39,638 nucleotides of DNA, from positions 1 to 39,638 of the forward strand of contig JAJYJM010000004.1 in the NCBI GenBank assembly GCA_021789495.1, given 5' to 3'. Positions 1 to 39,638 of the stretch are shown here, in pieces. The position numbers and the translations under genes were made by a program. Source of the stretch: Nitrospirota bacterium (GTDB lineage: Bacteria; Nitrospirota; JACRHJ01). Below the pieces are notes generated by a model, which was given only the letters and a program-made list of their open reading frames with translations, was not told the DNA's origin and made no database searches. Each line of letters starts with the position of its first letter. Position 1 is the stretch's first letter.

Positions 1-1
1 T

Positions 2-1045
2 GCCGGGCAGCGCGTTTTCTATGCAATCGGTTGGGCAGGCCATCGCAACGAGCAGCTGTACAAGGATCTGTACAGGGAGCCCGTGGGGTCTCATCCTAAT
101 ATGCGGTTGTACGAGGTGGACTCAGCGGCGCTGCGTGTTGTGCGCTCCCTCGGCTTGCCGGGAGGCTTCGGGTTTCACTCATCAGGGATGCTTGCTCCGG
201 AAGGCGCAATTGTCATAAGCGATGGAAATTGGGGGCCCTCCACTGTGATGCGTGTCTCGGCGCCCGCACTAACGGTCCAGTCCGTGATGAAGATAGACGA
301 ATACCCGGGTGTCAACTGCATGGAGCACACCTTTGTCCAGCCCGTAACCGGATTGGCATACTTTTCCTGTGATACCGGAAGCGATACGAGCGGGCTTCTC
401 GCCGTCGATACGGTCAGGAAGAAGGTGGTGGCTGATATTCGCGCGGCTGGCGGCCCGCCATTGGCGTACGACCGCAGGCGTCAGCGGCTATACGTTGGCG
501 TGACCGGGGCCATCACAATTGTTAGCCCGCGGAACCGTGTTCTGAGCTATATTGAGGGACCGACGGCCCGTGCCGGCAAGCACCGCATCGGTTCATACAT
601 CCGGGGTGCAGCCTTGCTGCCGGACGGCAACCTGGTGCTTATAACTAATTTCGGTAGGAGTGCGCTCACCTTTCAGATTTACGACCCCGACAACAAAAAG
701 GTATTGCGCTCCCGGACGGAGAAGGAGACTTTTAAAGTCGTTGAAGATGCCGGTCTCTCAAAGGATGGGGCGCGCCTGTTCGTCGACTTGTTTGTCAATA
801 TTAAAGAGAGCGATCGCGCAATACTCTTCGATACGGCTACGCTTAAACCTCTGCGGCGCTGGATACTTCCCGAACAAGGCCGCCCCTGGCCAGAAAAATG
901 TTTTGTTCCGGCCCCGGACAAGCTTGGCGGGATGTGGTTTTTCGGCAGAAGCGGCAAAATCTATCGTCTTGACGACCACGGCGGCAAACTTCTGGGAGAG
1001 GTTAAGTTGCCCTTTCATCTTATCTCTCTGATTCGGGAAAAATAG
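2..1045 (+). CDS. Beta-propeller-like protein of unknown function, 5' end missing
   Basis: The reading frame is open to the left window edge, so the start is lost. A GTG at 83 is the first internal start but is probably not the real one, because in-frame sequence continues upstream as a plausible protein. The visible part (about 346 residues) has repeated short strand patterns of the YncE/NHL type, such as LLAVDTVRKKVVADI and ILFDTATLKPLRRW, each followed by Pro/Gly turns. This suggests a seven- or eight-bladed propeller, perhaps binding a ligand or another protein. I see no catalytic motif, and any signal peptide would lie outside the window. It is on the plus strand and runs toward the 3' end of a tRNA gene, opposite to the leftward operon beyond. 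The family call is inferred from pattern only. Confidence 0.6.
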   Translation, partial: AGQRVFYAIGWAGHRNEQLYKDLYREPVGSHPNMRLYEVDSAALRVVRSLGLPGGFGFHSSGMLAPEGAIVISDGNWGPSTVMRVSAPALTVQSVMKIDEYPGVNCMEHTFVQPVTGLAYFSCDTGSDTSGLLAVDTVRKKVVADIRAAGGPPLAYDRRRQRLYVGVTGAITIVSPRNRVLSYIEGPTARAGKHRIGSYIRGAALLPDGNLVLITNFGRSALTFQIYDPDNKKVLRSRTEKETFKVVEDAGLSKDGARLFVDLFVNIKESDRAILFDTATLKPLRRWILPEQGRPWPEKCFVPAPDKLGGMWFFGRSGKIYRLDDHGGKLLGEVKLPFHLISLIREK

Positions 1046-1251
1046 GTATCTGATAAACGCAATCAACATGCTGAAAAAAATTCTCTCCGCCGATATAAGC
1101 AGCATCCGTCTGGATATGGACAAACTCCTTAACTCTTAAAGGGGTCGCTGTGAAGCCTCGGCTGACAAGGAACCATACGAATCCTCCTTGTGTATCCCTT
1201 TTAAATATTCGTTTGTTGCTGGGGGCACAATTTGGGGCACAGTGAACGAAA
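1046..1251. other. Gene-poor stretch between the propeller gene and tRNA-Lys
   Basis: No convincing gene lies here. A short minus-strand open frame (about 1136-1321) runs through the tRNA and its terminator and is therefore not credible. The one visible structure is a direct repeat GGGGCAC at 1222-1228 and 1234-1240, just beyond the tRNA terminator. I have seen similar GGGGCAC pairs near integration sites of tyrosine-recombinase elements, but nothing here proves integration. Confidence 0.4.
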
Positions 1252-1280
1252 AAGGGGCTACGGGAAACCCGTAACCCCTT
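1252..1280 (-). terminator. Rho-independent terminator after tRNA-Lys
   Basis: A 13-bp stem (1252-1264 with 1268-1280, one G-U pair in the minus-strand RNA) and a 3-nt loop are followed on the minus strand by a run of T. It lies 8 nt past the tRNA CCA end. It would also stop readthrough from purA. Confidence 0.85.
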
Positions 1281-1288
1281 GATGTTGC

Positions 1289-1364
1289 TGGTGAGCCGCC
1301 CGGGATTCGAACCCGGCACACCCGCCTTAAAAGGGCGGTGCTCTACCGAATGAGCTAGCGGCCC
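1289..1364 (-). tRNA. tRNA-Lys (anticodon TTT)
   Basis: The minus strand folds as a cloverleaf. The acceptor stem is GGGCCGC with GCGGCTC (one G-U), the D stem GCTC/GAGC, the anticodon stem CCGCC/GGCGG with loop CTTTTAA (anticodon TTT, lysine), and the T stem CCGGG/CCCGG around TTCGAAT. The CCA end is encoded. The gene lies between its own promoter (1385-1413) and terminator. Confidence 0.96.
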
Positions 1365-1384
1365 GCTGTCGAAATCAGGCGGCA

Positions 1385-1413
1385 AAAATACCAGAGGAGC
1401 GCCCGAAAGTCAA
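1385..1413 (-). promoter_or_regulatory. Sigma70-type promoter for tRNA-Lys
   Basis: On the minus strand there is TTGACT at 1413-1408, a 17-bp spacer and TATTTT at 1390-1385. It sits between the purA stop (1432) and the tRNA, so the tRNA can be transcribed independently of the purA operon. Confidence 0.7.
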
Positions 1414-1431
1414 GCCAATTCCCTTTAAAAT

Positions 1432-4358
<2,927 letters not shown>

Positions 4359-4376
4359 ATCGAAATTCCTCCCGCT

Positions 4377-5519
4377 TTAAAATTTTAGAAGTATCTCTTC
4401 CGCCGCCGCCACGCCCTTGCCGAGCGTTATATTCGCGCCCATTTCCTTTAAGGCCATCTCGGCGCAGGAAATCCCGATAATAATATCGAACGTATTGAAA
4501 TAGCCCAGGTGCGCTATGCGGAATATCTTGCCCTTTAACTGCGCCTGGCCGCCCGCGACTGTTACACCGTATTTGTCCCGCATTATCTTGGTAAGCTTCC
4601 CACCGTCAATCCCTTCCGGAACCTCGATGGCCGTAAGCGCAAGGCTTGGAGACTCCTTTGCAAAGAGCTTCAGGCCCATAGCCTTGACCGCGGCCCGCGT
4701 GGCGTTTGCCAGCCGCTCGTGCCTTTTGAATATATTCTCCAGGCCCTCGGCCTTCATCATGGAGAGCGCGGAGTTCAAGCCCACAACGAGGGATGACGCG
4801 GTGGTGAAGTTCGTCTGGTTCTTCTCCAGGTTCTTGCGCTCCTTTTTAAAATTAAAATAGAACCTGTTGCACTTCGCGCTCTCGTTCGCCTTCCAGGCCT
4901 TCTCGCTTACGGAGACGAACGCCAGGCCCGGCGGGAGCATTAGAGCCTTCTGGGAGCCGGTTATGCAGACGTCTATGCCCCACTTGTCCACCGGCATGTC
5001 GATTACGCCCATAGCCGTAATCGCGTCCACTATAAACAGGCAGTTCGGATATTTCTTTACTATCTCGCCGATTTCTCTGGTCGGATGCAGGACGCCTGTC
5101 GAGGTCTCGGAGGCCTGTATCATCACGGCCTTTATGGACGGGTCTTTCTTTAATTCCGCCTCCACCTGCGAAGGCTTTACGGCGTATCCCCACTCGACGT
5201 CGATATTAATCGGGAGGACGCCGAAGGCCTCGCAAATCTCGCTCCACCTCTCGCCGAATTTTCCGCCCCGCACCACAACTGCCTTGTCGCCCGGAGAGAG
5301 AAAGTTGTTCACGGCGCCGACCATGCCGCCTGTCCCGGTGGATGCAAGGATGAGAACGACGTTATCCGTCTGGAAGAGCCATTTCAGGCCGTTCTTGGCA
5401 GACTCCAGTATGGGTATGAAGTCCGGGGAACGGTGGTGGATAATCGGCATGGACATCGCCGTAAGCGCCTCTGGTGGAACAGGCGTCGGGCCGGGTGCAA
5501 GGAGATAGGTCTTTTTCAT
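4377..5519 (-). CDS. PLP-dependent class V aminotransferase, probable phosphoserine or serine/alanine-glyoxylate type
   Basis: A fold-type I PLP enzyme of the serine-pyruvate / alanine-glyoxylate aminotransferase family, 380 residues. It starts MKKTYLLAPGPTPVPPEAL, carries the STGTGG phosphate-binding turn near residue 60, the PLP-pyridine Asp in FIVDAITAMG, and the Schiff-base lysine as Lys191 in CITGSQKALMLPPG. It is the first gene of the operon with serA, the previous pathway step, and no serC-type gene is in view. I therefore infer that it transaminates 3-phosphohydroxypyruvate. The family also includes alanine-glyoxylate aminotransferases and the soluble hydrogenase 42-kDa protein, so the substrate is not proven. 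A clear ribosome site (AGGAGG) precedes the ATG. Confidence 0.88.
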   Translation of the reverse strand: MKKTYLLAPGPTPVPPEALTAMSMPIIHHRSPDFIPILESAKNGLKWLFQTDNVVLILASTGTGGMVGAVNNFLSPGDKAVVVRGGKFGERWSEICEAFGVLPINIDVEWGYAVKPSQVEAELKKDPSIKAVMIQASETSTGVLHPTREIGEIVKKYPNCLFIVDAITAMGVIDMPVDKWGIDVCITGSQKALMLPPGLAFVSVSEKAWKANESAKCNRFYFNFKKERKNLEKNQTNFTTASSLVVGLNSALSMMKAEGLENIFKRHERLANATRAAVKAMGLKLFAKESPSLALTAIEVPEGIDGGKLTKIMRDKYGVTVAGGQAQLKGKIFRIAHLGYFNTFDIIIGISCAEMALKEMGANITLGKGVAAAEEILLKF

Positions 5520-5544
5520 GGCGGAATCCTCCTTTTAAGGGCGA

Positions 5545-5615
5545 GTCGGTAGACCGGCTTCAGATTAAAAACCGGTAGACCGGACCGGTAAAGCCTTAAG
5601 ACCGGCTTCAAACTA
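5545..5615. repeat. Cluster of CCGGTAGACCGG palindromic units
   Basis: Three related units lie head to tail: CGGTAGACCGGCTTCAGATT (5547-5566), CCGGTAGACCGG (5572-5583) and AAGACCGGCTTCAAACT (5599-5615). The core CCGGT-AG-ACCGG is a perfect 5-bp inverted repeat with a 2-nt spacer and is usually followed by CTTC(A/G)(A/G)A(C/T)T. Other copies are at 5736-5755, 6798-6818 and, inside trpF, 28447-28467. Confidence 0.8.
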
Positions 5616-5735
5616 CCGGCAACCCGACCTCAGTTAAAAGTGAGTAATAATGAAAATATAGGACGCTGGATTTCCGGGAACCCGTTGCCCCGGAAAATAA
5701 GACGAAACGATTCTTGTCAAACAACAGGCTGACCG

Positions 5736-5755
5736 CCGGTAGACCGGATTCAAAT
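5736..5755. repeat. CCGGTAGACCGG palindromic unit
   Basis: CCGGTAGACCGGATTCAAAT is a full copy of the dispersed palindrome, in the same orientation as the cluster at 5545-5615. It sits in the upstream half of the operon leader. Confidence 0.8.
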
Positions 5756-5802
5756 TGAAATGGACCTAAGAAGGCCTTATGCCCCTTTGACGAGGCGTCT
5801 GA

Positions 5803-5831
5803 AAATTAGCATAAAGGCTGGAGACTGTCAA
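5803..5831 (-). promoter_or_regulatory. Sigma70-type promoter of the aminotransferase-serA-purA operon
   Basis: On the minus strand there is TTGACA at 5831-5826, a 17-bp spacer and TAATTT at 5808-5803. Transcription would start near 5796, leaving a leader of about 280 nt before the ATG at 5519. Confidence 0.7.
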
Positions 5832-5862
5832 GAATATTTTATTTTATAATGGCATAACAACA

Positions 5863-6675
5863 CTACCGCACTTCCCTTATGCCCTTTAGCTGCGCGCCCT
5901 CGATTGTAAAATCCCTGTCGAGGCCTTCAGGGTTTACGATATATTTATCGAAATCCACGGTCAGCAGCATGTCGTGCGCGACGTCCCTGGCCGTAAGCCG
6001 CGCCGGAAGCGCCGCCGGTGGAACGCCTGCCGATCCCACCGGCAGAACCTCTTTTGCCTTCCCGGACATCGTAACATACAGATACGGGCGGGCAAGGCTG
6101 TCGTAGAATATCTTCTCTTTGAGGTTCAGCCCGGTGTCGTACTGCGCCTTCATGCGCGGCAGAAGGATACCGGGGGCGACCCGCGCCTGGTAAATATCAT
6201 AGCCGTCGTCCGTCTTTTCCGCAAGGAACTCATCCCCTTCCTTTTTCTCCATGAATAGTGCCCGCCCGATTATCTCCGGGTCCGCCTGGATGCCGTTTTT
6301 TGCAAGGAATTTTTTAAACGACTCCCTTGGGCCGGTATACAGCCAGCCCTCGGAGGGCCTGTAGAAATAAAACTTGTCGCTCGTCAGCACAAGGTCGAAG
6401 ACCGTAAAACCCATGAACGCAAGGCCCGTGAACCGGAACCTGTCCGGCTTTTCAAAATAAAGAACGCCGTCCATGCTTTGAGGGCCTTTACCCTTCGCCT
6501 GCGCCGTAACCTTGACGAACGCCTTGAAACCCTTGATGTTTTCCGTATCGGCTGAGGCCATTTTTATAATCCGGTACGGCGGCGTGTCGGCAGGGATAGG
6601 CTTTACGGCCACCCTCGGCGCGCAGGAAGAAAGCATCAGCATTGCCGCAATTAATGCAAGTTTTGATTTTTTCAT
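5863..6675 (-). CDS. Outer-membrane lipoprotein, DUF4292-like
   Basis: A 270-residue lipoprotein. The N-terminus MKKSKLALIAAMLMLSSCAP has a charged n-region, a hydrophobic stretch and the lipobox LSSC. The mature part begins with a strand-rich region (FKAFVKVTAQAKGKGPQSM, VLYFEKPDRFRFTGLAFMG, FYFYRPSEGWLYTGP) typical of the LolA/LolB-like fold seen in DUF4292 proteins, which are thought to bind lipid or a lipoprotein partner. No catalytic motif is visible. It is transcribed away from fur and seems monocistronic. It has no ribosome site, and a -10-like hexamer lies 6 nt before the ATG, so the mRNA may be leaderless. Family assignment is moderate. Confidence 0.75.
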   Translation of the reverse strand: MKKSKLALIAAMLMLSSCAPRVAVKPIPADTPPYRIIKMASADTENIKGFKAFVKVTAQAKGKGPQSMDGVLYFEKPDRFRFTGLAFMGFTVFDLVLTSDKFYFYRPSEGWLYTGPRESFKKFLAKNGIQADPEIIGRALFMEKKEGDEFLAEKTDDGYDIYQARVAPGILLPRMKAQYDTGLNLKEKIFYDSLARPYLYVTMSGKAKEVLPVGSAGVPPAALPARLTARDVAHDMLLTVDFDKYIVNPEGLDRDFTIEGAQLKGIREVR

Positions 6676-6681
6676 TTTCTA

Positions 6682-6710
6682 AATATATTTCTTTCTTCTT
6701 TTTTAATCAA
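6682..6710 (-). promoter_or_regulatory. Candidate promoter giving a leaderless lipoprotein mRNA
   Basis: On the minus strand there is TTGATT (6710-6705), 17 bp and TATATT (6687-6682), then only 6 nt before the ATG at 6675. Initiation would fall at or next to the start codon, and no Shine-Dalgarno sequence is present. Confidence 0.45.
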
Positions 6711-6724
6711 CCCGAATCTTTTCG

Positions 6725-6764
6725 TTGACATGCCGTTTTTTTTATGATATTGATAATCATCTTC
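6725..6764 (+). promoter_or_regulatory. fur promoter overlapped by a Fur box
   Basis: TTGACA (6725-6730), a 17-bp spacer and TATTGA (6748-6753) make a promoter. GATATTGATAATCATCTTC (6746-6764) matches the classic 19-bp Fur box at 16 positions and covers the -10. Fur with iron would be expected to repress its own gene here. Confidence 0.8.
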
Positions 6765-6797
6765 AATTCAAGCAGAACCGCGACGGGCCACTTCGCG

Positions 6798-6818
6798 CCG
6801 GTAAACCGGCTTCGGACT
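6798..6818. repeat. CCGGTAAACCGG palindromic unit in the fur leader
   Basis: CCGGTAAACCGGCTTCGGACT is a variant of the dispersed CCGGTAGACCGG element. It lies between the Fur box and the fur start codon and so is transcribed in the fur leader. Confidence 0.7.
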
Positions 6819-6842
6819 CGAACCGCAAACAACGGGGCCATT

Positions 6843-7277
6843 ATGAACAAAAGAATAGCCGACTTAAACAAATATCTCGCCGACAAGGGCCTTAAAATCA
6901 CGCGCCAGCGTGAGGCCGTGGCCCAGGTCTTTTTCGACACCGACGGACATATCAGTGCCGAAGAGCTTTACACAAAGGTGTCCCGTTCCTACCCCGGGGT
7001 CGGACTCACCACCGTCTACCGCACCTTGAAGCTCCTCAAGGAGGCCGGCCTGGCCAAGGAGCGCCGGTTCGCCGAAGACTCGCAGGGAGTATTTGAAAAA
7101 GAAGATACGGCACGGCATCACGATCATCTAATCTGCACCCGTTGCGGAAAGATAGTGGAATTCAAGGAGCCGCTTATCGAGAAACTCCAGGAGGAGGTGG
7201 CCCAGAGGCACGGCTTCTCCGTGGAAGACCACAAAATGGAGCTTTACGGCCTTTGCAGTGCATGCCGTACCGCCTGA
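6843..7277 (+). CDS. fur: Fur-family ferric uptake regulator
   Basis: A 144-residue metal-dependent repressor. The winged helix covers about residues 15-75, with the recognition helix in GVGLTTVYRTLKLLKEAGLA. The metal-binding region has HHDHLICTRCGK (His92, His93, His95) and two CxxC pairs (Cys98/Cys101 and Cys138/Cys141) that would hold the structural zinc. I place the start at the ATG at 6843, since it gives the normal family length. A longer frame from 6744 would run through the Fur box and the promoter. The gene precedes feoB, and both carry Fur boxes, so iron is the likely metal. PerR or Zur are alternatives that the neighbourhood makes less likely. Confidence 0.92.
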   Translation: MNKRIADLNKYLADKGLKITRQREAVAQVFFDTDGHISAEELYTKVSRSYPGVGLTTVYRTLKLLKEAGLAKERRFAEDSQGVFEKEDTARHHDHLICTRCGKIVEFKEPLIEKLQEEVAQRHGFSVEDHKMELYGLCSACRTA

Positions 7278-7293
7278 TTCGACAGCTTTTTTA

Positions 7294-7325
7294 TTGCCCG
7301 ACAACTGAAATTGATTATCATGTTC
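7294..7325 (+). promoter_or_regulatory. feoB promoter with a second Fur box
   Basis: TTGCCC (7294-7299), 16 bp and TATCAT (7316-7321) form a plausible promoter. GAAATTGATTATCATGTTC (7307-7325) matches the 19-bp Fur box at 14 positions and overlaps the -10. feoB can therefore be iron-repressed independently of fur. Confidence 0.7.
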
Positions 7326-7355
7326 TCTAATATCGAAAGGACTGGTTTTACTTAA

Positions 7356-9305
7356 ATGACAGCGAAAGGTCTTAAAAAACTTCTGCTCGTCGGCAACCCC
7401 AATGTCGGCAAGAGCGTTATCTTCGGCAACCTCACCGGCAAATACGCCACGGTGTCCAATTATCCCGGAACTACGGTAGAGGTATCCACCGGCAATGCGA
7501 CAATCAAGGGGATTCCGTATGTCGTCACGGACACGCCGGGGGTAAACAGTCTTCTTCCCATGTCGGAAGACGAGCAGGTAACCCGCGACATCCTGCTGCA
7601 TGAGGATTTCGATACGGTAATACAGGTGGCGGACGTGAAAAACCTCCGCCGCTCGCTGCTCATCAGCCTCCAACTCTCCGAGATGGGTGTGCCGTTTGTG
7701 ATGGCCCTGAACATGGCGGACGAGGCAGAGAACCTGGGAATAACGACAGACCTGGCCGCGCTGTCCGGAAGCATCGGCGTCGATACCGTCAGCACCGTCG
7801 CCACAAGGAAAAAGGGCGTATCGAAGCTGAAGGAGGTATGCCGGACGCCAAGGCATTCCACGCTCTCGATTACATATGGAGAAAGGGTGGAGAACGCGAT
7901 AAAGGCTATGGAGCCGCTCCTCCCCGAAGCGAAAATATCGAAACGCTCGCTGGCCCTCATGCTCATAGGCGGGGACTCAAGCCTCAGGATCTGGCTGCAC
8001 AGCCTCATCCCGGACGCCTCCATAGACGCCCTGGAAGAGATTGTAAACAATCTCCAGGCGCAGTATCCTGAGCCCCTGGGATATTATATAAACAGGAAGC
8101 GGCTCCTGGCGGTGGACAAGATAGTGAAGTCCTGCCAGTCCCGCGTGAAGGGCGCCAGGAAGGGATTCAGACAGTGGCTCGGCGCCATCACTATGCACCC
8201 GCTATGGGGCCTGCCGGTTCTGCTCGTCGTGCTTTATATCATGTACGAATTCGTCGGGGTTTTCGGTGCGGGAACACTGGTGGATTTCATGGAAAACACG
8301 GTCTTCAATAAAGGTATAAATCCGTTTGTTATCCGACTGTTCGACTACGTGCCGGCACAGTTTTTGAGGGAACTCTTCGTGGGCCAGTACGGTATTGTAA
8401 CGATGGCGGTCACATACTCCATAGCGATAGTCCTGCCCATAACCACGACGTTTTTCATGGCCTTCGGGATACTTGAAGACTCCGGATACCTGCCGCGCCT
8501 GGCGATAATGGTAAACCGCGTCTTCCGGCTTATAGGCCTGAACGGCAAGGCCGTCCTTCCGATGGTGCTTGGGCTTGGATGCTGCACCATGGCCACGCTG
8601 ACTACGAGGATACTGGAGACGAAAAAAGAGCGCGTCATAGTAACGCTCCTGCTGGCGCTGGCCATACCCTGCTCCGCGCAGCTCGGAGTGATTATGGGAA
8701 TGCTTGCCGGCATATCCGGCGAGGCGACGATAATCTGGGCGCTTGTGCTTCTTTCCGTCCTCTTCCTGATAGGCTGGCTCTCGTCGAAGATTATCAAGGG
8801 CGAGCCGTCGGACTTCATACTGGAACTGCCGCCGATGCGCGTCCCTAAACTGAAGAACATAGTAAACAAGACCATCGGCAGGATAGAGTGGTATCTGAAA
8901 GAGGCCGTGCCGTTGTTTATCCTGGGAACCCTGATACTCTTTACCGCAGACAAGCTTATGCTCCTGGGTCTTGCGGAGAAAATCGCATCCCCCGTCATAG
9001 TGGGGCTTCTGGGCCTTCCTGAAAAGACGACGACTGCTTTCATCATCGGCTTTCTCCGCCGGGATTACGGGGCCGCCGGGCTTTATGCAATGCAGAAGGC
9101 CGGAGAGCTCACTCCGGTGCAGGTGCTGGTAAGCGTCGTAACGATTACGCTCTTCGTGCCCTGTATCGCCCAGTTCTTCATTACCGCAAAAGAGCGCGGC
9201 ATGAAAACCGCCGTGGCGATGATGGCGTTTATCTTTCCGTTTGCAATACTTGTAGGCTCGGCGCTTAATTTCAGTCTTAGGTTCCTGGGAGCAACGCTAA
9301 AATAG
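7356..9305 (+). CDS. feoB: Ferrous iron transporter FeoB (compact form)
   Basis: The inner-membrane ferrous iron permease with an N-terminal GTPase. G-protein motifs are GNPNVGKS (residues 13-20), the switch Thr in NYPGTT, DTPG (59-62) and NMAD (119-122; the usual motif is N-x-x-D). A helical insertion domain follows, then about nine to ten membrane segments from residue 290, including the conserved gate segments with LGCCTMA and IPCSAQLG. At 649 residues it is shorter than the E. coli protein (773). The gate Cys in GLGCC and IPCSAQ are kept. No separate feoA lies upstream; the FeoA domain is at the end of the next gene, 22 nt downstream. Confidence 0.95.
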   Translation: MTAKGLKKLLLVGNPNVGKSVIFGNLTGKYATVSNYPGTTVEVSTGNATIKGIPYVVTDTPGVNSLLPMSEDEQVTRDILLHEDFDTVIQVADVKNLRRSLLISLQLSEMGVPFVMALNMADEAENLGITTDLAALSGSIGVDTVSTVATRKKGVSKLKEVCRTPRHSTLSITYGERVENAIKAMEPLLPEAKISKRSLALMLIGGDSSLRIWLHSLIPDASIDALEEIVNNLQAQYPEPLGYYINRKRLLAVDKIVKSCQSRVKGARKGFRQWLGAITMHPLWGLPVLLVVLYIMYEFVGVFGAGTLVDFMENTVFNKGINPFVIRLFDYVPAQFLRELFVGQYGIVTMAVTYSIAIVLPITTTFFMAFGILEDSGYLPRLAIMVNRVFRLIGLNGKAVLPMVLGLGCCTMATLTTRILETKKERVIVTLLLALAIPCSAQLGVIMGMLAGISGEATIIWALVLLSVLFLIGWLSSKIIKGEPSDFILELPPMRVPKLKNIVNKTIGRIEWYLKEAVPLFILGTLILFTADKLMLLGLAEKIASPVIVGLLGLPEKTTTAFIIGFLRRDYGAAGLYAMQKAGELTPVQVLVSVVTITLFVPCIAQFFITAKERGMKTAVAMMAFIFPFAILVGSALNFSLRFLGATLK

Positions 9306-9327
9306 CAAAGGGTAAAAGGAGAATTAT

Positions 9328-10044
9328 ATGCCGCATAAAAAGGAAGCCGGTGCGGGTTTTACCGTAACCGGAGAGATAAGAGACGAATTTCTGGAATCCC
9401 TATGGCTTCTGGAAGAGACGGGCAATGGGAAAAAGACCGATAAGCAATCGGTGTTCACCCTTGCAGTGCAGGAGGGCTATATCGAAGATAATGCCGGCGT
9501 GGAGGCGGTTATAAACGACATGGCGGCTAAAGGGGATATACTCCTCGACGACGATTATGTGTCCTTAAGCGAGCGCGGGAGGGATACCGCAAGGAACATA
9601 ATACGAAGGAAACGGCTCGCGGAAACGCTGCTCTCGGAGGTCTTCGCGCTTGGGCCAATGGAGATGAAAAACGCCGCCTGCCGGTTCGAGCATATCCTGA
9701 GTCCGGAGGTTACGGACTCGGTGTGCTCGTTCCTTGGACACCCGCCTTCCTGCCCTCACGGAAAGCCTATCCCCCGCGGGAATTGCTGCAAAAAGCTCGC
9801 GCACCACATCCGCCCGCTCGTTATGCCGATGAAGGACCTGGAGCCTGGAAACCGCGCCCGCATAACGTTCATCTCGCCCAGGGACCACGGCAGGATGGAC
9901 AGGCTCTCCACGCTGGGAATCGTGCCGGGCACGGATATTGTCCTGCACCAGAAGAAACCGGCGTTCGTTATCAGGGCCGGAGAGACGGAGCTTGCCCTCG
10001 ACCTGGACATCGCGGCTGAGATTTACGTAAAAATCATCAGCTGA
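9328..10044 (+). CDS. DtxR/MntR-type metalloregulator fused to a FeoA domain
   Basis: A 238-residue fusion. The N-terminal part (about residues 15-165) follows the DtxR family: a divergent winged helix, then the dimerisation/metal domain with CRFEH (Cys118, Glu121, His122), matching Cys102-Glu105-His106 of DtxR, and the family signature CPHGKPIP. The C-terminal part (about 166-238) is a FeoA-type SH3-like domain (MKDLEPGNRARITFI ... LALDLDIAAEIYVKI). The His that DtxR uses in its ancillary site appears replaced by Lys (IIRRKRLAE), and the residue aligned with DtxR Met10 appears to be Glu. It lies 22 nt after feoB with a good ribosome site, so it probably supplies both the FeoA partner and iron-dependent feedback. 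The DNA-binding helix is atypical, so repression is inferred. Confidence 0.88.
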   Translation: MPHKKEAGAGFTVTGEIRDEFLESLWLLEETGNGKKTDKQSVFTLAVQEGYIEDNAGVEAVINDMAAKGDILLDDDYVSLSERGRDTARNIIRRKRLAETLLSEVFALGPMEMKNAACRFEHILSPEVTDSVCSFLGHPPSCPHGKPIPRGNCCKKLAHHIRPLVMPMKDLEPGNRARITFISPRDHGRMDRLSTLGIVPGTDIVLHQKKPAFVIRAGETELALDLDIAAEIYVKIIS

Positions 10045-10082
10045 ACAAAACCGATTCCAAATCCGAGGTTTACAGAGACGGG

Positions 10083-10484
10083 TTATCCAAGGCCGACTTT
10101 CCGGTTCAGTTTGGAAATATCGGCTTCATGTACAAGAAGCCGCCTCTCAATACCTTTATGCTCCTGCTGGTGTTCTTCTTTCTCTCTGGAAAGTTTCTCG
10201 TCAATGGTCTGAATCCCTTCAGCCAAAATCTCAAATTTATGCTGAGCGTCTTCCATCAAAATTCCTGTATACCTGGCAAATTCTTTCTTGAGATCTTCTT
10301 TTACGCCGGCAACTTCTTCCTTTACGCCGGCAACTTCTTCCTTTACGCCGGCAACTTCTTCCTTTACGCCGGCAACTTCTTCCTTTAATTCTTTTTTTAC
10401 AACGGCAACTTCTTCTTTTACAAAAGATTTTAATCTTTCCTCAAAATTTTCAAGATATTTTATCAGTTCCTTATTCTCGGCCAT
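10083..10484 (-). CDS. Coiled-coil protein with perfect heptad repeats
   Basis: A 133-residue, highly charged protein with no signal peptide or membrane segment. From about residue 34 the heptad VAGVKEE is repeated four times without change, flanked by degenerate copies, which predicts a long parallel coiled coil. The second half (YTGILMEDAQHKFEILAEGI ... IERRLLVHEADISKLN) is also helical and resembles a family of short proteins of unknown function that I have seen in Deltaproteobacteria and Nitrospirota. A strong promoter (10522-10550) and a ribosome site (GGGAGA) precede the ATG. It converges with the FeoB block and looks more AT-rich than its neighbours. Confidence 0.8.
   Translation of the reverse strand: MAENKELIKYLENFEERLKSFVKEEVAVVKKELKEEVAGVKEEVAGVKEEVAGVKEEVAGVKEDLKKEFARYTGILMEDAQHKFEILAEGIQTIDEKLSREKEEHQQEHKGIERRLLVHEADISKLNRKVGLG
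10300..10383. repeat. Four perfect 21-bp tandem repeats
   Basis: The 21-bp unit TTTACGCCGGCAACTTCTTCC starts at 10300, 10321, 10342 and 10363 without a mismatch. Since 21 bp is seven codons, gain or loss of units keeps the frame and changes the coiled-coil length by exact heptads. Confidence 0.95.
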
Positions 10485-10521
10485 CGCAAGATTCTCCCTT
10501 AAAATATAAAACAGTTACTCA

Positions 10522-10550
10522 ACTATAAAACAGGTAATTACAGTTGTCAA
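10522..10550 (-). promoter_or_regulatory. Strong sigma70-type promoter of the coiled-coil gene
   Basis: On the minus strand there is TTGACA (10550-10545), 17 bp and TATAGT (10527-10522). The sequence TATAAAACAG (plus strand) occurs at 10524-10533 and again at 10505-10514. This 19-bp-phased direct repeat over the -10 and start site could be an operator. Confidence 0.75.
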
Positions 10551-10558
10551 TAAGATGT

Positions 10559-11680
10559 TTAACCTATAAACCGTAGCAGCCAGCCTTCGGCTATGTCTAT
10601 TGCGCCGTACGGGCAGATTTCCTGGCAGCAGAAGCACCTGATGCACTGGCGGTAGTTAATCTCGATCCCCGCGCCAGGCCCTTTCATGGCCTTTGCAGGG
10701 CACATGTCGGCGCACATCATGCACAACTTGCATCTACCCTTGTCCACCCTGGGCTTTGTGGTCAGGGCGTCTTTAAGGAACCTCCTGACCGTCTCCGGGA
10801 TCGTCCATTCGAGATGCGTCCCCGGCGGGAGCCTGAAATCCCTGATTCCGGCATACCCGGGCGCATTGAAGTCGCCAAGCAGGTCTATTTCGGGCGTCTC
10901 CGGGAAAAGCCCCTTTTCACGCGCGGCCTTGAGCGTCGGAAGCCTGAAAGGTTCAACCCCCAGGAACCTGCAAAGCATAAAGTCCACGGCAAAGGCGTCT
11001 TCTCCGGCCATTATAAAGCCTGTTTCGCGCGGCCTGCCGCTGCCGGGGCCGTTCCCTTCCATGCTGACGACGGCGTCCACAATCGAAAGCCTCGGCCTTA
11101 TCAAACCGTGCAGTTCGACGAGCATTGCGGCAAAGGCGCCAATATCCACGCCCGCATTCAGATGCCACTGGACTTTCCGCCTGCCGGGGATACATCCGAA
11201 AAGATTCTTCACCGCGAGCGTAAGGAGCATCTGGCCGTGAGTTTTGAGTTTGGGAAGGTTTATTACCGCATCCGCATGAAGGGCTTCACTGGAAATCTCG
11301 AAATGCCTGAACGTGCCCGTGCCCGCTACGTCCTCGGCTTCGGACAGTTCGATTAAATCGGCCCCCTCAGCCTGCGCGACCTCTGCGATACCTGTGACCT
11401 CGGCAATTTTTTTAAACGAGCCTATAGCGCCGGAGTCGCCTATAAACGGGATTCCCCCGGCATCTTTGACCATCCGGACGACCGCGCGCACCACCTCCGG
11501 ATGGGTCGTAACAGCCTTGTCAGGAGCCTTGGCCGCCAGCATGTTGGGTTTTATCAGGACACGCTCGCCGGGACGGACAAACTTCTCCATCCCGCCCAGC
11601 AGGCCTACGGCCTTTCTTATGGCGCTGTCAACAAGATTTCTTTCGTAAGACGGGCACTGAAGAGCGCTTACGGGATTCAA
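10559..11680 (-). CDS. DUF362 protein with C-terminal 2x[4Fe-4S] ferredoxin domain
   Basis: A 373-residue protein. Residues 1-290 form a DUF362 domain (VLIKPNMLAAKAPDKAVTTHPEVVRAVV cut across residues 45-72, and NLPKLKTHGQMLLTLAVKNLFG across 135-160). Its C-terminus has two cysteine clusters, CKLCMMCADMCPAKAM and CIRCFCCQEICPYGAI, each able to bind a [4Fe-4S] cluster. No signal peptide is visible, so it should be cytoplasmic. DUF362 proteins are often described as iron-sulfur proteins of unknown role; electron transfer to an unknown partner is inferred. It starts 4 nt after the end of the upstream gene at 11685, so the two are coexpressed. Confidence 0.9.
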   Translation of the reverse strand: MNPVSALQCPSYERNLVDSAIRKAVGLLGGMEKFVRPGERVLIKPNMLAAKAPDKAVTTHPEVVRAVVRMVKDAGGIPFIGDSGAIGSFKKIAEVTGIAEVAQAEGADLIELSEAEDVAGTGTFRHFEISSEALHADAVINLPKLKTHGQMLLTLAVKNLFGCIPGRRKVQWHLNAGVDIGAFAAMLVELHGLIRPRLSIVDAVVSMEGNGPGSGRPRETGFIMAGEDAFAVDFMLCRFLGVEPFRLPTLKAAREKGLFPETPEIDLLGDFNAPGYAGIRDFRLPPGTHLEWTIPETVRRFLKDALTTKPRVDKGRCKLCMMCADMCPAKAMKGPGAGIEINYRQCIRCFCCQEICPYGAIDIAEGWLLRFIG

Positions 11681-11684
11681 TGGA

Positions 11685-12263
11685 TTACAGCTTCAGGAGA
11701 TACATGCAGGCCTGTCCGTCAATCTTTTCGTCAACTTCTTCCTTCGAGAATTTTATCCTCGACATGCCTTCGTTGGCGTAGACCACCTTGCCGCTTACGG
11801 ACCTGCACGCTATCTGATAGATTGCGACGGACTTGCCGCCTACCCTCGTATGTTCGCCGATGACGGAGCGGATTACCTGGTGCACTATGCAGAACGGATG
11901 GAGTATGGCGCCCTTGTTCTTGTATATATCCTTGTACTTCTCTTCAACTTTTCGGAAATGCTCAGGAAGCTTCCCGTCCGGGCCCTGGAGAGAGCCGAGA
12001 AGTTTAAGGAGAGGGCAATTGTGAAGGACGACAATTTCGCCCTCGATTGTGGATTTGCCTTCAAGCCTGGCAAAAGATGTCCTGCCTGCCGCATGTTCTT
12101 TCAGGAAATCGTCGAGGCTTTTGTAATCCTTGCCGTCGATCTCCACCGCTATCTCCCGGCCCTTTTCCTGTAGGTCGAAAATGATAGCGCTTATAAGCCT
12201 ACTCTTTTCCGGAATAACCTGTTTGGCCCACTCCTTGGTCAGCTTCTTCTCCAGATAAGACAT
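11685..12263 (-). CDS. Conserved-looking protein of unknown function, partner of the DUF362 protein
   Basis: I do not recognise this 192-residue soluble protein. It has a helical N-terminus (MSYLEKKLTKEWAKQVI), a central acidic region, and a His/Cys-containing core: LHNCPLLKLLG near residue 83, HPFCIVHQVIRS near 122, then IACRSVSGKV and GQACMYLLKL at the C-terminus. The spacing of His-x-Cys, Cys and His residues could suit metal, haem or cofactor binding, or an effector domain of the 4-vinyl-reductase kind, but this is a guess. It lies between the rplT terminator and the DUF362 gene and overlaps neither. Confidence 0.75.
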   Translation of the reverse strand: MSYLEKKLTKEWAKQVIPEKSRLISAIIFDLQEKGREIAVEIDGKDYKSLDDFLKEHAAGRTSFARLEGKSTIEGEIVVLHNCPLLKLLGSLQGPDGKLPEHFRKVEEKYKDIYKNKGAILHPFCIVHQVIRSVIGEHTRVGGKSVAIYQIACRSVSGKVVYANEGMSRIKFSKEEVDEKIDGQACMYLLKL

Positions 12264-12300
12264 ATCGCACCTCTCATCCGCCGCTGTTTATCCCCTCGCT

Positions 12301-12354
12301 TTAAAATAAAAATACCTACGCCCATCATCCGACTCCGGCTGGAACGCAGGTATT
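12301..12354 (-). terminator. Terminator of the thrS-infC-rpmI-rplT operon
   Basis: A 10-bp stem (12345-12354 with 12311-12320, one G-U in the minus-strand RNA) encloses a 24-nt loop and is followed by a T-rich run (12311-12301). It lies 24 nt past the rplT stop. Confidence 0.8.
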
Positions 12355-12377
12355 TTGAGTAATCCTGTAAAGTATAT

Positions 12378-12740
12378 TCAGGAGGCTTTAGCGTATTCCT
12401 TCGCGCTCCGGGCGACCTTCGTAAACCCGGCAGGGTCGGACACCGCCATCTCGGCCAATACCTTGCGGTCCAGCTCTATTCCGGCGAGCTTCAGACCGTG
12501 CATCAGTTGGCTGTACGAAATGTCGTTCATCCTTGCCGCCGCGTTTATGCGCGCTATCCAGATACCGCGGAACGTCCTTTTCTTTGCGCGCCTGTCCCTG
12601 TAAGCGTATTTAAGGCCGCGGTCAACCGCCTCCGTGGCCGTCCTGAAAAGGCGGCTCCTGCCGCCGTAATAACCTTTCGCCAGCTTGAGGACCTTGCTTC
12701 TTCGCCTCCTGGCCTTAAATCCCCTTTTTACCCTCGGCAT
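12378..12740 (-). CDS. rplT: 50S ribosomal protein L20
   Basis: The 120-residue early-assembly 23S rRNA-binding protein. It starts with the typical basic tail [20 protein letters not shown], followed by [19 protein letters not shown] and the RNA-binding core [19 protein letters not shown]. Length and sequence are canonical. An AGGAG ribosome site precedes the ATG. It is the last gene of the thrS-infC-rpmI-rplT operon. In other bacteria L20 represses its own operon by binding the mRNA. The intergenic region here carries a palindromic repeat, so I cannot point to a known L20 operator. Confidence 0.98.
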
Positions 12741-12765
12741 TGCAAATCTCCTAACATTGAAAGTC

Positions 12766-12795
12766 TCTGGATTCCCGCTTTCACGGGAATGACGG
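12766..12795. repeat. GTCATTCCCG-type palindromic repeat between rpmI and rplT
   Basis: On the minus strand the sequence reads CCGTCATTCCCGTGAAAGCG followed by GGAATCCAGAG, a copy of the dispersed ATTCCCG...CGGGAAT element also found at 20338, 36551, 36906 and 36948. It will fold in the mRNA between rpmI and rplT. Confidence 0.85.
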
Positions 12796-12830
12796 TCGAG
12801 GCGGCATTGCCTTGGCCGCCGGCCCGTCGG

Positions 12831-13034
12831 CTATTTAAAAGGAAGAAGCCTCTTCAACATCGTTTCGTTGGTTTTGTCCGCATAGGAGACCTTGGACAGC
12901 TTGCGCATTCTGCCCGCGGATTTGGAAGTCAGGAGATGGCTTCCGAAGGCCATGTCCCTCTTCACCTTGCCCTTGGCGGTAAAATTAAACCTCTTCGCCG
13001 CGCCCCTGTGCGTCTTAAGTTTATAGCCGGCCAT
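12831..13034 (-). CDS. rpmI: 50S ribosomal protein L35
   Basis: A 67-residue basic protein of the large subunit, canonical from MAGYKLKTHRGAAKRF to KRLLPFK. I start it at the ATG at 13034. The frame is open 13 codons further, but those residues are not part of the family and a GAGGGGG ribosome site sits just before 13034. The gene has its own promoter within the infC-rpmI gap. Confidence 0.97.
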   Translation of the reverse strand: MAGYKLKTHRGAAKRFNFTAKGKVKRDMAFGSHLLTSKSAGRMRKLSKVSYADKTNETMLKRLLPFK

Positions 13035-13118
13035 TATACCCCCTCGTCGTCTTTTATGTAATAAGGCCACCACGCCGGATAAGGAAAATTGATCCCGTCC
13101 GGCTTGCTGAGAGTGAGC

Positions 13119-13147
13119 AGGTTACACTATTAATAAGCCTTTGTCAA
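13119..13147 (-). promoter_or_regulatory. Internal promoter for rpmI-rplT
   Basis: On the minus strand there is TTGACA (13147-13142), 17 bp and TAACCT (13124-13119). The TGA within TTGACA is the stop codon of infC. About 85 nt of leader follow before rpmI. Confidence 0.65.
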
Positions 13148-13659
13148 GAAGACTTTGGGGCGACTACCATCGAAAGCGCCCTGCCCTCCTGTTTCGGCAT
13201 CTGCTCTATGTTCGCGGCATCCTGCATATCCGCCACCACCTTGTCCAGAAGAACTCTTCCAAGCTCGGTATGCGCCATTTCCCTGCCCCGGAACACCACC
13301 GTTACCTTCACCTTGTTGCCCTCGCCAAGAAATCTCTTGGCGTTATTGAGCTTGAAGTTATAGTCGTGCACGTCCGTGCCGGGACGCATTTTGACTTCCT
13401 TTAACTGTATTATCTTCTGGTGTTTCTTGCTCTCGTGGGCCTTCTTGGCCTGTTCATACTTATACTTGCCGAAGTCCATAATCTTGCAGACCGGCGGTTC
13501 CGCCTGCGGGGCCACCTCCACCAAATCCAGCCCGCGCTCCTCCGCAGCCCGGATAGCCTCGAATACCGGCAGTATCCCAAGCTGCGCGCCGTCGTCCGCT
13601 ATAACCCTTACCTCCCGCACGCGAATCTCGCGGTTAATCCTCGTCGTAGGTTTTCCTAT
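13144..13659 (-). CDS. infC: Translation initiation factor IF-3, probably starting at ATA
   Basis: IF-3 binds the 30S subunit, blocks premature 50S joining and checks start codons. Both domains are present, for example EVRVIADDGAQLGILPVFEA, the lysine-rich linker YKYEQAKKAHESKKHQK and the C-terminal KVKVTVVFRGREMAHTELG. The first ATG/GTG/TTG in frame (GTG at 13620) would remove the conserved RINREIRV. The frame is open up to an ATA at 13659, which lies 9 nt after AGGGGG in AGGGGGTGAT, a near-perfect Shine-Dalgarno overlapping the thrS stop. An AUU-class start is the known basis of IF-3 autoregulation in E. coli. ATA gives 171 residues; ATT at 13638 is a second choice. Confidence 0.93.
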   Translation of the reverse strand: MGKPTTRINREIRVREVRVIADDGAQLGILPVFEAIRAAEERGLDLVEVAPQAEPPVCKIMDFGKYKYEQAKKAHESKKHQKIIQLKEVKMRPGTDVHDYNFKLNNAKRFLGEGNKVKVTVVFRGREMAHTELGRVLLDKVVADMQDAANIEQMPKQEGRALSMVVAPKSS

Positions 13660-13665
13660 GACCTA

Positions 13666-15480
13666 TCACCCCCTGTCGGTTTTTGTGTTGTTTTCAATTA
13701 AAACTCTCTCCATGAAGTCCGCCTTCGTCATCGGCCCTAAATCTTTTCCGTCCCGGAGCCGCACGGCCACCGTGCCCTTTTCCTGTTCCTTGTCTCCAGC
13801 GACAAGTATATACGGTATTTTCCGGAGGGTCGCCTCGCGGATTTTAAACCCTATTTTCTCGTTTCGGATATCCGCCTCCGCGCGCACCCCGGCGGCCTTA
13901 AGCTCATCCGCGGCCTGCTTTGCGTATGCCTCCTGCCTGTCCGTAATCGTGCAGACTACGGCCTGAACGGGCGAGAGCCACACAGGAAACGCACCGGCGT
14001 AATGCTCAATAAGGACGCCGAAGAATCTCTCAAGAGAACCCATCAGCGCGCGGTGCACCATTATCGGCTGGTGGGCGTTTCCGTCTTCTCCGATATACTC
14101 TACCCCGAAGCGCTCAGGGAGGTTGAAGTCCACCTGGACTGTCGTGCATTGCCAGGAGCGGCCAAGCACGTCTTTTATCTTGATGTCTATCTTGGGGCCG
14201 TAGAAAACTCCTTCGCCTGGGTCAATGGAGTAGTTAAGACCCTTTTTCTCCAATGCACTCTTCAGGGCTTCCGTCGCCCGGTCCCAGTTCTCCTGAGCGC
14301 CGACGGACTTCTCCGGCTGGGTCGAGAGATATATGTCGTAATCGGAAAATCCGAACGTCTTCAGCACGAAAAGCGTGAAATCCAGTACCCTGAATATCTC
14401 GTCCTGGAGCTGGTCCGGCGTGCAGAATATGTGCGCGTCGTCCTGTGTAAAGCCCCTGACGCGCATAAGCCCGTGCAACGTGCCGGAGCGCTCGAAGCGA
14501 TAAACCGTCCCAAGCTCGGCCCAGCGTATAGGAAGCTCCCTGTAGCTGCGCATCTTCGATTTGTATATCGCTATGTGGAACGGGCAGTTCATGGGCTTTA
14601 TCTCGTACTCCTGCCCTTCCACCTCCATCGGAGAATACATGCTCTCGCGGTAGAAATCCCAGTGTCCGCTTTTTTTCCAGAGGTCGAGCTTCGCCATGTG
14701 CGGCGTATATACAAGCTCGTAACCGCTTTTTACGTGTTCAGCTTTCCAGAAATCCTCTATCACCCGACGCACTACCGCGCCTTTCGGGTGCCAGAGTATG
14801 AGGCCGGGGCCGGTTTCCTCTTCATAAGAGAAAAGTTCAAGCTCTTTCCCAAGCTTCCGGTGGTCGCGCCTCTTTATCTCCTCAAGGCGGTCGAGATAGG
14901 CTTTGAGCTGCGATTTGTCCGCCCAGGCAGTGCCGTAAATGCGCTGGAGCATCCGGTTATGCTCGTCCCCGCGCCAGTACGCGCCTGCGGAACTGAGGAG
15001 CCTGAATGCCTTTATATAGCCGGTTGACGGGACGTGCGGGCCGCGGCAGAGGTCTATAAAGCCGTCCTGGTCGTAAAGAGAGACAGGATCGGTTTCCAGC
15101 CCGTTTATGATTTCCACCTTGTAGGGCTCGCCCATCTCCTGAAAAAATTTTATCGCGGCGGATTTGGACATTTCTTTACGCACGAACGGCTTGTTGGCCT
15201 TCACAATCTCGACCATCCGCTTCTCGATTTTTGCGAGGTCATCCGGCGTAAAGCCTCTCTCGTAGTCGAAGTCGTAGTAGAAACCGTCTTCGATTGCGGG
15301 GCCTATCGTTGCCTTCGCGCCCGGGAACAGGTCTTTAACCGCCTGGGCCATGATGTGCGACGCGCTGTGGCGGTAGATTTCTTTGCCTTCGGGAGAATCT
15401 AAGGTTATTTCTTTTTCCGTGCCGTCCGGCAGAATAATCCGCATTCTTGTAGAGTCGCTCTCCGAAATTAAAAAAGGCAT
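13666..15480 (-). CDS. thrS: Threonyl-tRNA synthetase lacking most of the TGS domain
   Basis: Charges tRNA-Thr with threonine. The editing domain has [11 protein letters not shown] and DLCRGPHVP, and the class II catalytic core has [11 protein letters not shown] (zinc Cys), the RYRFERSG-like [21 protein letters not shown] region cut across residues 345-365, and the anticodon-binding domain to the end. The N-terminal TGS domain, normally about 60 residues, is cut to one strand ([15 protein letters not shown]) leading straight into the editing domain, giving about 604 residues instead of about 640. The start could be ATG at 15480 or ATG at 15444; neither has an ideal ribosome site. First gene of the thrS-infC-rpmI-rplT operon. 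Confidence 0.95.
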
Positions 15481-15593
15481 CAATAGAAGGAATATCCTTC
15501 AATGACGCCCCGGCGAAATTACGAGTTTTACAACTGAAAGTGTCCCAAAGTCAATAGAATAAATCCCCCTCCTGCTACTGCAACCATTCTCCA

Positions 15594-15623
15594 ACATTAC
15601 CAGCAAACTATGGACTTTGTCAA
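15594..15623 (-). promoter_or_regulatory. Promoter of the thrS operon
   Basis: On the minus strand there is TTGACA (15623-15618), 18 bp and TAATGT (15599-15594). It starts right after tRNA-Val and leaves about 105 nt of leader, which contains a small perfect hairpin, GAAGG-AATAT-CCTTC (15486-15500), just before thrS. Confidence 0.6.
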
Positions 15624-15641
15624 GCCTTTTCGTGCAGTTAA

Positions 15642-15716
15642 TGGTAGGCGCGGGCGGTTTCGAACCGCCGACCTCTTGCGTGTCAAGCAAGCGCTCTCCC
15701 CCTGAGCTACGCGCCT
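15642..15716 (-). tRNA. tRNA-Val (anticodon GAC)
   Basis: The minus strand gives a full cloverleaf: acceptor AGGCGCG/CGCGCCT, D stem GCTC/GAGC, anticodon stem CTTGC/GCAAG with loop TTGACAC (anticodon GAC, valine), T stem GGCGG/CCGCC with TTCGAAA, and an encoded CCA. Confidence 0.96.
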
Positions 15717-15737
15717 TCAATGTCCGTGCAGGAGCAG

Positions 15738-15766
15738 ATTGTAAATTCAAGCAGACTTTTTGTCAA
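15738..15766 (-). promoter_or_regulatory. Promoter of tRNA-Val
   Basis: On the minus strand there is TTGACA (15766-15761), 17 bp and TACAAT (15743-15738), a near-consensus promoter 21 nt before the tRNA. Confidence 0.85.
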
Positions 15767-15816
15767 GCCATAAAAGGGACGGCGGGACGAAAACATACCC
15801 AAACCGCTTTCATTAT

Positions 15817-15847
15817 AAGAAGGGCCGACACATGGTCGGCCCTTCTT
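15817..15847 (-). terminator. Terminator after the HU gene
   Basis: A perfect 13-bp stem AAGAAGGGCCGAC/GTCGGCCCTTCTT with a 5-nt loop lies 28 nt past the HU stop. Its tail on the minus strand is CTTCTTATAATG, with only a short T run. Confidence 0.85.
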
Positions 15848-15875
15848 AAATCTCGGCAATCCGGATGCGCGCAGC

Positions 15876-16148
15876 CTACTTTATTGCGTCCTTGAGGCCC
15901 TTGCCCGCGCTGAACCTTGGCACCTTGGCGGCGGCGATCTTTATTGTCTCGCCAGTCTTGGGGTTCCTGCCCTTCCTTGCCTTCCTCTTGGTTACGGAGA
16001 AAGTGCCGAATCCGACAAGGGATACCTTCTGGCCTTTCTTGAGCGACGCCTTTACGGAGTCAAGACATGCCGCAAGGGCTTTACCGGCAGCCGCCTTACT
16101 GATGTCGGCTGAGTCTGCCATTTTCTCGATTATTTCCGCTTTCGTCAT
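15876..16148 (-). CDS. HU/IHF-family DNA-binding protein
   Basis: A 90-residue histone-like protein, canonical HU length. It has the dimerisation helices ([20 protein letters not shown]), the glycine turn VSLVGFGTF, and the DNA-bending arm [20 protein letters not shown] with the intercalating proline in RNPKTG. It most resembles HU rather than IHF. It is monocistronic, with a strong promoter at 16214-16242, a strong ribosome site (AAAGGAGG) and the terminator at 15817-15847. Gene symbol left blank because I cannot tell hupA, hupB or other paralogues apart. Confidence 0.95.
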
Positions 16149-16213
16149 TTAACGTATCCTCCTTTCTTATGGAAATCGGATTACTGGATTTAGTGCCTGA
16201 AAAATGATGAAGA

Positions 16214-16242
16214 AGTATCTCTTACGGATGCCCGATTGTCAA
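16214..16242 (-). promoter_or_regulatory. Promoter of the HU gene
   Basis: On the minus strand there is TTGACA (16242-16237), 17 bp and GATACT (16219-16214). The TGA of TTGACA is also the stop codon of the upstream NtrC-family gene (16239-16241). Confidence 0.75.
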
Positions 16243-17675
16243 GGGTTTTTTTTATTCGGTATGCGCAGCTCGAATATTTTCTTACGAAGGGTGTTCCGGT
16301 TTATGCCGAGCAGGTCTGCGGCCTTAAGCTGGTTATAGTTGGTTTCGGAAAGCGCGCTTATTATAAGCGGCCTTTCGACGAGCGCGATTACGGAGTCGTA
16401 AAGATCGCTTTTCCCAAGCTTCTTGGTCTTCTTCAGGAACGAGTGTATCCGCTCTTCGAGCAGGCCCTCGAACGTTATTCCGCCGCTAATCCTGATTCCC
16501 TCCTTCTCGCCTTTCATCAGGACTTCAAGGTCTTCAGGCAGTATGGCCATCGAACTCGAAAGCACGACCGCGCGCTTTATGCAGTTCTCAAGTTCCCGGA
16601 CGTTTCCCGGCCAGTCGTATTCCATCAGGCGCTTCAGGGCCTTTGGCGTTATCTGCTTTTTCGGAGCGCCGAGTTCCTGCGCTGTCTTCTCGATGAAGTG
16701 TTCCGCAAGCGCGGGGACGTCCTCCTTTCTCATCCTCAATGGCGGGAGGTGCAGACTCACCACGTTAAGGCGATAGAAGAGGTCTTCGCGGAATTTCCCT
16801 TCGGCCACCGCCTCTTCAAGCTCCCTGTGAGTTGCCGCGATTATCCGCACGTCGGCCTTGAGCGTCACGGTAGAGCCGACGCGCTCGAACTCCCTCTCCT
16901 GCAACGCCCGAAGGAGTTTCGCCTGGAGGTTTAGGTCCATATCACCTATTTCGTCAAGGAAAAGCGTCCCACCCGACGCCTGCTCGAACTTGCCCGTTTT
17001 CCTTGCCGTCGCGCCTGTAAAAGCCCCCTTTTCGTGCCCGAAGAGCTCCGACTCCATAAGCTCCCTGGGTATCGCCGCCGAGTTCACGACGACGAACGGC
17101 CCCGCGACGCGCTTGCTGTGCGCGTGAATCGCCCGCGCTATAAGCTCCTTGCCCGTGCCGGACTCGCCCGTAACGAGCACTGTAACATCCGTGCCCGCGA
17201 CGCGGCCTACGTCCTTGAATATCTCCCGCATCGAGGGCGCCTGGCCGATAATCTGGCCGACTTCGTATCGCTCTCTGAGCGACGCCTTGAGGTTCTCCAC
17301 CTCCGCCGCCATCGCCCGGTTGTCCATTGCGCGCGCTGCGAGGAGCTTCACTTCCTCCACGTCGAAAGGCTTGGTGATATAGTCAAACGCGCCGAGTTTC
17401 ATGGCCTCGATTGCGGTGCTCATAGTGCCCTGTGCGGTCATCATAATCACGCATGTGTCGATTTCCGCCTCCTTCATCTGCTTGAGCACCGAAAGTCCGT
17501 CCAGCCCCGGCATCCTTATGTCCATGAACGCAAGGGGATATTCTCCCTTTTTCAGGAGGGTCAAGCCGGTATTGCCCTCCCTCGCCTCCTGGACTTCGTA
17601 GCCCTCTTTCGTGAAGGTCTTGTTCAGGACAAAGCGGATAGAATCGTCGTCGTCGATTATCAGGATTTTCTGCAT
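16239..17675 (-). CDS. NtrC-family sigma54-dependent response regulator
   Basis: A 478-residue three-domain activator. The receiver domain (1-120) has the acidic pocket DDDD (8-11), phospho-acceptor Asp52 in AFMDIRMPG and Lys in YITKPFD. The AAA+ domain (about 140-375) has GESGTGKE, the sigma54-contacting GAFTGA loop and the Walker B region GGTLFLDEIGD. The C-terminal Fis-type helix-turn-helix is NYNQLKAADLLGINRNTLRK. It should remodel sigma54 RNA polymerase once phosphorylated. No kinase gene adjoins it. The ATG comes only 6 nt after a -10 hexamer, so it may have a leaderless mRNA. Confidence 0.94.
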   Translation of the reverse strand: MQKILIIDDDDSIRFVLNKTFTKEGYEVQEAREGNTGLTLLKKGEYPLAFMDIRMPGLDGLSVLKQMKEAEIDTCVIMMTAQGTMSTAIEAMKLGAFDYITKPFDVEEVKLLAARAMDNRAMAAEVENLKASLRERYEVGQIIGQAPSMREIFKDVGRVAGTDVTVLVTGESGTGKELIARAIHAHSKRVAGPFVVVNSAAIPRELMESELFGHEKGAFTGATARKTGKFEQASGGTLFLDEIGDMDLNLQAKLLRALQEREFERVGSTVTLKADVRIIAATHRELEEAVAEGKFREDLFYRLNVVSLHLPPLRMRKEDVPALAEHFIEKTAQELGAPKKQITPKALKRLMEYDWPGNVRELENCIKRAVVLSSSMAILPEDLEVLMKGEKEGIRISGGITFEGLLEERIHSFLKKTKKLGKSDLYDSVIALVERPLIISALSETNYNQLKAADLLGINRNTLRKKIFELRIPNKKNP

Positions 17676-17681
17676 TTAAGC

Positions 17682-17710
17682 ATCTTATTTTTTTATCCCA
17701 ATCCTGTCAA
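17682..17710 (-). promoter_or_regulatory. Promoter of the NtrC-family gene, likely leaderless
   Basis: On the minus strand there is TTGACA (17710-17705), 17 bp and TAAGAT (17687-17682). Only GCTTAA separates the -10 from the ATG at 17675, and no ribosome site is visible. Confidence 0.6.
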
Positions 17711-17843
17711 GTCAATTTTGCACATTTTTTAGGCAATTTTTATCTTGGCATACCGCCTCTTTATTCTTGCATATGAATCGCTGAAAATGGTAAATTATAC
17801 TGTTTTGTTTTGAGCCAAGTAATTTTCGGAGGTTTGCAGCCCC

Positions 17844-20330
17844 GTGGACGAAAAATACAACCCCAAGACCGTAGAAGCGAAATGGCAGAAGCGCTGGGAA
17901 GAAAACCAGTCGTTCAAGGTCTCCGAAGACCCGGATAAAGAGAAATATTACGTGCTGGAGATGTTCCCCTACCCGTCCGGGAAGATCCACATGGGACATG
18001 TCCGGAACTATTCCATTGGAGACGTTGTCGCGCGCTACAAAAGAATGCGCGGCTACAACGTCCTGCACCCGATGGGTTGGGATTCCTTTGGCCTCCCCGC
18101 CGAGAACGCCGCAATCAAGCACGGAATCCACCCGCACAAATGGACTATCGACAACATCGCCTACATGCGAGATCAGCTCAAGAAAATGGGCCTCAGCTAT
18201 GACTGGTCGCGCGAGGTAACGACATGCCTTCCGGAGTATTACAGGTGGAACCAGCTTTTCTTTCTGAGGATGCTGGAAAAAGGTCTGGCATACAAGAAAC
18301 TCGGAAGCGTGAACTGGTGTCCGTCCTGCAATACCGTGCTTGCGAACGAGCAGGTGGAAGACGGAAAGTGCTGGCGGTGCGAATCGGAAGTCCAACAGAA
18401 AGAGCTTCCGCAGTGGTTCTTCAAGATTACCGCATACGCCGAGGAACTGCTCGAATGCCTCGACAAGCTTCCGGGATGGCCGGAGCGCGTCCTGACGATG
18501 CAGAGGAACTGGATAGGCAAGTCCGTCGGATGCGGGATTGATTTCAGAGTCGAAAACGTGCCCGGGGTCGATAAAATCACCGTGTTTACCACGCGCGCGG
18601 ATACCCTTTTCGGCGCTACTTTCATGTCGATCGCGCCTGAACACCCGCTTTTGCCCAGGCTTATAAAAGGAAAACCGCAGGAAGCTGAAGTAATTGAATT
18701 TATAGAAAAAGTCAAAAGAACCAGCAAGATAGAGAGAACCGCCGAAACCGGCGTGAAAGAGGGAATCTTCACCGGCGCATACGCAATAAACCCTGTAACG
18801 GATGAACCCATACCCGTCTGGGCTGCAAATTTTGTGCTGGCAGAATACGGCACCGGCGCGGTAATGGCAGTCCCGGCGCATGACGAGCGGGATTTCCAGT
18901 TCGCAAAAAAATACGGCCTGCCGATAAAAGTCGTAATCCAGCCGAAGGACGAAAGGCTCGATCCCGCAACGATGCAGGCGGCATATGTTGACGAAGGGAT
19001 AATGACGTCATCAGGCCGGTTCGACGGCACGCAAAATGTCGAAGGGAAGGAAAAGGTTGCGGACTATCTCCAATCCAAAGGCATAGGGGAAAAAACCGTA
19101 AACTACCGCCTGCGGGACTGGGGAATCTCGCGCCAACGCTACTGGGGTACGCCGATACCGGTTGTTTACTGCGACAAATGCGGGACAGTGCCGGTTCCGG
19201 AAGAAGACCTGCCGGTGCTTCTCCCGACGGACGTGAAATTCACAGGCAAGGGCGCATCGCCTCTTACGACTTCCTGGGGCTTCCTGAATGTGAAATGCCC
19301 CAGGTGCGGGGCCGACGCCAGGCGCGAGACAGACACGATGGATACCTTCGTGGATTCCTCGTGGTATTTCCTGCGCTATACAGGCTGGGGCGACAATTCG
19401 CCGTTCAGGAAAGATAACGCGAGTTACTGGATGTCCGGCGACGGCGTTGACCAGTACATCGGCGGGATCGAACACGCGGTGCTGCACCTTTTGTATTCGA
19501 GGTTCTTCACCAAGGTTCTTCGGGATCTCGGCCTGTCAGAGGCGGACGAGCCGTTCAGGAACCTTCTAACCCAAGGAATGGTTATAAAAGACGGGGCGAA
19601 AATGTCCAAGTCCAAGGACAACGTGGTGGACCCGGACGAGCTGATACGCGAATATGGCGCGGACACGGCAAGGCTCTTTTCCCTGTTCGCGTCGCCGCCG
19701 GAGAAGGACCTGGAGTGGTCCGACCAGGGGGTCGAGGGCTCGTTTCGATTTCTGTCGCGGATTTTTCGCTTTGTTAATGAGAATCTGGACGTTATAAAGT
19801 CAGCCGGAACGCCGTCGGGGAATGCCTCCGCAAACGCAAAAGACCTGCGCCGCGCTACTCACAAAACCATAAAAAAGGTTACCGACGACATGGAAGACCG
19901 GTTCCATTTCAATACCGCCATCGCCTCCGTAATGGAGCTTGTGAACGCGCTCTACCAGTTTGAGCCGGGCAAAGATACTCCGGAAGATAAAGCCGCTCTG
20001 CGCGAGGCCGTGGAGGTCTTAATTCTGCTTATCTCGCCCTTTGCCCCACATATAGCGTCCGAGCTTTGGGAGGCCCTGGACAAGGACATTGCCATCGAGA
20101 ACGTCCCGTGGCCGGTATTCGGCCCTGATCTGATAAAAGCGGACGAAGTCCTCATCGTCGTCCAGGTAAATGGAAAGGTGCGGGACAGGATAACGGTTCC
20201 GGCAGAGTCCCCGGACGAATACGTGAAACAGGCCGCGCTTTCCCAGGAGAAAGTAAAGCAATTCCTGGGCGGCAAGGAGCCGAAGAAAGTAATATACGTG
20301 AAATCCAAGCTCGTGAACATCGTGGTGTAG
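17844..20330 (+). CDS. leuS: Leucyl-tRNA synthetase
   Basis: Charges tRNA-Leu with leucine. The 828-residue class I enzyme has [12 protein letters not shown] (HIGH motif, near residue 51), a zinc-type insertion [21 protein letters not shown] split across residues 157-178, the CP1 editing domain with the threonine-rich [13 protein letters not shown] and VPAHDERD, the [13 protein letters not shown] loop and the C-terminal tRNA-binding region. The start is GTG at 17844 with GGAGG 11 nt upstream. It opens the rightward leuS-lptE-holA group. A TATACT at 17796-17801 could be its -10, but I see no convincing -35. Confidence 0.97.
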
Positions 20331-20337
20331 CATGTTT

Positions 20338-20367
20338 GTCACCCCCGTGAAAACGGGGGCCCAGTGG
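20338..20367. repeat. GTCACCCCCG-type palindromic repeat between leuS and lptE
   Basis: The sequence GTCACCCCCGTGAAAACGGG continues GGGCCCAG. It has the same architecture as the GTCATTCCCG...CGGGAATCCAG elements, but both arms are changed together (ATTCCCG/CGGGAAT to CCCCCG/CGGGGG), keeping the hairpin. Confidence 0.8.
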
Positions 20368-20381
20368 CTTTGTTAAACGAT

Positions 20382-20897
20382 ATGAAGAAAATAATTTCCA
20401 TATTCCTTCTTCTTGTCTTCCTGCCCGCCTGCGGCTATCAGCTTGCAGGCAGAGGCGCGGGCACGGGCAACACCGCCGGGAAATACAAGGTCTTCGTCCG
20501 GATGTTCCGGAACGATTCGTGGGAGCCTTTGGTGGAGAAGGACGTGACGGCGGCATTGAAGGATGAAATCGCCATCGACGGGCGCTGGATGCTTACGGAT
20601 AAAGACGACGCGGACATACTCGTAAGCGGCAAGGTAAAGAAAGTTGAACTAGAGCCCCTCTCTTACGACCCGCAGGAGAGGATTCTTGAGTACAGGCTTA
20701 TAATGCACATGGATGTAAAGGTCTCTGATATAAAAACAAAAAAGGTAATCTGGAAGAAAAGCGACTTCACTTCGTTCGCCGATTACCGGGTTACCGTGGA
20801 CGTCACCAAAAGCAAGATCCGCAGGGAAGAGGCTATAAAATACGCCTCAAAACGCTTTGCGGAGGAATTTATAATAAGGGTGCTGGATACGTTCTGA
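20382..20897 (+). CDS. lptE: LPS-assembly lipoprotein LptE
   Basis: The outer-membrane lipoprotein that plugs LptD and helps insert lipopolysaccharide. From the ATG at 20382 the signal MKKIISIFLLLVFLPAC ends in the lipobox LPAC; the mature protein starts CGYQLAG, as is typical for LptE. The rest has strands such as VFVRMFRNDSWEPLVEKDV and DADILVSGKVKKVELEPLS, with a C-terminal helix EEAIKYASKRFAEEFIIRVL. A GTG at 20364 would add six residues. 171 residues is normal. The gene order leuS-lptE-holA supports the call. The stop overlaps the holA ATG (TGATG). Confidence 0.92.
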   Translation: MKKIISIFLLLVFLPACGYQLAGRGAGTGNTAGKYKVFVRMFRNDSWEPLVEKDVTAALKDEIAIDGRWMLTDKDDADILVSGKVKKVELEPLSYDPQERILEYRLIMHMDVKVSDIKTKKVIWKKSDFTSFADYRVTVDVTKSKIRREEAIKYASKRFAEEFIIRVLDTF

Positions 20898-21862
20898 TGA
20901 AAAAATCTATTACCCACAAGGCCCTTTTCGACCACATAGACAGATGCCGGTCTAACGGACTGGCCCCGGTATATCTCTTTACCGGCGAGGAGCAATACTT
21001 CGCCGACAGGGCACTCGCTGTCATCACGGAAAAGGCCCTTGCGGGCGCGCCGAGGGATTTCAATCTCGACGTCTTCTACGGCAAGGACGCAAAGGCGGCG
21101 GATGTGGCGGCGCAGGCATCCACGCTGCCGATGATGGCGGAGAGGCGCCTTGTAATTCTCAAGGAAGCGGACAAGCTCCGGGACTTGAAGGAGATAAAGG
21201 AATATCTTAAGGCGCCGTCTCCGGACTGCGTTTTAATTCTTCTCGCAATGGGGGCGGACCGCTCGAAGGAACGCGCGCTCTCGGATATGCTCCCGGAGAG
21301 CGCAGTTTTTGCGCATTTCTGGCGGCCACGGGATTACGAAATACCGGATATTGTCCAGAAACTCGTCCGGGCGTCGGGTTTTACCATAGACCGTGGCGCC
21401 GTGGCATACATTTCCGAGACCCTGTCCGGGAACATAGCCCTGATTGAGGCGGAGCTTAACAAGGTATTCAATCTCCTTGGCGAGAGACGGCACGTAAAGG
21501 AGGAAGACGTCCGGGAGTCGGTGGGGGATTTCGGCCTGCCCGCGGTGTTCGAGCTTTCGGACGCGGCGGCGGCAGGAAACGCATCGAAGGCCGTCGAGAC
21601 GCTGGAGAAGCTTCTCCGGGACGGCGAGGAACCGCTGAAACTCCTTGCGATACTCTCCGGGAACTGGCGGAAGATGGCGGCGGGAGAAAAGCCAGCCGGC
21701 GGCTGGGGCGGTAATAAATCTCCTGCAAGGAAAATGTCGGACGGAGAAATCGCCCGCGCCTTCGGCTCCCTTATGAAGGCGGACAGGGAGCTTAAAGGTT
21801 CCCCCGTGCCGCCGAGGCTTGTCATGGAGCGGCTTGTGCTGGAGCTTTCAGGGGCTGTCTAA
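20897..21862 (+). CDS. holA: DNA polymerase III delta subunit
   Basis: The clamp-loader wrench that opens the sliding clamp. The 321-residue protein has the AAA+-like fold without a Walker A motif, as usual for delta. It begins with PVYLFTGEEQYFADRALAVI, continues with DVFYGKDAKAADVAAQASTL and VILKEADKLRDLKEIKEYL, and has the C-terminal domain with AVFELSDAAAAGNASKAVETL cut across residues 213-240. It overlaps lptE by one base and overlaps rpsT tail to tail by 4 bp (stop codons at 21859-21862). Confidence 0.93.
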   Translation: MKKSITHKALFDHIDRCRSNGLAPVYLFTGEEQYFADRALAVITEKALAGAPRDFNLDVFYGKDAKAADVAAQASTLPMMAERRLVILKEADKLRDLKEIKEYLKAPSPDCVLILLAMGADRSKERALSDMLPESAVFAHFWRPRDYEIPDIVQKLVRASGFTIDRGAVAYISETLSGNIALIEAELNKVFNLLGERRHVKEEDVRESVGDFGLPAVFELSDAAAAGNASKAVETLEKLLRDGEEPLKLLAILSGNWRKMAAGEKPAGGWGGNKSPARKMSDGEIARAFGSLMKADRELKGSPVPPRLVMERLVLELSGAV

Positions 21863-22134
21863 GCCCCCTGGGCGGTTGACGACTTATGCAGTCGTTTGGA
21901 AAGGCGGGAAATCTTGCGGGAAGCGGCGTTTTTATGGATTATGCCTTTGGATGCGGCCTTCGCTATGGCGGGGACGGCGGATGCCAGCAGTTCCTTCGCG
22001 GCTTCCGGCTCCTTGTCCACGGTTGCGGCAAATTTCTTGACGAGCGTCCTGAGAGCGGCTTTCGCCTGGCGGTTCTTCTCCCTGCGCACCAGGGACTGTT
22101 TGTTTCTTTTCAGGGCTGACTTATGGTTTGCCAA
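21859..22134 (-). CDS. rpsT: 30S ribosomal protein S20, TTG start
   Basis: A 91-residue primary 16S rRNA-binding protein. The start is TTG at 22134 (MANHKSALKRNKQSLVRREKN), supported by GGAGG just upstream and by the family N-terminus. E. coli rpsT also starts with UUG, where the weak start is part of S20 autoregulation. A hairpin (22158-22181) sits directly before the ribosome site. The gene is transcribed toward holA and the two coding ends overlap by 4 bp, with a GGGGCT/AGCCCC stem (21851-21867) over the stops. Confidence 0.96.
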   Translation of the reverse strand: MANHKSALKRNKQSLVRREKNRQAKAALRTLVKKFAATVDKEPEAAKELLASAVPAIAKAASKGIIHKNAASRKISRLSKRLHKSSTAQGA

Positions 22135-22157
22135 ATCGACCTCCGGATTTAAAATTG

Positions 22158-22224
22158 CAGCTGCCCCGTTTACGGGAGCTGTTGTAAAGATAGATTATTT
22201 ATCACAACAAACGGTTCAAGTCAA
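22158..22224 (-). promoter_or_regulatory. rpsT promoter and leader hairpin
   Basis: On the minus strand there is TTGACT (22224-22219), 17 bp and TAAATA (22201-22196). The leader forms CAGCT-C-CCGT-AA-ACGG-GG-CAGCTG (22181-22158) immediately upstream of the GGAGG. This placement suits translational control by S20, which is an inference. Confidence 0.65.
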
Positions 22225-22234
22225 GGGTTAATTT

Positions 22235-24112
22235 ATGACAAGCAGAGTCCAAAAGAGCCTGAAGGCAAAGCTTTTCCTGATATTTTTCATACTGGGCCTC
22301 TCGGTCATACTCCTGGTCGGGGTTATCTCCTACCAGTCCAAGAAGGACGCGCTGAAACGCCAGGCCGAGAAAAGCCTTTCCATTATGGCCTCGGAGCTTG
22401 CCGACAAAGTAGACCGCTACTTAAACGACAAACTCGAAGACACGCGCGCGATTGCACTGCACTATTCGCTCTACGGGCTTAAGACAACCACCAGCAGCCA
22501 GAACGCGATACTGTCCAAGTATCTGAAAATATATCCCTATTTCGATCACATCAGCGTTATAAACGTGGAGGACATCAAAAAACCGGAGAAACCGACTTAC
22601 AGCAATTCGTGGTATCTCCCGGCCCTCTCCGGCCAGGTTACCTCCTCGGACATGTATATCTCGCCTATAACCGACAAGCCGACGATGGCATTCGCCGCGC
22701 CTGTATACGACAAGGCGGGGAATATCGTAAGCGTTCTGACAACCAACCTGAAGCTTGAATATCTCTGGGAGATAATCGACGCCGTCCAAAGAGAAAACAT
22801 GGCATCCGGGCACAGCGGTTATGCATTCCTCGTAAACCGCAACGGCATCCTTATCGGCTATCCGGACAGGAGTAAAATTTTACACGGCAACAGGCTCCCC
22901 AAGCCTCCCGACATGGCGAAAATGCTCCGGGAAATGACGAGCAAAAAGACAGGCACGGCCTATTATACTTCCAGGACGACCGGCGTCAAAAAACTTGCCG
23001 GTTTCGCGCCGCTCATAGGCTTCGGCGATTACCACGGGCACGGCTGGTCGGTAGGTGTCAACGAGAACTATTCGGAACTGCTCGAACCGATGAACCACCT
23101 GCTGAAGATGTATTTCGTGCTCTTCCTTGTCGTATCCCTGGTTGCGCTTGTGGTATCCAGGTACCTCGCCGAATATATTGTAAGGCCGGTCAATCATCTC
23201 CGGGAAGGAGCCTCAAAGATCGGCGCGGGCAATTTCGACCTGAGGATTCCCCGGATGCATGAGGACGAAATAGGAGAGCTGGCCAACTCGTTCAACAGCA
23301 TGGCCGACGCCCTCCAGGAGAGAGACCGGAAAATAAACGAGTATATGGAGTCTCTTAAAAACGCCAACCGCGAGCTTGAAAGGACAAACGACGAGCTTGT
23401 GCGGCTGGAAAAAGAGAAGACCGATTTCAACGCCATGATAACGCACGACATAAAGTCTCCGCTCTCCACGATTCTCGCATATGCCGAGATGATACAGGAC
23501 GGCTCGCTCTCCAGGCAGGAAGAAATCGAAAAAGCCATGTCGAGCGTGTATACGAGCGGCAAAAAGATACTGACCCTCGTGGACAATTTTCTCATATCGG
23601 CGGCAATCGAAGCCGGAAAGCTGAAGCTTAACCTCCAGCCCCTCGACATAAACAACCTTGTCGAGGATTCCATGGGGGCCTTCATACCGCAGGCAGAACG
23701 AAGGAACGTGACCATATCCCTCGTAAAAGAGACAGCCCTCCCCCATATCACGGGGGACAAGGTTCAGCTTGACCGTGTAATCTGCAATATCCTCGGCAAT
23801 GCGCTCAAATACATCCCGCCGGGGGCGTCGGTTACCGTAACCACGCGCTTGGCCTTAGACTCCGTTGAGATAGACATCTCGGATACGGGAGGCGGCATAC
23901 CGGAAAAGGACGTGGATACGATGTTCCAGAAGTTCAGGCGCTCCAGCGCCACCGGGAAGATAGACGGAATGGGGCTGGGCCTCTATATTTCCAAGGCAGT
24001 GGCAGAGGCGCACGGCGGAAGCGTTTCCCTTAAAAGCAAACTGGGCGAAGGCGCCACCTTCACCGTCCGGATTCCCGTGATAACCAAGTCCGGCGGTAAC
24101 CACACTTTATGA
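22235..24112 (+). CDS. Membrane sensor histidine kinase (Cache-HAMP-HisKA-HATPase)
   Basis: A 625-residue kinase. A first membrane segment (about 13-32) is followed by a periplasmic double-Cache-like sensor (40-285), with YISPITDKPTMAFAAPVYD typical of small-molecule Cache domains. Then come a second membrane segment (292-312), HAMP (313-365), a short coiled coil, HisKA with His404 in ITHDIKSPLS, and HATPase with NILGNALKY, DTGGGIPEKD and GLGLYI boxes. The ligand is unknown. The stop overlaps the murJ start (ATGA), so it is translationally coupled to cell-wall and hydrolase genes and not to a response regulator. The ATG has a modest ribosome site, AAGGG. Confidence 0.93.
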   Translation: MTSRVQKSLKAKLFLIFFILGLSVILLVGVISYQSKKDALKRQAEKSLSIMASELADKVDRYLNDKLEDTRAIALHYSLYGLKTTTSSQNAILSKYLKIYPYFDHISVINVEDIKKPEKPTYSNSWYLPALSGQVTSSDMYISPITDKPTMAFAAPVYDKAGNIVSVLTTNLKLEYLWEIIDAVQRENMASGHSGYAFLVNRNGILIGYPDRSKILHGNRLPKPPDMAKMLREMTSKKTGTAYYTSRTTGVKKLAGFAPLIGFGDYHGHGWSVGVNENYSELLEPMNHLLKMYFVLFLVVSLVALVVSRYLAEYIVRPVNHLREGASKIGAGNFDLRIPRMHEDEIGELANSFNSMADALQERDRKINEYMESLKNANRELERTNDELVRLEKEKTDFNAMITHDIKSPLSTILAYAEMIQDGSLSRQEEIEKAMSSVYTSGKKILTLVDNFLISAAIEAGKLKLNLQPLDINNLVEDSMGAFIPQAERRNVTISLVKETALPHITGDKVQLDRVICNILGNALKYIPPGASVTVTTRLALDSVEIDISDTGGGIPEKDVDTMFQKFRRSSATGKIDGMGLGLYISKAVAEAHGGSVSLKSKLGEGATFTVRIPVITKSGGNHTL

Positions 24113-25677
24113 GCGAGCAGGCAAGCGTCACACGCGCCGCCTGGTCAATGAGCGTCGTAACCGCCGTCTCCCGCGTCCTCGGCTTCCTGCGGCTTATGGT
24201 AATCGCCAGGATTTTCGGCGCGGGGATGGTAACGGACGCCTTCTTCCAGGCGTTCAGGATAAGCAACATCCTCCGCCAGCTCCTTGCCGAAGGCTCGATG
24301 TCCGCGGCCTTCATCCCGGTCTTCACGGAATACTTCCATACAAAATCCAAAGAGCAGGCAAAGGAACTGGCGAGCACCGTATTCTACCTCCTTCTGTTCA
24401 TCTGCCTGGGAGTGGTGGCGCTGGGCATTGCCTTCTCTCCGGAGGTCGTAAGCGCAATCGCGCACGGCTGGGTCGATAACCCGGAAAAGTTCGCCCTGAC
24501 CGTCCGGCTAACCAGGATAATGTTCCCGTATATCCTGTTCGTCGGCCTCTCCGCGGTCATAATGGGCGTTTTAAACTCGCTCGGCTCCTTCGCCGCCCCC
24601 GCAGCCGCTCCTATAATGCTGAACCTCTCCATGATAGGCTTTGCGCTCTGGGTCTGCCCTCACATGAATACGCCCATAGCAGGACTGGCCTTGGGCGTGA
24701 TATTCGGGGGCATTCTTCAGATGCTGATCCAGATTCCGCCGCTTAAGAAACGAGGGATGCTCTTTAATTTCGTGATGCGCCCGCGCGACCCCGGCGTCAA
24801 GAAAATAGGCCGTCTCACGGTCCCCGTTATAGGCAGCCAGGCAGCCACGCAGATAAACATTTTCATAAGCAGCCTGATAGCGACATACCTCCCGCAGGGA
24901 AGCGTTTCATACCTTTTGTATGCGACGCAGCTCTTTCAGTTCCCGCACGGGATTTTCGGGATTTCAATCGCCACGGCGGTACTTCCCAGCATGTCGCGCC
25001 AGGCCGCCGCAGGCGACCGGGACGGCCTCAAGGAGACGCTCTCCTTCGGGCTCGGGTATATACTGTTTATTATGATTCCCTCGATGGTCGGGCTTATAGT
25101 CCTGCGCGTCCCAATCACAAGCCTTCTATTCCAGAGAGGCACGTTTACCTACGCCGACACGCTCAATGTCGCCTACGCGCTTATGTTCTACTCCACGGGC
25201 CTCTGGGCATATTCCGGGGTAAGGATTCTTAACGCCGCGTTCTATTCGCTCCACGACACGAAGACGCCGCTTATGGGGGCATTCGCCGCCGTATTTGTCA
25301 ACGCGGCCCTAAGCCTTCTCTTGATGGGCCCGCTCAGGCACGGTGGCCTCGCGCTCGCCACCGCGATAGCTTCCATGGTGAATATGTTCCTGCTTTTGTT
25401 CCTCTTCAGGAAAAGAATGGGCCGGATAGGGGCGCGGAAGATATTAAAATCCGGGATCAAGACCGCCTTCGCCTCCGCCGTCATGGGAGTCGTCTGCTAT
25501 TTTATCGCACGGGGCAATCTCTGGGCCATGAGCGGCCATATACTACAAAAAGCCGGAATAGTTTTCGCGGCCATAGCCGCCGGGCTTGCGGTTTATTTTA
25601 TTATACTATACCTGCTGAAAAGCGACGAGCTGTCGTTCATAATCAACACTTACAAACGGAAGGTAAAGGCGAAATGA
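24109..25677 (+). CDS. murJ: Lipid II flippase MurJ
   Basis: An inner-membrane MOP-superfamily transporter that moves the peptidoglycan precursor lipid II across the membrane. The 522-residue protein begins SVVTAVSRVLGFLRLMVIAR, with the conserved arginines and the FGAGMVTDAFFQAFRI segment, and has about 14 hydrophobic segments throughout. Conserved family features such as LLAEGSMSAAFIPVF and GSVSYLLYATQLFQFPHGIF are present. It overlaps the kinase upstream and the hydrolase downstream by 4 bp each (ATGA). Confidence 0.95.
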   Translation: MSEQASVTRAAWSMSVVTAVSRVLGFLRLMVIARIFGAGMVTDAFFQAFRISNILRQLLAEGSMSAAFIPVFTEYFHTKSKEQAKELASTVFYLLLFICLGVVALGIAFSPEVVSAIAHGWVDNPEKFALTVRLTRIMFPYILFVGLSAVIMGVLNSLGSFAAPAAAPIMLNLSMIGFALWVCPHMNTPIAGLALGVIFGGILQMLIQIPPLKKRGMLFNFVMRPRDPGVKKIGRLTVPVIGSQAATQINIFISSLIATYLPQGSVSYLLYATQLFQFPHGIFGISIATAVLPSMSRQAAAGDRDGLKETLSFGLGYILFIMIPSMVGLIVLRVPITSLLFQRGTFTYADTLNVAYALMFYSTGLWAYSGVRILNAAFYSLHDTKTPLMGAFAAVFVNAALSLLLMGPLRHGGLALATAIASMVNMFLLLFLFRKRMGRIGARKILKSGIKTAFASAVMGVVCYFIARGNLWAMSGHILQKAGIVFAAIAAGLAVYFIILYLLKSDELSFIINTYKRKVKAK

Positions 25678-26300
25678 TTTTTAAGACTCTCGTTGTCGGC
25701 CCGCTCGCCGTGAACTGCTATATATTGGCCTCCGATAAGACGCATGAGGCGGTGATAATAGACCCCGGCGACGATGCCGAAAAAATAACCGCAGCGCTGC
25801 GAAAAGACAACCTGAAACTCAAATATATAATCCTGACTCACGCGCATTTCGACCATGCCGGCGCGGCCAGAGAGCTTCAGGACGAGACCGGCGCGCAGGT
25901 CATGGCGCACGAAAAGGACGCGCTCCTCCTGAAAAATACTGCCGCTCAGGCCGCGCTTTTCGGGATGCAGACGGCCAGGCCGCCTAAGCCGGATTATTTT
26001 TTGAAAGGCGGGGACAGGATAAAAACCGGGGACGTGGAGATGGAGGTTATCGAGACGCCGGGACACACGCCCGGCGGCATAAGCCTGTATGTGAAAGACG
26101 TCAAGGTTGTATTCACCGGCGACACGCTCTTCTGGGGTTCAATCGGCAGGACGGACCTTCCCGGCGGAGACTTCGACACGATTATTCACTCACTGAAGGA
26201 TAAACTCGGCAGGCTCCCGGACGACACAAAAGTCTATTCCGGCCACGGAGACGATACGACGATAGGACTGGAGAAACGGCAGAACCCGTATTTCGAGTAA
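25674..26300 (+). CDS. Metallo-beta-lactamase-fold hydrolase, glyoxalase II-like
   Basis: A 208-residue cytosolic hydrolase. The zinc site is THAHFDHAG (His56, His58, Asp60, His61), a third His in ETPGHTPGG, the bridging Asp in FTGDTLFWGSIGRTDL and the last His in VYSGHGDDT. It most resembles small YcbL-type enzymes, which hydrolyse thioesters such as S-lactoylglutathione, but the substrate is not shown. It is the third gene of the kinase-murJ-hydrolase overlap group and its stop abuts trpA from the other strand. Confidence 0.9.
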   Translation: MIFKTLVVGPLAVNCYILASDKTHEAVIIDPGDDAEKITAALRKDNLKLKYIILTHAHFDHAGAARELQDETGAQVMAHEKDALLLKNTAAQAALFGMQTARPPKPDYFLKGGDRIKTGDVEMEVIETPGHTPGGISLYVKDVKVVFTGDTLFWGSIGRTDLPGGDFDTIIHSLKDKLGRLPDDTKVYSGHGDDTTIGLEKRQNPYFE

Positions 26301-27107
26301 TCAGCGCCCCGCTCTCAGGATTCCTTCCTTTAATTCCATTGCAAATTTCGCGGCCTTCTGCACCGCATCTTCCGGGCCGGCCGCCTGCTCTATTCTTCCG
26401 ACTATCGCGCTGCCGACGATTACGCCGTCGGCTATCTTTGCCATTTCACCGGCCTGCTCAGGGGTCGATATTCCGAAGCCCACGCAGACGGGCCTGCCGC
26501 TCATGCGCCTGATTTTCCTGACCGCCATCTCCACGCCTGCGGCTATGCTCTCCCGCGCGCCGGTAACGCCTGTAAGCGAAACGTAATAGATGAACCCGCC
26601 CCCGCTTTTCGACACCAGCTTTATCCTGTCGTTATCCGAAGTCGGCGCAAGGAGAAATATGAGGTCAAGTTCGCGGCTTCGGCAATGTTCCGCGAGGGAT
26701 TTTCCCTCCTCAGGCGGCAGATCGGGCACGATAAAGCCGTCCACGCCGGCCTTTGCAGAGTCGCCCGCAAACCTCTCCTCGCCGTATTTATGAATCAAGT
26801 TGTAATACAGCATCAGGATAATCGGGATTTCAGACGACTTCCGGATTTCATTTACCAGGGCGAATACCTTTTTCAGGTTGGTCTTCTGCCTGAGCGCGCG
26901 TATGGCCGCGCGCTGGATTGTCGGGCCGTCGGCGAGCGGGTCGGAAAAAGGGACGCCGAGTTCGATTATGTCCGCCCCGGATTTTTCAAGCTCCAGGACA
27001 ATCTTTCCGGTAGTTTCGATGTCCGGGGCTCCGGCCATTACGTACGGGATGAACGCGGAGCGGCGCTTGTCTTTCAGTTCCGCAAACTTATTCTCTATCC
27101 GGGTCAT
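26301..27107 (-). CDS. trpA: Tryptophan synthase alpha chain
   Basis: Cleaves indole-3-glycerol phosphate to indole and glyceraldehyde 3-phosphate and channels indole to TrpB. A 268-residue TIM barrel with the catalytic Glu49 and Asp60 in [18 protein letters not shown], in the canonical numbering, and the phosphate-binding loops [10 protein letters not shown] and GFGISTPEQ. The ATG overlaps the trpB stop (ATGA). It is the last gene of the trp operon and ends directly against the hydrolase gene from the other strand. I see no terminator between them. Confidence 0.97.
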
Positions 27108-28288
27108 AGTTTGACCCCCCTTATCTCGGCAACCTGGTTCACGTCCTTGTCTCCCCTGCCGGACAGGTTCACGATTATCACCTGGGACTTCCTCATCTTC
27201 GGCGCGCGCTTCACCGCCTCCGCCACGGCATGGGAGGACTCAAGCGCCGGGATTATCCCTTCGGTCCGGGAGAGCAGGTCGAATGAGGCCAGCGCTTCGT
27301 CGTCCGTGGCGTAGGTGTATTCTATCCTGCCCTTGTCGCGGTAGAAGCTGTGCTCAGGGCCTACGGAGGCGTAGTCCAGCCCGGCAGACACCGAATGCGT
27401 CTCCAGTATCTGGCCCTCATCGTCCTGGAGGAGCCAGCTTTTAGTCCCCTGGAGGACGCCGAGCGACCCGCCTGCATAACGCGCGGCGTGTTTGCCGGAC
27501 TCGATGCCCATGCCGCCCGCCTCGACTCCGACCATCTTCACCTTATCTTTCATAAAGCGGAAGAAAAGCCCCATCGCATTGCTCCCGCCGCCGACACATG
27601 CAATAAGCAAATCCGGGAGCTTCCCTTCAGCCTTCAGTATCTGCCTGTATGCCTCTTTCCCGATGACCGACTGAAAATCCCGCACCATCGCCGGATACGG
27701 ATGCGGGCCGAAGACAGTGCCCATGATGTAATGCGTTGTGCGGACGTTCGTCGTCCAATCGCGCAGGGCCTCGGATATGGCGTCCTTGAGCGTGCGGCTG
27801 CCGATGTCTACCGGAACGACCTTCGCTCCAAGAAGCTTCATGCGGAAGACGTTTAATGCCTGCCGCCGTATGTCTTCAGTGCCCATGTATACCTCGCACT
27901 CAAGGCCGAGGAGCGCCGCCGCGGTCGCCGTGGCGACACCATGCTGGCCCGCGCCGGTCTCGGCAATGATGCGCTTCTTCCCAATGCGCACGGCAAGGAG
28001 CGCCTGCGCCAGCGCGTTGTTTATCTTGTGCGCCCCGGTATGCGCCAGGTCTTCGCGCTTGAGATATATCTTCGCCCCGCCGAGCTTCTTCGTAAGCCTG
28101 GCGGCATGGAAAAGCGGCGTGGGCCTTCCGACGAAATTGGCGAGATAATAATCCAGTTCCCGCCTGAAGGCCTTGTCCTTCCTGGCCTTGTTATATTCCC
28201 TTTCCAGTTCGAGCAGCGCGGGCATGAGCGTCTCCGGCACATACCTCCCGCCATAAGTCCCGAAATGCCCGCTTTTATCAGGAAGCAC
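27104..28288 (-). CDS. trpB: Tryptophan synthase beta chain
   Basis: Joins indole and serine to make tryptophan using PLP. A 394-residue TrpB1-type protein. The Schiff-base lysine is Lys88 in [11 protein letters not shown], the phosphate-binding glycine loop is [10 protein letters not shown], and the COMM-type segment LEVEVYMG-like [18 protein letters not shown] is present. The start is GTG at 28288. It overlaps trpF by 11 bp and trpA by 4 bp, so the three are translationally linked. Confidence 0.97.
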
Positions 28289-28907
28289 TTATAACCTCCG
28301 AAATAAATCTCCGTATCTTCTCGTAGTCCTTCTTGCCTTTCGCCGCCTCGACGCCGGAGGACACGTCCACGGCATACGGCCTGACTTTACGTATCGCCTC
28401 CGCCACGTTGTCCTGCGTCAGGCCACCGGCGAGTATTATTTTCCAGCCTGTAGACCGGCTTCGAACTGCGGCTTCAGCTATATCCCAGTTGAAAGATGTT
28501 CCCGTCCCGCCCGGCTCGTCATCGGAATAAGTGTCCAGCAAAAATGCCGCCGCGTATTTATATTCATTCAGCGCGCCCAGGCTCTCCATATCCTTTACAC
28601 GGAAGGCCTTCACATACGGCATACCGAAGGAGGCGCAGTAATCCGGGGTTTCCGAGCCGTGGAACTGCAATATCCCCACACCGCTTTCATTGACGGCGTA
28701 CTTGAGGAAGTTCTCATCGGCATCGACAAATACGCCGACCGTGCTTATAAACGGCGGCAGGACGTCCATTATTTCTCCGGCCTTGACGGGGTCAATATAG
28801 CGCGGGCTCTCCTCGAAGAAGACGAACCCCAGCGCGTCCGCCCCGGCGTCGGCGGCGGCCATCGCGTCTTCCATATTAGTGATGCCGCAGATTTTAATCT
28901 TAACCAT
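28278..28907 (-). CDS. trpF: Phosphoribosylanthranilate isomerase with a palindromic element inside the frame
   Basis: Isomerises phosphoribosylanthranilate to CdRP in tryptophan synthesis. A 209-residue TIM barrel with catalytic Cys7 (KIKICGIT) and Asp126 (FLLDTYS), and the phosphate-binding [11 protein letters not shown]. Between FNWDIAE and KIILAGGL the residues [10 protein letters not shown] are encoded by a copy of the dispersed CCGGTAGACCGG element (28447-28467, read on the minus strand). This loop is variable in the family, and the frame is intact, so the enzyme is probably active. The gene is separated from trpC by 60 bp of REP-like sequence. Confidence 0.95.
28447..28467. repeat. Palindromic element copy inside trpF
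   Basis: CCTGTAGACCGGCTTCGAACT (plus strand) shares the TAGACCGGCTTC core and the trailing AACT with the intergenic copies at 5545-5615 and 5736-5755. One arm of the palindrome has a T in place of G (CCTGT for CCGGT). It is read through in frame on the minus strand. Confidence 0.7.
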
Positions 28908-28967
28908 TTTCCCCCTCTCCCTTTATCCCTCTCCCACAATGGGGCGAGGTGATAAGGTTGAGGAAAA
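28908..28967. repeat. CCCTCTCCC-type REP-like sequence between trpC and trpF
   Basis: The gap holds CCCCCTCTCCCTTTATCCCT followed by CTCCCACAATGGGGCGAGG, a GC-rich inverted arrangement of the kind commonly found between bacterial genes. A related unit lies between trpG and trpD (31285-31325). Confidence 0.6.
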
Positions 28968-29756
28968 TTATAACGCCGCCTGAAGGCTCGTAAGTTCCCG
29001 CAGTTTCTTACCGAAATCCTTCTCACGCATAAGCGCCTCGCCTATGAGCGCCGCGTCCGCGCCGACGGATTTCAGGAACTTCAAATCATCCCTCGTCGAG
29101 ATCCCGGATTCGCTTACAACAACCCTGTCCATCGGTATCTCCTCTATCAGGTATTCGGTGTTTTTTATGTCAACGTCGAAGGTCTTAAGGTCCCGGTTGT
29201 TTATCCCGATTATTTTAAACGTCAAATCGAGAACCTTGTCAAGGTCGCCCTCGTCGTGCGTCTCGGCCAGCGCCTCCATTCCAAGCTCTTTCCCAAGGAG
29301 GTAGAGGTCCTCCATCCGGCCCTGTTCAAGGATGGATGCGATGAGCAGGAATGCATCCGCGCCGTTTGCGCGCGCCTCGTAGACCTGATATTCGTCGAAT
29401 ATGAAGTCCTTGCGGAGCACCGGGATTCCTATGCTGCCGGAAATCCATTTGAGGTAGCCGATGTCGCCCCGGAAATATTTTTTCTCGGTCAGGACCGAGA
29501 CGGCGCGCGCGCCGTTTTCTTCGTACGTGCGGGCTATGGAAACGGGGTCGAAGTCCGGACGGATAAGGCCCTTCGAGGGCGACGCCTTTTTCACCTCGGC
29601 GATTATGGAGACCGCGTCCTTGTCTATCAGCGCGGCGGCGAAATCCATTGCAGGGCGCGCATCCGCCGCCATCGCCTTAATCTCGGAAAACGGCAGGCGG
29701 GCCTTCACGTCCTTAAGCTCCTCTCTCTTGTCCGCGACAATCCTCTGGAGAATCAC
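28968..29756 (-). CDS. trpC: Indole-3-glycerol phosphate synthase
   Basis: Closes the indole ring from CdRP. A 262-residue TIM barrel with the family motifs SIIAEVKKASPSKG, the RKDFIFDEYQVYEARANGAD stretch at residues 115-135, GINNRDLKTF and VVSESGI. The start is GTG at 29756, overlapping the toxin stop (GTGA). Its ribosome site GAGG lies inside the last codons of the toxin gene, so trpC translation is coupled to that of the toxin. Confidence 0.96.
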   Translation of the reverse strand: MILQRIVADKREELKDVKARLPFSEIKAMAADARPAMDFAAALIDKDAVSIIAEVKKASPSKGLIRPDFDPVSIARTYEENGARAVSVLTEKKYFRGDIGYLKWISGSIGIPVLRKDFIFDEYQVYEARANGADAFLLIASILEQGRMEDLYLLGKELGMEALAETHDEGDLDKVLDLTFKIIGINNRDLKTFDVDIKNTEYLIEEIPMDRVVVSESGISTRDDLKFLKSVGADAALIGEALMREKDFGKKLRELTSLQAAL

Positions 29757-30007
29757 CTGTAAGCCTCGCGCCGGTGCTTGATGCGCATAACTCTGATTTC
29801 TTTTTCGTTCTCTCTTATTTCATAAACTATTCTATAATCTCCTACCCGGACTCTCCAATCGGACATTGAACCAACAATTTTCCTGCTACCTCTCGGCCTT
29901 GGATTTTCGGCAAGACTTTTTAGCTCTTTTGTTACTCTCGTGAAAAGGCTTTTAGGAAGCTTATCCAAATCCTTTTCGGCCGCTGGTGCAAGAAGGACCT
30001 CATGCAC
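29753..30007 (-). CDS. RelE/ParE-family toxin, embedded in the trp operon
   Basis: An 84-residue toxin of the RelE/ParE superfamily. It has the helix-hairpin start LLAPAAEKDLDKLPKSLF and the conserved C-terminal strands DWRVRVGDYRIVYEI and RVMRIKHRREAYR, with the Arg/Tyr residues expected for a RelE-type mRNA interferase. The GTG start overlaps the antitoxin stop by 8 bp. Its own stop overlaps the trpC start. The region is visibly AT-richer than trpC and trpD on either side, which suggests acquisition. The family is sure; the target (ribosome-bound mRNA or gyrase) is not. Confidence 0.93.
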   Translation of the reverse strand: MHEVLLAPAAEKDLDKLPKSLFTRVTKELKSLAENPRPRGSRKIVGSMSDWRVRVGDYRIVYEIRENEKEIRVMRIKHRREAYR

Positions 30008-30206
30008 TTTTTTCTCTATCCTTTAAATAATCATCTAAACTGCGAAACTTAACCGGTTTTTTTCTCATCTCCTGGAGTTCTTTCAAATCTTCAATATCTT
30101 CAAGCTTCTCCAGCATTTTTTCATACCGGTCTATATCAAGGATAACCGATACCGGTTTGCCTCCTCGATAGACCATCTCCGGTTTTTTCTTTGCGTTGCT
30201 TCTCAT
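30000..30206 (-). CDS. Antitoxin of the RelB/Phd-like type
   Basis: A 68-residue cognate antitoxin. I start it at ATG 30206, which has a near-perfect ribosome site (GGGAGG, 6 nt away). A longer frame from 30284 would overlap trpD and is less likely. The N-terminal half (PEMVYRGGKPVSVILDIDRYEKMLEKLEDI) looks like a Phd/YefM-type DNA-binding fold, and the acidic and basic C-terminal tail (KFRSLDDYLKDREKSA) would wrap the toxin. It lies 22 nt after the trpD stop. A weak promoter (TTGATT-16-TAAACT, 30284-30257) lies inside the end of trpD. Confidence 0.9.
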   Translation of the reverse strand: MRSNAKKKPEMVYRGGKPVSVILDIDRYEKMLEKLEDIEDLKELQEMRKKPVKFRSLDDYLKDREKSA

Positions 30207-30228
30207 TAATTGCCTCCCGCTTTCTTGC

Positions 30229-31278
30229 TTAATTTCCAACGCCGATAATCCGCTCAAGTTTATTATGCGCCGCGCCGGAATCAATCGACTCCGCCGCCTT
30301 TGCCATGCCGTCTTTTATCGACGATGCCATGCCGCCGATATAAATCGCCGCACCGGAATTCAGAAGGACAATGTCGCGCCTCGGGCCTTTCTCGCCTTTC
30401 AGGACGGCGCGTATAATCTCCGCGTTCTTTTTTGCATCCCCGCCGCGAAGCCCGTCGGCTGAGGAAATCTCTATACCGTAATCGCGCGGGTCGAGAATAA
30501 ACGTATGCACGGCAGCGTCCTTAACCTCCGAAATCCGGCTCTCGCGCGTAACGGTTATCTCGTCAAGGCCGTCCATGCCGTGCACTACCATCGCCCGCTT
30601 CGTTCCGAGATTAAGCAGAACGTGCGCGAGCTTGTCCGTCAGGTCGGCCTCGTAGACACCCATCACCTGGGCGTTCGCGCCCGCCGGGTTGGAAAGAGGG
30701 CCAAGCAGGTTGAATATCGTCCTGATGCCTATCTCGCGCCGTGGAATAAGGGCGTGTTTCATGGCGGAGTGCAGAAGCGGCGCGTAAAGGAAACCGATTC
30801 CTATCTCGTCCACGCACCGCCCGACTTCTTCCGGCGTCATGTCGAGATTCACGCCAAGCTCGCCCAGGACGTCCGCGCTCCCGCAACACGAAGACACGGC
30901 GCGGTTCCCGTGCTTGGCCACCTTTATCCCCGCGCCCGCCGCGACGAACGCGCAGGTGGTGGAAATGTTGAACGTGCCGGTAGAGTCTCCGCCCGTGCCG
31001 CAGGTATCGAGTATCGTCTCAAGGTCGAGGTTTATGTCGTCGTGGTCTATCGACACGGGACGCGATTTAATCGGTATGCGGGTGGCTTTCTTTCGCATGA
31101 CGCGCGCCGCGCCGGTTATCTCGTCTATCGTCTCGCCCTTCATCCGGAGCGCGGTGATGAAAGAGGCGATAAGCGCATGGGAGGCCTCGCCCTCCATTAT
31201 CTCGCGCATCGCGGATTCCATCTCCTCTTGGGAGAGGTTCCGGCGCTCGACAACTTTTAATATAGCGTCCTTTATCAT
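30229..31278 (-). CDS. trpD: Anthranilate phosphoribosyltransferase
   Basis: Transfers phosphoribose from PRPP to anthranilate. The 349-residue protein has the PRPP-binding [18 protein letters not shown], the KHGNRAVSS loop, the [12 protein letters not shown] motif and the Asp/Glu pair in GLDEIT. Length is standard. It lies 50 bp after trpG, the gap filled by a REP-like sequence, and 22 nt before the toxin-antitoxin pair. Confidence 0.96.
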
Positions 31279-31284
31279 TCTTTA

Positions 31285-31325
31285 TCCTTAACCCCCTCGC
31301 CCTCCGGGAGAGGGGCAGGGGGTGA
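31285..31325. repeat. CCCTCGCCCTCCGGGAGAGGG REP-like element between trpD and trpG
   Basis: The gap contains CCCTCGCCCTCCGGGAGAGG then GGCAGGGGGTGAGGG. The arms CCCTC/GAGGG form an imperfect GC-rich hairpin. It resembles the very common CCCTCACCC/GGGTGAGGG class of bacterial interspersed repeats. Confidence 0.65.
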
Positions 31326-31328
31326 GGG

Positions 31329-31901
31329 CTATCCCCTCATCAGCCGCAGGAAATTTCTGAGTATATCTTTCCCCGGCGCAGTCAGGATGGACTCCGGATG
31401 GAACTGCACGCCCTCCACAAAAAACTCCCTGTGCCGAAGCGCCATTATCTCGCCCTGGTCAGTCCACGCCGATACCTCCAGACAATCCGGAAGCGTCTCG
31501 CGCTTTACAATAAGCGAGTGGTAGCGCGTGGCCTCGAACGGGTTCGGGATGCCCTTGAATATGCTCCTGCCGTCGTGGTGGAGCATGGAGGTCTTGCCGT
31601 GCATGAGCCTCGCGGCCCGGACGACGTCCCCGCCGAACGCCTCGCCTATGGACTGGTGCCCCAGGCAGACGCCGAGTATGGGAATCTTGCCCGCGAAGCG
31701 CTTTATCGCGTCAACCGAGATGCCTGCTTCCTTCGGCGTGCAGGGGCCGGGGGATATGACAATTCCTTCGGGCCGAAGGCGCTCTATCTCGTCCAGCGTA
31801 ATTTTGTCGTTTCTGTATACGTTCAATTCCTCGCCGAGCTCGCCGAAATACTGGACGAGGTTATAGGTGAAGGAGTCGTAGTTGTCTATCATCAAAAGCA
31901 T
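31329..31901 (-). CDS. trpG: Anthranilate synthase glutamine amidotransferase component
   Basis: Supplies ammonia from glutamine to TrpE. A 190-residue class I amidotransferase with the nucleophile Cys79 in [15 protein letters not shown] and the His/Glu pair in [11 protein letters not shown] take the ATG at 31901 ([18 protein letters not shown]), which is the family start. The frame is open far upstream through trpE, but that sequence is not part of the protein. It begins 2 nt after the trpE stop, so translation is coupled. Confidence 0.97.
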
Positions 31902-31903
31902 AA

Positions 31904-33397
31904 TTATAACCCTTTTCCCGCCATCTCGAGCGCCTTCATCATCGCGGCGGCCTTGTTCACGGTCTCGGCATACTCGGCTTGAGGCACGGAGTCCGCGACC
32001 AATCCCGCTCCCGCCTGCACGTAGACCTTGCCGTCCTTGAAGAGGAGCGTCCGTATAGTAATGCAGGTATCCATGTTGCCCGTGAAGCTGAAATACCCTA
32101 CAGCGCCGGCATACGGCCCGCGCCTTGTCGGCTCCAGGTCCTCGATTATCTGCATGGCGCGGATCTTCGGCGCGCCGGAGACCGTGCCGGCGGGGAAACA
32201 CGCCTTCATAACGTCGTATGCGTCCCGGCTTTCGTCCAACTCGCCCCGGACGTTCGAGACTATGTGCATGACATGGGAATATTTCTCGATGACCATAAGC
32301 TCGTTCACGGCGACACGGCCCGGCTTCGATACCCTGCCCACGTCGTTTCGCCCCAGGTCGACCAGCATTATATGCTCGGCGCGTTCCTTGGGGTCGGCCA
32401 GGAGTTCCTTTATAAGGGATTCGTCCTCATCTTCGCTCGCACCTCTTTTCCTGGTTCCGGCGATGGGCCGCAGGTCGATGCGCGAGCCTTCCAGCCGCAC
32501 CATAACCTCCGGAGACGAGCCGGTAAGGACAAATCCGCCGCAGTTCAAGTAGAACATGTAGGGCGAGGGATTTATCACCCGGAGCGCGCGGTAGACGTCG
32601 AACGGATCCAGCTTTGCCCTTTCCTCGAACCTCTGGGAGAGGACTACCTGGAATATGTCGCCGGCCTTTATATATTCCTTAGCCTTGACTACCGACTTCT
32701 CGAAAGCCTTTTTCGTGAAATTGGACTTCAGCCGACCGGCAATCTTTGCCTTCGGTTTTTTCCTTTTCGGCGGTTTCGCCTTCAGGGTATCGACAAGGGC
32801 GTCGATTTTATTTACCGCCTTAGCGTATGCCGCATCGACGCCGTCGCCGTCGATATATGCGTTTGCCACGACCTTTATCTTCTGGGCGATGTTGTCGAAG
32901 ATGAGCAGCGTGTCCGTCAGCATGAAGAGGATATCCGGGCAGCCGAGACCGGGTTTTTCCCTTGTCCCGGTATCCTCCAGGAAACCGACTATATCGTAAC
33001 CGGAATATCCGACCGCCCCGCCGAAAAACCGAGGCAGACCCTCAACCGGGACCGGACGGTATTGCCTCATGGCCTGCTTCAGGAACTCTATCGGGTCGCC
33101 GGACAGATCACTTTCTTCCGTTTCGCCGTTTCTTTCGATATAACCTTTTTTCCCCTCAGTCCGGATTATAACGGAGGGATTGGCGGCGAGGAATGAATAC
33201 CTGGCCCATTTTTCGCCGCCCTCGACGCTTTCGAGCAGGAAGGAGTATTTCCCCGTGTCGATTTTGAGGAACGCCGAGACCGGGGTAAGCATGTCCGCGA
33301 GCAGCTCGCAGTATACCGGGATTAGATTCCCACGCCTGGCCTTTTCCCTGAATTCCTCTATGCCGGGATAGACCGGCTTGACAAATTTATTTTCCAT
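31904..33397 (-). CDS. trpE: Anthranilate synthase component I
   Basis: Makes anthranilate from chorismate with ammonia. The 497-residue protein has the tryptophan-feedback and chorismate-binding regions: [18 protein letters not shown] with the LLES element, [17 protein letters not shown], the core [15 protein letters not shown], the SPYMFYLN segment, [10 protein letters not shown], and the C-terminal [17 protein letters not shown]. First gene of the trp operon. The ATG lacks a clear ribosome site, and TATAGT stands 6 nt before it. I see no leader peptide with tandem Trp codons, so classic attenuation is not supported. A palindrome-like match (TAGACCGGCTT) at 33369-33379 encodes normal N-terminal residues. 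Confidence 0.97.
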
Positions 33398-33452
33398 TGC
33401 TTAACTATAATATATAAAATTTATTTTAATATAACCCGCTCAACTGTCTGGC

Positions 33453-33481
33453 AAGTTAACACGTTTGAGTTTAAGTGTCAA
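33453..33481 (-). promoter_or_regulatory. Candidate promoter of the trp operon
   Basis: On the minus strand there is TTGACA (33481-33476), 17 bp and TAACTT (33458-33453). It leaves about a 50-nt AT-rich leader before trpE. A second -10-like TATAGT at 33409-33404 lies 6 nt from the ATG but has no good -35. Confidence 0.5.
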
Positions 33482-33519
33482 GGAGTTAAAGCTTTTTGCC
33501 GCATGAAGGGAGGGAGAGA

Positions 33520-34080
33520 ATGAGAACAAATTATATCGGTAAGGCGTTTCAGGCGAAGACGGCGCTTAACACCGGTATTATGATCATGGCTTCAGCCGCG
33601 GTCTTGAGCGCAGCAATATACATGTTTCTCAATGAAGACATAAGCGGCGGATTCTCCGAAGCCCTCCAGACCATAGAAACCCTGAGGTTCAGCCTGCCTT
33701 TCGCAATCGGCCTGTCCGAGGCCGCCGCCCTGGGTATCCTGACAATGGGGATAATCGTCCTGGAGCTTTTTATGTCCCACAGGCTCGCCGGACCGCTCTG
33801 GAAGATGGAAAGAACGGCGCTTCAGGTCGCCGGGGGCGATCTGTCGTCGGACGTCAACCTGAGGGAAAAAGACGAGGCGAAGGAACTCGCCGTCCAGGTA
33901 AATTCCATGATACTCGGCCTGCGTGAAAAGGTATCCGGCATACGCGAGGCATACGCCGTGCTGGACGAATGCGCCCGGAGGTTAAAATACGCCTCCGAGG
34001 CGGAACGCGGCGCGATTTTAAGCGAAGCGCATACGGCGGCGGGCGAGCTTTTAAGCAGGCTGGAGTTGATAAGGACTTAA
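33520..34080 (+). CDS. HAMP-domain membrane protein without output domain (upstream of the cytochrome)
   Basis: A 186-residue membrane protein starting at ATG 33520, which has a strong ribosome site (GGAGGGAGAGA). Two hydrophobic segments lie at about 21-40 and 62-85 and enclose a short periplasmic loop of only about 20 residues. A HAMP domain follows (SHRLAGPLWKMERTALQV ... LREKDEAKELAVQVNSMI), then a helix to the end. No kinase, methyl-accepting or cyclase domain is present. It starts 123 nt from the divergent trpE. It precedes the seven-haem cytochrome by 16 bp and is paralogous to the HAMP protein on the other side. Confidence 0.88.
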   Translation: MRTNYIGKAFQAKTALNTGIMIMASAAVLSAAIYMFLNEDISGGFSEALQTIETLRFSLPFAIGLSEAAALGILTMGIIVLELFMSHRLAGPLWKMERTALQVAGGDLSSDVNLREKDEAKELAVQVNSMILGLREKVSGIREAYAVLDECARRLKYASEAERGAILSEAHTAAGELLSRLELIRT

Positions 34081-34096
34081 AATTAAGAGGAAAAAA

Positions 34097-34972
34097 ATGC
34101 GCCGGACATACCTGCTCGCAATCCTGGCGACCGCCGTTGCAGCCGCCGCTTTCGCCACGCAATACGGCAATAACCCGAACCCGCACGCCTTCACGCAGTC
34201 GGACTGCTTCTCATGCCATTTCACGCTTCCCACGGAAGGCAGCAGCGAGCCGCTCCGCTTCACCGATACCATTACCAACCTGTGCGCGCGCTGCCATGAC
34301 ATGTCAAAGACAATATCGCACCAGGTGGACATAGTGCCGTCGAACCGCGTAAACATCCCTCCCGACATGCCGCTCGACTCACAGGGAAGGATAACCTGCG
34401 TCACCTGCCACGACATCCATGAGGCCTATATCAACCCCCTGACGGGCCGGAGGACTTATTTCCTGAGGCGCGACGTAATCGGCAAGAGCTTCTGCATCAC
34501 GTGCCACAATACGGAGGAAGGCATCAAACAGATACAGATGGATTCGCCCGAGGCTGATGTAAACGAGAACAGCACGTCCGTTCAATTCCACTGGACGGTG
34601 ATGAACAAAAGCCACGGATTCGCCAATTTTGACGTCATAGACCAGAGCGCGGACATCGACCCCCTCTCTCTTGCCTGCCTCGACTGCCACGGCGACGGCA
34701 CAGACCAGAAAACCACCCTGAATATCGGCGTCTTCAATCATGCCGAAGCCGACATCGGCCTGTCTCACCCGATAGGCGCGGATTACGAAACCGAGGCGGA
34801 CGGCAGGGACGATTACGTCCAGGTGGAAAACCTCGACAAAAGGCTTAAGCTGTTCGACGGGAAGATCGGCTGCTGCACCTGCCACGACCCTTACAGCAGC
34901 CAGGTCGACGCCCTGGTAATCGGCACGCCGGACAGCTACCAGGATCTATGCCTCGCCTGCCATATAAAATAG
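34097..34972 (+). CDS. Seven-haem periplasmic cytochrome c
   Basis: A 291-residue protein with a signal peptide (MRRTYLLAILATAVAAAAFA) and seven CxxCH haem-binding motifs whose first Cys is at residues 37, 63, 101, 133, 194, 259 and 285. Extra His residues suited to distal ligands include His30, His75, His108 and His224. It is not a close match to NapC, NrfA or the classic four-haem c3 by eye. It may belong to the doubled-CxxCH (cytochrome c7/NHL-like) class. It should act in the periplasm in electron transfer. It lies between two HAMP membrane proteins with 16- and 10-bp gaps, so the three form an operon. Confidence 0.93.
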   Translation: MRRTYLLAILATAVAAAAFATQYGNNPNPHAFTQSDCFSCHFTLPTEGSSEPLRFTDTITNLCARCHDMSKTISHQVDIVPSNRVNIPPDMPLDSQGRITCVTCHDIHEAYINPLTGRRTYFLRRDVIGKSFCITCHNTEEGIKQIQMDSPEADVNENSTSVQFHWTVMNKSHGFANFDVIDQSADIDPLSLACLDCHGDGTDQKTTLNIGVFNHAEADIGLSHPIGADYETEADGRDDYVQVENLDKRLKLFDGKIGCCTCHDPYSSQVDALVIGTPDSYQDLCLACHIK

Positions 34973-34982
34973 GAGAGACCCG

Positions 34983-35579
34983 ATGGAAAACATTTCCGGA
35001 CAAAGACGCTGCAGGAGACGGAACTATTTCATCAAGAAAGGTTTTCAGTCCCGGTTCGTCGCAAGGTTTCTGGCCCTGGGCGCAGCAGGTTTCGCGGCGG
35101 CGGGATATTTCGTCTACCGTTCCGTAAGCCGGAAAGCGGAGGACCTCTTTTACATGAGCCATATCCGGGTAACCAGCACCTCGGCCCTTGTTATCCCGGC
35201 CCTCCTGAAGGTCAATTTCTGGGTCATGCTCCTGGTCCTGGCGGCGGTCGTAGCGGCCGTGCTGATTATATCGCAGAGACTTACAGGGCCGATATTTCGG
35301 CTCGGCAAGGCGGTTGAAAGAATAGGAAGCGGAGACCTGACCGGCAGCTTCGAGCTCCGCGCGGGAGACGAACTGAAAAGCTTCGCCGACTCGTTCAACA
35401 CGATGAACGGCAGCTTGCGCGAGCAGTTTACGGACATGAAGCGCGAGGCGTCCGCAATAGAATCGTATTCCGGGAAAATGCTTGAAGCGGGAAGGGCGAC
35501 AAAGGAAGAGGCGGAGGATTTCTACAGGCTCTCGTCCGTCTTCGGAAAGAGACTCGATAATTTTAAAATCGGGAGATAG
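34983..35579 (+). CDS. HAMP-domain membrane protein without output domain (downstream of the cytochrome)
   Basis: A 198-residue membrane protein. The N-terminus is basic, and two hydrophobic segments (about 27-45 and 77-98) bracket a short periplasmic loop (about 30 residues). A HAMP domain follows (SQRLTGPIFRLGKAVERI ... LRAGDELKSFADSFNTMN), then an amphipathic helix (EQFTDMKREASAIESYSGKM) to the C-terminus. It lacks any kinase or methyl-accepting domain. AGGAGAG precedes the ATG. It shares architecture with the protein at 33520, so the pair may form a hetero-oligomer around the cytochrome. Function is unknown. Confidence 0.88.
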   Translation: MENISGQRRCRRRNYFIKKGFQSRFVARFLALGAAGFAAAGYFVYRSVSRKAEDLFYMSHIRVTSTSALVIPALLKVNFWVMLLVLAAVVAAVLIISQRLTGPIFRLGKAVERIGSGDLTGSFELRAGDELKSFADSFNTMNGSLREQFTDMKREASAIESYSGKMLEAGRATKEEAEDFYRLSSVFGKRLDNFKIGR

Positions 35580-35597
35580 CGAAAATATGCAAGGGCC

Positions 35598-36485
35598 TCA
35601 ATATCCCCTGACCACCCACGCCGGGTATCCCTCGCGCGCGAGCCGTCGGGCAAGCCCCAGGGCCTGACTAAGCCTCCCGAATTTACCCGCGCGCACCCGC
35701 CTGTATAAGATTCCCTTGACCACAACCCCGGATATTCTCACGTCGCTGTAGCCGAGCTTCAGCCCGGCCAGCAGATGTTCCGCGTTCTCCGGGGCCGTAA
35801 AGGCCCCGACCTGGACGGTATAGAACCCCTTCCCTGAGATATTCCCAATCCTTGCCTGCCTGATATACGAGGCGTCCCGGCCAATCTCCCGGACGATTAC
35901 AGACCCGGTATCGAGCCTCCCTATCGCCCGCGACGCCCCGCGCGAGATGTCCAGGTCAACGCCCTTTACGAACGGCCCACGGTCGTTTACCGTCACGACG
36001 CATTCCTTCCCCGTCTGCGGGTTTTCTATCTCAAGCCTCGTGCCGAACGGGTACGACCTGTGCGCGCACGTCAGGGCGTCCTCGTCGAAAATATCACCCG
36101 ACGCCGTGCGATGGCCCTGGAACCCAGGCCCATACCACGACGCGATTGCAGGGTACGCCGTCCCAGGCGGCGGAGGCGGCTTCGGCGACCCGGTATCCGT
36201 AAGCGGCATACCGTTTCTGTCGTAAAGGACGTAGTTCGTATCAGCTGTTAGTGTTCGTGGAAGGGTGGAAGAGACGCGATTCGTGCTCGTGATTCGTGGT
36301 CGTGCAGACGCGCAGGCGGAGAGGATAAAAAGGCATAGCAGGGTTATAAAAATCCGCCGCGAAATTCCGTGCGGGCCGCAGTTGTCCGGCTCGCTTCCGG
36401 AAGACTCCCTCGCGCAATTGTAAGACTCATTCGCTACGGCAGATAAACTCGCTTCGCTCAGACAATATCTGCCGTGGCCGCTCAT
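35598..36485 (-). CDS. rlpA: RlpA-type septal ring lytic transglycosylase, lipoprotein
   Basis: The RlpA family cleaves denuded peptidoglycan at the division septum. A double-psi beta-barrel (about 110-205) with AIASWYGPGFQGHRTASGD and the catalytic-site segment VTVNDRGPFVKG is followed by a SPOR domain to the end (FYTVQVGAFTAPENAEHLLAG ... YRRVRAGKFGRLSQAL). A lipobox LSAC ends a hydrophobic segment at residue 57, and SRRIFITLL before it resembles a twin-arginine motif. The only standard start in frame is ATG 36485, but its first 40 codons run through a REP-like hairpin, so the N-terminus is doubtful. It runs leftward and ends 18 bp from the cytochrome-cluster gene. Confidence 0.85.
   Translation of the reverse strand: MSGHGRYCLSEASLSAVANESYNCARESSGSEPDNCGPHGISRRIFITLLCLFILSACASARPRITSTNRVSSTLPRTLTADTNYVLYDRNGMPLTDTGSPKPPPPPGTAYPAIASWYGPGFQGHRTASGDIFDEDALTCAHRSYPFGTRLEIENPQTGKECVVTVNDRGPFVKGVDLDISRGASRAIGRLDTGSVIVREIGRDASYIRQARIGNISGKGFYTVQVGAFTAPENAEHLLAGLKLGYSDVRISGVVVKGILYRRVRAGKFGRLSQALGLARRLAREGYPAWVVRGY
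36436..36475. repeat. 10-bp inverted repeat at the rlpA N-terminus
   Basis: ACGGCAGATA (36436-36445) and TATCTGCCGT (36466-36475) form a perfect 10-bp stem around a 20-nt loop containing CTCGCTTCGCTC. This is REP-like intergenic sequence lying inside the extended rlpA frame. Confidence 0.85.
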
Positions 36486-36550
36486 TTCGTCAACACTTGC
36501 ATCTCGGTCATCTTAATATCCGCTCACCGGACACCCTGCGCCTCAAGCTC

Positions 36551-36585
36551 GTCATTCCCGAATGCCTTAATCGGGAATCCAGGTT
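36551..36585. repeat. GTCATTCCCG palindromic repeat
   Basis: GTCATTCCCGAATGCCTTAA followed by TCGGGAATCCAGGTT, one of at least five related elements (12766, 20338, 36551, 36906, 36948). It lies between rlpA and the zinc-ribbon gene. Confidence 0.88.
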
Positions 36586-36598
36586 TTATCCGCTTTCT

Positions 36599-36814
36599 TT
36601 ATAAATCCGACTCCCAGATGTTCAGGCGGCATTTCCTGCAGAACCATTTCGGGACTTCAACGGAAAGCACACAGCCCGCGAGTATCGCCTCGCCCTTCTT
36701 TTCAAGCTCGCGGTACCTCTCGTAGTCCTCCGTGGAACACCGGTATATGATAGGGATTATCTTCTCGGAAGAGCCGCACTGCGGGCAGCTGACTTTCTCG
36801 GTCGTCTTGTTCAT
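36599..36814 (-). CDS. Small zinc-ribbon-like protein of unknown function
   Basis: A 71-residue protein if started at ATG 36814; an in-frame ATG at 36832 would add six residues. It has an N-terminal CPQCG and a C-terminal WFCRKC, whose two CxxC pairs (about 42 residues apart) form a typical zinc ribbon. The helical middle (TEDYERYRELEKKGEAI) also holds a Cys in LAGCVLS. No function is assigned. It lies in a repeat-rich region, is on the minus strand and has no neighbours in an operon. Confidence 0.75.
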   Translation of the reverse strand: MNKTTEKVSCPQCGSSEKIIPIIYRCSTEDYERYRELEKKGEAILAGCVLSVEVPKWFCRKCRLNIWESDL

Positions 36815-36905
36815 GGGCCGACATTTACTCACAATCTAAAGTTATAGTCAATTAATTTCTCAAGCCCGCCATTCGGGCGCAACCGGGGAATCCGTATTTA
36901 TGTCC

Positions 36906-36934
36906 GTCATTCCCGTGAAAATGGGAATCCAGGT
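36906..36934. repeat. GTCATTCCCG palindromic repeat
   Basis: GTCATTCCCGTGAAAATGGG followed by AATCCAGGT. The arms ATTCCCG/(T)GGGAAT fold as a short stem. Only 13 bp separate it from the next copy. Confidence 0.9.
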
Positions 36935-36947
36935 TTCGCCTTTGTCT

Positions 36948-36979
36948 GTCATTCCCGAATAGTTTAATCGGGAACCCAG
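36948..36979. repeat. GTCATTCCCG palindromic repeat
   Basis: GTCATTCCCGAATAGTTTAA followed by TCGGGAACCCAG. It is in the same orientation as the neighbouring copies and resembles the copy at 36551 in its loop (AATnnnTTAAT). Confidence 0.88.
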
Positions 36980-37120
36980 CGACTTTCATAACACCCCTGT
37001 AATGACGATGCGACTTGCTAATAATCTGAAACCAGACACCAGGAGCAAACCTCATCGGTCGGCAAAGTTCACTGTTAATAGCAATTCCGGATTACTTCCG
37101 TAACATGTATATTATTAAAG

Positions 37121-37194
37121 TAAAAACATGGAAAAACCGCGTTTTCCCCACGGTATCGAAAACAGGGTTGTTTTTATGGGGCGGGGCGCGGTTT
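37121..37194 (-). terminator. Candidate terminator of ftsX
   Basis: On the minus strand AAACCGCG (37194-37187) pairs with CGCGGTTT (37141-37134), with an inner CCCCA/TGGGG pair, followed by T-rich GGTTTTTCC and TGTTTTTAC. The loop is long. The outer stem begins inside the last ftsX codons. Confidence 0.6.
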
Positions 37195-37196
37195 CG

Positions 37197-38066
37197 CTAC
37201 ATTTTAAGACTGCGAAAGAAGGCGAAAAAGCTGCCCGTAAACCCAAGCAGCGTCCCGGCAAACATAAGCCCAATCCACACGCCCGGCGGCAGGAAATGCA
37301 CATCACCCGATAGGGTCGGCAGGGCCTTCGACGTCTCTACCCAGCGAACCGTAACATAAAGAAATCCCACGGAAATTCCCGATGCGGCAAACCCCTGGAG
37401 CGCCCCTTCGGCAAGGAACGGCCCCATGATAAACGGCCTTGTCGAGCCGAGAAATTTCATTACTTCTATCTCCGAGGCGTGCCGGAGCACCGCAAGCCGG
37501 AGAGTGCTGTAGCTTATGAAAACCACTCCAATCAGCACGGCCAGCCCAAGGCCAAGCCCGACTAACTCAAAGGAATTAAAGAGATTTTTGAGCCTCCCGG
37601 CCTCTTCCTGGAGATACTGCACATCCTCCACGCCGGGCATGGACTTAAGGCCCTGGATAAGCTTCTCAGCCGAACCGGGCGCCCCTCCGGCCTTAAGGCC
37701 GACATCGAAAGAGGCCGGAAGGGGATTCATCCCCATGCTGTTTATAAGGTCGCCCTCTTCCTGGTCGCTCCCGGAAAAATCCTTTAAAGCCTGGGACTTG
37801 GACGTGTAACCCACCGAGGCCGCGAGCGGGTCGGAACTAAGACGGCCCTCGATGGCGTCCATCTGCGCCGCGGTTACGCCGTCGGAGAGGTATACGGTCA
37901 AGGGGAACTTCTCGTTTGCGGCGGAAAAAGCGCCTTTAATATTAAGAAAAACAACGAGATACGCGCCCAGGAAACCGAATGCGACCGCCAGAGTGACGGC
38001 GGTAAAGAAGCTCGTTATCCTGCTCTCCCAGAGGTTCTTCAGCGCGGTTACAAGAAAATATTTCAT
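37197..38066 (-). CDS. ftsX: Cell division protein FtsX
   Basis: The membrane part of the FtsEX ABC-type complex, which activates peptidoglycan hydrolases during division. The 289-residue protein has an N-terminal membrane helix (about 20-42), the periplasmic domain (about 45-165) with FPLTVYLSDGVTAAQMDAI, and three more helices near 170-190, 215-240 and 262-285, giving the usual four. The cytoplasmic RHASEIEVMKFLGSTRPFI segment is typical. The usual partner ftsE is not upstream; the neighbour 32 nt upstream is a radical SAM gene. Confidence 0.93.
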   Translation of the reverse strand: MKYFLVTALKNLWESRITSFFTAVTLAVAFGFLGAYLVVFLNIKGAFSAANEKFPLTVYLSDGVTAAQMDAIEGRLSSDPLAASVGYTSKSQALKDFSGSDQEEGDLINSMGMNPLPASFDVGLKAGGAPGSAEKLIQGLKSMPGVEDVQYLQEEAGRLKNLFNSFELVGLGLGLAVLIGVVFISYSTLRLAVLRHASEIEVMKFLGSTRPFIMGPFLAEGALQGFAASGISVGFLYVTVRWVETSKALPTLSGDVHFLPPGVWIGLMFAGTLLGFTGSFFAFFRSLKM

Positions 38067-38098
38067 GGGCGTGAATTATATCCGAAAAAGAAAGGTTT

Positions 38099-39436
38099 TT
38101 AAAGAGAAGTTTTTTTCATTATCTTCAGCCTACCCTGCCGCACGAAGCTTTCGACCCATCTGTCCTCCGGGCGGTAGCGCTCGTCTATCATGCGGTCGAA
38201 AACGCCGGGGTCTATCGGGAACTGCGACATCGTCTTTACAACCAGCCCCTCGTCCGTCTCCTCGATAACGTCCTTTGAATAAAATTCCTTCCATGCCCCG
38301 ATATAGCCTTCGTATAGCTCGTCAGGCGTCATAAGGGCGGGCCTGAATACCACGTTCGTGGTGGTGTAGCGGGAGAGGTCGCGGTCGATAATTCGTCCCT
38401 CGGCCTCGAACTTTTCGTGCAGGCGCGTCTTCGGATACGGGGTGAGTATCAAAAATTCGCACTCCTCTATGCCGGTCTTTTTGGCGAATTCGACCGTCCT
38501 CTCGAATACCCCCTTGTCGTCGTAGTCGTATCCGAACACGAACGAGGCGATAAGTTTTATGCCCGCGTCATGGAACCTCTTTATGTTTTCCAGGTGCTTC
38601 TCGGCGGTGGTGAATCCCGCCCGTCTTTCTCCGAAGGACGCCGCCATCCACGGCCCCACGTCCACGTACAGGAGCCAGCAGCCGGATGCCACCAGCCTGT
38701 CCACGTATTCCTTGTCCTGCGCGGCGGCAAGGGGCGCAAGGCCCGTCCATTTCTTCCCCATCCCGGCCATGCCGTCGAAAAGCTCGTAGCTCCTGCGCTT
38801 TGCAAGGTGAAAGTTGTCGTCCACGAAGAAGATATACTCACCCATCTTCTCAAGCTCGGCGAGCGCCTCCTTTATCGGCCTGCCCCTGTAGGACGTCCCG
38901 AAGAGGCCGGGCACGGAGCAGAACTCGCAGTTCACAGGGCATCCGCGGGAGACCTGCATGGACTGCATCGGAATATATCCCTTCCCCGCAAGGAGGTCCC
39001 GCCGTGGCCAGGAGACGTTCTCCATTTTTGGCCGCTCGACGCATTTATAGAATTTATTCATGGAACCGCTTATAAAATCCTTTACAAGACCCTCCCAAGT
39101 CCCCTCCGCCTCGCCTACGACCACCGCATCCGCATGCAGGGCGGATTCCTCCGGCATGAGCGAGGGGTGAAGCCCTCCCAGGACGACGGGAATGTTCTTC
39201 GCCCGGAAACGGTCGGCTATGTCGTATGCGCGCTTTGCCTGGCACGTCATGGCGGAAATCGCAACCATGTCCGCAGGCTCGTCGAAATCGACAGGCTCGA
39301 TGCGCTCGTCCGTGAAGGAAAGCTCAATCTCCGGCGGCGTCAGGGCCGCCACGGTTATCATCCCCAGCGTGTGGATGTACCGCCGGTACTTAAGCGGAAA
39401 ATTTCCCCATTCGGGGTATATCAGTTTAATCTTCAT
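38099..39436 (-). CDS. B12-binding-domain radical SAM protein
   Basis: A 445-residue enzyme. The N-terminal domain (1-120) looks like a cobalamin-binding Rossmann fold (VVLGGLHPSLMPEESALHAD, GEAEGTWEGL). The radical SAM [4Fe-4S] motif is Cys166-Pro-Val-Asn-Cys170-Glu-Phe-Cys173, followed by a TIM-barrel part with FFVDDNFH and YDYDDKGVFERT. I start at ATG 39436, which overlaps the upstream acyltransferase stop (ATGA); a frame from 39463 lacks a ribosome site. Many such proteins methylate or rearrange lipids or cofactors. Coupling to an LpxL-type acyltransferase suggests lipid or envelope modification, which is inference. Confidence 0.9.
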   Translation of the reverse strand: MKIKLIYPEWGNFPLKYRRYIHTLGMITVAALTPPEIELSFTDERIEPVDFDEPADMVAISAMTCQAKRAYDIADRFRAKNIPVVLGGLHPSLMPEESALHADAVVVGEAEGTWEGLVKDFISGSMNKFYKCVERPKMENVSWPRRDLLAGKGYIPMQSMQVSRGCPVNCEFCSVPGLFGTSYRGRPIKEALAELEKMGEYIFFVDDNFHLAKRRSYELFDGMAGMGKKWTGLAPLAAAQDKEYVDRLVASGCWLLYVDVGPWMAASFGERRAGFTTAEKHLENIKRFHDAGIKLIASFVFGYDYDDKGVFERTVEFAKKTGIEECEFLILTPYPKTRLHEKFEAEGRIIDRDLSRYTTTNVVFRPALMTPDELYEGYIGAWKEFYSKDVIEETDEGLVVKTMSQFPIDPGVFDRMIDERYRPEDRWVESFVRQGRLKIMKKTSL

Positions 39437-39638
39437 TTCCAGAACCTCGTGAAACAGTACCACTGGTCGTAATACTGCCCGATATACTTCTCGAAAACCG
39501 CCACAACCTTCTCCAGATTCTCCCGCACGTCCTTTTCCCTGTCGCCGGTATTTACGGCGTAGATCGGCTCCTCGACTATTATCCTGTAGCGGGCGTCCTT
39601 GTCAAGCAGGATGAAAGACGGCAGTATCGGCGCGCCGG
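39433..39638 (-). CDS. LpxL/HtrB-type lysophospholipid acyltransferase, C-terminal end only
   Basis: The first 68 visible codons on the minus strand run from the window edge to a TGA at 39433. They read GAPILPSFILLDKDARYRII and continue to FEKYIGQYYDQWYCFTRFWK before the stop. The ending E-KYI...P/YxQWYxFxRxWK is typical of lipid A late acyltransferases (LpxL/LpxM), which add fatty acids at the inner membrane. The catalytic HxxxxD part lies outside the window. The last codons overlap the radical SAM start. Confidence 0.85.
   Translation of the reverse strand, partial: GAPILPSFILLDKDARYRIIVEEPIYAVNTGDREKDVRENLEKVVAVFEKYIGQYYDQWYCFTRFWK

Follow-up and report, generated by a model that had tools for sequence, protein, structure and literature searches.

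Two output-less HAMP proteins flanking a seven-haem cytochrome c form a conserved gene unit in Nitrospirota and other bacteria

The three genes of the window and their products

The window, the whole analysed stretch of 39,638 nucleotides, comes from a draft Nitrospirota genome (2.08 Mb, 97% complete) that holds several further multihaem genes outside the cassette described here. Three genes follow one another on its forward strand: HAMP-A (33520-34080, 186 aa), preceded on that strand by a purine-rich ribosome-binding-like sequence (33508-33519); a seven-haem c-type cytochrome (34097-34972, 291 aa); and HAMP-B (34983-35579, 198 aa), which carries the N-terminal signature RRRNYFIKKGFQ. The intergenic gaps measure 16 bp between HAMP-A and the cytochrome and 10 bp between the cytochrome and HAMP-B. 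The open reading frame coordinates agree with the initial annotation, which had described two small HAMP proteins flanking a seven-haem cytochrome at this spacing, and matches to PF00425 and PF04715 confirmed its naming of the divergent neighbour of HAMP-A as trpE. The trp neighbourhood was considered as a functional context and rejected: among the examined loci it was seen only in the genus/family of the window, and in one genome (G005) the cytochrome remains at trpE with the HAMP genes gone from that site, so the trp context is incidental. Within the trp operon of the window, a ParE/Phd-type toxin-antitoxin pair lies between trpD and trpC (29756-30284); this pair is apparently absent from a genome of the same genus (G002).

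Both HAMP-A and HAMP-B have a TM-TM-HAMP-coiled coil architecture. PF00672 matched residues 84-135 of HAMP-A (33769-33924, forward strand, with the entry motif SHRLAGP) at 38.6 bits (E 1.4e-9) and residues 96-145 of HAMP-B (35268-35417, forward strand) at 32.0 bits (E 1.6e-7), so the HAMP assignment held in both proteins against the Pfam cut-off of 25. No Pfam domain other than HAMP was found in either protein, in keeping with the claim that they lack an output domain; the HAMP domain is followed by a helix of ~50 aa, and a kinase, chemoreceptor or cyclase output domain was absent after it from every copy examined. Alignment of the two family profiles with hhalign (99.9% probability, E 2.8e-33, 193 columns) extended over the whole length and upheld the view that the two proteins are paralogous. 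The HAMP domain is divergent across the family, with a PF00672 match at E <= 0.001 in 24/63 HAMP-B and 17/56 HAMP-A relatives, and HAMP-typical residues (G91, P92, R115, D118 and N128 in HAMP-A; G117 in HAMP-B) are kept at 25-30% identity. Neither protein contains a CXXCH motif or a histidine within its predicted TM segments.

The AF2 model of HAMP-B (pLDDT 81.5) comprises a helix at residues 19-57, a turn at 58-65 that contains His60 (codon 35160-35162, forward strand), and a helix at 66-115 that runs into the HAMP domain, past whose connector come AS2 and then the C-terminal coiled coil. The TM helix-AS1-connector-AS2 layout is thus present in the model (helix 66-115, gap 116-131, helix 132-169). 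HAMP domains are generally located in the cytoplasm, and this location, together with the positively charged N-terminus RRRNYFIKK, would place the 58-65 turn of HAMP-B on the periplasmic side, with His60 at the hairpin tip. Against the PDB, the HAMP-B profile matched the HAMP regions of HtrII, MCP, NarQ and AF1503, and a Foldseek search with the HAMP-B and cytochrome models gave no match at E <= 0.001. The histidine of the entry motif (SHRIAGP) is kept in 93% of HAMP-A proteins and in 30/32 HAMP-B proteins unlinked to a cytochrome, against 19/102 cytochrome-linked HAMP-B proteins; this asymmetry between HAMP-A and HAMP-B suits a heterodimer.

The cytochrome begins with a hydrophobic N-terminus, which may be either a cleaved signal peptide or a retained anchor; its relatives often have a hydrophobic N-terminus of their own. 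Its seven haem motifs, all on the forward strand, are CFSCH (residues 37-41, 34205-34219), CARCH (63-67, 34283-34297), CVTCH (101-105, 34397-34411), CITCH (133-137, 34493-34507), CLDCH (194-198, 34676-34690), CCTCH (259-263, 34871-34885) and CLACH (285-289, 34949-34963). All seven CXXCH motifs are retained across 78 aligned cytochromes. Seven additional histidine columns accompany them, of which H30, H75, H108, H165, H173 and H224 (window numbering) are conserved at 99-100% and H215 at 85%, a pattern that points to bis-His ligation of all seven haems. Since the seven distal histidines match the seven haems in number, the protein would be expected to serve in electron transfer or redox storage, not in catalysis. 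It matched PF09699/PF14522 (doubled-CXXCH, c7/c3 kind) above the cut-offs, at 51.3 and 37.9 bits, and all 63 cytochrome relatives matched the same kind; PF03264 (NapC/NrfH quinol dehydrogenase) had no match in the cytochrome and was not among the families matched by the 63 relatives. Searched against the PDB as a single sequence and as a profile, the cytochrome returned fragmentary matches only, and the AF2 model, which is moderately confident (pLDDT 76), gave no significant PDB fold match, its best Foldseek hit being OmcE at E 1.7.

Conservation and genomic surroundings of the unit

One-per-species genomes were searched with the cytochrome alignment alone, and the 80 seven-haem loci obtained were scanned with profiles of the three proteins. 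The results showed both HAMP genes in 70 of the 80 loci, on the same strand as the cytochrome, with HAMP-A always upstream and HAMP-B always downstream. In L149 and L152 the HAMP genes were hidden by over-long ORF starts, which raises the full unit to 72/80 loci; of the remaining eight, two are cut by contig ends, one is without HAMP-A and five are without either HAMP gene. HAMP-A and the cytochrome gene overlap by 4 bp at 45 of the 71 junctions measured. A separate draw of 198 Nitrospirota genomes yielded 36 seven-haem genes, 33 of them with at least one adjacent HAMP gene, under a strict E cut-off at which HAMP-A was under-detected. Co-occurrence of HAMP-only genes with seven-haem cytochromes, for which the initial annotation had suggested a search across genomes, was observed in both samples.

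The record titles of the carriers name Nitrospirae/Thermodesulfovibrionia, Deltaproteobacteria/Desulfuromonadales/Desulfobulbaceae, Aminicenantes and Omnitrophota, and the unit spans Nitrospirota, Desulfobacterota/Desulfuromonadia, Aminicenantes and Omnitrophota. In Malonomonas and some other carriers (L126, L144) no HAMP gene lies beside the cytochrome. Where it stands alone, the HAMP-A/HAMP-B pair can sit elsewhere in the genome with its two genes still adjacent, as in G005 (C21, C48) and in G067, there with a 4-haem cytochrome. These results indicate that the HAMP-A-cytochrome-HAMP-B unit is real, widespread and present in many gene contexts. No family in Pfam or NCBIfam describes it, and nothing describing it was found in the open-access literature on HAMP domains with multihaem cytochromes; an existing description of the triplet had been named in advance as grounds for giving up the proposal. 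The parts are of known kinds, which current domain libraries name merely HAMP and doubled-CXXCH proteins, and their combination has no entry in the libraries searched.

Among 75 wider loci, an outer-membrane-barrel-like protein, an NHL protein and an ~11-haem cytochrome lie near the cassette in 10, a protein with at least 10 haems and more than 400 aa in 28, a 4-haem cytochrome in 18 (usually immediately after HAMP-B) and a PPIase in 7. In about 10-20 related loci the genes next to the cassette resemble those of the Undecaheme electron transfer (Uet) clusters of Tenderiales and Gallionella, which comprise an 11-haem cytochrome, a porin, NHL proteins, a PPIase and small cytochromes (PMC10734462). 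The two differ in that HAMP genes are not named in that Uet description (PMC10734462), and the likeness, in 10/75 loci, is one of architecture. A Uet-type 11-haem cytochrome, outer-membrane barrel and NHL genes are absent beside the cassette of the window. In Nitrospirota and Desulfuromonadia the unit marks out a characteristic set of genes in the vicinity of electron-conduit clusters. The Uet-like clusters beside a cassette (L133, L136, L143, L146, L150, L151, L154, L155, L160 and L161; Nitrospirota and Desulfobacterota/Desulfuromonadia) contain a small multihaem cytochrome, a barrel-like protein of ~650 aa without a Pfam match, an NHL protein and an ~11-haem cytochrome.

The hairpin tip of HAMP-B and the wider HAMP-only family

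Among 102 cytochrome-linked HAMP-B proteins the tip residue is His in 86 and Met in 14 (100/102), compared with His in 3 and Met in 2 of the 32 unlinked ones (5/32). It is His in all 19 HAMP-B proteins with a 4-, 5- or 9-11-haem partner, two of the 19 having been assigned by hand. Hand reassignment from the unlinked class concerned L056, L078, L109, L212 and L213, in which the partner lay on another contig, was overlapped by an over-long ORF or fell beyond the 350-bp rule. Fisher's test of tip His/Met against cytochrome linkage gave p 1.7e-5 after clustering at 35% identity, a value that we do not treat as valid, because linkage changes only three times on a HAMP-B tree built without the tip columns. 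The association therefore reflects conservation within a few clades, not many independent events, and we treat it as a lead, not proof.

Distal haem ligands are usually His or Met, and the tip is a candidate haem contact or ligand. There is precedent for both elements of such an arrangement: in OmcS and OmcE a haem is ligated by a His of the neighbouring subunit (PMC9473688), and in GSU0935 redox-linked on/off ligation by a Met above a HAMP domain has been proposed (PMC8396549). The seven-haem protein carries seven candidate distal histidines of its own, so an eighth ligand from HAMP-B is not needed. We also considered whether His60 of HAMP-B complements a missing H215 in the cytochrome; the direction fits (no locus lacks both), the loss pattern was not significant (p 0.19), and the idea was set aside.

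Beyond the cassette, HAMP-B-like proteins occur in fixed gene sets with 4-, 5- and 9-11-haem cytochromes, SurA-like isomerases and pilin-like proteins. Two of the cytochrome partners are suggestive, though not conclusive, in their ligand count: the 4-haem cytochrome has four CXXCH motifs against three invariant distal histidines, and the 5-haem cytochrome has five haems against four invariant non-motif histidines, one of them possibly structural (Fn3-like domain). In L162 the set consists of HAMP-A, HAMP-B and a 4-haem cytochrome. The 4-haem cytochrome frequently encoded after HAMP-B (L104:3233-3658 and 15 relatives) looks like the first half of the seven-haem protein. The 5-haem cytochrome (~310-400 aa, with a purple-acid-phosphatase-N/Fn3-like insert) lies directly upstream of one HAMP-only protein with an invariant tip His (L170, L173, L175, L177, L191, L194, L196, L197, L216, L217, L220 and L221). 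The 9-11-haem cytochromes beside a HAMP-only protein carry a conserved CXXCK in L210, L215 and L223, which resembles the lysine-ligated haem of NrfA, and CXXCN in L214.

A second conserved set has no cytochrome: a SurA-like PPIase/lipoprotein, a HAMP-only protein and a secreted protein of ~180 aa are tightly packed in L052-L055, L182-L190, L193, L198 and L205, and the tip His is missing from nearly all of these, the exceptions being L184 and L205. Pilin-like proteins (FTLIEL/FTLVEL) adjoin and sometimes overlap HAMP-only genes (L057:6297-8056, L192, L199, L201), and in G005 the order is HAMP-A, HAMP-B, pilin.

A proposed membrane complex and competing readings

The three proteins very probably form one inner-membrane complex, the safest step of our reading and one well supported by the fixed gene order, the 4-bp overlaps and the taxonomic breadth. 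HAMP-A and HAMP-B would each contribute one hairpin to an asymmetric four-TM bundle with cytoplasmic HAMP domains, and the heptahaem cytochrome would sit on the periplasmic face of this bundle. The tip of HAMP-B (His60; Met in some relatives) would touch, and might ligate, one haem; we consider the contact somewhat probable, and ligation in trans doubtful. Such a contact could couple the redox state of the cytochrome with the conformation of the HAMP bundle. As no copy has an effector domain, one has to assume either that the HAMP state is sensed in trans, perhaps by a HAMP-containing kinase of the sort frequently found near the unit, or that it gates electron flow. A HAMP heterodimer that docks a bis-His cytochrome and whose tip couples haem state to HAMP conformation is our best explanation of the whole, held tentatively, and redox signalling as the biological role is conceivable at slightly lower confidence. 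The fullest version, in which the output-less heterodimer is a redox-gated membrane relay with the tip His/Met as an axial ligand in trans, and in which the HAMP-only family has adapted to 4-, 5-, 7- and 9-11-haem partners, we regard as unlikely. The sequence is compatible with information passing inward from the haem, outward from the cytoplasm to the cytochrome, or in neither direction. The redox-sensing membrane complex of the initial annotation is supported as a complex, and the reading of haem state by the HAMP pair has one indirect line of evidence, the tip His/Met, with about three switches on the tree and no output found.

The accepted task of a HAMP domain is to hand a signal on to an output. 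A widely conserved pair of output-less HAMP proteins tied to multihaem cytochromes would, if true, mean either a device for reading or gating electron flow in the envelope or the use of HAMP as a structural module. Many of the carriers are poorly studied bacteria, and the unit suggests an undescribed membrane complex in them, one in which a membrane relay may be linked to haem state. The tip His/Met is a single-residue prediction and directly testable.

Several known systems share elements with the proposed complex. The haem MCPs GSU0582 and GSU0935 of Geobacter also combine periplasmic c-type haem, two TM helices and a HAMP domain, and their signal has been proposed to be a change of ligand linked to redox state (PMC8396549). 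They bear the haem on the HAMP chain and have an MCP output, whereas in the present unit a distinct protein carries the seven haems and a coiled coil alone follows the HAMP domain. In the sensory rhodopsin II-HtrII pair, sensor and TM-TM-HAMP transducer are different proteins, the first acting on the second, and the HAMP-B profile matches the TM2-HAMP region of HtrII (2f95_B, E 5e-12); the partnership here is one of gene linkage only. HtrII differs in its membrane photoreceptor sensor and its cytoplasmic signalling rod, the MCP signalling domain being absent from HAMP-A and HAMP-B. AF1503 of Archaeoglobus is likewise a receptor-like protein that ends in a HAMP domain without an effector (profile match E about 2e-6), but it is a single protein with a large extracellular domain, in contrast to the periplasmic turn of ~8 residues in HAMP-B. 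AF1503 is not known to have a cytochrome partner.

In the strongest rival there is no signalling: the HAMP coiled coils serve only to keep a heterodimer together, and this dimer tethers the heptahaem cytochrome to the inner membrane, where the cytochrome exchanges electrons with donors or acceptors in the membrane on one side and with cytochromes of the periplasm or outer membrane on the other. The initial annotation had offered such an anchor as its alternative, and it remains a serious rival, possible if less probable than the redox-coupled complex. It accords with the barrel-like, NHL and 11-haem genes, the proteins with at least 10 haems and the 4-haem cytochromes near the cassette (10, 28 and 18 of the 75 loci, as above), with the all-His ligation predicted for the cytochrome, with the lack of an effector domain anywhere, with the weak PF00672 scores of most members and with the SurA-like and pilin-like partners. 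The conservation of HAMP-typical residues at 25-30% identity, however, goes beyond the needs of a plain anchor, and the cytochrome often brings its own hydrophobic N-terminus. Multihaem cytochromes are also held at the inner membrane in CbcA/CbcL and NapC/NrfH/CymA, where a b-type cytochrome or a NapC-type anchor is used. The present unit differs from these in the missing PF03264 match and TM histidines; a membrane subunit of the CbcBA/CbcL b-type cytochrome kind was found neither as a domain of HAMP-A or HAMP-B nor as a further gene of the unit.

The SurA-like isomerase and pilin partners of sister HAMP-B proteins, which have no redox role, count against the redox-coupled complex, as do the poor HAMP scores of many family members and the five of 80 seven-haem genes with no HAMP gene beside them, and they make an assembly role possible. 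The HAMP-B family would then assist the maturation, retention or positioning of an exported protein encoded alongside (cytochrome, pilin or SurA substrate), the redox link being incidental. The fixed groupings of HAMP-B relatives with pilin-like proteins, or with a SurA-like PPIase and its ~180 aa secreted companion, speak for this, as does the PPIase near the cytochrome in 7/75 loci. Against it, the tip His/Met is mostly confined to proteins with a cytochrome partner, and some genomes, Malonomonas among them, keep the cytochrome with no HAMP gene beside it; we consider such a scaffold improbable.

In a further rival, control would run inside-out: the HAMP pair would respond to conditions in the cytoplasm or membrane and switch the cytochrome's access to its electron partners on or off, much as LapD acts on LapG. 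This reading could draw on the established HAMP-driven inside-out signalling of LapD (PMC4359373), on the ~50 aa C-terminal coiled coil available to a cytoplasmic partner and on histidine kinase (HK) or response regulator (RR) genes in 23/75 loci (a raw count without a background rate, the genes being sometimes divergently adjacent), but it too is improbable, with a ligand-binding domain absent on the cytoplasmic side and no cytoplasmic partner gene conserved across the loci. Close to some cassettes, HKs with one periplasmic CXXCH are encoded (L087:9348-10811, L091:1515-2966, L097:747-2582), and these may be covalent-haem sensors.
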